Source: Candidatus Peribacteria bacterium
Lineage (GTDB): Bacteria > Patescibacteriota > Gracilibacteria > UBA1369 > 2-02-FULL-48-14
Length of the DNA: 40,948 bases
Assembly: GCA_943354505.1 (NCBI GenBank)
Contig: CALRCE010000008.1
Coordinates: forward strand, 1 to 40,948
Direction of reading: 5' to 3'
Notes under the pieces: generated by a model
Seen by the model: only the letters and a program-made list of their open reading frames with translations
Told to the model about the DNA's origin: nothing
Databases searched by the model: none
Shown here: piece after piece, positions 1-40,948 of the stretch
How positions within the stretch are numbered: the first letter of the stretch is position 1
How the letters are laid out: the number at the start of each line of letters is the position of its first letter
Translations under genes and position numbers: made by a program

Positions 1-126
1 TTTCCTTCTTTGGCATACGCCTATTGGCTGAGTTATGCGATTTCAAACGCCGATAGTGTACTCACCCTTGCGCAGAAATCAAGCCTCTTTGAGCAAACTC
101 TGACAAATCGATTTATTGGGCTCTAA
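1..126 (+). CDS. 3' end of an unrecognised, possibly membrane protein (partial)
   Basis: Frame 1 is open from the first base to a TAA at 124-126 and encodes the last 41 residues of a protein whose start lies outside the window. The fragment begins with an aromatic, hydrophobic stretch (AYAYWLSYAI) and ends NRFIGL. The pattern ADSVLTLAQKSSLFEQTL is loosely like the last repeat of EamA-type transporters, but it is too short to assign. It is convergent with the protease-like gene, 11 bases away. Being the last part of a longer reading frame is the main support. Confidence 0.45.
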   Translation, partial: FPSLAYAYWLSYAISNADSVLTLAQKSSLFEQTLTNRFIGL

Positions 127-137
127 AAACCCTGATT

Positions 138-944
138 TTACTCAGCTTGAGCAGGTCTCTCAAGAAAGAGCCGTTTGATTTCAGGGAATTGTTCGGGATC
201 CAAACCAGTGGTCCGTTGAAAAGCAGAGGCCATGGTTTTTAAATGATAATGAACAACGGCGAGGTGGAGTTCCTGTAAAAGTTTAATGTCAAAATGAAAG
301 TAGTAGTCAGATCTCTGAGGATTATCAAAAACATCGGCTATTATTTTTTCTCTCAAGCCAACAACATGAGGCTCTGACCCTAGATTGCCCAAGAAAGTAT
401 GTAATCTTTCTCTTAGAAATGCAGTCCTACGGGCCACAACTTGTTCCACCGTGACCCCCTCTTCAATGCCATCCATACAATCTATAGTCCCACTGTCTCC
501 AACGGCTGCATGTAAAGCAAGTTGAGCCTTCCTTCCAATATTACGATGCCTCGTAGCCATGAAAGTGAATGCCCCTCCACTTCCGGCAAAGTGAGGAACG
601 TAGCTTCGGGTCGTAGACCCATTTTTATGGACATGATCGATAATCACTTCAAGCATTCGATATACAACAGTAGACCCACCGCCCGTATTAATTCCAAAAC
701 TAAGATTTGCATCTCTTTTTTGAATCTCATCAAGCATCTGTTGAGCTGAGTATATTTTTGGGGTAAAACCAAGTTGTTCTATAACTCGAGCCAGCCGTAC
801 TCTAAAATCCTGAGGTGGCATCCGCGTAGGATCAAAAAGCACAGGCTGCTCTGCATCACTAAAGTAAACCTTAAAAGGATCCCCAAGTTCAAAAGGCTTA
901 TCCAAAAGTACAACGGCTTCGCCTTTTCTCTGCGTTTTAGACAT
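138..944 (-). CDS. ClpP/SppA-fold serine protease-like protein
   Basis: A 268-residue protein with a ClpP/crotonase-type core: SFGINTGGG at about residues 82-90 (the glycine-rich oxyanion strand), HFAGSGGAFTFMA at 118-130 with a likely nucleophile Ser122, and LALHAA with His145. These match in order the INSPGG, ASMGAF and MIHQP blocks of ClpP-like peptidases. The C-terminal third (about 150-268) is helical and unlike ClpP, so it may belong to a divergent ClpP-like or SDH family. There is no signal peptide, suggesting cytoplasmic location. The third triad residue was not identified. The ATG lies 18 nt after the inferred transcription start of a good promoter (969-997), so the gene is probably monocistronic. 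Exact family and substrate are unknown. Confidence 0.7.
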   Translation of the reverse strand: MSKTQRKGEAVVLLDKPFELGDPFKVYFSDAEQPVLFDPTRMPPQDFRVRLARVIEQLGFTPKIYSAQQMLDEIQKRDANLSFGINTGGGSTVVYRMLEVIIDHVHKNGSTTRSYVPHFAGSGGAFTFMATRHRNIGRKAQLALHAAVGDSGTIDCMDGIEEGVTVEQVVARRTAFLRERLHTFLGNLGSEPHVVGLREKIIADVFDNPQRSDYYFHFDIKLLQELHLAVVHYHLKTMASAFQRTTGLDPEQFPEIKRLFLERPAQAE

Positions 945-968
945 TTATACTAACCTTTAGAAGCGCGC

Positions 969-997
969 ATCATAAAACATACTTAGCTTTTAGGCAA
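969..997 (-). promoter_or_regulatory. promoter of the ClpP-like gene
   Basis: On the minus strand, TTGCCT (997-992), 17 bases, then TATGAT (974-969). Transcription would start near 962, giving a leader of about 18 nt before the ATG at 944. Confidence 0.6.
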
Positions 998-1004
998 GTA
1001 TGTT
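976..1004. promoter_or_regulatory. inverted repeat over the promoter (operator or weak terminator)
   Basis: AACATACTT (976-984) and AAGTATGTT (996-1004) form a perfect 9-bp inverted repeat with an 11-nt loop. It covers the spacer and the -35 box of the protease-like gene's promoter. It could be an operator, or a hairpin ending uvrB transcription, since on the minus strand it runs into TTTTATG. Confidence 0.45.
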
Positions 1005-1011
1005 CCGTACG

Positions 1012-2994
1012 CTAAATCCCCGCCTTCCCTCTGAGCTCTTCAATCTCATCACGCAGCACCGCCGCCTTTTCGAACTGCATGTTTTGAGCAGCCAAGTCCA
1101 TTTCCGTTTCCAGACTTTGAATGAGGCGGAACAGCTCTTCTTTAGGCACTTTCTTGGTGTTGTAGCGACGAACTTCCTTCTTTTCTTGTTCTTTGCGGTG
1201 CATTTCAATGTCCTTGATCGCTTTTTTAATCGTGGTGGGCGTGATGCCGTGTTTTTCGTTGTGAGCAACCTGAATGCTGCGACGACGATTGGTTTCATCG
1301 AGAGCCCCTTGCATGCCTGCCGTAACCTTATCGGCATACATTATAACGCGTCCTTCCGAATTACGGGCCGCACGTCCAATGGTTTGAATGAGCGCCGGTG
1401 TGCTGCGCAAGAACCCTTCCTTGTCCGCATCCAAAATCGCCACCAATGACACTTCTGGCAAATCCAATCCTTCACGCAACAAGTTGATCCCCACGAGCAC
1501 ATCGAAAACCCCGAGCCGCAAATCGCGCAAAATCGAAATCCTATCCAAAGTGTCCACGTCAGAATGGAGGTACTGAACTTTCACTCCCGCCTCAGTCAAA
1601 TACTCGGTTAAATCTTCGGCACTGCGCTTAGTGAGCGTCGTCACGAGCACACGTTCTTTTCGTTCCACACGTTGGCGAATCTCTTCCATCAAGTCATCGA
1701 TCTGTCCTTCTTTTTTACGCACCGAAATCTCAGGATCAATGAGCCCCGTGGGACGAATGATCTGTTCCACCAAAGCGTTCTTATTGGCCATTTCGTACTT
1801 GCCCGGCGTCGCAGAAACATAAATCACATTGTTCATGTACTGCTCGAATTCGTTGAACTTCAGTGGACGATTGTCGAAAGCGGAAGGCAAACGGAAACCG
1901 TGTTCCACGAGCGACTGTTTACGAGAAAGGTTCCCATTGTGCATGGCTCCAATTTGAGGCACGGACATGTGGGATTCGTCGATGACCATCAAAAAGTCTT
2001 TGGGGAAATAATCCATCAAAGTGGCAGGCCGCCCATCCGGCATTCCGTCGTTGTTGAGATAACGAACATAGTTTTCAATCCCACTCACGTAGCCGGTCTC
2101 TTGCAAAATTTCCAAATCGTACTCGGTGCGTGTTTTGAGACGCTCTGCTTCAAGACCCTTGCCCATTTGGCGAAGTTCATCGACACGAAGATCCAAGTCT
2201 TTGCGAATTTCCACCACCGCGCGTTTGATCTTTTCTTCGGTCGTCACCGAGTGCTTAGCAGGGAAAATCGTGGCCTCATCCATCTCTCCCATGATTTCAC
2301 CCGTGAAGGGTTCCACCTCCGAAATTTTTTCAATTTCGTCGTCCCAGAACTCAAAACGAATCGCCGTGTCTCCTCCTGGAGGAAAGACTTCGAGAACGTC
2401 ACCGAGCACGTGGAACATGCCCTGTTTAAAATCCATGGCCGCACGGGTGTATTGCAAATCCGTGAGCTGACGAAGCAATTTGTCTCGCTGAATATGCCCC
2501 CCCTGCTTGAGTTCGATGCGCATATCCAAATACTCTTTTGGAGATCCGAGTCCATAAATACAAGACACCGAAGCCACCACAATGGTGTCCGACCGCGTCA
2601 GCAAATTTTCCGTCGCCTTGTGTCGATACTTGTCGATCTCTTCGTTGATTTGCGCGTCTTTTTCAATGTAGGTGTCCGAAACCGCGATATACGCCTCCGG
2701 CTGATAATAGTCGTAGTAGGAAACAAAATAACTCACCGCGTTGTCCGGGAAAATATCCCGAAGTTCACTACAAATCTGGGCCGCCAAGGTTTTGTTGTGC
2801 ACGACCACCAAGGTTGGCTTTTGAATTTGAGCCACCACGTTGGCGATTGTAAACGTTTTCCCCGTTCCCGTCGCTCCCAGCAAAACTTGCTTATTATTCC
2901 CACTTTTAACATTCGCCACCAAGGCTTCAATGGCCTTGGGCTGATCTCCCTTAGGAGTCATGGCAGACGAAATGGTGAACTTTTTTTGAAGCAT
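1012..2994 (-). CDS. uvrB: UvrABC system protein B
   Basis: UvrB is the damage-verifying DNA helicase-like subunit of bacterial nucleotide excision repair; it is loaded by UvrA and recruits UvrC. This 660-residue protein has Walker A GATGTGKT at about 40-47, the beta-hairpin signature [10 protein letters not shown] that inserts into DNA, the DEAD-like box VIDESH, the C-terminal helicase motifs ([22 protein letters not shown]) and a final UVR domain ([18 protein letters not shown]). Length is normal for the family. ATG at 2994 is preferred over a TTG 18 nt upstream because family proteins begin about ten residues before PKGDQP. A small hairpin AGTGC/GCACT (3004-3017) lies just upstream of the start. 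The gene follows a small unknown gene in the same direction. Confidence 0.97.
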
Positions 2995-3048
2995 GAGAAA
3001 AGAAGTGCCCAAGCACTCTACCGGAAAAAAGACTGGATTTCTAGCAAA

Positions 3049-3462
3049 CTACGCCTTCCTTCTCATCCTCCACAAAGTGGTGGAAGAAAGTTCACGCTTA
3101 AAGTCATCTCCAGTAATCGAGAAATACCAGCGGTTGTTCCACCTCAAAAAACCAGGGCATACCCTCCACCGTTCCTGATTCGGACACGTCCAGACTCCCA
3201 AAGCTAAAATGTCTTGGCGACTGTCAGGATGTTTTGTAGGAACGGCGGCACAAAAACCATTCCAAGGGGTACTCCCCACTGGATGCACATCTGCAGTGGG
3301 CGGACTTCCAAAATTGAGAGCTTCAAATTGAAGCCTTCTCAGTTGCTCAAGCAATGCCTCCATTTGCGTACGACTGTAGACACGAGGCTTGGCATCTGCC
3401 CAATCCTGAACCCGATCAGAATCAAACAGGCTTTCGTTCAGTACAAGAGAAGGAGTACCCAT
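3049..3462 (-). CDS. conserved-looking hypothetical protein
   Basis: A 137-residue soluble protein that I do not recognise. It is rich in Trp and Arg in its second half (GVWTCPNQERWRVCPGFLRWNNRWYF), with three Cys residues and no signal peptide or membrane segment. The ATG at 3462 is chosen because AGGTG, one of the few convincing Shine-Dalgarno sequences in the window, lies 5 nt upstream; an in-frame GTG at 3468 is less likely. It lies 54 nt upstream of uvrB on the same strand and may be cotranscribed with it, which would not prove a repair role. Confidence 0.6.
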   Translation of the reverse strand: MGTPSLVLNESLFDSDRVQDWADAKPRVYSRTQMEALLEQLRRLQFEALNFGSPPTADVHPVGSTPWNGFCAAVPTKHPDSRQDILALGVWTCPNQERWRVCPGFLRWNNRWYFSITGDDFKRELSSTTLWRMRRKA

Positions 3463-3674
3463 ATTCACCTAGGAAAAAATCGTTTTTCTAAGGATCGATG
3501 ACACCTAGCCCCAGAAGTAGCTAAAACAAAAACTCTAGAGATGCGAGACACGGCTTCCCAATTCTTTGGATTTAAAAGCAGAAAATGAAGTGATTGAATG
3601 GACAACATGCTAGTAAAATAACATCAAACTCAGTATTGTCAAGCTTTTCCCGTCCTGCCCAAAGCAAAGCACGG

Positions 3675-3680
3675 TATGAT
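3675..3680 (+). promoter_or_regulatory. -10 element upstream of the IMPase-family gene
   Basis: TATGAT ends 21 nt before the ATG at 3702. No good -35 lies 16-18 bases upstream. The 239-nt gap 3463-3701 otherwise holds only an imperfect A/T-rich palindrome near 3468-3493, just upstream of the neighbouring minus-strand gene; I see nothing else in it. Confidence 0.35.
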
Positions 3681-3701
3681 GGAATCCAATCAACCACGCC
3701 T

Positions 3702-4505
3702 ATGCCCACCACGCACCTCCTTCAAATCGCCAAAAAACTCGCCCACGATGCGGGAAAAATGGCCCTTAAGTTTCAACAAAAAGGCTTCACCGTCGACTTT
3801 AAAGACGGCAACCCTCTCAACCTCGTGACGGAAGCGGACAAAGCAGTGGACGACTTCCTCGTCAAAACCATCCGCAATAACTTTCCGGATCACTCTATTT
3901 TGACCGAGGAATCCGGTGCCATCGACGGCCCAGGAGACTACAAATGGATCATAGACCCCATCGACGGAACCAGCAATTTTGCCCACGGTATTCCCCTCTT
4001 CGCCATCTCCATCGCCATCACCCACAAAGGAAAACCCATCATCGGTGTGGTAGAAATTCCAGGTTTAAAAGAAAGTTTTTGGGCTCAAGAAGGAAACGGT
4101 GCCTACATTGGAATGAAACGCATCGAAGTGTCTAAAGTGAACAGCTTCCAAAAAGCGCTCATGGCCACGGGCTTCTCTTACGATCGCCAAGGTGAACGTT
4201 TCGACAAGAACATGAAGATCTTCCACGAATTCTACAAACCCAGCCTCGGTCTTCGCCGCAGCGGTTCCGCCGCCATGGATTTGTGCTTCCTCGCCTGTGG
4301 TCGTTACGACGCATTCTGGGAATACGACCTCAAATCCTGGGACATCGCAGCAGGCAAAATCATCGTCGAAGAAGCCGGCGGCATGGTCACCAATATCGAC
4401 GGAACGCCTCTCAACCCAAAGAACGGCGCCTTGCTCGCCACCAACGGATCCTTGCACAACACGCTGCTCGAAAAACTCAAAGCCCTGGGCGCAGACAAGA
4501 TCTAA
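3702..4505 (+). CDS. inositol monophosphatase family protein
   Basis: This 267-residue protein carries the metal-dependent phosphatase signature of the IMPase/FBPase/CysQ superfamily: a GNPLNLVTEAD block at about 36-46, the EE pair near residue 70, DPIDGTSNF at 85-93 binding Mg2+, and WDIAAGKIIVEEAGG near the C-terminus. Such enzymes hydrolyse inositol phosphates, histidinol phosphate, PAP or sugar phosphates, and the substrate cannot be read from sequence. ATG at 3702 gives the usual N-terminus; an upstream in-frame ATG at 3594 would add 36 atypical residues. Its TAA overlaps the stop codon of the convergent DUF885 gene by 4 nt, with no terminator between them. Confidence 0.92.
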   Translation: MPTTHLLQIAKKLAHDAGKMALKFQQKGFTVDFKDGNPLNLVTEADKAVDDFLVKTIRNNFPDHSILTEESGAIDGPGDYKWIIDPIDGTSNFAHGIPLFAISIAITHKGKPIIGVVEIPGLKESFWAQEGNGAYIGMKRIEVSKVNSFQKALMATGFSYDRQGERFDKNMKIFHEFYKPSLGLRRSGSAAMDLCFLACGRYDAFWEYDLKSWDIAAGKIIVEEAGGMVTNIDGTPLNPKNGALLATNGSLHNTLLEKLKALGADKI

Positions 4506-5854
4506 ACAGGGAATTTTTGCTTAAACAAGTTCAGATCAATAGGACTTTTGGGCGTGAGGATCGCCTGCGCCACTCCAGGTAAACCATACTTTCGGATAGC
4601 CTCCATTACAGCACGAATGCCCGTGACATAAATCGGCCTATAGCCCATCTGGAAATCACGGGGCAAGTCCAGAAAAGACTTAACACGCTCAGGCTTAGCT
4701 CCAAACTGCATGATAAGTTCTCCTCCAACAACTTCTTTCTCAGCTTTATCAAGAAACCGTCTGCGTACTGCATGGAGTCCACCCAGTGCTCCCAAGTAGC
4801 TGGCACTCATGGCAACTCGAATTGAGGGCGGCATTCCCTCTTCCGGGTAAAGAGCAAAAGGAGCAGACATTGCCCAACCTTCCGCAAGTCCCAAGGCAGG
4901 ACCAGGCATAACTCCAAATGCACTCATAGAAGGCAGAATTCCTTTCCGAGTAGCAGCATCCAGAAACGTCGAATGAAGATGATGCCCAGGGAAAGCTTCA
5001 TGAGCTAATGTATAACTATTCAGTGGGTCATTGAGTGTGGGCTCTTGTGCTGTACCCGTCGCAATGCTCAATTCCCCATCAAACTGAGGTCTCCCATCCA
5101 CCTCAGTGCCAGTATACAAATGAAGACTGTAAACACCTGGAACAAAGTTCGTATTCAAGCGAGAAAAACTTGTCACACTAGGATCCAATCCTAAAACGTC
5201 CAGGTTAAGGGCTGGCAAAATCCGTTCACGGGTCAGTGCCTCCAGCTCCAAAGATCGCTCTTCAAACCACCTCTGCACTTCGCTCTGAGGAAAATTCAAC
5301 CGAGGGTCCTGACGAAAGCGAGCCAGTGATTCATGAAGCGGAAGGGCATCGACTGAGCGTCCAAGAACAACACCCAATGCAGCTTTAAGTTCTGCTTGGA
5401 CTTGGGCTAAATGCTCTGAGTCAATGCTTTCAAGTGAGCTTCCTGTCGAACGAGGAACGATATCTTCCAAACTCATTTCAGGTTTCATTCCTCGCCTCAC
5501 CAAAGCAGCATCGCGAAAATACTCAAGCGTCGCTACTGCGCGATCAACCACTCCTTGCGTTTCTGAGGTGGCACCCCGTGCACGTTCACGAGTGGTTCGA
5601 GCAAGCGCATCCAGATCATGGGCCTTTAGTAAGGCTTCGGTCGCACTTTTTAGTTGAGCAGACTTTTCCTTTTCATCAGAAGATGGCTCTTGATGCGCAG
5701 CAAGTAAGGCTCGATAGCTTGAGTCTTCCAGAATACCTAGGTGCAATAAACGTCTAGCAGGTGCCTGGTAAAACACTCCCATGCCTTCAGGCTTAAGCCC
5801 TGAAACTCCCAGCTCTTGTTTTAAACCTGGAACGGGAGGCACATCTCCATTCAT
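4502..5854 (-). CDS. DUF885 family putative metallopeptidase
   Basis: A 450-residue protein with the zinc-site signature HEAFPGHH at about 285-292, followed by GLAEGWAMSAP, which supplies the usual downstream Glu of DUF885 proteins. The C-terminus (QMGYRPIYVTGIRAVMEAIRKYG) also fits. These proteins resemble gluzincin peptidases, but most have no proven substrate. Typical members are about 550-600 residues, so the N-terminus is short. The frame stays open upstream of the ATG for about 20 codons after a GTG at 5863 but has no further usual start codon, hinting at N-terminal loss or an unusual start. No signal peptide is visible. Its stop overlaps the IMPase-family gene by 4 nt. Confidence 0.85.
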   Translation of the reverse strand: MNGDVPPVPGLKQELGVSGLKPEGMGVFYQAPARRLLHLGILEDSSYRALLAAHQEPSSDEKEKSAQLKSATEALLKAHDLDALARTTRERARGATSETQGVVDRAVATLEYFRDAALVRRGMKPEMSLEDIVPRSTGSSLESIDSEHLAQVQAELKAALGVVLGRSVDALPLHESLARFRQDPRLNFPQSEVQRWFEERSLELEALTRERILPALNLDVLGLDPSVTSFSRLNTNFVPGVYSLHLYTGTEVDGRPQFDGELSIATGTAQEPTLNDPLNSYTLAHEAFPGHHLHSTFLDAATRKGILPSMSAFGVMPGPALGLAEGWAMSAPFALYPEEGMPPSIRVAMSASYLGALGGLHAVRRRFLDKAEKEVVGGELIMQFGAKPERVKSFLDLPRDFQMGYRPIYVTGIRAVMEAIRKYGLPGVAQAILTPKSPIDLNLFKQKFPV

Positions 5855-5978
5855 AGCGCCCACTAAAGTAGCAAGGTCAGCATAGGGTCGAGAATAGTCA
5901 GAATTTTCGCTAATAAGGTAGATCTAAGAAGAAACATTCTAAAACAATGGTAGAAATAATCAATCTTTTGTCAAAATC

Positions 5979-6007
5979 TTGCCTAAATTGCCCTTTTGTC
6001 TTAGGAT
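5979..6007 (+). promoter_or_regulatory. tRNA-Arg promoter
   Basis: TTGCCT (5979-5984), 17 bases, TAGGAT (6002-6007), ending 10 nt before the mature tRNA. Confidence 0.65.
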
Positions 6008-6017
6008 GCCCGCACGT

Positions 6018-6094
6018 GATCGTGTAGCTCAGTTGGATAGAGCATCAGCTTGCGGAGCTGAGGGTCGCAGGTTCGACTCCTGCCACGGTCACCA
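6018..6094 (+). tRNA. tRNA-Arg(GCG)
   Basis: A 77-nt cloverleaf: acceptor GATCGTG/CACGGTC with one U-G pair, D arm GCTC/GAGC, anticodon stem TCAGC/GCTGA, loop TTGCGGA, T arm GCAGG/CCTGC, discriminator A and encoded CCA. The anticodon at 6052-6054 is GCG, reading CGC and CGU. A20 in the D loop and C35 are arginine identity elements, which supports the assignment. Most bacteria use an A34 (inosine) ACG tRNA for this box, so the G34 form is notable. It may continue into csaA, whose ATG lies 28 nt downstream. Confidence 0.95.
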
Positions 6095-6122
6095 TTTTAG
6101 TGGTGGCTTGCCCACCTAAACA

Positions 6123-6464
6123 ATGAACACTGAAATCTTCTGGTCTGATTTTGAAAAAGTAGAGCTGCGTGTGGGCACCATCCTCACTGCAGAGGATTTT
6201 CCTGAAGCCCGTAAATCCGCCTACAAATTGACCATCGACCTCGGGCCAGAAATCGGCGTGAAACACAGTAGTGCTCAAATCACCAAACACTACAAAAAAG
6301 AAGAGCTCATCGGGAAACAAGTCCTCTGCGTGTGCAACTTCCCACCCAAGCAAATCGGGCCCTTTATTTCGGAAGTGCTCACCACCGGGTTCTACGACGA
6401 AAACAGCGACGTGATCCTCGCGACACCCGATAAAAAATCGCCAAATGGAGCAAAGCTGGCCTAA
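6123..6464 (+). CDS. csaA: CsaA-like tRNA-binding domain protein
   Basis: A 113-residue stand-alone OB-fold tRNA-binding domain. The features are FWSDFEKVELRVGTILTAEDFPEARKSAYKLTIDLG at the start (the family VGxIxxxExxPxARKxxYKLxID pattern), KHSSAQITKHY in the middle and the C-terminal FxxEVLTTGFYDENSDVIL block. CsaA was described as an export-related chaperone in Bacillus; the same fold occurs in MetRS C-termini and Trbp111. Length is normal. It lies just after tRNA-Arg and ends with CTAA, shared with the convergent rpe stop over 4 nt. Confidence 0.93.
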   Translation: MNTEIFWSDFEKVELRVGTILTAEDFPEARKSAYKLTIDLGPEIGVKHSSAQITKHYKKEELIGKQVLCVCNFPPKQIGPFISEVLTTGFYDENSDVILATPDKKSPNGAKLA

Positions 6465-7093
6465 ACACGCAAACTTTGAATGGCAGCCAAGCGATCCGCC
6501 GCTCCAAAAATAAAGGATCCAGCCACTAAAACCGTTGCCCCCGCTTCCACACACTGCTTGCCCGTTTCGGCGTTAATTCCACCATCCACAGCAATTTCAA
6601 GGTTTACATTCAAACTGCGAATGTGACGGATTTTATCGAGCGCATCAGGAATAAAAACCTGTCCACCAAAACCAGGATGGACACTCATCACTAAAACACT
6701 GTCCACGTCTTGAAGTAGGCCTTCCACACTAGACACCGGCGTTTCTGGATTGAGCGAAACTCCCGCCTTCATTCCAAGCTCGTGAATCTTTGAAATGAGC
6801 CCAAGAGGATCTTTCGTGGTTTCCACATGAAAAATAAAGAGGTGGGCACCGGCTTTTTGGAAGTCTTCCAAATAATTTTCGGGATGTTCCACCATCAGAT
6901 GGCACTCGAGCGGCAAACTCGTCTTGATGCAACGCACCACAGGCGCACCAAAGGTCAGGTTGGGGACGAAGTGTCTGTCCATCACATCCACGTGCAAACT
7001 GTCCACATGAGGTTCAACCGTGGCGATGTCGTCATTGAGTCGCCCAAAATCCGCGGACAGAATGGACGGCGAAATTAAGACTTTACTGTTCAT
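6461..7093 (-). CDS. rpe: ribulose-phosphate 3-epimerase
   Basis: Interconverts D-ribulose 5-phosphate and D-xylulose 5-phosphate in the pentose phosphate pathway. The 210-residue TIM barrel shows the standard series ISPSILSADFGRL (catalytic Asp), HVDVMDRHFVPNLTFG (metal ligands His/Asp), HLMVEHP, MSVHPGFGGQVF, the catalytic Asp in AVDGGIN, and the phosphate-binding VLVAGSFIFG. ATG at 7093 begins directly at MNSKVLISPS and overlaps rpiB by 11 nt; the longer frame adds an atypical extension. It is the last gene of the tktN-tktC-prs-rpiB-rpe cluster. Confidence 0.96.
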   Translation of the reverse strand: MNSKVLISPSILSADFGRLNDDIATVEPHVDSLHVDVMDRHFVPNLTFGAPVVRCIKTSLPLECHLMVEHPENYLEDFQKAGAHLFIFHVETTKDPLGLISKIHELGMKAGVSLNPETPVSSVEGLLQDVDSVLVMSVHPGFGGQVFIPDALDKIRHIRSLNVNLEIAVDGGINAETGKQCVEAGATVLVAGSFIFGAADRLAAIQSLRV

Positions 7094-7529
7094 TTTCGAT
7101 GGCAGTGATTTTTTCAACACGAGCAAGGTGACGTCCTGCTTCAAAACTCGTGGTCAAGAAGGTGTCCACCACTTCCTTAGCCGTTTCTTCGCCCAGCGTG
7201 CGGGCCCCCACCGTCACAATGTTTGCATCATTGTGCAGTCGTGAAAATTTTGCCTCCGTCACATCATGCACATTCGCCGCACGGATGCCCTTCACTTTGT
7301 TCGCCGCAATCGCCACACCGATTCCCGTTCCACACACCAAAATTCCAGCACTGTCTTTGTTGGTTCTCACTTTCTCAGCCACCTCGCGAGCGATATCTGG
7401 ATAATCCACCTTCACTTCCGCATCAAAAGTTCCGAGGTCCAAAACTTCCTGTCCTTGAGCTTTCAAGTGCTCTCGAAGCACATTCTTGAGTCCAAATCCT
7501 GCGTGATCACTACCGATGTAAATAGACAT
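7083..7529 (-). CDS. rpiB: ribose-5-phosphate isomerase B
   Basis: Interconverts ribose 5-phosphate and ribulose 5-phosphate. The 148-residue RpiB-type protein (not RpiA) has IGSDHAGFGLK at the N-terminus, YPDIA, the active-site Cys in GILVCGTGIGVAIAANK, the NVHD motif, and the His/Asn block SRLHNDANIVTVGAR. Length is normal for the LacAB/RpiB family. It begins 8 nt after prs and overlaps rpe, which fits one transcript feeding ribose 5-phosphate to PRPP synthase. Confidence 0.96.
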   Translation of the reverse strand: MSIYIGSDHAGFGLKNVLREHLKAQGQEVLDLGTFDAEVKVDYPDIAREVAEKVRTNKDSAGILVCGTGIGVAIAANKVKGIRAANVHDVTEAKFSRLHNDANIVTVGARTLGEETAKEVVDTFLTTSFEAGRHLARVEKITAIENEQ

Positions 7530-7537
7530 AAAAAAAG

Positions 7538-8479
7538 TTAGAGGGCTTGAGTCACCGATCGATTCTCATGAACGCTACGAATCACACGTGCCAGCATGGG
7601 AGCCACCGAAATCGTAGTGAGCCCTTTAAACTGTTTCTCTTTGGGCAAAGGCACAGTATCCGTCACAATCACTTCTTTGAATTCAGCTTCTTTAAGGCGT
7701 TCGATCGCAGGTCCAGAGAAGATCGCATGCGTCGCCACCAAGTAAATATCCGGATTGGCACCCTGCTCCAAAAGCGCTTGATGGGCTGCACTAACACTGC
7801 CCGCCGTGTCCACCATGTCATCCACCAAAATACAGGTTCTACCCTCCACCTCTCCCACTACCGCCGTGACCTCTGCCACGTTGAAGCGAGGGCGTTTTTT
7901 AGTGAGTACCGCCAAAGGATAGTCCAACATTTGAGCCAAACGACCGGCCTCTTTTGCTGCGCCCGCATCGGGAGCCACAATCACAGGATCTTTAAATTTC
8001 TTCCTTTTGAGCGCATCAGCAAACAAGTTGCGTGTGTGCAAATTGTCCATCGGGAAGGGGAAGAATCCTTGAATCTGATCGCTATGGAAGTGAATGGAAA
8101 TCACATGATCCGCACCAGCAGCAGAAATCAAATTCGCCATGAGTTTGGCGCTGATGGGCTCACGAGGCGAGGCCACACGATCTTGGCGAGCATAACCAAA
8201 GTGAGGAATGACCACGTGCACGGTTCGTGCAAAAGAACGTTTGAGCGCATCAATCATAATGAACAATTCCATGTAATCTTCATTCACCTGCTCCGTGCAA
8301 GTTTGCACCAAAAACACATCCGCTCCCCTCACCGATTCATCCGGCTTTGCATAGATTTCCCCGCACGCAAATCGTGAGACAGACATCTTAGAAAGAGGCA
8401 CGCGAAGCTCCCGAGCAATCGCAGCGGCCAACGTGGGGTGCGAGGTGCCGGAGTAGATCTTGATGTTTTTAAGTGACAT
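7538..8479 (-). CDS. prs: ribose-phosphate pyrophosphokinase
   Basis: Makes PRPP from ribose 5-phosphate and ATP, for nucleotide, His and Trp synthesis. This 313-residue protein has the class I layout: KIYSGTSHPTLA in place of the usual FSGxxNxxLA, the flexible-loop block YARQDRVASPREPISAK, the catalytic VHVVIPHFGYARQD region, the ATP-site NLHTRNLF, and the PRPP-type phosphate loop ILVDDMVDTAGS, which substitutes Val and Ala in the usual VDDMIDTGGT. Length matches the family. It lies 48 nt after the short transketolase-like gene and 8 nt before rpiB. Confidence 0.95.
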   Translation of the reverse strand: MSLKNIKIYSGTSHPTLAAAIARELRVPLSKMSVSRFACGEIYAKPDESVRGADVFLVQTCTEQVNEDYMELFIMIDALKRSFARTVHVVIPHFGYARQDRVASPREPISAKLMANLISAAGADHVISIHFHSDQIQGFFPFPMDNLHTRNLFADALKRKKFKDPVIVAPDAGAAKEAGRLAQMLDYPLAVLTKKRPRFNVAEVTAVVGEVEGRTCILVDDMVDTAGSVSAAHQALLEQGANPDIYLVATHAIFSGPAIERLKEAEFKEVIVTDTVPLPKEKQFKGLTTISVAPMLARVIRSVHENRSVTQAL

Positions 8480-8527
8480 GCGAGGAGAATGAGCTTGTCC
8501 TTAAATTACTTCACGGAGCCTTTTAAA

Positions 8528-8866
8528 TCAAACTGGAATCAAGACCAGACTGGGTCCAAACGCACGGAGTCGTTCCTCCAAGTTTTCCCATGTGCCTTCA
8601 GGGCTGTGCCGAAGGACTTTCACATTAAAAGTAGGATCCAAATCTTTGAGCTCATCCCCTTCGTAGCCCACGAGAACCACCACCTTACCAAAACTCGCCA
8701 AGCCTCCGGCCATCTCCAAGGCCATACCCTGTCTGCACGGCAACGCAATGAATCGCGGTTCGTAGGTCTTTCTAAACTCCGGGCAAACAATGCGTGGAAA
8801 GTTCAAATCCAAAACCACCATGTTTTTGAGCTTGAGTCCGAGTTGAGTGAGTTTCGCGTCGAGCAT
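8528..8866 (-). CDS. truncated transketolase-like Pyr domain
   Basis: A 112-residue protein that aligns with only part of the pyrimidine-binding domain of transketolase (VVLDLNFPRIVCPEFRKTYEPRFIALPCRQGMALEMAGGLASFGK). In active transketolases the GIAEQNM motif carries the Glu that activates thiamine diphosphate. Here the equivalent is LPCRQGM (residues 42-48), with Arg or Gln in that place, and the transketolase C-terminal domain is missing. The ATG lies one base past the stop codon of the N-terminal subunit gene, so the two are almost certainly cotranslated. It is a partner or regulatory subunit, or a degenerating half. Confidence 0.7.
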   Translation of the reverse strand: MLDAKLTQLGLKLKNMVVLDLNFPRIVCPEFRKTYEPRFIALPCRQGMALEMAGGLASFGKVVVLVGYEGDELKDLDPTFNVKVLRHSPEGTWENLEERLRAFGPSLVLIPV

Positions 8867-8867
8867 T

Positions 8868-9629
8868 TTATAAAAGGATATTACGAATTTCTTCATACTC
8901 CGCATCCGAGAAAACCACGTCGTCGTACTCGGGTTTTCTTTGAGCAAAAGGGACTCCAGCCGACTTCACCGTGGGCGCCCAAATACAGGTGGGCTTTCGC
9001 AAAGTGAGCCGTGCCTTCATGTAACCATACACAATTTCATCGTGATCGTGCGCATCCCGCAGTTTGATCACCTTCCAACCAAAGGCTTCGAAGCGCTCTT
9101 GAATGGGCATGTCACGAGCATCGTTCTCATCCACAATCAAACAAAGACGTTCCAGCTTTTGCTCGGCCGCAAATTGAATGGCTTCCCACGTTTTGCCATG
9201 ATCAAGTTCGTAATCTGCCACCAAACAAAAAACATGCTGATTCCGTCTGTCCATTTGTATGGCCTTCGCCATGCCCACTGCCGTGCAAAGCCCCAAACCA
9301 TGCGTGCGAGAACTCACATCGATTCCAGGAATTTTACGGTCCGGGAAAGAAGGCAGAACATCAGGCAGAAGATATCCATCTTTCTTAAGCACAGCATAAA
9401 GGGCAGGAAGCGCTTCCAGTTTAGACAAGACAAAAAAGTCACGCTCCTCGCCCTGAGGAATTTTGGGATTGTGCTTAAAAATGAGCCGTTCATTCTCTTT
9501 TCCAAAATAAAGGCCTTCCAACAGGTCAATGGAAGACAGCATACGTCCACTGTGTCCACTCCCTCTTTTACGGATGAGATCCAGTGCCGCTAAACGAAGT
9601 TCACGTTGTCGAGTGTTCATCTTTTGCAT
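8868..9629 (-). CDS. transketolase N-terminal-type subunit
   Basis: A 253-residue protein like the N-terminal (PP, diphosphate-binding) domain of transketolase. It has RGSGHSGRMLSSIDLLEGLYFG near 22-43 with the substrate-binding His, RTHGLGLCTAVGMAKA, and FCLVADYELDHGKTWEAIQFAAEQKLERLCLIVDEN, which matches the thiamine-diphosphate Mg2+ motif except that GDG has become ADY (Asp and the downstream Asn are kept). Split transketolases are common in archaea and some bacteria. The ATG overlaps the folK stop as TAATG; a second ATG lies 9 nt further. Whether the pair is active is uncertain because of the changes in both halves. Confidence 0.82.
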   Translation of the reverse strand: MQKMNTRQRELRLAALDLIRKRGSGHSGRMLSSIDLLEGLYFGKENERLIFKHNPKIPQGEERDFFVLSKLEALPALYAVLKKDGYLLPDVLPSFPDRKIPGIDVSSRTHGLGLCTAVGMAKAIQMDRRNQHVFCLVADYELDHGKTWEAIQFAAEQKLERLCLIVDENDARDMPIQERFEAFGWKVIKLRDAHDHDEIVYGYMKARLTLRKPTCIWAPTVKSAGVPFAQRKPEYDDVVFSDAEYEEIRNILL

Positions 9630-10141
9630 TATGCACCAGCCTGAAGCGCTTTCAATGTCTTTTTGAAGACAGGATGGACAAAATCCGGGCAAAGTTCACA
9701 CAGTCCCTCCAAAACGAAGGGCCTATCTTGAATTCCGGCGTGAGGAATCACCAAGCCCTCTTCTTTCACAATCCAGTCTCCGTAAAGCAAAATATCGATG
9801 TCGATGATGCGAGACTCCCACTTGGGCTTCACGGCTTCTGCTTCGGTTTTTTGTCCAAAACCAAGTTTTACATTGCCCAAGGTGGCCAATTGCACCGGCC
9901 GCCCCATCTCTCGCTCCACCTCCTTACACGCCAAAAGAAGTTCTTGAGGACTGAGCTCCGTCTGGCACTCAACCACCTGATTTAAATACATAGGCTGATC
10001 CAAACCACCCAAAGGTTCGGTTTCCAAAACGTTGGACTGACCCAAAACCAACACGTCGTGCTTCATGAGCAAATCGCGCGCCATAACCAGATTAGCCTCT
10101 CGATCCCCCAAGTTGGTTCCAAGTCCTAAAAAGATGTGCAT
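9629..10141 (-). CDS. folK: 2-amino-4-hydroxy-6-hydroxymethyldihydropteridine pyrophosphokinase
   Basis: HPPK transfers pyrophosphate from ATP to 6-hydroxymethyldihydropterin, the step before FolP in folate synthesis. The 170-residue protein has FLGLGTNLGDREANL at the N-terminus, the TEPLGGLDQPMYLNQVV block, and the metal-binding signature SRIIDIDILLYGD. PHAGIQDRPFVLEGLCEL matches the family C-terminal motif (PHxxxxxRxFVLxPL). It is the first gene of a minus-strand operon running into tktN by a TAATG overlap. A palindrome at 10154-10167 lies just upstream, shared with the divergent gene. Confidence 0.95.
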   Translation of the reverse strand: MHIFLGLGTNLGDREANLVMARDLLMKHDVLVLGQSNVLETEPLGGLDQPMYLNQVVECQTELSPQELLLACKEVEREMGRPVQLATLGNVKLGFGQKTEAEAVKPKWESRIIDIDILLYGDWIVKEEGLVIPHAGIQDRPFVLEGLCELCPDFVHPVFKKTLKALQAGA

Positions 10142-10143
10142 GC

Positions 10144-10172
10144 TTGTCTTTTAACCTGAAAACAGGTAGGAT
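10144..10172 (+). promoter_or_regulatory. promoter of the 137-aa unknown gene
   Basis: TTGTCT (10144-10149), 17 bases, TAGGAT (10167-10172). The inferred start near 10179 gives a leader of about 16 nt before ATG 10195. Confidence 0.55.
10154..10167. promoter_or_regulatory. palindrome between folK and the divergent gene
   Basis: ACCTG, AAAA, CAGGT is a perfect 5-4-5 inverted repeat lying in the -35/-10 spacer of the plus promoter and 13 nt upstream of the folK start. It is a candidate repressor site controlling one or both divergent genes. Confidence 0.45.
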
Positions 10173-10194
10173 GTAAAGATATTAAACTCCAAAA

Positions 10195-10608
10195 ATGACA
10201 GTGGAAAGAGGACCAGCCTTTGAAGGGTCACCAAAAAATGCAGACGAAAGAGCCATTCTGGGTGGACCTCTCTTCCTTGAAAGACAGATGGCCTACCATG
10301 CACTCTTGGAATTTCTGACAGAAAGTGTAAAACCAGCTCCAAGCATAGACTTCCCCCTAGAACTTCCATTGAGAGCAATGGATGAGAATGAATGGGTCCT
10401 GAGCTACCTCCTAAAAAACACCGGAAAAGTCGTGGTACTCGTGAGCTGGGATCAAGTTCAACTCTTAAGAGACCTCACTGTTCACGAAACTCGAGAAGGA
10501 ACTATAAATATAACACCTAGGATGGATCTTAAGAGAATAAGAGAGTTGTTTGGGACCCTCACAAAAGCACACAATCGCTTCATCGCCCAATACAACCAAG
10601 TCCACTGA
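10195..10608 (+). CDS. hypothetical protein, 137 aa
   Basis: A soluble, mostly helical protein of 137 residues that I do not recognise. The N-terminus is polar (MTVERGPAFEGSPKNADERA), the middle has a hydrophobic strand (KVVVLVSWDQVQLL), and the end is a basic helix (RIRELFGTLTKAHNRFIAQYN). There is no signal peptide. The start is supported by the promoter and palindrome immediately upstream and by the CCAAAAATG start context shared with other plus-strand unknowns nearby. It sits alone between folK and queD on the opposite strand and ends 5 nt from the queD stop. Confidence 0.7.
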   Translation: MTVERGPAFEGSPKNADERAILGGPLFLERQMAYHALLEFLTESVKPAPSIDFPLELPLRAMDENEWVLSYLLKNTGKVVVLVSWDQVQLLRDLTVHETREGTINITPRMDLKRIRELFGTLTKAHNRFIAQYNQVH

Positions 10609-10613
10609 AAGAC

Positions 10614-10961
10614 TTAAGCTCCTCGATAAGTGACAAAACTGTCTGCGGTCTCCCACAAAACCACTTCGTAGAGTTTCACGGGCAACTCTTTCAGCAAATC
10701 GTTCCAAATCTGAACAGCGATGAGTTCCGCCGAAGGATTTTCAAAAAAATCGTTTAAATTTTGATGGTCGTACCGATCAATCACTTTTTCTTTCACCAAA
10801 ACCTTGAGTTCTTTAAAGTCCACCACCATCCCATCCTCCCCAACCGGTCCCTCCACCGTCACCCGCAAACGATAAGTATGCCCGTGCAAGTTTTCACACT
10901 TTCCATGGTACTTCGTGAGAAAGTGAGCGGCATCGAAGGTGAATTCTTTGGAAACGAGCAT
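10614..10961 (-). CDS. queD: 6-pyruvoyl-tetrahydropterin synthase / QueD family enzyme
   Basis: A 115-residue T-fold enzyme acting on 7,8-dihydroneopterin triphosphate. The zinc ligands are His13 (FDAAHFL) plus His26 and His28 in CENLHGH, and the C-terminal WETADSF supplies the pterin-anchoring Glu. The motif is C-E-x-x-H-G-H (Cys22, Glu23). From memory, members with both the QueD Cys and the PTPS-III Glu can make 6-carboxytetrahydropterin and also 6-hydroxymethyldihydropterin, bypassing FolB. It lies 11 nt after folP, with folK nearby and no folB in view, so a folate role is plausible beside queuosine synthesis. Confidence 0.92.
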   Translation of the reverse strand: MLVSKEFTFDAAHFLTKYHGKCENLHGHTYRLRVTVEGPVGEDGMVVDFKELKVLVKEKVIDRYDHQNLNDFFENPSAELIAVQIWNDLLKELPVKLYEVVLWETADSFVTYRGA

Positions 10962-10972
10962 AGGAGTTAAGT

Positions 10973-11740
10973 CTAGCAGGAGACCGTCACATTCTCAATC
11001 ACATCGTGAACTCTCAAATAGTCCACCTTCCCTTGCAACTGCAAAGTCGTCCACAAAGTCATGCCCAGACGATCGTCCCCTAAAAAACCTTTGCGAGAAG
11101 TCCCAACCAAAATCGGGCAGCCCAACTTCCGCAATTCTTCAATACGCTCCAAAATTTCAAAACTGTATTTCGGGTTCCCACTCACAAAAGCTCCCATCCC
11201 AGGATCCACAACGATTTCGTTCACGCCCACCGCACGCGCCACGGTAATTCTCTCCTGCAAAAAGTCCTTGATGGTCTTCATCACATCCTCGTACTGAACT
11301 TCCTCTCGATCCGTTCGAGGAGAGTTTTGCTTGGAATACATGAGCACCATCGGGACTCCATGACGAGCCACCACCTCAAAAATTCGAGAATCTCCTCGCC
11401 CCGCCGTCACATCATTCACCATCCGAGCACCCGCTTTGAGCGCCGCCTCAGCGACTTCACTTTTCCACGTGTCGATGGAAATCAAAGCCTCCGGAAACGC
11501 TGCATGAATTTTTTCAATCGCCGGAATCACTCGGCTCAGCTCCTCTTCCAAACTCACCTCTTTGCTCCCTGGCCTCGTGGACTCGCCTCCGATGTCTAAT
11601 ACAGTCGCTCCATCTTCGAAAAATTCACGTGCTCTTTCCACCACGTCCACTTCTCCCCCAAACTCTTTAAACTGGCCCCCATCCGAAAAACTGTCGGGGG
11701 TCACATTGAGCACAGCCATAAAACGCAAGGATATTGACAT
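10973..11740 (-). CDS. folP: dihydropteroate synthase
   Basis: Condenses 6-hydroxymethyldihydropterin pyrophosphate with p-aminobenzoate. The 255-residue TIM barrel has the family signatures MAVLNVTPDSFSDGG near the N-terminus, VLDIGGESTRPGS, ISIDTWKSEVAEAALKAGARMVNDVTAG, VDPGMGAF, and PILVGTSRKGFLG with the conserved SRK. The ATG at 11740 overlaps the -35 of the divergent receiver gene, and an internal ATG at 11719 is possible. It is followed 11 nt later by queD. Confidence 0.95.
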   Translation of the reverse strand: MSISLRFMAVLNVTPDSFSDGGQFKEFGGEVDVVERAREFFEDGATVLDIGGESTRPGSKEVSLEEELSRVIPAIEKIHAAFPEALISIDTWKSEVAEAALKAGARMVNDVTAGRGDSRIFEVVARHGVPMVLMYSKQNSPRTDREEVQYEDVMKTIKDFLQERITVARAVGVNEIVVDPGMGAFVSGNPKYSFEILERIEELRKLGCPILVGTSRKGFLGDDRLGMTLWTTLQLQGKVDYLRVHDVIENVTVSC

Positions 11741-11762
11741 ATTTTATCTATAGGTCTTAACT
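11734..11762 (+). promoter_or_regulatory. promoter of the DHp-receiver gene
   Basis: A consensus TTGACA (11734-11739), 17 bases, TTAACT (11757-11762). The leader would be about 16 nt to ATG 11785. The -35 overlaps the folP start codon on the other strand. Confidence 0.5.
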
Positions 11763-11784
11763 AAACTTCTGATAGCCACCAAAA

Positions 11785-12597
11785 ATGCGAGAAACTGTAC
11801 AGAAAACCATCGACACGGTAACTCAACTCCAAACAAGGTTCAATGGCCTGAGTGTGCCCGAAGGGACGGATTCCCTGGTGCAAGAATGCCTAGACGAAGT
11901 AGGGTTGGGCTTAAACCGTTGCCTTGGAAGATTGACAGAAAGCCTATCCACTCAAACCGAAGAGGAGCCAAAACCAGACCTTCACAACCTAAACAACGCC
12001 TCACAGATAGTAGAAGGCGGTTTACGGTTCCTGGAAGACGAATCGGTGGAAGAAAAAGTGCCTGAAGCCCTAAAACCAGACCTAAAAGAAATCCTTCAAG
12101 GTTACAAAATCGCCATGAATGCACTGGAAGCACGTATCCTCGCCAAGCGCCACAACGTAGACCCACAAACTCTAGAAGACTGGGACCTACCAAACGAGCT
12201 AATGATTGTAGTCATCGACGACAATACAAGTGTTCTCACACACATGGGAACTTTCTTGAAAAGAAAACGGCCAAACCTAGAAGGTGTTCACCGCATCCAT
12301 ATTGCTGGAGGAAAACCAAAAAAGTACCCAGAAAACGAAGGGGCAAAAACACTCGTCCTTTTGGATCACAAGCTCGGGAAAATTGGGGCAGATCAGTTGC
12401 ACGGTTCAGATGTGGTGGAAGAGGTCTTAGCAGCATACCCAGAGGCCCTTCTCATCATTCACACAAGTGATGCTGAAAAAATAACAGCGGAACCAAACAA
12501 CCCTTACGCCCAAAAAGGCCTCCCGGTGGTGGGCAAGTTCGCCATCAAAGACATCGCGGATCTGATGAGAACCAGAGGCTTTGTGACAAGAACTTAA
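11785..12597 (+). CDS. DHp-like plus receiver domain protein
   Basis: A 270-residue cytoplasmic protein. Residues about 141-262 form a response-regulator receiver: acidic pair Asp145/Asp146 (VVIDDN), phosphoacceptor Asp194 (LVLLDHKLG), Thr228 (IIHTSD) and Lys251 (VGKFAIKD). The helical N-terminal part contains LHNLNNASQIVEGGLRFLED (66-85), very like the H-box of histidine-kinase dimerisation domains (HDLNN type), with His67 as a possible phosphoacceptor. No ATPase domain follows, and there is no DNA-binding output. This suggests a phosphorelay intermediate served by a kinase elsewhere. The DHp call is an inference; the receiver call is firm. The stop overlaps ndk by 4 nt. Confidence 0.8.
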   Translation: MRETVQKTIDTVTQLQTRFNGLSVPEGTDSLVQECLDEVGLGLNRCLGRLTESLSTQTEEEPKPDLHNLNNASQIVEGGLRFLEDESVEEKVPEALKPDLKEILQGYKIAMNALEARILAKRHNVDPQTLEDWDLPNELMIVVIDDNTSVLTHMGTFLKRKRPNLEGVHRIHIAGGKPKKYPENEGAKTLVLLDHKLGKIGADQLHGSDVVEEVLAAYPEALLIIHTSDAEKITAEPNNPYAQKGLPVVGKFAIKDIADLMRTRGFVTRT

Positions 12598-13064
12598 GCT
12601 CGTTCCTCTTCGTTGTAGACATGTTCCGCTTCGCTCTTAAAGTACTCATGGAGTTCATCGGAATTGAAGAAGCGAGCCACTTCTTTAGTGGCATTTTCAA
12701 CGGTGTCAGAAGTGTGAATCACGTTGCAAGAAACGCTCATCGCAAAATCTCCACGAATGGTTCCTGCATCGGCTGCACGACCCTTGGTCACTCCCGTGAT
12801 GAGACGAACCGCTTCGACGCATTCCAGCCCTTCCCAGCACATGGCAAGCACGGGTGAACTCTTCATGAAGTTGGAAACTCCAGGGAAGAAAGGCTTGTCC
12901 GCAATATGCGCGTAGTGTTCACGAAGCACCGCTTCATCAAGACGCATCATTTTACATCCGACCATTTTGAGGCCTTTTTTCTCGAAACGAGAAACGATTT
13001 CTCCCACGAGTCCACGCTGAACTCCGTCTGGTTTGATGAGTACGAGGGTGCGTTCCATAGCCAT
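12594..13064 (-). CDS. ndk: nucleoside diphosphate kinase
   Basis: Moves the gamma phosphate between nucleoside tri- and diphosphates through a phosphohistidine. The protein (156 residues from ATG 13064) has ERTLVLIKPDGVQRGLVGEI, the HYAHIADKPFFPG helix region, ECVEAVRLITGVTKGRAADAGTIRGDF, and the active-site block NVIHTSDTVENA with catalytic His, where the usual HGSDS is HTSDT. Length is slightly above the usual 140-150 because of an acidic tail. ATG 13064 gives a typical MA-ERT start; 13058 and 13097 are alternatives. It shares 4 nt of stop with the convergent receiver gene. Confidence 0.95.
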   Translation of the reverse strand: MAMERTLVLIKPDGVQRGLVGEIVSRFEKKGLKMVGCKMMRLDEAVLREHYAHIADKPFFPGVSNFMKSSPVLAMCWEGLECVEAVRLITGVTKGRAADAGTIRGDFAMSVSCNVIHTSDTVENATKEVARFFNSDELHEYFKSEAEHVYNEEERA

Positions 13065-13128
13065 AAAATTGAAAGTTAAGTCGTGGGTAAAGTGCACGAA
13101 AGCAAAACACTTGTCAAAAAAGTGAGCA

Positions 13129-13157
13129 TTGACAAAAAATAGTGTTTAAATTTTAAT
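13129..13157 (+). promoter_or_regulatory. promoter of the 167-aa unknown gene
   Basis: TTGACA (13129-13134), 17 bases, TTTAAT (13152-13157), giving a leader of about 14 nt to ATG 13178. A near-copy of the -35 region, TTGTCAAAAAA, lies 18 bases upstream at 13111-13121. Confidence 0.65.
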
Positions 13158-13177
13158 ATACTTTAAGTAACACCAAA

Positions 13178-13681
13178 ATGGAGGCGGAAAGTAAAAACAT
13201 CTTTCAAGAAGACCCTCAAATATCTCAAGTCTACTTGAGTGGTCTATTGAGTAGACATTTTGAAGAATACGATCCAGAGGACAGGGCAACCCATCCTTCT
13301 TTTCACGAAAATGTGGAGGCCCTGACAATGGATCAGATCTCCAGTCTCTTCCAAATATTGGAAGACCACATAAGCATTCTCGACCGCCAAACGACAGCCC
13401 AAAGGAAACAAATCGATTGGGATAAAACCTGGGGCGTAAAAGAAGCAAAAATATATTCAGAATATCAGAAGCTCAGAAGTGACTTGGAACGTCTTTGGCA
13501 CTTAAAAATAGACCTTCAAAAACTCATCGACACCCGCATGACAAGATTCCTCGTTCATTCTGCAAAAAATCTAAACTTCGGTGCAGAGGATCTCATTCTG
13601 TTGAGTCGGCTCTTCGGAAACGATGTCGTGGCCATTTTAGGTGCAGGGTGGTGGGAAGGAAAAGAATCTGGAGAAGCTTAG
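13178..13681 (+). CDS. hypothetical helical protein, 167 aa
   Basis: A 167-residue protein that I do not recognise. It appears all-alpha: an acidic N-terminus, then long amphipathic helices (MDQISSLFQILEDHISILDRQTTAQRKQ and the SEYQKLRSDLERLWHLKIDLQKLID region) likely to form a coiled coil, and a final hydrophobic helix with LLSRLFGNDVVAILGAGWW. No signal peptide. The start is fixed by the near-consensus promoter and a CCAAAATG context. It is followed 35 nt later by a small membrane-protein gene in the same direction, so the two may be cotranscribed. Confidence 0.7.
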   Translation: MEAESKNIFQEDPQISQVYLSGLLSRHFEEYDPEDRATHPSFHENVEALTMDQISSLFQILEDHISILDRQTTAQRKQIDWDKTWGVKEAKIYSEYQKLRSDLERLWHLKIDLQKLIDTRMTRFLVHSAKNLNFGAEDLILLSRLFGNDVVAILGAGWWEGKESGEA

Positions 13682-13716
13682 GCCAAGTGTTGTAAAGTAC
13701 AATCAGCCAACCAAAA

Positions 13717-13914
13717 ATGCTCAACGAAAAATCACAGTATACCATCTACGGAACAGGGGAAGAGCCCTTAGAGGTGAACGCGACAATCGGCCTGTCCTTG
13801 GCCTTTGCGCTGGGAACCGTCATTGCTTTCGCCAGACAAGAACTCGGGCCGAATGCTCTTTTCGCCTCCCACGAACACCACACACACCAGACCGAGCAGG
13901 AAGCAATAAACTAG
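13717..13914 (+). CDS. small single-pass membrane protein, 65 aa
   Basis: A 65-residue protein with one predicted membrane segment (ATIGLSLAFALGTVIAFA, about residues 22-39), a polar N-terminus and a His/Glu-rich tail (SHEHHTHQTEQEA). I do not recognise it. Support comes from TACAAT (13698-13703) just upstream, the same CCAAAAATG start context as neighbouring unknown genes, and membrane-like composition. The His-rich end could bind metal, but that is speculation. It lies 11 nt from the convergent M16 peptidase gene. Confidence 0.6.
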   Translation: MLNEKSQYTIYGTGEEPLEVNATIGLSLAFALGTVIAFARQELGPNALFASHEHHTHQTEQEAIN

Positions 13915-13925
13915 GAGCAGGCCTC

Positions 13926-15188
13926 CTAAAGCAACGCCTCAAATCGCGCTTTGTCTTCGTAAGGTCCGATCACCGCAAGATGCACGGCATCTTTTTTGAG
14001 CAAGTCGCTGGCCACACGTTTCACATCCGCAATGGTCACCGCGTCGATGGAAGCTGCAATTTCTTCGTAAGAAAGCAAATGATCGTACAGCAATTCGTTG
14101 CGAGCGTGCATTTGAGCCACATGCTCCGAGTCTTCCAAAGAAAGCGTGAGTTTGCCTTTCAAAAACTCCTTGCCTTTTTTAAGTTCCGCTTCGCTGACTT
14201 CTTCTTTGGCGATGAAATCGTATTGAACCAAAATTTCTTTGATCGCGTCGTCCACACGAGTCACATCCACTCCGGCACGCGTATAAAAAGTCCCCGTGTC
14301 CAAATAGTCTTCGGTGCTCGAAGAAATATAGTACGCCAGACCCTTGGCCTCACGCACCGCCAAGAACATCCGAGAACTCATGTTCCCTCCTAAAATGGAA
14401 GAAAGCACTTTGAGCGCATAGTGGTCTTTGTGGTTTTCGGGGTACCCTTTCACTCCCACCACAATGTGAGTTTGCTCGGTTTTTTTCGTACCCAATTTGA
14501 CTCGTTCACAGGTCGGCAAGTTCTCGACAAAGGCCGGAAAGTCGCGAGTCGGTTCTTTCTTTTCCATTGGGAAGTACTTCGTCACCAGCTCAACAACCTG
14601 GGCATGGTCCACGGCTCCAGCCAAACAGACCAACATATTACCGGTCGTGTAGAGGGATTCTTTGTAAGCCACAAAATCGTCGCGCTGCAAAATCTTGATC
14701 ACATCCTTGGGCCCGCCTTCGTCCCAACCGAGCGGCTGATCCCCAAACAAAGCGCGTTCAAAATCCCAAGCCACTTGGTACATGGGCGTGTCTTGATACA
14801 TGTTGATCTCTTCCAAAATCACTCCGCGTTCTTTTTCAATTTCAACGGCATCGAACTTGGCATTGAGCAGCATGTCCGAAAGCACATCGAGAGCCAACTC
14901 CTTGTGGTGAGCCGCCACCTTCACATAATAACCGGCGTATTCTTTGGAAGTGAAAGCATTGAAGTCCCCTCCAATCCCATCGATCGCCTCTGAAACTTCT
15001 TTCGCGGACTTGTACTTGTTCGCTCCTTTAAAAAACATGTGTTCCAAAAAGTGCGAAACCCCATTGATGCGTTTGTCTTCGTAACGAGAACCCGCCTTGG
15101 TCAGCACGAGAGCCGTCACGGATTGGGTCCCCGGCAAAGATTCCGTCACAATGCGAAGCCCGTTGGGTAAAGTTGTTTTTTGATACAT
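13926..15188 (-). CDS. M16 family zinc peptidase
   Basis: A 420-residue pitrilysin-type peptidase subunit like mitochondrial processing peptidase beta or YmxG. The inverted zinc motif HFLEH is at 46-50, with the third ligand Glu near 127 in VILEEINMYQD, at the usual spacing. The GGDFNAFTSKEYAGYYVKV block and the second, inactive repeat domain with LGGNMSSRMFLAVREAKGLAY are both present. Full length for the bacterial class. No signal peptide, so probably cytoplasmic or cell-associated. It is divergently arranged with the PBP gene 61 nt away. Confidence 0.94.
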   Translation of the reverse strand: MYQKTTLPNGLRIVTESLPGTQSVTALVLTKAGSRYEDKRINGVSHFLEHMFFKGANKYKSAKEVSEAIDGIGGDFNAFTSKEYAGYYVKVAAHHKELALDVLSDMLLNAKFDAVEIEKERGVILEEINMYQDTPMYQVAWDFERALFGDQPLGWDEGGPKDVIKILQRDDFVAYKESLYTTGNMLVCLAGAVDHAQVVELVTKYFPMEKKEPTRDFPAFVENLPTCERVKLGTKKTEQTHIVVGVKGYPENHKDHYALKVLSSILGGNMSSRMFLAVREAKGLAYYISSSTEDYLDTGTFYTRAGVDVTRVDDAIKEILVQYDFIAKEEVSEAELKKGKEFLKGKLTLSLEDSEHVAQMHARNELLYDHLLSYEEIAASIDAVTIADVKRVASDLLKKDAVHLAVIGPYEDKARFEALL

Positions 15189-15249
15189 AGTGTTTTAGGA
15201 TGATGCCTCGGGATGGTAACAAAAAGCGCCATCCAGCGTCCACTCCAAT

Positions 15250-17547
15250 ATGCGCCTTCCCACTCGAATCAACCGGTTCACTCCTATTTTCTTGGCCATC
15301 TACGCCTTGGCAGGTGTGGTCATTTTGCGACTCTTTTACTTGCAAGTGATCTCTCACGGCTACTATCAGCACATCGCCGAATTGGAACAGTACGGCTACA
15401 CCACCTATCCCGCTCGACGCGGAGAAATTTTAGTGCAGGACTACCACTCCGGACAAAGCTTTGCCCTCGCCACCAACACGACGCTGAGCATGATCTACGC
15501 AGACCCCAGCATCATCGCCAAAAGCACCACTCCGGAATTTGTCGCAGAAACCCTCGCCCCCCTCCTCTTCGATTTGGAGCAAGAAAAAGAATTGGATCAA
15601 ATCCGCTACGACGACGAACTGGAAGTGATCAACGCCATGACCAGCGAAGAGCTCAAAAACGAAGCCCTCTCCAAGCTCAAACTCAAAACGGATGAGGAAT
15701 TGTTCACCGATTACCAAGACAAACTCGAAGCAATTTTAGCCAAACGCACCCGCGACGTGATTTTATACGCCGAAGACTTGGACTTAGAAACCGTGGCCAA
15801 AGTTCAAGAAGCAGACATTCAAGGCAGTGAACTGAGTGAAAACGCCAACCTCTACCTTTACCCCGAAGAAATCACCGACACCGAAGGCGTCGCCCAAAAA
15901 TTGGCGGATATTTTTGGCGGAGACATCGATGAAATCGAAAGCAAGCTGGCGGGGAAAAATCAGTACGTGGAACTCAAACACAAATTGGACCCCAGCGTTT
16001 CCGAACAAATTGAAAAAATTCTAGAAGACGATAGGGCCCTCGCAGACAGCGAGGATAGAGACCCTTACTTTTTAGGCATCCGGCTCAAAGACGAATACTT
16101 CCGTTTCTATCCCGAACAAGAAATGTCCGCCCAAGTCCTGGGTTACGTGAACTCCACCGGTGAAGGTGTCTACGGCGTGGAAGGAACCTTCGATGAACTT
16201 CTCAAAGGCGAAAATGGAATTTTCACCTCTCAAGTGGACGCCTACGGAAATCAAATCACGGTGGGAGAATCGGTGATCAAAGAAGCCGTGAATGGAGCCG
16301 ACGTCACACTCACGCTCGATCGTGCCATCCAAAGCGAAGTGGAAACCCTGCTCGCTCAAGGAGTAAAGGACTACAACCCCGACAGCGGACAAGCGATTGT
16401 GATCAACCCAAAAACCGGTGCCATCTTGGCCTGGGCTCAGTACCCGACTTTCAATCCCAATTCCTACGGAGAAGTGTTCAACAAAGTGGAGTTCGAAGTC
16501 CCCGAAGATCGCAAAGACAAAGTGGTGGTGAAAGGCACCGAAGAAGACCCGATTTACTGGTATTACATCACCGAAAACCCAGACCTGCGAATCCAAATTT
16601 TCCCCAGCGAAGAAGAGGGAAAGTGGTACTCTTACGAAAACTTTTGGGGACCCGAAGTTTACAAAAACAAAATGCTCCAAGAGTATTACGAGCCGGGCTC
16701 CGTCTTCAAACCTTTAGTCATGGCGGCCGCCATCAACTCCGGCGAGGTCACGCCCAACAGCACCTTCAACGACAGCGGCCCCATTGGAGTGGATTTCAAC
16801 GTGCTTTCCAAAGTCTATGACTACTACATCGAAACCTTCAACAAACAGTACCACGGCATAGAAACCATGACTCAAGTCTTGGAACATTCCTGCAACACCG
16901 GCATGACCTACATCTCACAAAAACTAGGCCCAGCTTTATTCTATTCCTATCTAAAAAGCTACGGGTTCCTAGAAAGAACGGGCATCGGTCTCAACGACGA
17001 AGCTCTGGGAGATTTGGAGTACTACGAAAACTGGACCGAATCCGAGATGGCCACCAAAGCCTTCGGACAAGGAATCACCATCACTCCCCTGCAACTGGCT
17101 CAGGCCTACACCGCCATCGCCAACAACGGAACCATGATGAAACCCTATTTGGTTGAGAAAATCACCTATCCCGACGGCACCGTGGACGAAACCGAACCCA
17201 CAGTCGTTCGCCAAGTTCTAACCGAAGACACCGCCGACAAAGTGATCGCCATGATGACGGATGTTGTGGAATCCTACGCCAGCATCTCGATTCCAGGCCA
17301 CTACTTTGGAGGAAAATCCGGCACAGCTCAAACCTACGGCAATAGCGGAGAAGCCTTGGGTGGCACAGGGACCACTATCGCAACCTTCATTGGGATAGGT
17401 CCCATCGAAGACCCAGAATATCTCGTGATTGTTAAAATGGACCGCCCTCGCACCTCTCAGTGGGCGGAACCCACCTCGGGCCAAGTGCTGAAACAGATCA
17501 TGGCCTTCTTATTCGACTACTATTCAGTCCCTCCAGACAAGAAGTAA
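15250..17547 (+). CDS. class B penicillin-binding protein (peptidoglycan transpeptidase)
   Basis: A 765-residue bitopic protein with a membrane anchor at about 11-32, a PBP dimerisation region beginning PARRGEI, and a transpeptidase domain. The active-site motifs are SVFK (Ser484, Lys487), SCN (547-549) and KSG (689-691). It crosslinks peptidoglycan in division or elongation; FtsI versus PBP2 type is not certain. It is longer than usual because of an acidic insertion around 105-260 and a segment of about 60 residues between NPNSY (403) and EPGSVFK (481), where family members normally have only a short link. The promoter region has TAGGAT at 15196 and a 6-bp hairpin (GGATGG/CCATCC, 15211-15234). 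Confidence 0.93.
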   Translation: MRLPTRINRFTPIFLAIYALAGVVILRLFYLQVISHGYYQHIAELEQYGYTTYPARRGEILVQDYHSGQSFALATNTTLSMIYADPSIIAKSTTPEFVAETLAPLLFDLEQEKELDQIRYDDELEVINAMTSEELKNEALSKLKLKTDEELFTDYQDKLEAILAKRTRDVILYAEDLDLETVAKVQEADIQGSELSENANLYLYPEEITDTEGVAQKLADIFGGDIDEIESKLAGKNQYVELKHKLDPSVSEQIEKILEDDRALADSEDRDPYFLGIRLKDEYFRFYPEQEMSAQVLGYVNSTGEGVYGVEGTFDELLKGENGIFTSQVDAYGNQITVGESVIKEAVNGADVTLTLDRAIQSEVETLLAQGVKDYNPDSGQAIVINPKTGAILAWAQYPTFNPNSYGEVFNKVEFEVPEDRKDKVVVKGTEEDPIYWYYITENPDLRIQIFPSEEEGKWYSYENFWGPEVYKNKMLQEYYEPGSVFKPLVMAAAINSGEVTPNSTFNDSGPIGVDFNVLSKVYDYYIETFNKQYHGIETMTQVLEHSCNTGMTYISQKLGPALFYSYLKSYGFLERTGIGLNDEALGDLEYYENWTESEMATKAFGQGITITPLQLAQAYTAIANNGTMMKPYLVEKITYPDGTVDETEPTVVRQVLTEDTADKVIAMMTDVVESYASISIPGHYFGGKSGTAQTYGNSGEALGGTGTTIATFIGIGPIEDPEYLVIVKMDRPRTSQWAEPTSGQVLKQIMAFLFDYYSVPPDKK

Positions 17548-17556
17548 GCCACAAAC

Positions 17557-17585
17557 TTGCCATTGGTCGAGCAAACCCTTATGCT
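17557..17585 (+). promoter_or_regulatory. promoter of the SIMPL-like gene
   Basis: TTGCCA (17557-17562), 17 bases, TATGCT (17580-17585), with a leader of about 23 nt to ATG 17615. Confidence 0.5.
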
Positions 17586-17614
17586 GAGCCCGCATCATTT
17601 TTTAACCAAACACC

Positions 17615-18325
17615 ATGATCAAAAAGTACCTCCTAGCATTGAGCCTCAGCCTCATGCTCGCTCCCTCTGCTTTCGCAGATGAACTTGTAAGCACCGATGA
17701 ACTCACTGTGACTGAAACAGAAGTGGTTCCTGTCGAAGACTCTGCTACGCTTTGCGGCTGCGGAGGCGGCGGATATTGGGGTGGCGTCTACATCAACGTG
17801 AGCACCACCGTTTCTGCTGAAGTAGACACGGTCAGCCTCTACGGAAGTTACTACATCGACAACGCAGACTCCAAAACAGATGCGCTCGACGAATTGACTG
17901 AAGTCTACAAAGACATCCAGTCCCAACTTTCTAAATACGGAACGGTACACCGCACAGGAATGTCCACCTACACAGACTGGGAATACACCAACATGTACGA
18001 CGGATCCCTGTCCATCAAAGTGACTCTCTTCGACAGCATGCAAACCGAAGGAGTAGAAAATATTCTGTACAAGAACAGCTTCGATGCTTGGCGCGAAGTG
18101 ACCGTTGTGAGCCAAACCGATGCAGAAAAAGAAGCGGTTCCTACCCTCAAGGGCTTGATCGCTGACAAGAAGGAAGTGTACGAAGAACTTCTCGGCAACG
18201 AACTCGGCTCCATTTCCAATGTGAACGTTTACAGCTGGTCCGATGCTTACACCTTTGACGCAAAGACCAACACCGTGGACATGATGGTCTACGCAGATGT
18301 GACCTACAACACCGCTCAGTACTAG
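17615..18325 (+). CDS. exported SIMPL (DUF541)-like protein
   Basis: A 236-residue protein with a clear signal peptide (MIKKYLLALSLSLMLAPSAFA, likely cut after AFA-21). A short acidic linker and a CGCGGGGYWGG glycine/cysteine patch (about 48-58) precede a domain with the SIMPL layout: alternating strands and helices, DALDELTEVYKDIQSQLSKYG, and VENILYKNSFDAWREV. SIMPL proteins are periplasmic or surface proteins of poorly known function. The family call rests on pattern only. It is 67 nt downstream of the PBP gene but has its own promoter and ends at a strong terminator. Confidence 0.72.
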   Translation: MIKKYLLALSLSLMLAPSAFADELVSTDELTVTETEVVPVEDSATLCGCGGGGYWGGVYINVSTTVSAEVDTVSLYGSYYIDNADSKTDALDELTEVYKDIQSQLSKYGTVHRTGMSTYTDWEYTNMYDGSLSIKVTLFDSMQTEGVENILYKNSFDAWREVTVVSQTDAEKEAVPTLKGLIADKKEVYEELLGNELGSISNVNVYSWSDAYTFDAKTNTVDMMVYADVTYNTAQY

Positions 18326-18340
18326 TTTTGACCGAAACAC

Positions 18341-18373
18341 AAAAAAGAGGCATCCGCGGATGCCTCTTTTTTT
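18341..18373. terminator. bidirectional intrinsic terminator
   Basis: A6, then the perfect palindrome GAGGCATCCG/CGGATGCCTC, then T7. It can stop transcription from both the SIMPL-like gene and the convergent propeller gene. Confidence 0.9.
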
Positions 18374-18390
18374 GAAACCACTTGAACGAT

Positions 18391-19779
18391 TTACTTCGCC
18401 ACTCCCGTGTAGCCGTTGAGCGTGACCGACTTACCGCTCAAAGTCACCTTTAAGTAGCCTGTGCCAGAGACCAAACTCACCTTCGTAGCGGTGTTGGTTT
18501 TGCCAACAAAAGCTTGATAGCGATACACAGACCAATCGGCATAACGAACACCAATTTCACCATTCTTGAGACCCCAGTATCCAATGATCTTTTTACTGGA
18601 GGAGCTGTTCACATCCAAAGTGCTGAAGTAAGGATGATATCCATTCAAAGCGACCGTGTTGTGCTCATCGACTACCCCGTCTCCATCGTTGTCCACTCCG
18701 TCGTTGGAAACTTCCACTCCTGCATTAGAGATGGTGTCGTACTTATCTGTATGAATCGCAGAGTAACCAGAAGGAGCAGTCGCACTACAGAACTGTGTAG
18801 CGGTTGCCGTTGAAGATCCATTGCCATCCAAATCCGCATCCACATAGTAGTTCTGGAGAGAGCTCACTTTGGGGTCACTATCGTTACAATCCAAAGAGGC
18901 CAGCACCCCATCTCCATCCGCATCGGGATCCACAGGAACCGGCGTGGGTTCTGGAGTTGGCGCAGGAGCCACCCATCCATAAATAGGAAAGTTGTCGTAG
19001 TCGTAAACTTTACCCGTACTGTCCTCAGCAATAAACATATCCGCATCCCCGTCTCCGTTGCCGTCCGCACCCAAAGCCAAGCCTTCTTGATCCGTGCCAA
19101 CAACAGAGTAGGTCATTTTAACTTCTCCATTCATGTCGATGATCGCCATCACATTGCTGTAGAGCGCATAAAGGTAACCGTCACGGTAGTGCAAACCCGA
19201 CAAGTCGGTGTAACCACTACCCGAAAGCCCTGCAAAGTCCTTCACTTTGACCGCAGTCGTTCCACTGAGGTCGAGAACATAAATTTTCCCGTTGTACTGG
19301 TACCCCGCGTAAAAATACCCATCCGCATACGTCAACCCTTCCATTCCAAGTCCATTGAGTTCAGGCATAAGACCACTGACATCCCAGATTTGAGCCACAG
19401 TACGAGTAGAAAGGTCGTACTTAAGAATCCTAGCTCCTACCGTCGCACTTCCTTCATCCGCAAGGTAAACAAAGTTCGAAGCAGGGTCCACCACCGTGAC
19501 GTCTTCCAAATCTCCACCCACTTGGTACAAGGTCACACTCGATCCATCGGTATTCATTGTGAGCAACTGACCTTCATCCCCGACCAACAAAAGTTTATTG
19601 AGACCGCTGTGCCAAGCCAAGCCACTGGGCTCTAGCCCAGGGTACGCAGTCTGAGCTCCGGCACTGATGTCCACCGTGGAAGTGGTGGGCCAAGCAGTCA
19701 AAGTCAGCGCCGCAAAAGCCGTCGCAGAAATACTAGAAAAGAGCAGAACGGCAAACAGAACTTTGGAGAGAATCTTCAT
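18391..19779 (-). CDS. secreted beta-propeller protein with calcium-binding repeats
   Basis: A 462-residue exported protein. It has a signal peptide ending SISATAFA (about residue 23), then a propeller of roughly 240 residues like SdiA-regulated/esterase-type folds (PSGLAWHSGLNKLLLVGDEGQLLTM, DLEDVTVVDPASNFVYLADEG, GLGMEGLTYADGYFYAGYQ). A Pro/Thr linker (APAPTPEPTPVP) leads to thrombospondin-type-3-like Ca2+ loops (DADGDGVLASLDCNDSDP and DGVDNDGDGVVDE) and a C-terminal beta domain of about 90 residues ending YTGVAK. A role in surface binding or cleavage of extracellular substrate is possible, with no catalytic residues recognised. Confidence 0.78.
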   Translation of the reverse strand: MKILSKVLFAVLLFSSISATAFAALTLTAWPTTSTVDISAGAQTAYPGLEPSGLAWHSGLNKLLLVGDEGQLLTMNTDGSSVTLYQVGGDLEDVTVVDPASNFVYLADEGSATVGARILKYDLSTRTVAQIWDVSGLMPELNGLGMEGLTYADGYFYAGYQYNGKIYVLDLSGTTAVKVKDFAGLSGSGYTDLSGLHYRDGYLYALYSNVMAIIDMNGEVKMTYSVVGTDQEGLALGADGNGDGDADMFIAEDSTGKVYDYDNFPIYGWVAPAPTPEPTPVPVDPDADGDGVLASLDCNDSDPKVSSLQNYYVDADLDGNGSSTATATQFCSATAPSGYSAIHTDKYDTISNAGVEVSNDGVDNDGDGVVDEHNTVALNGYHPYFSTLDVNSSSSKKIIGYWGLKNGEIGVRYADWSVYRYQAFVGKTNTATKVSLVSGTGYLKVTLSGKSVTLNGYTGVAK

Positions 19780-19816
19780 AAGCGTAGGGTTAAGGCTTCT
19801 CCAGTATAAAGCACGA

Positions 19817-21259
19817 TCAGTTCCTCACCAAGTCCAAAGCGTACTCCGGCCACCAAGAACCCGCGCTGGGCCCACCGTTGCAAGTACCGTCGGATTCCCC
19901 CGGTGGTTTCACCCAAAGATAGGCATCCACCAGCTCTTCACCGGTCTCCACGGTCGGAGCCTGTCCCAAACTCCTACCAGAAGGGTTGCACCATTCCTCG
20001 TTTGAGCCGTTCCCATTTCGACTGGTGTCGACAATGAAGTGCTTTTCCCCAATCAAGGCAGAAAGTTCTTCGCCATATTCAATATTTTCTTCGGTTGTAT
20101 AAAAGTTGGACACGTTGAGCGCAAAGCCATCCGCTTCTTCCACATTCGCATCCGTCAAACGGTCCGCCATGGTGCTTGCCGAATTCCAGTTGGGATGGCC
20201 CGCATCCAAGTAAACCGAAATGCCCGACTGGGATTTAAGAATCGTCACTGCTTCTGCAATGAGCTCCGTGCTACTCTCGTACAAACAATCCAAAGCCAAG
20301 GCGTCCGGCTCCACAATCACCCACGCTTCACGGCTCCCCACTCCATCAGCAAAGGCTTGAACCCACTCCACGTAAGCGGCTTCGTCGCTGCTTCCGCCCG
20401 CCGAGTAACTGCCACAGTCTCGTCCAGGAATGTTATAAATCACCATCACGGGCAAATCCCCGGCCTCCGTCACGGTGTCCACATAGTCGTCGACGGCACT
20501 TTCGATGTCCTCGGTCCAGTCCCCAAACCACTTTGCCGTGGGCTGCTCCGCAATTTGAAGCAGATCTTGCGCCTCTTCCGTGTCTCCCCACTCTTCAATT
20601 TGATCATAAGCGTTGGAAGAAGGATCCACATACAAAGAGGCTTCAACCGAAGGCTCAGAAGGATCCGAGCTCAAGCTCACAAGCAAACGGTACAAAATCG
20701 TAGCTGTGTCTCCACGAGTGATTTCATTGGAAGGATAGAAGTAAGACTCTTCGTCCAAAACCCCCAAAAACATCGCGGTGTACAAATAGGTGGAATACCA
20801 AACGTCAGTGGGCACATCCACGTAGAGTGTTTCTTCATCAGCATCCAAAAGCTCGACCTCTTCAGCATAGACTTTAAAAACCATCGCTAAAGCCTCGGCC
20901 CGATTGATGAAGTCACCCGGACGAAAATTTCCATCACCGTAACCTTCAATCCAACCCTCATCTTTTGCAACACACACATACTTTGCGTACCACTCGTCCG
21001 TCACATCCGTAAAACAATTCTTTTCATCACTGGAAACGTGCCCCTCTCGGCTCTCCACCAAAATCTTCAAAAGTTCTGCACGATTGATGGAATGACTGGG
21101 TCGATACGTCTCATCATCATAGCCTTCAACAATCCCCTCATCATACAAATACTCGATCGCTTCTTCATCGTCCACTAGAGTCAAATCCGTGAACGCAAAA
21201 ACAGAAGGAACATCGAAGCAAAACAAGGCCAGGATCAGGAACAAGGTGAGCAGCTTCAT
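19817..21259 (-). CDS. SLH-anchored GH6 family cellulase
   Basis: A 480-residue exported protein with a signal peptide (MKLLTLFLILALFCFDVPSVFA), then three S-layer-homology repeats (about 25-75, 80-140 and 145-200; for example GIVEGYDDETYRPSHSINRAELL, GWIEGYGDGNFRPGDFINRAEAL), a short linker, and a glycoside hydrolase family 6 domain to the C-terminus. GH6 features are PVMVIYNIPGRDCGSYSAGG with the proton-donor Asp, AWVIVEPDALA, FIVDTSRNGNG, CNPSGRSLGQAPT and LWVKPPGESDGTC. GH6 enzymes invertingly hydrolyse beta-1,4-glucans. SLH repeats attach proteins to pyruvylated wall polymers. ATG 21259 overlaps the stop of the upstream lipoprotein gene as ATGA. Confidence 0.93.
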   Translation of the reverse strand: MKLLTLFLILALFCFDVPSVFAFTDLTLVDDEEAIEYLYDEGIVEGYDDETYRPSHSINRAELLKILVESREGHVSSDEKNCFTDVTDEWYAKYVCVAKDEGWIEGYGDGNFRPGDFINRAEALAMVFKVYAEEVELLDADEETLYVDVPTDVWYSTYLYTAMFLGVLDEESYFYPSNEITRGDTATILYRLLVSLSSDPSEPSVEASLYVDPSSNAYDQIEEWGDTEEAQDLLQIAEQPTAKWFGDWTEDIESAVDDYVDTVTEAGDLPVMVIYNIPGRDCGSYSAGGSSDEAAYVEWVQAFADGVGSREAWVIVEPDALALDCLYESSTELIAEAVTILKSQSGISVYLDAGHPNWNSASTMADRLTDANVEEADGFALNVSNFYTTEENIEYGEELSALIGEKHFIVDTSRNGNGSNEEWCNPSGRSLGQAPTVETGEELVDAYLWVKPPGESDGTCNGGPSAGSWWPEYALDLVRN

Positions 21260-21681
21260 GGATTCATTTCGGCCAAGTCTGCATAAGCATCCACACAGGC
21301 TTGATCCTCCGAACTGACCCAACCGTAAACAGTCTCAACTCCTAAAGCAAAAGAGGCTCGGCTAGGAGAGCCTGCCCAATTGTAAACCGTCAACTCCCCT
21401 TGAGTGGTGAGCTCGTAATCCCAACCTTCAGCAGGCTTGGTGAAATCACCCGTGAGATCGATATAACACAGACCATCCGCTTTCCTTTCAAGCCCATCGT
21501 AGCCGTTGTCGAGCCACACGTTTCCGTCGTAGGTCAGCGTTGCTGTGTGGTAAGGAACCGTCATGATCACAGGTTCAACCACTTCTGCCACAGGATCGTT
21601 CATCACGGGGTCTTCAACTGGAGTAGAAGAACAGGCAGCGAAAAACAAAGTCAGCAGACCTAAGGAAGTGAGAGCTTTCAT
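21256..21681 (-). CDS. lipoprotein coupled to the GH6 gene
   Basis: A 141-residue lipoprotein from ATG 21681: hydrophobic signal MKALTSLGLLTLFFAACSS with a lipobox FAAC, an acidic Pro/Val-rich spacer, then a small beta-rich domain (TATLTYDGNVWLDNGYDGLERKADGLCYIDLTGDF... NWAGSPSRASFALGVETVYGW). I do not recognise the domain. Its TGA overlaps the ATG of the SLH-GH6 gene by 4 nt, so the two are translationally coupled. A helper or carbohydrate-binding role is inferred from that only. Confidence 0.8.
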   Translation of the reverse strand: MKALTSLGLLTLFFAACSSTPVEDPVMNDPVAEVVEPVIMTVPYHTATLTYDGNVWLDNGYDGLERKADGLCYIDLTGDFTKPAEGWDYELTTQGELTVYNWAGSPSRASFALGVETVYGWVSSEDQACVDAYADLAEMNP

Positions 21682-21805
21682 GGGCATGGGGTTAAGGCTC
21701 AAGAGCCATCCTATCAAAAAATCACATCAACGCCACTCACATTTTTAAAACTTCCTCTGTTCTTTTGCCCGTGTTAAAATCGCCTCGTTTGATATCCCAG
21801 CCATC

Positions 21806-22861
21806 ATGAAAAAAACACTCCTCGCGCTCTTGTTTCTTGGTCTGATTGGAACAGGCACTTTTTACATTTACGATCATTCATCTGATGATGAAGGAGATCA
21901 GACGATCCAAAATGAGGACTCCACCTCTACAAGCACAGAGACAGCGACAGAAGCAACAACGATAGATCTGGACGAGCACAGCTGCAACACTCAACAAATA
22001 TTCACGCCTCCAAAGGATGAAGGAGACCTCACGGGAATCAGTCTCTACGTCGCCACAAGCGAAGATGGCGTGACCTTTGGGGACCCTGAGCTCTTTTTGG
22101 AAGGCGGAGGAGTTCCCAGCGTCACTGCTGGTTCAGATGGAACTCTCGTGGCCGTATTCAATTGGTTCACCGATTACGATGAGAATCCAGAGTGTTACAA
22201 CAAAGTCGCCATCAAAACGTCCAAGGACAATGGTAAGACTTGGGAGGGTCCCTATGGACTTTACGTCGAAGACTTCCCTGAAGATTATCAACTCCCTTTC
22301 GACCCCACAATAACCACAACAGAAGACGGACAATATCGTCTGTTCTTCACCACCCACGTGCTAGGCATGGAAGAACCTTTTGTCTACGGTTCAGCAATCT
22401 CGGAAGACGGCCTGCACTACACCTATGAAGGCGTCGCATTCAACAGTGACGAACACGATGTTGTGGACGGCTCTGAAGTTCGTACAGATGCCGGTTGGTT
22501 CATGATCGCTCCTATGGCCAAACAGAATGGGGCTGCACTGCAAGCCTACTCCGACGACGGGGCACACTTCGAAGAGATGGAAAATGACCGAGACCAGAGC
22601 ATCTACTGGGTGGGGAACATGGTCAATGTGGAGGGAGAAATTCGCTTTTATGGAAGCTGCGGTCAAAAAGTAAGCAATGGCCAGGGTAAACTATGCTACA
22701 GCAGCACCACCGATGGATCTCATTGGGAAGAGGCCATAAAAGTAAATCTGCCAAACGGGGACCCCGGCATCACCTACACTTCAGAAGGTGTCTTTGTGGC
22801 CATCTATGCCGAACCTCAAGACATGCCCATGCCCGAAGACTCCACTTCAGATAAACGCTGA
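21806..22861 (+). CDS. exported Asp-box beta-propeller protein
   Basis: A 351-residue protein with an N-terminal signal or anchor (MKKTLLALLFLGLIGTGTFYIY), a Ser/Thr/Glu-rich linker (about 25-57), and a sialidase-like propeller. Repeated S-x-D-x-G-x-x-(W/F/Y) Asp-box motifs are visible: SEDGVTFG, SKDNGKTWEG, SEDGLHYTYEG, SDDGAHFEE and TDGSHWEEA. Such folds occur in sialidases and GH43-like enzymes, but I see no diagnostic Arg triad, so the activity is unknown. TAAAAT (21775-21780) is a likely -10. It is convergent with tRNA-Trp. Confidence 0.75.
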   Translation: MKKTLLALLFLGLIGTGTFYIYDHSSDDEGDQTIQNEDSTSTSTETATEATTIDLDEHSCNTQQIFTPPKDEGDLTGISLYVATSEDGVTFGDPELFLEGGGVPSVTAGSDGTLVAVFNWFTDYDENPECYNKVAIKTSKDNGKTWEGPYGLYVEDFPEDYQLPFDPTITTTEDGQYRLFFTTHVLGMEEPFVYGSAISEDGLHYTYEGVAFNSDEHDVVDGSEVRTDAGWFMIAPMAKQNGAALQAYSDDGAHFEEMENDRDQSIYWVGNMVNVEGEIRFYGSCGQKVSNGQGKLCYSSTTDGSHWEEAIKVNLPNGDPGITYTSEGVFVAIYAEPQDMPMPEDSTSDKR

Positions 22862-22882
22862 GAAGATAACTCCACTATGATT

Positions 22883-22956
22883 TGGCAGGCCCAGAAGGAA
22901 TCGAACCCTCGCTAACGGTTTTGGAGACCGCTGTACTACCACTATACGATAGGCCT
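22883..22956 (-). tRNA. tRNA-Trp(CCA)
   Basis: A 74-nt cloverleaf on the minus strand: acceptor AGGCCTA/TGGGCCT, D arm GTAT/GTAC, anticodon stem GCGGT/ACCGT with loop CTCCAAA (anticodon CCA, 22924-22922), T arm GAGGG/CCTTC, discriminator G and encoded CCA. It reads UGG only, which agrees with UGA as a stop in this genome. Confidence 0.96.
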
Positions 22957-22967
22957 AGTGCGGGAGG

Positions 22968-22996
22968 ATTGTAGCCAAAAGAGCCCTGGAAGGCAA
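22968..22996 (-). promoter_or_regulatory. tRNA-Trp promoter
   Basis: On the minus strand, TTGCCT (22996-22991), 17 bases, TACAAT (22973-22968), 11 nt before the tRNA. Confidence 0.7.
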
Positions 22997-23005
22997 ACCT
23001 TCAAC

Positions 23006-23311
23006 TTAAAGCCACCCCTTAGATCCAAGCCAAAGAGTAACACAAAGAGTCCCAACCGAAACAAAGATGAGCAGAAAACAGCCCAAGGCCACGCCATGAA
23101 CAAAGTCAGGCAAACCAGCCACCACGATCACTCGTTCGACTGTGGGCTCTGGATTTTCAAGTAGATAGCCGTAGAGTTTAAACCCAACGATGCAAAGCAC
23201 CACAAACAAAATCCCATAGTTCAAAACCTGTGACCGAAAAAGAATAAGGGTCAGTCCACTCGCCAGAACCACCAGAGGCGAAAAGAATCCGATCCAAAAA
23301 TACTTCTTCAT
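23006..23311 (-). CDS. small multi-pass membrane protein
   Basis: A 101-residue protein with about three or four membrane segments (roughly residues 5-25, 30-49 and 68-95) joined by the short polar loop LLENPEPTVERV. No family recognised. Its start overlaps the stop of the upstream glycosyltransferase gene by 4 nt (ATGA), which puts it in the same operon. A role in surface glycan or lipid-linked sugar handling is only contextual. Confidence 0.7.
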   Translation of the reverse strand: MKKYFWIGFFSPLVVLASGLTLILFRSQVLNYGILFVVLCIVGFKLYGYLLENPEPTVERVIVVAGLPDFVHGVALGCFLLIFVSVGTLCVTLWLGSKGWL

Positions 23312-24123
23312 TGTCGACGTTTTTTAGGAAGCCGACGCAGCATCCACTTCAAGTAATATTTGAACGCGTCCCAAACATGAATGCGGAGCGTGCGCTTTCT
23401 AAAAACATCCAGAATCCCACCCGAAGAAAGTCGCCCTTCATTGTGCGCCGCTTCCGTGTCCCCCACAAAGTGCACCTCAAACCCCTTGTTCCACGCAATA
23501 CGGCACAGGTCCACATCAGACATAAAAAGAAAGTAGCGCTCATCGTTGGGTCCAACCTTGTCCCAACATTTGCGAGTAAAGACTTGAAAAGCTCCGGTGA
23601 GCCAATCCACAGGTTCTGAGACTTGAGAATTTTTGTCCCACATCAAATAACGACGCATGCGTCGGAGCATCAATCGACGCAAAAAAGTTCGCTTCACAAA
23701 AAGATCAAATGGCCTCGGGAAGACTCGGTAGTTGTCTTGGACCTTTCCATTCGGATAACGAAGCCTGGGCGCCACAATGCCCACTTTTGGGTGCGCCTCC
23801 AAGTATTCAATCAACACTTTAAACGTGCCCTTTTGGACCACGATGTCCGGATTCAAAATACACAGCAGCTTGCCTTTCGCGACGCTCAGTCCAAAGTTAT
23901 TTCCTTGAGGGTAACCGCGATTTTCAATCTCAAAAAAACGCAGTTCAAACTTCAAATTTCGCTCCACAGGAATCATGCCGTTCGAACCGGGAGTGCCGTT
24001 GTTGATCACAAGTACCTCTGTTTTTGCGGGCAACCATGCTTTTTTTAAAGCCTCCAAATTCTTCGTCACTTCTTTGGGACTGCCGTGGTGCAAAACAACA
24101 ATAGAAAGATCGGTGATCACCAT
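23308..24123 (-). CDS. family 2 glycosyltransferase (rhamnosyltransferase-like)
   Basis: A 271-residue GT-A enzyme: DLSIVVLHHGSPKEVTKNLEAL at the N-terminus, VLVINNGTPGSNG, ENRGYPQGNNFGLSVAKGKLLCILNPDIVV with the metal/nucleotide-sugar DxD-like NPD, the acceptor-side block VDWLTGAFQVFTRKCWDKVGPNDERYFLFMSDVDLCRI, and a basic C-terminus. This is the WcaA/WbbL-like arrangement used for rhamnose or similar transfers in surface polysaccharide synthesis; donor and acceptor are unknown. The ATG directly follows the previous gene's stop (TAA then ATG), and it overlaps the next gene by ATGA. Confidence 0.9.
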   Translation of the reverse strand: MVITDLSIVVLHHGSPKEVTKNLEALKKAWLPAKTEVLVINNGTPGSNGMIPVERNLKFELRFFEIENRGYPQGNNFGLSVAKGKLLCILNPDIVVQKGTFKVLIEYLEAHPKVGIVAPRLRYPNGKVQDNYRVFPRPFDLFVKRTFLRRLMLRRMRRYLMWDKNSQVSEPVDWLTGAFQVFTRKCWDKVGPNDERYFLFMSDVDLCRIAWNKGFEVHFVGDTEAAHNEGRLSSGGILDVFRKRTLRIHVWDAFKYYLKWMLRRLPKKRRQ

Positions 24124-25122
24124 TTAAGAGAAATAGGACAAAAGTTTTTTAGGACTAACTCGCTTAGAACTACCCTCGACCCGCACAAAAAGCAAGGTTT
24201 TGAGCCCGGCAAAGAAAACGCGCGGAGAACGAAATAAAACAAAAATACCCTTCATCATTTCGTAAAGCAGCACGCTCAAGGCCACGCTAAAACCGTAACG
24301 AAAGGTGAAGTTGTTTTTGAGCAGCAAAAAATGGTTCTTGTAAGAGTTGAGCCGTGCATAATCCTTCTTCAGTCTGTCCGCCGCCGCGAGGCCTTTAAGG
24401 GTTTGGCCTTTTTCTCCTGCACGATTGGCAACGGTTCGTGCATGCCAAGCCCAGACTTCAGGAAAGATCGTAATGTCCTCCCCCAACCAACGCAGACGGT
24501 AGGCTAAATCGATGTCTTCTTTGTACATCCAAAATCGCTCATCAAAAAGCAAGTGCGCCTTGCCTTGAAGCTTTGGAATCACCGCCGTTCGAATCAAAAA
24601 AACGGCCCCCGAAATTCCGAAAAAATGCGCCAAGTTTTTATCGTACTGCCCTGTGTCTTCTTCCCCTTGGCCTCGATCAAAAAAATGATGATTTTTCTTG
24701 CCCACGATTCCAAAGCTATCGATTTGCTTCGTCAGCTCGTGCTTTGCCACATTCCAGTAATACAACTTTCCGGCCACCATGGTCAGATCCTTCTGCTCTT
24801 CCATTCGCTTCATGAAACGCGCGACCGTGGGCACATGCAACAAAACATCGCTGGTCACCACCAAATACAAATCGTGGCCGGGGGCGCGCTCTAAAATCGC
24901 ATTGTACGAACGCCCGTACCCAATGTTGCCGTCGGGGTGACGAAAGTAATCAAATTCCGGATAATTTTTTGCGATGAACTTTTTAACCCCCTCGTTCCAA
25001 GCCGTGTCCAAAACCACCACCGTCGCCCCCATCTTTTTTCGCAAAACTTCCACCGCTGGCAGACTCTCCTTCAGATAAGGAAGGTCATTGTAAGTGTTGA
25101 GACCAATGAGAACTTTGGACAT
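24124..25122 (-). CDS. family 2 glycosyltransferase
   Basis: A 332-residue GT2 enzyme: VLIGLNTYNDLPYLKESLPAVEVL, VVVLDTAWNEGVKKFIAKNYPEFDYFRHPDGNIGYGRSYNAIL, the divalent-metal region DLYLVVTSDVLLHVPT, and a late block FDERFWMYKEDIDLAYRLRWLGEDITIFPEVWAWHAR typical of the rhamnosyltransferase-like group. The basic, hydrophobic C-terminus suggests membrane association. ATG 25122 starts the family N-terminus; a longer frame would begin inside the palindromic element and adds 17 unlikely residues. First gene of a three-gene operon, so its leader comes from that element. Confidence 0.9.
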   Translation of the reverse strand: MSKVLIGLNTYNDLPYLKESLPAVEVLRKKMGATVVVLDTAWNEGVKKFIAKNYPEFDYFRHPDGNIGYGRSYNAILERAPGHDLYLVVTSDVLLHVPTVARFMKRMEEQKDLTMVAGKLYYWNVAKHELTKQIDSFGIVGKKNHHFFDRGQGEEDTGQYDKNLAHFFGISGAVFLIRTAVIPKLQGKAHLLFDERFWMYKEDIDLAYRLRWLGEDITIFPEVWAWHARTVANRAGEKGQTLKGLAAADRLKKDYARLNSYKNHFLLLKNNFTFRYGFSVALSVLLYEMMKGIFVLFRSPRVFFAGLKTLLFVRVEGSSKRVSPKKLLSYFS

Positions 25123-25123
25123 C

Positions 25124-25304
25124 AGGGCTTGTGACAAAATAAATTCCTTTAGATTGCATTCAGTGCGCGCCATATAGGGCTGCTACGACTGAGCAAAATC
25201 TCGAGGAGTACTAGAAGTACTTTGAGAGGTTTTGTGATGGAGTAGTGGTTCTAGACGGTGATGCAATGAATGTAAGACAGGGAATTTATTTTGTCACAAG
25301 CCCT
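25124..25304. repeat. 181-nt single-axis palindromic (MITE-like or structured) element
   Basis: The outer 24 bases at each end are a perfect inverted repeat (25124-25147 and 25281-25304, starting AGGGCTTGTGACAAAAT). The whole interior continues as an imperfect palindrome about the same axis at 25214, ending in AGTACT-AGA-AGTACT at the centre (25207-25221). The element starts one base before the glycosyltransferase ATG region and its last base is the first base (plus strand) of the neighbouring gene's stop codon. There is no transposase and no ORF. It could be a MITE-like insertion or a long RNA hairpin. Confidence 0.8.
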
Positions 25305-26974
25305 TAGTCAGCAAGCATAAGATATCCGGAGAACGTGCTGGAATACGCTTCGGTGTGGCTTTGAGCAATCGCCCCACTGAACCCATCCAAGAAGTCTTCA
25401 AAATCCATAGCGGTGTCGCTGACTTCCAAGTCCAGCTGTTCACGCAGTGCACGAAGATCTCCGGCAAAGTTGGCGAGTTCGCCCGCATCCAAAAGGATCA
25501 AGCCTTGATCCGCATCGTCCAACTTGTCCTTGAGCTTGGAATACAACACGGAATCTGCAATGGTTTCAGGATTTTCTTGTTCCCAAGCCGTTGCAGTCGT
25601 GAGCAAAACGCGTCCATCCAAAACTCCATAGATGAGTTGCATTTCACTGCCCGTCACCAACGAAGGCAGAGGGGAATCCTGAGTGCGAGGCAACTCCGTC
25701 AAATCGATAGAAACTTTCGTGAAATCGGTGCCTTGAATTTGAACCGTATCTTTAGAAACCGCCCCGGGCAAAGCCTCTTCAAAAACCGTCATGAGACCTG
25801 AAATTTGCCCGTCCAACTTATTGAGCAACTCTTGAGCATGCTCCTCATCCGAGCTGCTGTCCACGTACAAAGTGATGCCAGGGAAAAGTCCGGAGTCGTT
25901 TGTATTCAAAGCCAAAACATAGCCTCTGTCGAACCAGCTCATGAAGTCTTCGTCAAAATCCATTCCAAAATAGTTTCTAAACCCTTCACGGATCGCATCC
26001 AAAGAACTGGTGTCGTCACCCAATTTGTCGGCCTGCTCCAGCGTTTGCTGCAAACCATAAGATTCAAAGTAAGCCATCAAACCTTCGGCGGGAACTTCTT
26101 TGTACAAGTAAGGATCTTCCTTGGGCACAACATCAAAGGAGAGCCCGGCATCCTTGGCTTTTTCTTTATTTGCCAGCATGTTCACATCAAAGCTCAGACC
26201 TTCTGCTTCGGCACGAACCACAATGCTCTGTCTCGAAATCGCAGAAGGAATGTTGGCGATGGAAAGGCCCGTAGAAAGGTTGAGGGTGTCATTGTAAAGT
26301 TCAGGGAACAAAAAGCCGTAGAACACAAAGTCCTGCCCAATCTCACCCATGGCTTCCTGATAATTTTCAGCGTTCCACAAACTGTCACCTTCATCTTGAT
26401 CGAGCATGCTCACCACATTTTCAGGAGTGTCAGAAACAAGAAGCAAATCCTCATGAACCGTGGCGTAAAAAGTGGCCTCGGCATTCACGTACACATCCCG
26501 TCCACTGAGCACCTTCTTTTCAAAACTTCCTGCTTCAGAAAGGGTATCAAAAACAGAGACCATCTGATCGGGATCGCCCAAAGTCGTCACGCTAAAAACC
26601 TCCGCACCCTCCTCTTTTGGACGGGCTCCGTAGACCCAGCGGAACTGCTCACCAAAAGCCGGCATCAAATCTTTCTCATAATCCAAACCCGCATCCGCAA
26701 ATTGCGCATTGAAACTCTCCGCAACCGTTCGGGTCAAACGTCCCGCATCACCCAATTTTTCTTCCAAAGTTTGGACAGCGGCAAACTGTTCGTCGTTGTT
26801 CAAAGAGTAAGAAAGTACCATCCCCACGTCAGCAGGCATGAAGTTTTCTGGAATCAATCCTTGTCCGCTCACGTGAGCTCCCAAGTCGGCCTCTCCACCA
26901 AAACAAGCAGTCAAGAAGACACTAGACGTCACCGTTGCAAAAAGCAGAAAACGAGCGCTGCGAAGAAAAGACAT
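25304..26974 (-). CDS. large lipoprotein, DUF3352-like
   Basis: A 556-residue lipoprotein: signal sequence with lipobox LTAC (Cys at about 24), then a long soluble domain with repeated alpha/beta blocks. MPADVGMVLSYSLNNDEQFAAVQTLEEKLG, the DVYVNAEATFYATVHEDLLLVSDTPENVVSMLDQ block and the C-terminal LIYGVLDGRVLLTTATAWE are similar to DUF3352 proteins. Function is unknown. Its stop codon overlaps the end of the palindromic element by one base, so the 3' end of its mRNA would run straight into the hairpin, which may terminate or stabilise it. Confidence 0.78.
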   Translation of the reverse strand: MSFLRSARFLLFATVTSSVFLTACFGGEADLGAHVSGQGLIPENFMPADVGMVLSYSLNNDEQFAAVQTLEEKLGDAGRLTRTVAESFNAQFADAGLDYEKDLMPAFGEQFRWVYGARPKEEGAEVFSVTTLGDPDQMVSVFDTLSEAGSFEKKVLSGRDVYVNAEATFYATVHEDLLLVSDTPENVVSMLDQDEGDSLWNAENYQEAMGEIGQDFVFYGFLFPELYNDTLNLSTGLSIANIPSAISRQSIVVRAEAEGLSFDVNMLANKEKAKDAGLSFDVVPKEDPYLYKEVPAEGLMAYFESYGLQQTLEQADKLGDDTSSLDAIREGFRNYFGMDFDEDFMSWFDRGYVLALNTNDSGLFPGITLYVDSSSDEEHAQELLNKLDGQISGLMTVFEEALPGAVSKDTVQIQGTDFTKVSIDLTELPRTQDSPLPSLVTGSEMQLIYGVLDGRVLLTTATAWEQENPETIADSVLYSKLKDKLDDADQGLILLDAGELANFAGDLRALREQLDLEVSDTAMDFEDFLDGFSGAIAQSHTEAYSSTFSGYLMLAD

Positions 26975-27001
26975 AGGGAGAGATTAAGTTCGTGGCTTAA
27001 A

Positions 27002-27529
27002 CTAGCACGAAAAAATGGCAGCGTGAAGAGTCGAATCGCTAGCCAATTCCGGATGAAAAGAAATCCCCCACACCGCACCTTGTTTCACCACCACCGGCAC
27101 GCCTTGGTGTTCGCCTAAAACCTCCACACCCTGTCCGACCCTCACAATCTTAGGGGCTCGAATAAAATGGCCTCGTACCTTGCCCAATCCCTGCACCTCC
27201 ACTTCAGCCACAAAACTGTCCAGCTGACGTCCATACGCATTGCGCTCAACCTCCACATCCAACAGTCCATACCGCGCCAAGAGGATGAGTCCGGCACAGG
27301 TTCCAAACATCACAAAACTCGAATCGTGAGCTCGCTCCAAAAGCCACTCTTTAAGCTCGTACTTTTGCATGAACTGATCCATCACCGTGCTTTCCCCGCC
27401 GGGAATAATAAGGCCCGTCAGCCCTTCCGTGTCCGCCAAAGAACGGACTTCCTTAAATGGCAAACCCAAACCCGCAAGCACTGCTTCGTGCTCGGCATAA
27501 CCGCCTTGAATTGCGAGGATTCCAATCAT
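27002..27529 (-). CDS. pdxT: pyridoxal 5'-phosphate synthase glutaminase subunit
   Basis: Class I glutamine amidotransferase that feeds ammonia to PdxS. The 175-residue protein has [24 protein letters not shown] (oxyanion site), the nucleophile Cys in [12 protein letters not shown], the GHFIRAP block, and the His-Glu pair in GISFHPEL. Length is slightly short of the usual 185-200. It overlaps pdxS by 4 nt (ATGA) and is translated after it. Confidence 0.96.
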
Positions 27530-28389
27530 AATCCACGCTCTTGCATGCGAGTTCCTAGAGTCCCGATTTCAAGCCCCGCCATCGCGTCTCCCAATCCCGC
27601 AGAAAGTTCCGCAAGCTTAAGAGGATCTTTGAAGTGAATCACCGCTTGAACGATGGCGTGCGCCATCTTCGCAGGATCGCTGGACTTAAAAATGCCACTG
27701 CCCACAAACACACCATCACAACCGAGCTGCATACAGAGTGCCGCGTCCGCCGGAGTCGCAATCCCACCCGCTGCAAAATTCACGACCGGCAATCGTCCCA
27801 GCCGTCGCGTCTCTTCCAAAAGTTCCACCGGCACACGGTATTCCTGCGCCAAAAACTCCATCTCTTCTTTGTTCAAATCTTTCAAAGCCAAAATCCCTTC
27901 GTTCATAGTCTTCACATGTCGCACCGCTTCTACAATATTTCCGGTTCCCGCCTCGCCCTTGGTTCGAATCATCGAAGCGCCTTCATGGATGCGACGAAGC
28001 GCCTCTCCAAGGTCACGAGCTCCACACACAAAGGGCGCCTTGAATCCCGTTTTCTCCACATGTTTAAAAGGATCCGCAGGAGTGAGCACCTCACTTTCGT
28101 CAATAAAGTCGATCTCCAAAGCCTCCAAAATTTGCGCCTCTACAAAATGCCCAATGCGCACTTTCGCCATCACCGGGATCGTGACCGCCGCAAGAATCTC
28201 AAGAATCATTAGAGGATCACTCATCCGAGCCACCCCCCCATCCCGACGAATGTCCGAAGGCACCCGTTCCAAAGCCATCACTGAACAAGCTCCGGCCGCC
28301 TCCGCGATCTTAGCTTGTTCGGCCGTGGTGACGTCCATAATCACTCCACCCTTGAGCATTTGAGCGAGACTGCGACCCGTTGTGTTCAT
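27526..28389 (-). CDS. pdxS: pyridoxal 5'-phosphate synthase lyase subunit
   Basis: PdxS builds PLP from ribose (or ribulose) 5-phosphate, glyceraldehyde 3-phosphate and ammonia. The TIM barrel has [42 protein letters not shown], the catalytic Lys in [42 protein letters not shown], and [36 protein letters not shown] 28389 (287 residues) is preferred because it overlaps the upstream stop by 4 nt (ATGA) and has GGA 7 nt upstream; ATG 28413 (295 residues) is the alternative. Ribose 5-phosphate comes from the RpiB/Rpe block of the same window. Confidence 0.96.
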
Positions 28390-29084
28390 GAAATCCAGTG
28401 AGAAAGCCCCCATAAACTAAAGTAAAGAATGGGCTGATGCAACAGATAAACGGCTAGGGAATGCCGTCCCAGCCATCTGCTGCCGGGCACTTTTGCAAAA
28501 ATCGCCAAGGCCGTTTCTTTGCGCTGCGCATAGAGTTTTGAAGCCAGCCACAGTCCACAAAGTGGCACCGCCATCCACGGAAAAATCGGGAAGTAGTCCA
28601 GTGAAGAAAAGTGCTCAGGAGGCAAGCCAAAAGGCAAAGTCCAACTGGAACTCAGCTCCACGGCAGGCAATACAAAAGAAACTCCATAAAATCCAGCCGC
28701 AGCCAGCAAAGCCCAGAGCTCCCGGCCTTTAAACAAAGCCAGCAAAGGCACACTCACGCCAATCAAGTGCAGGACCCCAAAACGCACGTAATCGTGAGGG
28801 AAAACCAAATAAGTTCCCGCGGTCACCAAAAGCCCACACCCAAAAATTTTAAGACCGCGAACGGACTGAGCCTTAAATCCACGACTCGAAAGAAAAACAG
28901 AAACCCCCACGAGTCCCAAAAATAAGAATTGCCCCAGACGCATGAACAAAACGAGAGGCCAACCGTGCGTATCAAAAGCCCAGTAATGCAACATATTTCC
29001 ATCCACACCAAAATGAAAAACAATCATGCACAGCACCGCCAAGCCACGAAGCGCATCAATTTCAATTAGACGTTTCACGAGCAA
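28386..29084 (-). CDS. DUF1624-like integral membrane protein
   Basis: A 232-residue polytopic protein with about seven hydrophobic segments. The N-terminal [22 protein letters not shown] matches the (D/E)xxRGxAVxxM motif of the heparan-alpha-glucosaminide N-acetyltransferase (DUF1624) and related acyltransferase families, and the C-terminal [16 protein letters not shown] matches their last membrane helix. These move acetyl or acyl groups across the membrane, though the substrate here is unknown. The start is TTG at 29084 or GTG at 29078, as no ATG is available. It is coupled to pdxS by ATGA, an odd partner, and is divergent from the 29135 lipoprotein. Confidence 0.8.
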
Positions 29085-29134
29085 GTGTTATACAATACCG
29101 CCCGAAAGCTTATCCCCTATCTAACTTTCATACC

Positions 29135-30115
29135 ATGCAAAACACCAAGCGCAGCTTACTCGTACTGGGTGCACTCTTCCTTGTACTCACCGGATGCAGT
29201 TCCGTCACCAACACCCTAGAAAACTGGGGATCTTCCGGAGACGACGACACCACCTGGGACGACACCAGCATGGAACAAAGTGCAACTGACACTCTGAATC
29301 GTTACACGGACCTCATCAACGCCGCTCAAGATCAAGTGAGCTACCTGGACGACAGTGTTCAATACGCCGAATACGACCTCAACAACTACGACGAAGCCTA
29401 CGGTGTTTCCTTCACATGCAGCTTCGATCTCTACGATCGTGATGCTCTCTACACCGACACCATGAACCCTGTTGGATTGGAAGACACAGAAGCAGAAGAG
29501 CTCAAAGCTCAAGCCACCATCGTCTTCACCGAGATTGATCAACTCGACACGCTCTGCAAAGATCTGCACAAGTACGTGGCTGCTCAAGAATACAAAACCG
29601 ATCTTGAAAAAGGAAAAGGTCTCGTAGCCAGCATCTACACCGCCATCGACGCTTACTACGCGGCTCACGACGTAATTTTAGATAAGACAGACACCCTCTA
29701 CGACAAATACAACACCTGGACCGTCGACCCTAGCGATCCAATCAGCGTGTCCATCGACAACATGAACAAGGACCTCGACCAAGCTGAACTCATTCTGGAC
29801 TTGGTGGAAGACGCTTACGTGAACGAGAACTACACTCGTGGTGCAGAACTCCAAGGCCTCTACGACGTACTCAGCACTCAAGTGGCAAGCCACAGCGGAA
29901 GCAACATGCCTGCCGTGGATTCCTACTACACCTACAACCTTGAGACTTTCTACGACGACCTAGAACTCAACTTCTTGCCCAACGCAATGGTTGCTCAAAA
30001 GGCCATCACCGCCAGCAATGCGGACGACCTCTACGTTGCCTACTCCAACGTCCTCGATTACTACAACTTCATGATCGACGACTACAACTACTTCTTGGAC
30101 GCAACCGGCTACTAA
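29135..30115 (+). CDS. lipoprotein with DUF3829-like helical domain
   Basis: A 326-residue lipoprotein: signal MQNTKRSLLVLGALFLVLTGCSS with lipobox LTGC (Cys21), a short acidic spacer, then a long, Tyr- and Asp-rich helical domain (TDTLNRYTDLINAAQDQVSYLDDSVQYAEYDLNNYDEAYG ... VLDYYNFMIDDYNYFLDATGY) of DUF3829-like type. Function unknown. The -10 TACAAT (29091-29096) with TAGACG (29067-29072) as a weak -35 lies in the start region of the divergent gene. It ends at a good terminator. Confidence 0.78.
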   Translation: MQNTKRSLLVLGALFLVLTGCSSVTNTLENWGSSGDDDTTWDDTSMEQSATDTLNRYTDLINAAQDQVSYLDDSVQYAEYDLNNYDEAYGVSFTCSFDLYDRDALYTDTMNPVGLEDTEAEELKAQATIVFTEIDQLDTLCKDLHKYVAAQEYKTDLEKGKGLVASIYTAIDAYYAAHDVILDKTDTLYDKYNTWTVDPSDPISVSIDNMNKDLDQAELILDLVEDAYVNENYTRGAELQGLYDVLSTQVASHSGSNMPAVDSYYTYNLETFYDDLELNFLPNAMVAQKAITASNADDLYVAYSNVLDYYNFMIDDYNYFLDATGY

Positions 30116-30133
30116 GATCTAAATTCATCACCA

Positions 30134-30163
30134 AAAAAGAGCCTCAGAAACGGGGCTCTTTTT
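30134..30163. terminator. bidirectional intrinsic terminator
   Basis: AAAAAGAGCC (30134-30143), a 10-nt loop, GGCTCTTTTT (30154-30163), between the lipoprotein gene and the convergent livG. Confidence 0.88.
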
Positions 30164-30179
30164 AAACCTAGACAAGTCC

Positions 30180-30920
30180 CTACTTCGTCCCAAAATACAC
30201 CTCCTGCAGTCGTGGATCTTTAACCACTTCTTCTGGCTTGCCCTCCATGTAGACTCGGCCTTCCACAAAAACCACCACTCGGTCCACCAATTCAAACAAA
30301 AATTTAAGATCGTGCTCCACAATCAAAAGGCTGCGCCCCTCCCCGCGTGCCAACTCTTTTAAAGACCGCATCAGCACCTTCTTCATGGCCGGAGCCACCC
30401 CCGCCGTAGGTTCATCGATGAGGAAGAGTTTCCCGCCACAAATCTCCAAACGCAAAAGCTCCAGTAAACGCAGCTGTCCTCCCGACAAAACCCCGGCGTA
30501 GGAATGTTTGTGATCCTGCAAATTCACCGTCTCTAAAAGGCGCTGCACTTCAGTGTCCGCTTTCTTACGCCACTTAGAACTGAACTGCCACCACCACGGA
30601 TAAGACTTCACTCGCTCCAAAGCAATGAGCAAGTTTTCTTCCACCGTCATCTCACGGAACACTCCCGGCGTTTGAAAACTCCGCGTCATTCCCAGACTCG
30701 CCCGTTTTTCGGGCGCCAAGTTTGTCACATCTTCCCCGGCAAAGAGAACACTGCCCGCCGTGGGCTTCACATAACCCGACAGCGCGTTCAAAAACGTGGT
30801 CTTGCCACATCCATTTTGGCCGATGAGTCCGACGATCTCTCCTTCCCGAATAGAAAGGTTGATGCCCTGCAAGACAGGACTTTGACCAAGCTGTACAAAA
30901 AGATCTTCAACGGTGAGCAT
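30180..30920 (-). CDS. livG: branched-chain amino-acid-type ABC transporter ATPase
   Basis: A 246-residue ABC ATPase: Walker A GQNGCGKT (about 34-41), Q-loop in MTRSFQTPGVFREMTVEENLLIAL (the LivG-type wording), signature LSGGQLRLLELLRLE, Walker B KLFLIDEPTAG, switch His in VEHD. It powers amino acid or other small-substrate import together with the two permeases. The usual second ATPase gene (livF) is absent downstream, where a terminator follows. Its ATG overlaps the livM stop (TAATG). Confidence 0.93.
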   Translation of the reverse strand: MLTVEDLFVQLGQSPVLQGINLSIREGEIVGLIGQNGCGKTTFLNALSGYVKPTAGSVLFAGEDVTNLAPEKRASLGMTRSFQTPGVFREMTVEENLLIALERVKSYPWWWQFSSKWRKKADTEVQRLLETVNLQDHKHSYAGVLSGGQLRLLELLRLEICGGKLFLIDEPTAGVAPAMKKVLMRSLKELARGEGRSLLIVEHDLKFLFELVDRVVVFVEGRVYMEGKPEEVVKDPRLQEVYFGTK

Positions 30921-31777
30921 TAAAAAGTGCGGTTAGAAAATACGCTGCGCTTTTGCAAGGCAAAGAGCAGAACGATGAGTAAAGTTGAATAAAGAATAGA
31001 ACGCAGAGATCCCATCACAGAAGCAGGAAGATCCAAAAAGCGAAGCAATTCCGGCACACCAACAATGAAGAGCGCCGCCATCACCACGTGAGACACCTTA
31101 GGTTCTCTCACTAAAATGGCAACCGAAATCACACGCAAAAAGTCGAGCAAGCCTCCCGAACTAGAAGGATCGACGTATTGGTAAAACCAAGCGAAGGGCA
31201 TCGCAGCAAGGGCTAAAAAGGCACAACAAAGTACAATAGTCCATGCGCTGAGTTTATTCACGTCGACCCCAAGCCCTTGCAGAATAACAGGAGCCTCCCT
31301 CATGGCACGCCAACGCCGACTGAGAGAGGTATTCAAAGCCACCCACTCCACCGCCAAACAAAACAAAAAGAGTCCGAAACAAAAGAGCACGAGCCCTGTT
31401 AGAGATTCCAAACCTTCCGGCCGACTCACCCCCGAAATGCCCAAGACGCCGTTCGTCAGAGAAGACCAAGACCGAACCAAAGCCAAAGCCGCAAAAATAC
31501 CGGCCACTCCCAAAACAGCAAAGGAGTCGCGAGACAAGCGTCGATCCAAGGCGGCCAAACCCAAGGCAAACACGAACGCGTTGAAGAGGCCAAATAAAAA
31601 GGCAAGCCAAGGATTGAGGCCCGCCTGCTGGCTCAAGGCCAACGTATACATCGAAACCGTATAAACAACGGGAAACATAAAGAGGTACTTGCCCGCCAAA
31701 GAGGTCAAGACGTGCATCGCTGCCCCTGCAATAGTGACCTGAAAAAACAGAAATAAAACGGAAAGAAAGTAGCCCAT
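30920..31777 (-). CDS. livM: branched-chain amino-acid-type ABC transporter permease LivM
   Basis: A 285-residue integral membrane protein with about eight hydrophobic segments. The EAA-like cytoplasmic loop SRRWRAMREAPVILQGLGVDVNKLSAWTIVLCCAFLALA closely follows the LivM pattern (GRAxRAIReDExaAeamGiNvxxxKlxAF), although several charged positions differ. LivM proteins are usually over 300 residues, so this is a compact version. It lies 5 nt after livH and overlaps livG by one base. Confidence 0.88.
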   Translation of the reverse strand: MGYFLSVLFLFFQVTIAGAAMHVLTSLAGKYLFMFPVVYTVSMYTLALSQQAGLNPWLAFLFGLFNAFVFALGLAALDRRLSRDSFAVLGVAGIFAALALVRSWSSLTNGVLGISGVSRPEGLESLTGLVLFCFGLFLFCLAVEWVALNTSLSRRWRAMREAPVILQGLGVDVNKLSAWTIVLCCAFLALAAMPFAWFYQYVDPSSSGGLLDFLRVISVAILVREPKVSHVVMAALFIVGVPELLRFLDLPASVMGSLRSILYSTLLIVLLFALQKRSVFSNRTF

Positions 31778-31782
31778 ACTGT

Positions 31783-32670
31783 TTAAGAAGTTCGCGTACG
31801 AACGGTTAAGAGCCCTTGAGGCTTCAGCAAAAGCAGTCCAGCGGCCAAAATAAAGACTAAGACCTCACGCCACGTTTGAGAAATGTTCAAGTCTCCCCAA
31901 GGTGCAGCGACGATAAAACTAGGGACCAAAACCAAAAGCAAGGCCGCCAAAACAACCCCACGAATATCCTTTCCACCTCCCACCAAAAAAGCAAGGAACC
32001 CCGAAACAATCATGGAATGAGCGTACGTCGGCGTGATGGCCTCGTTCATTCCGGTAAAAATACCCATGAGACCAGCAACCAGCAGCGCCACAAAAAAAGC
32101 ACCGGCTTGCAAACGACGTTCACTCACACCCAATTGCGCACTGACCCCCGAATGCTGTTTGAGCGCTCGCAGCGAACGCCCCAGAGGTGTTTTTAAAAAA
32201 ACAAGGGCACTCAAAATGGCCAAAACAAAAGTCACGACCAGCGTCCGTACAGCAGTGACAGGCAAGACCAGTTCACCCACGTGCACAGTGGGCAAAACCC
32301 CTTCGACAAGCGAGTGCCCCTGGGCTCCATAGATCATGGAGTAAAGTTCTTGAACAATGAACCAGAGACCGACTCCTACAAGCAGTCCCATGAGATCGAG
32401 TCCCTTGGCAATGAAAGGACGAAGCAAACTCAAGTTGATCACCGTGAGGAGCAAAAGCCCCAAGAAGGCGGTAAAAAAGGCTCCCAAAGCTCCATCAAAA
32501 ATTTGCAGCCCGGCATAGTACCCATAACCACCCACAAGAAAAGCGGCCGCAAGACCCAAGTTGAGGACGCGCGAAACGTTGTGAATGAGCAGGAAGCACG
32601 CCGCGAGCAAACAAACCTGCATGGCTTCGATCAAACTGTTGAGACCAATTTGAAGAAAGTAGGAAGCCAT
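31783..32670 (-). CDS. livH: branched-chain amino-acid-type ABC transporter permease LivH
   Basis: A 295-residue integral membrane protein with about eight membrane segments. Blocks typical of LivH: LQIGLNSLIEAMQVCLLAACFLLIHNVSRVLNLGLAAAFLVGGYGYY at the N-terminus, the cytoplasmic loop KTPLGRSLRALKQHSGVSAQLGVSERRLQAGAFFVALLVAGLMGIFTG, and the later GFLAFLVGGGKDIRGVVLAALLL. Length is normal. It lies 13 nt downstream of livK and 5 nt upstream of livM. Confidence 0.92.
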   Translation of the reverse strand: MASYFLQIGLNSLIEAMQVCLLAACFLLIHNVSRVLNLGLAAAFLVGGYGYYAGLQIFDGALGAFFTAFLGLLLLTVINLSLLRPFIAKGLDLMGLLVGVGLWFIVQELYSMIYGAQGHSLVEGVLPTVHVGELVLPVTAVRTLVVTFVLAILSALVFLKTPLGRSLRALKQHSGVSAQLGVSERRLQAGAFFVALLVAGLMGIFTGMNEAITPTYAHSMIVSGFLAFLVGGGKDIRGVVLAALLLVLVPSFIVAAPWGDLNISQTWREVLVFILAAGLLLLKPQGLLTVRTRTS

Positions 32671-32683
32671 AAAGACTTGAGTT

Positions 32684-33796
32684 TTACTGTTGCACCCAGA
32701 CGCCGCCTTTCACTGCATAAACTGCGGTACCGATTCCTTGCACAAAGGTTCCTTGACCAAAAGTCAGTTCTCCCAGATAACCAGTAAAGCTGCTTTCACG
32801 AATATCGGCCAAAACCATCTCAGGATCACTACCCTCATTCAGGATGCCCTTAGTCAAGACCGTAAGAGCATCGTAGGTAGAAGCCGTGTAGAAAGATCCA
32901 AGGTCTTCAACGGTCCCGTTGGCAGCCGTTACAGCCTCCATCATGGCAGTGAACTCCGTGGAAGTCACTTTAGGCGTATCCACCACAAGCATGTCGACAA
33001 AAACCTCGGGAGCCAAGTCGTAGTAAGCTTCATTCATAAAATCAAAGATGGCAACTTTAGCCACTTCCCAGTCTGAAAGTTCAGCGAGTTGTTTCACCAA
33101 GGTTTCAGTGGTGACTCCAGGGTTCGTATTGAAGAAAACCGCCTCAGCTCCGCTGGCTTTGACTTTCTGAAGCGCATTGCGGAAGTCGGTTGCCCCCTTT
33201 TCAACACTCTCGTCCGCAACCAACTCTACAGAAGGATAAGCTTTGAGCGCTTCCAACACCGTGTCGTGCAAGCCGACGTTGTAATCATTTTGTTCTCCCA
33301 AAATTGCGACTTTAGAGTACCTCGAAAGTTGTGCCGCAATGCCTTCTCCCACTCCAGAGTCGCTGTAAGAAAGCGATAAGAAGTTAGGGCTCAAGCCGTC
33401 CAATTCTGGGTTGGAAGACAAAGCAGAAACCGCAACAACGCCTTTCTCCTCAAGCAAAGGGGCAATGGCCAAAGATTCAGAGGAACAAGCACCTCCAATG
33501 ATGAATTGAACGCCATCAACGTCCACCAATTTCTGCAAAGCAGTGGCAGCCGCAGCTCCACACTGTCCATCTTCGTAAACCAGTTCAAATTGATAAGGAG
33601 AATCCACTTGAGCAGTGTTGATTTGCCCAACAGCATAGTCCAAAATGTGCTGCATCTCTTGTCCGTAAGCCGCCGCATCACCGGTCATGGGAGCGATCAC
33701 ACCAATCTTAACGGTTTCTTGACCGGAAGTTTGAACACCAGAACAAGCAGACATCAATAAAACACTAGCCAAAAGAGTAGGAATAAGTTTTTTCAT
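32684..33796 (-). CDS. livK: branched-chain amino-acid-type ABC transporter substrate-binding lipoprotein
   Basis: A 370-residue solute-binding lipoprotein from ATG 33796: signal with lipobox MSAC (Cys18), then the type I periplasmic-binding fold. VKIGVIAPMTGDAAAYGQEMQHILDYAVGQIN, FIIGGACSSESLAIAPLLEEKGVVAVSALSSNPEL and VAILGEQNDYNVGLHDTVLEALKAY match the LivJ/LivK family. Substrate may be Leu/Ile/Val, other amino acids, amides or urea. It is first in livKHMG and has a good promoter with a leader of about 17 nt. The lipid anchor suits a cell without an outer-membrane-bounded periplasm. Confidence 0.92.
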   Translation of the reverse strand: MKKLIPTLLASVLLMSACSGVQTSGQETVKIGVIAPMTGDAAAYGQEMQHILDYAVGQINTAQVDSPYQFELVYEDGQCGAAAATALQKLVDVDGVQFIIGGACSSESLAIAPLLEEKGVVAVSALSSNPELDGLSPNFLSLSYSDSGVGEGIAAQLSRYSKVAILGEQNDYNVGLHDTVLEALKAYPSVELVADESVEKGATDFRNALQKVKASGAEAVFFNTNPGVTTETLVKQLAELSDWEVAKVAIFDFMNEAYYDLAPEVFVDMLVVDTPKVTSTEFTAMMEAVTAANGTVEDLGSFYTASTYDALTVLTKGILNEGSDPEMVLADIRESSFTGYLGELTFGQGTFVQGIGTAVYAVKGGVWVQQ

Positions 33797-33819
33797 ACGG
33801 AAAAGTAAATGACGGCAAA

Positions 33820-33848
33820 AGCTTAGCAAGCCTAGCCTGAAGAGGCAA
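33820..33848 (-). promoter_or_regulatory. livK operon promoter
   Basis: On the minus strand, TTGCCT (33848-33843), 17 bases, TAAGCT (33825-33820). The leader to ATG 33796 is about 17 nt. Confidence 0.55.
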
Positions 33849-33892
33849 CCATTTGAACTCAGAAAACTGTGTCAAAATGGCTCAACAGGGGC

Positions 33893-34429
33893 TTAAACCG
33901 CCAACATCTTCTCCACCGTGTTCCAATTTCGGGTGGTCACACGTTTGCCGAATTCTTTTTCGATGATCCCCATCGCATCCACCGTGCCACGCTCTCCCGA
34001 CACCACTAAAACACTGAACAAAGCTCCTTCCGCCAACGTGAGAATCCTAAAATCACAGTCGGGATCTTTGTAGGGAATTTTCAGCTTACCCTTCGCACCC
34101 TCCGACAAGAAAGTCACATACAGCCGGGTTTCCTTCGTCACCGGAATATCCTTGAACACATGCAGATCTTTGAGCCTACGCAGTTCTTCCACCCTGCGAA
34201 CCAAAACTGAAATGGGAAAGCCGAACTGTTTCTCCAAAATCGCTTCCAAAAAGGTCTCCAATTTTTCAGGGCTCGTCTCCTCCGCCTCCAAAAGCACATT
34301 CCCACTGGCCAAAAAGGTCTTCACCTTTTTATAGCCTTTCTTCTCTAAACAGTCCTTGAGTTCGGCCATCTTCACAAGGTTGTGCCCGCCCACATTGATC
34401 CCCCGAAGAAAAACAGCGTACTGAGTCAT
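33893..34429 (-). CDS. DUF1697 family protein
   Basis: A 178-residue protein with the DUF1697 hallmarks YAVFLRGINVGGHNLVKMAELKDCLEKKGYKKVKTFLASGNVLLEA at the N-terminus, the RLYVTFLSE block, and the C-terminal GTVDAMGIIEKEFGKRVTTRNWNTVEKM, where the TTRNWNTV motif is the best-conserved part of the family. Function is unknown; members are common in bacteria and are often horizontally shared. Cytoplasmic, normal length, and alone on its strand between livK and the MntA-HepT pair. Confidence 0.92.
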   Translation of the reverse strand: MTQYAVFLRGINVGGHNLVKMAELKDCLEKKGYKKVKTFLASGNVLLEAEETSPEKLETFLEAILEKQFGFPISVLVRRVEELRRLKDLHVFKDIPVTKETRLYVTFLSEGAKGKLKIPYKDPDCDFRILTLAEGALFSVLVVSGERGTVDAMGIIEKEFGKRVTTRNWNTVEKMLAV

Positions 34430-34555
34430 GAACGGAAAGTGATTTCAACTACTCCGCATAATACTCATCATAGGTCCGGAAGTCACTTCGGCACGAGTGA
34501 TGTTGTTTTCGGGGCGGAAGTCTTACAAAGACGAACACGGTTCCATTTAGAATGG

Positions 34556-34574
34556 CTTTCATGTAAAATGAAAG
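34556..34574. promoter_or_regulatory. inverted repeat upstream of the mntA-hepT pair
   Basis: CTTTCAT (34556-34562), 5 nt, ATGAAAG (34568-34574). It ends just before the -10 TACAAT (34578-34583), itself only 7 nt from the mntA ATG. A candidate autoregulatory operator. Confidence 0.45.
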
Positions 34575-34590
34575 TGGTACAATCCAACAC

Positions 34591-34878
34591 ATGACACCTC
34601 AAATTCAAGCCATCACTATCCAAATTTTACCTGTTCTTAGAAAAGCAGGAATTAAAAGATCCTCCATTTTTGGATCTTTCGCACGAGGTGAAGAGACGAA
34701 GGAAAGCGACTTGGACCTTTTGGTAGAACTCCCTCAAGGCTCTACTTTATTAGACTTATCTGGATTAAAAATTAATCTAGAAGAATCCTTGAACCGCAAA
34801 GTCGATGTGATCACCTACGATTACATCCATCCTCGCCTACAGGCAAATATCGAAAAAGATAAAATCGATATTTTATGA
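34591..34878 (+). CDS. mntA: MntA-type nucleotidyltransferase antitoxin
   Basis: A 95-residue minimal nucleotidyltransferase: [24 protein letters not shown] carries the GSxAxG and DxD (SDLDLL) active-site motifs, followed by [14 protein letters not shown]. In MntA-HepT systems the enzyme inactivates the HEPN toxin by adding AMP to a Tyr next to the RNase site. Length is typical for the small MNT class. The TACAAT -10 (34578-34583) is so close that the transcript would be nearly leaderless. The stop overlaps the hepT start by 4 nt. Confidence 0.9.
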
Positions 34879-35204
34879 GCCACGATTCCCAAGTCTATAT
34901 CGACCATATTCTAGAGAGTATTTCTGCAATCGAAACATACGTGGAAGGAATGGATGAGGCGGCTTTTCTGAAAGCTCAAAAAGAACAGGATGCCGTAATG
35001 AAACGAATTGAGAATATCGGTGAAGCGGTAAAGAAATTGCCCGCAGAATTCAAAGAAAAACACCCCGAAGTACCTTGGAGAGAAATAGCAGGGATGAGGG
35101 ATGTACTCATTCACTTCTACTTCGGAGTGAATATCAAATTAGTCTGGGAAACAGTAAGAAGTTCGATACCCATGCTAAAAGAGCACCTAAGCAAATTGCA
35201 GTAA
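34875..35204 (+). CDS. hepT: HepT-type HEPN RNase toxin (DUF86)
   Basis: A 109-residue all-helical HEPN protein. The RNase motif R-x4-H-x-Y is present as RDVLIHFY (about residues 74-81), with Tyr in the place modified by MntA in known systems. [35 protein letters not shown] matches the HepT family. It is translated after mntA (ATGA overlap), the usual toxin-second order. It may act as a toxin or defence RNase; activity is inferred from the intact motif. Confidence 0.92.
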
Positions 35205-35215
35205 GATGTAAAAAC

Positions 35216-35291
35216 TGGAGCCACGATCGGGAATCGAACCCGAGACCTCATCCTTACCATGGATGCGCTCTACCGACTGAGCTACCGCGGC
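35216..35291 (-). tRNA. tRNA-Thr(GGT)
   Basis: A 76-nt cloverleaf on the minus strand: acceptor GCCGCGG/TCGTGGC with two G-U pairs, D arm GCTC/GAGC, anticodon stem CATCC/GGATG with loop ATGGTAA (anticodon GGT, at 35258-35256), T arm TCGGG/CCCGA, discriminator T and encoded CCA. Weak promoter candidate TGGCCT-17-TTATAT upstream (35336-35308). Confidence 0.96.
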
Positions 35292-35366
35292 ACACGTTAG
35301 CGGGGACATATAAACAAAAAACGGCTCAGAAGGCCAGAGGATTTTTAGGATGCGTGCGCCTAGAAC

Positions 35367-36146
35367 TCAAGCTCCTACAAATTCCAACCGAGCTCGCATG
35401 GTTCCCAGTTCCTGTACCAAAGGCGCTACATCCTGCACTCTCCACTGAGAGTCCGCACCTACCTCACGCGACAAGTGATCTCCCCAATCGTTGACAGACA
35501 AAGGAGCTCGAACAAAAGGAGTTTCAACAACGTGAAGGGTTCTTCCAGCTCCCCCGAAGACCCGTAAAACGTCATTGAAACCAGCCGTGGCTCCAATCAC
35601 ATGAGAACCCCTAAAAGTAGAAGGGGCCGAAGTATCCATCCCTATAGTAGTCTGAGGCATACGATTCTCTACAGGAAGAGCAAAACCCGTATCAGACAGA
35701 AGACCAACTTGAGCCCTAGGAAGGGCAAGCGACCCAGAACTGGAAGAGATATTGAGGTCATGCGAACGAACATTGCCCTGAATCCCGAGTCGAGTGGGAA
35801 GAGTTGCTCCAACTGTTTTTTGTTTACGGCTATGACCGTTGTCTACAAGGTGTAGCACATTCAAATCTCCACTGAGAACCAAAGGCAAAGTAGCAGCTGC
35901 ATCTCCACTCAAAAAATCCACCATCTCTCTTTCTTTACCCAAGCTTCCCCTCAAATGATCAAAAATAGCTTTCTGGATGCGCCTTCGTTCAGCAAATAAA
36001 CGTTTAACGTTTGCAACCTGGCTCTCAACAAAAGCCGGACTTCCTCTCAAACGCGCATCCATCCCCTGCAGCTCCAAACCAACAGCAGCACGCATAGAAG
36101 CGTCCCAGGTCTTCTCAAAGGCTTCATTAGGCTTGAGTTTAGGCAT
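35367..36146 (-). CDS. hypothetical protein, 259 aa
   Basis: A 259-residue protein that I do not recognise. The N-terminal half is helical and basic (VANVKRLFAERRRIQKAIFDHLRGSLGKEREMVDFLSGDAA), and the C-terminal half is beta-rich with many Ser/Thr/Gly residues (LNISSSSGSLALPRAQVGLLSDTG, FGGAGRTLHVVETPFVRAPLSVNDWGDHL). No signal peptide. ATG 36146 (MPKLKPNEAF) is favoured; the longer frame would add 50 Cys/Arg-rich residues that look non-coding. The 229-nt gap upstream (36147-36375) holds several short inverted repeats but no gene that I can see. Confidence 0.62.
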   Translation of the reverse strand: MPKLKPNEAFEKTWDASMRAAVGLELQGMDARLRGSPAFVESQVANVKRLFAERRRIQKAIFDHLRGSLGKEREMVDFLSGDAAATLPLVLSGDLNVLHLVDNGHSRKQKTVGATLPTRLGIQGNVRSHDLNISSSSGSLALPRAQVGLLSDTGFALPVENRMPQTTIGMDTSAPSTFRGSHVIGATAGFNDVLRVFGGAGRTLHVVETPFVRAPLSVNDWGDHLSREVGADSQWRVQDVAPLVQELGTMRARLEFVGA

Positions 36147-36375
36147 GAGGAACTGTTTAAGCAAAAAACAAAGACTCAATCTTAGCAAGCAACGGACTGC
36201 AACGCAAATTCGCCGGAAATTGAAAAGGACAACTTTGCCGTTTGTCCGGGCGGAATTTTTCTGAGGGACACTCAGTGATCTCCCGAGAGAGACCAAGTAC
36301 CGCCGTGGTGGATCTTGCGAACATCGTTGACCTTATCGACAGATACTCTAGTTGAGCTGGTCTAGAATGTCAACA

Positions 36376-36990
36376 CTAGACAATGACTAAAATGGCAGTT
36401 TTCATCCAAAAAGTGGCTGTCGAGACAAGTGTCCACACAATCGAGAAGCCAAACCACCGTTGACCCAAATATAAATCGATCACCATAAAGGCAATAAAGT
36501 AGGCCGTGCTCTTGTCCAGCATCTCCAAATAACGCCCTTTATAACGTTGCGGAACCAAAAGAGTCAGGAACTTGGACCCATCCAAAGGCGGAAAAGGCAA
36601 CATGTTGAACAAAAACAAAACCAAAGAAAGGTCGAGCACCGATCCGGCAAAAGCCCACAGATGCCCCGCAGGCAAGTAGGTGTAGGGGATGGCGGCTAAA
36701 AAAGCGAGGATCAAATTGGCGGCAGGCCCGGCTAAAGCCGTGAGCGCTTCATCGCGAAAAGGTTTTTCAAAATTGCGTGGATTCACGGGCACTGGCTTCC
36801 CCCACCCAATGCCTGCAAAAAACATCATGAGCGTGCCCATCAAGTCCAAATGACGAATCGGATTCAAACTCAGTCTTCCGGCACGTTCCGCCGTCGGATC
36901 CCCCAAGCGCGTCGCCACCCACGCATGACTCGCCTCATGCACCGTGAGAATCAAAACCAGGGCCAAAAGATAATTGGGCGAAAGAAACAT
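36376..36990 (-). CDS. M50-family membrane metalloprotease
   Basis: A 204-residue polytopic membrane protein of the site-2 protease family. The zinc motif is HEASH at about 18-22 in the first membrane segment, followed by AGRLSLNPIRHLDLMGTLMMFF, the loop GWGKPVPVNPRNF, LAGPAANLILAF, and the second active-site motif NMLPFPPLDGSK with the third metal ligand Asp. This short arrangement without PDZ domains is common in bacteria; its substrate is unknown. ATG 36990 puts HExxH at the usual distance; the longer frame starts at 37020. Confidence 0.93.
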   Translation of the reverse strand: MFLSPNYLLALVLILTVHEASHAWVATRLGDPTAERAGRLSLNPIRHLDLMGTLMMFFAGIGWGKPVPVNPRNFEKPFRDEALTALAGPAANLILAFLAAIPYTYLPAGHLWAFAGSVLDLSLVLFLFNMLPFPPLDGSKFLTLLVPQRYKGRYLEMLDKSTAYFIAFMVIDLYLGQRWFGFSIVWTLVSTATFWMKTAILVIV

Positions 36991-37036
36991 GTGGCCATTG
37001 TAGCAATCCTTGGAGTGCACACGCCTCTTTAAGCTA

Positions 37037-37064
37037 TTTACTAAAAAGAAAATTCATTTATAGT
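37037..37064 (+). promoter_or_regulatory. promoter of the caspase-like gene
   Basis: TTTACT (37037-37042), 16 bases, TATAGT (37059-37064). The leader to ATG 37085 is about 14 nt. Confidence 0.45.
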
Positions 37065-37084
37065 TATGGACTAAACTTTATCCA

Positions 37085-38104
37085 ATGAACAGAGAGCCTC
37101 GGGATTACAAACACGAATACACAGGGACAACAGGTAGCCTCATCCACACGCTACGCGAACGAATGGACAGCGAGGACCCAGAGCAACTAGCAGACTGCTT
37201 AGCGAAATCCGTCGGATTTGACTACATCGCCCTGATCGCTCTCGTTGAAAGTTGCACAGACTGGAGGGAGCTGATGATCACAACTTCAATCTGCTACCAC
37301 GTTCTGCAACTGAGTTTTGAGCAAAAAGATTTGGTTCTCATGCAACAGACGAGAGATGGGAATATAGCCCGACTGAAAAGCCATCTAAAAACTCTTTTGC
37401 GTCTTGAGAAATTCCAGCCTAATAGCTTAAGGCGGCTATGCAGAGAGAGAGGAGTCTGGTTTCCAGAGTTATACAGCAACGACTTAATTCAAAGCACTTT
37501 AACGGACTCAGGGTCTTTCGGAGATCTTTATCTAAAATTTCCAATAGGGACTCACCAAGAACTAGAAGATTTCTTGCTCGAAACAGAAGGCAACGTCCCA
37601 CTAAAACGCACACCTCATTCTCCAGTTAAGCCGCCCAGGGATTCCGATTTTGAGAGAAGAGGCGGCAAACTACCCATCCGAGTTGTAGAAATTCATGACG
37701 AAGAAGACTTAGCGCCACGACTAGCTGAATGGCGAGAAAAAGCTAAAACCTTAATCCTCGATGCTCACGGCGGTGGATTTGAGATGGTCGTTTCAAACAA
37801 AACAGGTCAACCAGCACAAGAGTTGAGCAAAAGAAATTTGGGAGAAAAGCCTTACGACCACCTATTTGCAACGCTGGCGAGAACCGGATCAAAGATTGTT
37901 TTATTCTCTTGTCACCTAGGTTGCAGGGGTGGACTAGGGGAAGACATTGCTCTTCACACGAGAACCTCTGTAGCCGCATCCTCCGATGTCGTCAACGGCC
38001 TCAGCATAGACATGGACGTCCCTTGGAAGCACTTCGTTCAATTCTGGACCTCAACCCGAAACGCACAAAATGTAGCCGCTCACACTCGCATCATTCGCCC
38101 TTAG
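37085..38104 (+). CDS. putative caspase-fold (clan CD-like) protein
   Basis: A 339-residue cytoplasmic protein. The N-terminal 170 residues are helical and unrecognised, followed by a Pro/Arg-rich linker (about 172-196) and a C-terminal domain with the order expected of caspase-like or CHAT folds. TLILDAHGGGFEMVV contains His228 in an HG motif, and SKIVLFSCHLGCRGGLGEDIALHTRTSVAASSDVVNG contains Cys276 after a hydrophobic strand, then a helix and an AASSDVV strand. This is the His/Cys dyad pattern of clan CD peptidases. Homology is inferred by pattern only. The gene has its own short-leader promoter and no obvious partner next to it. Confidence 0.6.
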   Translation: MNREPRDYKHEYTGTTGSLIHTLRERMDSEDPEQLADCLAKSVGFDYIALIALVESCTDWRELMITTSICYHVLQLSFEQKDLVLMQQTRDGNIARLKSHLKTLLRLEKFQPNSLRRLCRERGVWFPELYSNDLIQSTLTDSGSFGDLYLKFPIGTHQELEDFLLETEGNVPLKRTPHSPVKPPRDSDFERRGGKLPIRVVEIHDEEDLAPRLAEWREKAKTLILDAHGGGFEMVVSNKTGQPAQELSKRNLGEKPYDHLFATLARTGSKIVLFSCHLGCRGGLGEDIALHTRTSVAASSDVVNGLSIDMDVPWKHFVQFWTSTRNAQNVAAHTRIIRP

Positions 38105-38126
38105 CCTGTAAGGGCAAATTTTCCGC

Positions 38127-38155
38127 TTGCCAAACCAGAACTTCTCACTTAAGAT
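38127..38155 (+). promoter_or_regulatory. rpmB promoter
   Basis: TTGCCA (38127-38132), 17 bases, TAAGAT (38150-38155). The leader is about 17 nt before ATG 38179. Confidence 0.65.
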
Positions 38156-38178
38156 AACCCGGCATTTGACACTTATTT

Positions 38179-38430
38179 ATGTCCAAAGTTTGCCAACTCA
38201 CCGGCGCTCGCCCTAGCAGTGGAAATAAAGTTTCCCACTCCAATCGCAAGAGCAAACGTCGTTTTCTTCCTAACTTGATCAAGAAGACCGTTTTGGATGA
38301 AAGTTCAGGCGCAATGGTTTCTGTAAAGATGACCGCTCGCGCTGCACGAACTCTCGCAAAGAATCCAAAAAAGTTCCGCGATCAGATCAAATTGCTCGCA
38401 AAAAAACGCTTGAAGAAGAGTATTAAATAA
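38179..38430 (+). CDS. rpmB: 50S ribosomal protein L28
   Basis: An 83-residue basic protein: MSKVCQLTGARPSSGNKVSHSNRKSKRRFLPNL is the standard L28 N-terminus (C-x-LTGxxPxxGNxVSHSxxxTKRxFLPNL), followed by a strand pair and a basic C-terminal helix (RTLAKNPKKF ... KKRLKKSIK). The typical four-Cys zinc set is not present; only Cys5 remains. It is monocistronic, with its own promoter and terminator. Confidence 0.95.
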   Translation: MSKVCQLTGARPSSGNKVSHSNRKSKRRFLPNLIKKTVLDESSGAMVSVKMTARAARTLAKNPKKFRDQIKLLAKKRLKKSIK

Positions 38431-38460
38431 AGTAAAATCAAACCGCTTTCAGAATAAGCA

Positions 38461-38499
38461 CCCAAAAATAGCTCCTTCAAAGACGGGGCTTTTTTTGGG
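38461..38499 (+). terminator. rpmB intrinsic terminator
   Basis: CCCAAAAATAGCTCC pairs with GGGGCT, a T-run and GGG. The core stem AGCTCC/GGGGCT is followed by seven T residues. Confidence 0.85.
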
Positions 38500-38504
38500 C
38501 CTCG

Positions 38505-39213
38505 ATGCCGACTATAGTGACACGTATGGACATCGCTTCGCTAAAATATCCAAAGAAAAGTCATCGCAAACAAATCCTGCTCCCAGAGGAAAGTGTAGCT
38601 TTAGCCGAATTCATGGGAATAGAATTAGGAGATGGAGGCATCAACAATCCTTGGCAAGTAGTCATCACCCTGAATGCTCAAGCTGACTTCGACTACTCAT
38701 CCGTTGTAAATAACCTCGTGAAGAGTTTATTTAATCTCGAAGCACATAGTTTTAAGCGTGGGAAGAATACACTAGTCCTAAGTTTTTCGAGCACGGAACT
38801 GGTTGATTTTCTTGTTAGCAAAGGTGCACCCAGGGGAAATAAACTTAGAAAAGGTGCAGAAGTGGATATATGGGAATTTGGAGTACGAGAAAGCATTTGT
38901 AAGAGGTTTGATGGATACTGACGGATGCCTTTACATCCACCGCCATAAACAAAACGGCAAAACATACCAAAATATCGGCCTGTGTTTCACCAGTTATTCA
39001 AAGAAACTAACAAAATCGGTTGCCGGAATAATGAACAAATTGGGCATCAAGCCTCACATCATGAAAGACTCTACGAGAATCTACTTGTACAGCCAAAAAG
39101 CTGTGGTAGAGTACCTAAGCATTTTTGGCTCTTCAAACGCCAGAATACGCAATAAGTACCTAGACTGGAGGGGTGTCCGAGTGGCCGATGGAGCACGCTT
39201 GGAAAGCGTGTAA
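38505..39213 (+). pseudogene. LAGLIDADG homing-endonuclease-like gene, frameshifted
   Basis: Two overlapping frames together give one protein with two LAGLIDADG-type motifs. The first, from ATG 38505 or 38526, has FMGIELGDGGI and runs to PRGNKLRKGAEVDIW. The second continues with GNLEYEKAFVRGLMDTDGCLYIHRH and ends NKYLDW. The switch falls near 38865-38885, where removing one G from TATGGGAATTTG restores a continuous W-N-L-E-Y-E-K reading. This is therefore a one-base insertion, a sequencing error or a programmed +1 shift. TATAGT (38513-38518) sits 8 nt before ATG 38526, so that start would be leaderless. The last 47 nt of the second frame lie inside tRNA-Ser. Confidence 0.72.
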
Positions 39214-39256
39214 ACTCGAAAGGGTTTCGGGAGTTCGAATCTCCCCCCCTCCGCCA
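39167..39256 (+). tRNA. tRNA-Ser(GGA)
   Basis: A 90-nt type II cloverleaf: acceptor GGAGGGG/CCCCTCC, anticodon stem CACGC/GCGTG with loop TTGGAAA (anticodon GGA), a long variable arm (ACTCGAAAGGGTTTCGG region), T arm GGGAG/CTCCC, discriminator G and encoded CCA. It is intact despite the overlapping endonuclease frame. Its promoter must lie within that frame; TTGGCT (39125-39130) with CGCAAT (39148-39153) is a weak candidate. Confidence 0.96.
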
Positions 39257-39258
39257 CT

Positions 39259-39288
39259 CTCAAAACAGGATGGAATCCTAGTTTTGAG
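39259..39288 (+). terminator. hairpin after tRNA-Ser
   Basis: CTCAAAACAGGA (39259-39270), 5-nt loop, then TCCT-A-GTTTTGAG (39276-39288), a long stem with one bulge. No T-run follows, so it may be a processing signal rather than a terminator. Confidence 0.4.
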
Positions 39289-39322
39289 TCTTGAAAGTTG
39301 ATATTATGAACAAAAACCTACC

Positions 39323-39463
39323 ATGAACACTGCCGGGACAAAACGCAACACGCAACACAAACATACAATTGATGAGCTGAAGAAGTTCAGCTTCAGAGGG
39401 AAAAATCCAAAGGAGAAGGATTTGTCGAGAAAAATAGATGAAATTGTCTATCTCGGAAAGTAA
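39323..39463 (+). CDS. small basic hypothetical protein, 46 aa
   Basis: A 46-residue open frame (MNTAGTKRNTQHKHTIDEL ... KIDEIVYLGK) with a strongly basic first half and a helical second half. I do not recognise it. TATTAT at 39302-39307 could be its -10. It ends 3 nt before the convergent purT stop. It may be a real small protein or a remnant linked to the mobile endonuclease next door. Confidence 0.4.
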   Translation: MNTAGTKRNTQHKHTIDELKKFSFRGKNPKEKDLSRKIDEIVYLGK

Positions 39464-39466
39464 TCC

Positions 39467-40630
39467 CTACCCCACCCTCACCTCTTTTGCGATCGCAATG
39501 GCGCGCTCTTTCACGATGTCCACATCAGTGCCCAAGGCATCGTAAGCCAAAGCCACTCCCATGCGACGATGCACACGAGTAACAGGCTTTCCGAAAATCC
39601 TCACGTCGGACTGAGGATGGTTCATTGCCGTCTCCAAACCAAGATACTGCGGTTCCACACCCTCGTTGGTGGCGAGAATCACCGCACTGGCGCCGGTTCT
39701 TTCGAGTTTGATTTCCGCAATCGGCAACCCGAGCACCGCGCGCGCATGCAGTTCAAATTCCGAAAAGTTCTGACTTCCCGACAAGGTCACCATGCCCGTG
39801 TCGTGGGGACGCGGAGACAATTCCGAGAAATAAACTCCATCGTCCGCCAAAAAGAACTCCACTCCCCAAATCCCACAGCCCGTGAGCGAGACCGTGACAA
39901 CCGCCGCCATACGCTGCGCTTCTTGAATGTCCGCTTCTTTCACCACCGCAGGTTGCCAGCTTTCTTGATAATCTCCACGTTCTTGTCGATGCCCAATGGG
40001 TGGACAAAACAAAGTCGCTCCATTTTTTTGCGTGACCGTGAGCAGAGTGATCTCGGAATTGAAACGCACAAAAGCCTCCACGATCACTTCCACGGTGTCT
40101 CCACGTCCTTTGGTTTGCGCCACTTCCCAGGCTTTTTCGATCTCGGCTTCAGTCTTGATCACCGATTGCCCCTTCCCCGAAGAAGACATGAGAGGCTTAA
40201 CCACACAAGGCAATCCCAAATCCTGCACTGCGGCTTTGAGTTCCTCCAAAGTCTTAGCGTAGGTGTACTTGGCCGTCTTGAGCCCCAGTTCTTTTGCCGC
40301 AAGATCGCGGATCGCCTTTCGGTTCATCGTGTAGTTCACCGCTCTCGCACTGGGCACAACTTGAATCCCTTGTTTTTCGTAGTCGTAGAGTCGCTCGGTA
40401 CGAATCGCCTCAATTTCAGGGACAATGATGTCCGGCTTATGCTTAGCCACCACTCGATCCAAAGCGTCTCCATCCAACATCGGAATCACTTCTCGTTCGC
40501 TCGTGACCTGCATCGCAGGCGCATTGTCGTAAGAGTCCACCGCCACCACATGATGACCCAATCGTTTCACGGCAATCACAAATTCCTTCCCAAGTTCTCC
40601 GGAACCAAGCAGCAAAATTTTCTTAGCCAT
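39467..40630 (-). CDS. purT: formate-dependent phosphoribosylglycinamide formyltransferase
   Basis: PurT converts GAR to formyl-GAR with formate and ATP in purine synthesis, replacing folate-dependent PurN. The 387-residue ATP-grasp protein has [46 protein letters not shown], the ATP-grasp loop [17 protein letters not shown], the [15 protein letters not shown] formate/GAR region, [31 protein letters not shown], and [21 protein letters not shown]. Full length. Independence from formyl-folate is notable beside the fol genes at 9.6-11.7 kb. Confidence 0.97.
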
Positions 40631-40747
40631 AAGCAGTTATTTAAAATGGCAAACACAAAAAAGATAATGAGAAACACCCAAAGAAGCTAGAGATTTTTCA
40701 AAAGCAAACAAGGGTGTAGAGTGAGGCAAATCCACTTAGCCAACCCC

Positions 40748-40948
40748 ATGCTTAAAAAATCCCTGCTCCTCGCCTTGACTTCCAGCCTACTCTTGGTCGC
40801 GTGCCAATCGGACCCCGAAGTCACCCAAGAACCCGCCACTTCAGACCCGACTGTCGAAACAAGCCAAGAAGACACACAAACTTCTGCCGAAATAGAATGG
40901 AAGACCTACATCAGCTCAATCTATGGATTTTCTTTTGAATACCCCGAG
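40748..40948 (+). CDS. lipoprotein, 5' part (runs off the window)
   Basis: Open from ATG 40748 to the window end (67 codons). It has a signal sequence with lipobox LVAC (Cys19), an acidic Thr/Glu-rich spacer (about 20-49), then EWKTYISSIYGFSFEYPE, the start of a YGFSFEYP-type domain often seen at the beginning of PsbP-like or similar lipoprotein domains. A -10 TAGAGT (40717-40722) with TTTTCA 16 bases upstream may drive it. Confidence 0.75.
   Translation, partial: MLKKSLLLALTSSLLLVACQSDPEVTQEPATSDPTVETSQEDTQTSAEIEWKTYISSIYGFSFEYPE

Follow-up and report, generated by a model that had tools for sequence, protein, structure and literature searches.

We sought to establish what the 181-nt palindrome at 25124-25304 is, and how it came to separate two genes on the same strand. 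Nothing else in the window, by which we mean the whole 40,948-nt stretch of DNA that was analysed, outranked it in an inverted-repeat comparison. Its arms (25124-25147 and 25281-25304) are inverted repeats of each other, perfect over 24 bp, and between them the sequence continues as an imperfect palindrome about an axis at 25214, with 108 of the 181 positions self-complementary in an ungapped comparison. This confirmed the symmetry that had been noticed in a first-pass annotation of the locus. Comparison with the family described below assigned the outermost A/T pair to a 3-bp flanking repeat, leaving a terminal repeat of 23 bp for the element proper. No protein-coding ORF was found in the element. 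The features of the locus are as follows.

25125-25303, plus strand (the strand with the conserved hairpin): putative palindromic mobile element proper, 179 nt, GGGC...GCCC, delimited by a leave-one-out covariance model and 28 aligned copies.
25125-25147, plus strand: left terminal inverted repeat GGGCTTGTGACAAAATAAATTCC, perfect complement of 25281-25303; helix 1 of the family structure.
25281-25303, minus strand: right terminal inverted repeat, perfect complement of 25125-25147; helix 1 of the family structure.
25205-25223, plus strand: hairpin apex, GAGTACTAGAAGTACTTTG region, with family consensus CGTACTANNAGTACG, placed from the fold and the family alignment.
25307-26974, minus strand: upstream gene, DUF3352 lipoprotein of 556 aa (Pfam PF11832, E 1.9e-17), whose orthologues adjoin the glycosyltransferase in four relatives.
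24124-25122, minus strand: downstream gene, family 2-like glycosyltransferase of 332 aa (weak Pfam PF13641, E 2.6e-4; conserved start).
25304-25306, minus strand: 3-bp flanking repeat, TAA on the gene strand, identical with the lipoprotein stop codon (gene coordinates and family flanks).
25122-25124, minus strand: 3-bp flanking repeat that reads TGA in the sense of the genes and TCA on the plus strand, and shares its A with the start codon (ATG) of the glycosyltransferase; two of three bases match the other side.

Folding had been proposed at the outset as a measure of stem stability. As RNA, the plus strand of the palindrome reached -106.5 kcal/mol, whereas its shuffled versions averaged -48.4 and none of 200 folded as stably (z = -14). 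The minus strand reached -70.4, and folds less well because most wobble-capable interior mismatches are G.T, not A.C, when read on the plus strand (11 vs 1 in the window copy).

The flanking genes gave a direct view of the site. In four relatives from the same family (G001, G002, G004 and G005) the lipoprotein and glycosyltransferase orthologues are neighbours with a gap of 0-8 nt, the ends of the matches being 6-8 nt apart, and the glycosyltransferase start, M(A/S)KVLIGLNTY-like, is conserved among relatives. In G001 the lipoprotein stop and glycosyltransferase start overlap as TAATG, whereas in the window 179 nt separate TAA from TGATG. The tight placement against the lipoprotein stop that had been remarked on earlier was borne out: the element has that stop codon (25304-25306) on one side and the start codon of the glycosyltransferase (ATG, 25120-25122) on the other, and both codons are read from the minus strand. 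Because the orthologous genes abut in four relatives, the palindrome was evidently inserted between them, as judged from this comparison of gene neighbourhoods. The simplest history would be that the element entered at the TAA within an ancestral GACTAATGTCC (the TAATG stop/start overlap) and produced a 3-bp repeat, in which case the lipoprotein stop codon would have been kept and the second TAA would later have changed to TGA.

If the palindrome was inserted, the question becomes whether it has relatives elsewhere. In its own genome (1.16 Mb, 97.7% completeness) the window copy was the sole copy by BLAST, by terminal-repeat pattern and by covariance model. No match was found in 352 other genomes of its class, a search of the order likewise returned nothing significant, and phages and plasmids gave no match with the window copy and one G399 copy as queries. 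In a phylum sample of 380 genomes, matches over bases 14-168 were obtained in two genomes of one genus belonging to another class. A search of that class with one copy located ~25 places in G399, 10 in G455 and 4 in G481, a total of ~39 that is a manual count of distinct places, some of them partial; G441, a relative of the copy-rich G399, had no copies. A BLASTN check suggested in the first-pass annotation was answered in two parts, with dispersed copies carrying 3-bp target repeats in other genomes and none in the element's own. When 28 intact copies, excluding that of the window, were used to train a covariance model, it recovered 25125-25303 at 149.4 bits on the plus strand (E 2.9e-32, model E-values being rough) and at 60.8 bits on the minus strand, and had no other match in 1.07 Mb of the own genome. 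By these sequence matches the palindrome is one member of a family whose other copies are scattered through genomes elsewhere in the phylum. This family of small non-autonomous elements (~178 nt, with terminal inverted repeats and no ORF) is apparently undescribed. The Rfam 15 covariance models gave no match to 24800-25600 up to E 5, and a description of such elements in these bacteria was not found in a literature search whose coverage left out most subscription journals. Four 19-mer matches in genome contigs were set aside as chance, the second arm being absent nearby, as were three viral-contig matches to one terminal repeat, where the partner repeat was absent.

Intact copies measured 176-180 nt; their first base was G, followed by a second G except in one copy, and their last was C. 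Terminal repeats were perfect over 23 bp in the window copy and extended for at least 20 bp in most copies, and an AATAA just inside the ends was nearly invariant across the family. In the alignment the interior is the conserved part, while the ends change between subfamilies yet stay paired: the outer 12 nt differ among subfamilies with pairing kept, and copies within one subfamily have identical ends. The subfamily ends were GGCCTCGTCCRT; GGGCTTGGTAAT; GGGGACTGACGT or GGCGACTGACTT; GGCGCCGTAAAT; and the window's GGGCTTGTGACA, and end types in the family were named GGCCTCGTCC-, GGGCTTGGTAAT- and GGGGACTGACGT-type. Copy L208 carries one subfamily's ends with an interior resembling that of another, and therefore ends and interior can reassort. 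Three family copies in G399 and G455 (L226:271-525, L232:328-543 and L237:363-576) have a smaller hairpin inserted in the upper stem, that is, hairpins have landed inside hairpins.

Among 29 copies, 97.3% of 1821 pair cells were standard pairs. Two-sided changes were seen in 42 of 63 stem pairs (303 cells), as high a value being reached in 0 of 500 shuffles; the copies are related, and these pair counts do not represent independent events. The covariation score over the same copies was 0.525, compared with 0.079-0.114 when partners were slid. Within the terminal helix, 19 of 26 pairs had changed on both sides and 697 of 752 cells were Watson-Crick, and interior wobble cells comprised 158 G.U vs 5 A.C. 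The same strand folded better in 29/29 copies. One insertion is common to G399 and G455, with flanks matching on both sides and 151 of 178 positions identical; there, 3 double changes and 5 single changes keep the pair and 4 pairs are broken. Pairing was thus kept by compensatory change both across copies and at one shared insertion site, which is the outcome that the covariation check proposed earlier had looked for. As read from the alignment, the family keeps a one-strand hairpin through compensatory and wobble changes. If the arms were held alike by templated correction of one arm by the other at the DNA level, then Watson-Crick pairs would be expected and not a wobble bias on one strand. 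Because of this, we infer that selection acts on the RNA (or folded single strand) of the plus strand. The one observation pointing to plus-strand transcription is this wobble bias; the strand may be transcribed and the ~70-bp hairpin functional as RNA, most likely in the element's own spread or stability.

The flanks of the copies bear on how the element inserts. Of the 28 copies other than the window's, 22 had TTA or TAA as left flank, and in 14 the two 3-bp flanks were identical, the triplet being TTA or TAA in every case. Permutation of the flanks predicted 8.7 matches (p 0.003); target preference, seen as a bias in the flanks themselves, accounts for some of the agreement. The window flanks, TAA and TGA, agree in two of three bases. 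Duplication of a 3-bp TWA target on insertion is supported by these flanks, at a weaker level. No copy (0/29) lay inside an ORF. Open frames of at least 150 codons entered the right end in 15 copies and the left end in 3, a bias in orientation with p 0.008, or 0.02 with the window and a duplicate locus removed. Frames entering the right end run antisense to the conserved hairpin, as is the case for most copies. Both the position at stop codons and the orientation would follow from the target, because TTA on the plus strand reads TAA on the other strand; selection on the mRNA is an alternative explanation of placement and orientation.

Our preferred reading, which we regard as probable, is that the palindrome is a MITE-like non-autonomous element with TWA insertion of the PIF/Harbinger type, whose body encodes a long hairpin RNA and which is moved by a DDE transposase in trans. 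The first-pass annotation had offered a MITE-like or REP-like element or, alternatively, a giant hairpin RNA. The MITE-like and hairpin-RNA descriptions are both supported, and at once, while the REP-like one fell away on size (~178 nt). Assignment as a MITE is supported by size, terminal repeats, flanking repeats and dispersed copies; no autonomous partner turned up in the searches described below. Also weighing against the preferred reading are the presence of a single copy in the own genome, the two-of-three agreement of the window's flanks and the half of the copies in which the flanking repeat is inexact. A DDE transposase would act in trans on the terminal repeats to move the element, and judged by the TWA target the candidate mover would be IS5/PIF-Harbinger-like. 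In bacteria the IS1031 group has a TNA target. A TWA target repeat is a feature of PIF/Harbinger (PMC4482050; PMC2836001), elements that PMC4482050 relates to the bacterial IS5 family; the bacterial IS5 elements studied in that paper target ANT, not TWA. The ends of one subfamily were matched against G399 and G455, and no autonomous partner was seen among the hits. The transposase screen covered the single domain PF01609, which was absent from G000, G001, G455 and G441, and the sole PF01609 protein in the five genomes was an IS1634-family transposase in G399. That transposase adjoins a G399 copy and was considered as the mover, which was unsupported, the copy having both of its own ends. REP/RAYT identity was rejected as well: the element is 178 nt long with TWA repeats and ends without a tag, vs a REP of 20-40 bp with a GTAG-type tag that occurs in great numbers (PMC3733652).

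A different mode of movement would account for several of the same observations. The element could move by its structure and not by its end sequence, with the plus-strand hairpin (RNA or ssDNA) as intermediate and ends that need only pair. Subfamily ends that differ yet pair, with two-sided changes in 19 of 26 terminal-helix pairs, conservation in the interior and not at the ends, constraint on one strand only, and the failure to find a transposase with matching ends are all in keeping with such a route. We nevertheless think it unlikely, since ends are identical within a subfamily, as expected if a transposase reads them, the terminal helix is Watson-Crick in 697 of 752 cells, which suggests a DNA-level constraint there, and a 3-bp TWA repeat is typical of DDE transposases. 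The general form of this idea, that bacteria have a class of mobile element in which the shape of the hairpin is what is recognised, with arms that are free in sequence provided both change together and a one-strand RNA or ssDNA hairpin that is copied or moved, we hold to be unlikely.

Nor need the element be selfish. A structured RNA or mRNA element useful to the host, in 3' end processing or gene insulation, could spread by transfer and recombination, and would be expected to show the strong structural conservation, the position at gene ends with 15 right-end vs 3 left-end frames, and the compensatory changes at the fixed site common to two genomes. Against this, sites differ between genera, four relatives lack the element at the window locus, flanking repeats mark insertions, ~25 places in one genome stand against none in its relative G441, and in most copies the flanking genes run antisense to the conserved strand; we judge such a role distinctly improbable. 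A local inverted duplication by template switching, or an assembly artefact, has next to no chance of being the origin. Palindromes can form in this way and the copy is single in its own genome, but full-length homologues in three distant genomes and the leave-one-out match at E 2.9e-32 refute the idea, and the arms differ, with mismatches that are G.U-biased on one strand. Inverted reads, an origin that the first-pass annotation had allowed for, are excluded because the interior arms differ and homologous copies occur in independent genomes; the same annotation would have abandoned a mobile element or structured RNA had there been neither copies nor compensatory changes, and both were found.

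For a MITE-like element moved in trans, as we favour, effects at this locus would probably arise in two ways. Loss of the stop/start overlap would separate lipoprotein and glycosyltransferase genes that were probably translationally coupled. The operon transcribes the strand opposite to the conserved hairpin strand, and in its mRNA this complementary strand would form the weaker hairpin, which may be open to RNase III as in Correia elements (PMC10969869). The element as a transcription terminator was rejected, no terminator-like site being found at it, and its ends did not supply stop codons in all frames above the level of shuffled sequence. The glycosyltransferase frame is open into the element as far as an ATG at 25173 (25125-25173). 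An in-frame TTG (25135-25137) is preceded at a short distance by AAAGGAA, so that the element might give an alternative glycosyltransferase start.

Several known families share parts of this description. Tourist-like PIF/Harbinger MITEs (e.g. mPing) and the IS5 family are likewise short, without an ORF, with terminal repeats starting in GG and a 3-bp TTA/TAA target (PMC2836001; PMC4482050), whereas the window family has no IS5-like partner found, has ends that vary by subfamily and has an interior that is a conserved one-strand hairpin. Correia/NEMIS elements of Neisseria (107 and 155 bp) resemble it in size, 24-bp terminal repeats and intergenic position, and their transcripts form long hairpins cut by RNase III (PMC2229807; PMC10969869); they have TA at the termini and conserved ends, in contrast to GG...CC termini, TWA outside and variable ends here. 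ERIC/IRU of enterobacteria are also intergenic palindromes that fold along their length, are co-transcribed with their neighbours and affect mRNA according to orientation (PMC2229807), but measure 127 bp, have a 7-bp terminal repeat and live in other hosts, and we found no comparable one-strand wobble bias described for them. QMITE2 of Coxiella burnetii is similar in length (~190 bp), lies mainly in 3' untranslated regions and gives a stem-loop transcript (PMC10969869); its REP has a GTAG tag, its host is unrelated, and we found no covarying variable ends described for it. Rickettsia palindromic elements (RPEs) are selfish palindromes of ~150 bp in small genomes (PMC10969869). RPEs lie in frame within genes and encode peptides, whereas in the window family 29/29 copies lie between genes.

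The usual view of bacterial MITEs is that of decayed transposons, in which the ends are kept and the middle drifts. The present family reverses this, with a middle conserved as a one-strand hairpin and ends re-specified in pairs, in copies that adjoin stop codons in a preferred orientation in small compact genomes. With it, the question of whether RNA structure can be under selection in a mobile element becomes open to test. The insertion that G399 and G455 have in common, and a distribution that is patchy across classes, provide markers of gene exchange among these bacteria.

Other long hairpins occur in the own genome and in G001, of the same genus; kinship with the window element was rejected for want of convincing sequence similarity or any family-model match. 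A second, unrelated family in the own genome (L028:10420-10519, L038:1892-1995, L066:9828-9992, L080:11852-11983 and L088:1906-2005) has a common core GACGAAGTCGGGAG...CGGGTCCCGTTTCGAGGA and long perfect outer stems wholly different in each copy. Another hairpin there has two copies (L091:7133-7255 and L094:3632-3755), 91% identical over 104 nt, whose arms have different outermost 10 nt in the two copies and yet remain complementary; at L091 the hairpin occupies the space that separates two convergent genes. G001 has a multicopy family (L123:15859-16102, L123:18157-18407, L110:11406-11504, L116:4556-4653 and L115:4869-4970), often paired ~35 nt apart, in which the core GGATCATGCATCCGAG...CTTCGCTCC is conserved and the outer stems co-change. 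At L111:7060-7226 of G001 a 167-nt full-length palindrome sits tightly between two same-strand genes, placed like the window element and without significant sequence similarity to it. Finally, a palindromic repeat of 162-164 nt with ends AGAGGGTATTT (L149:5516-5679, L161:12521-12682) has three copies in G001, one of which carries a two-base change in both arms with pairing kept.
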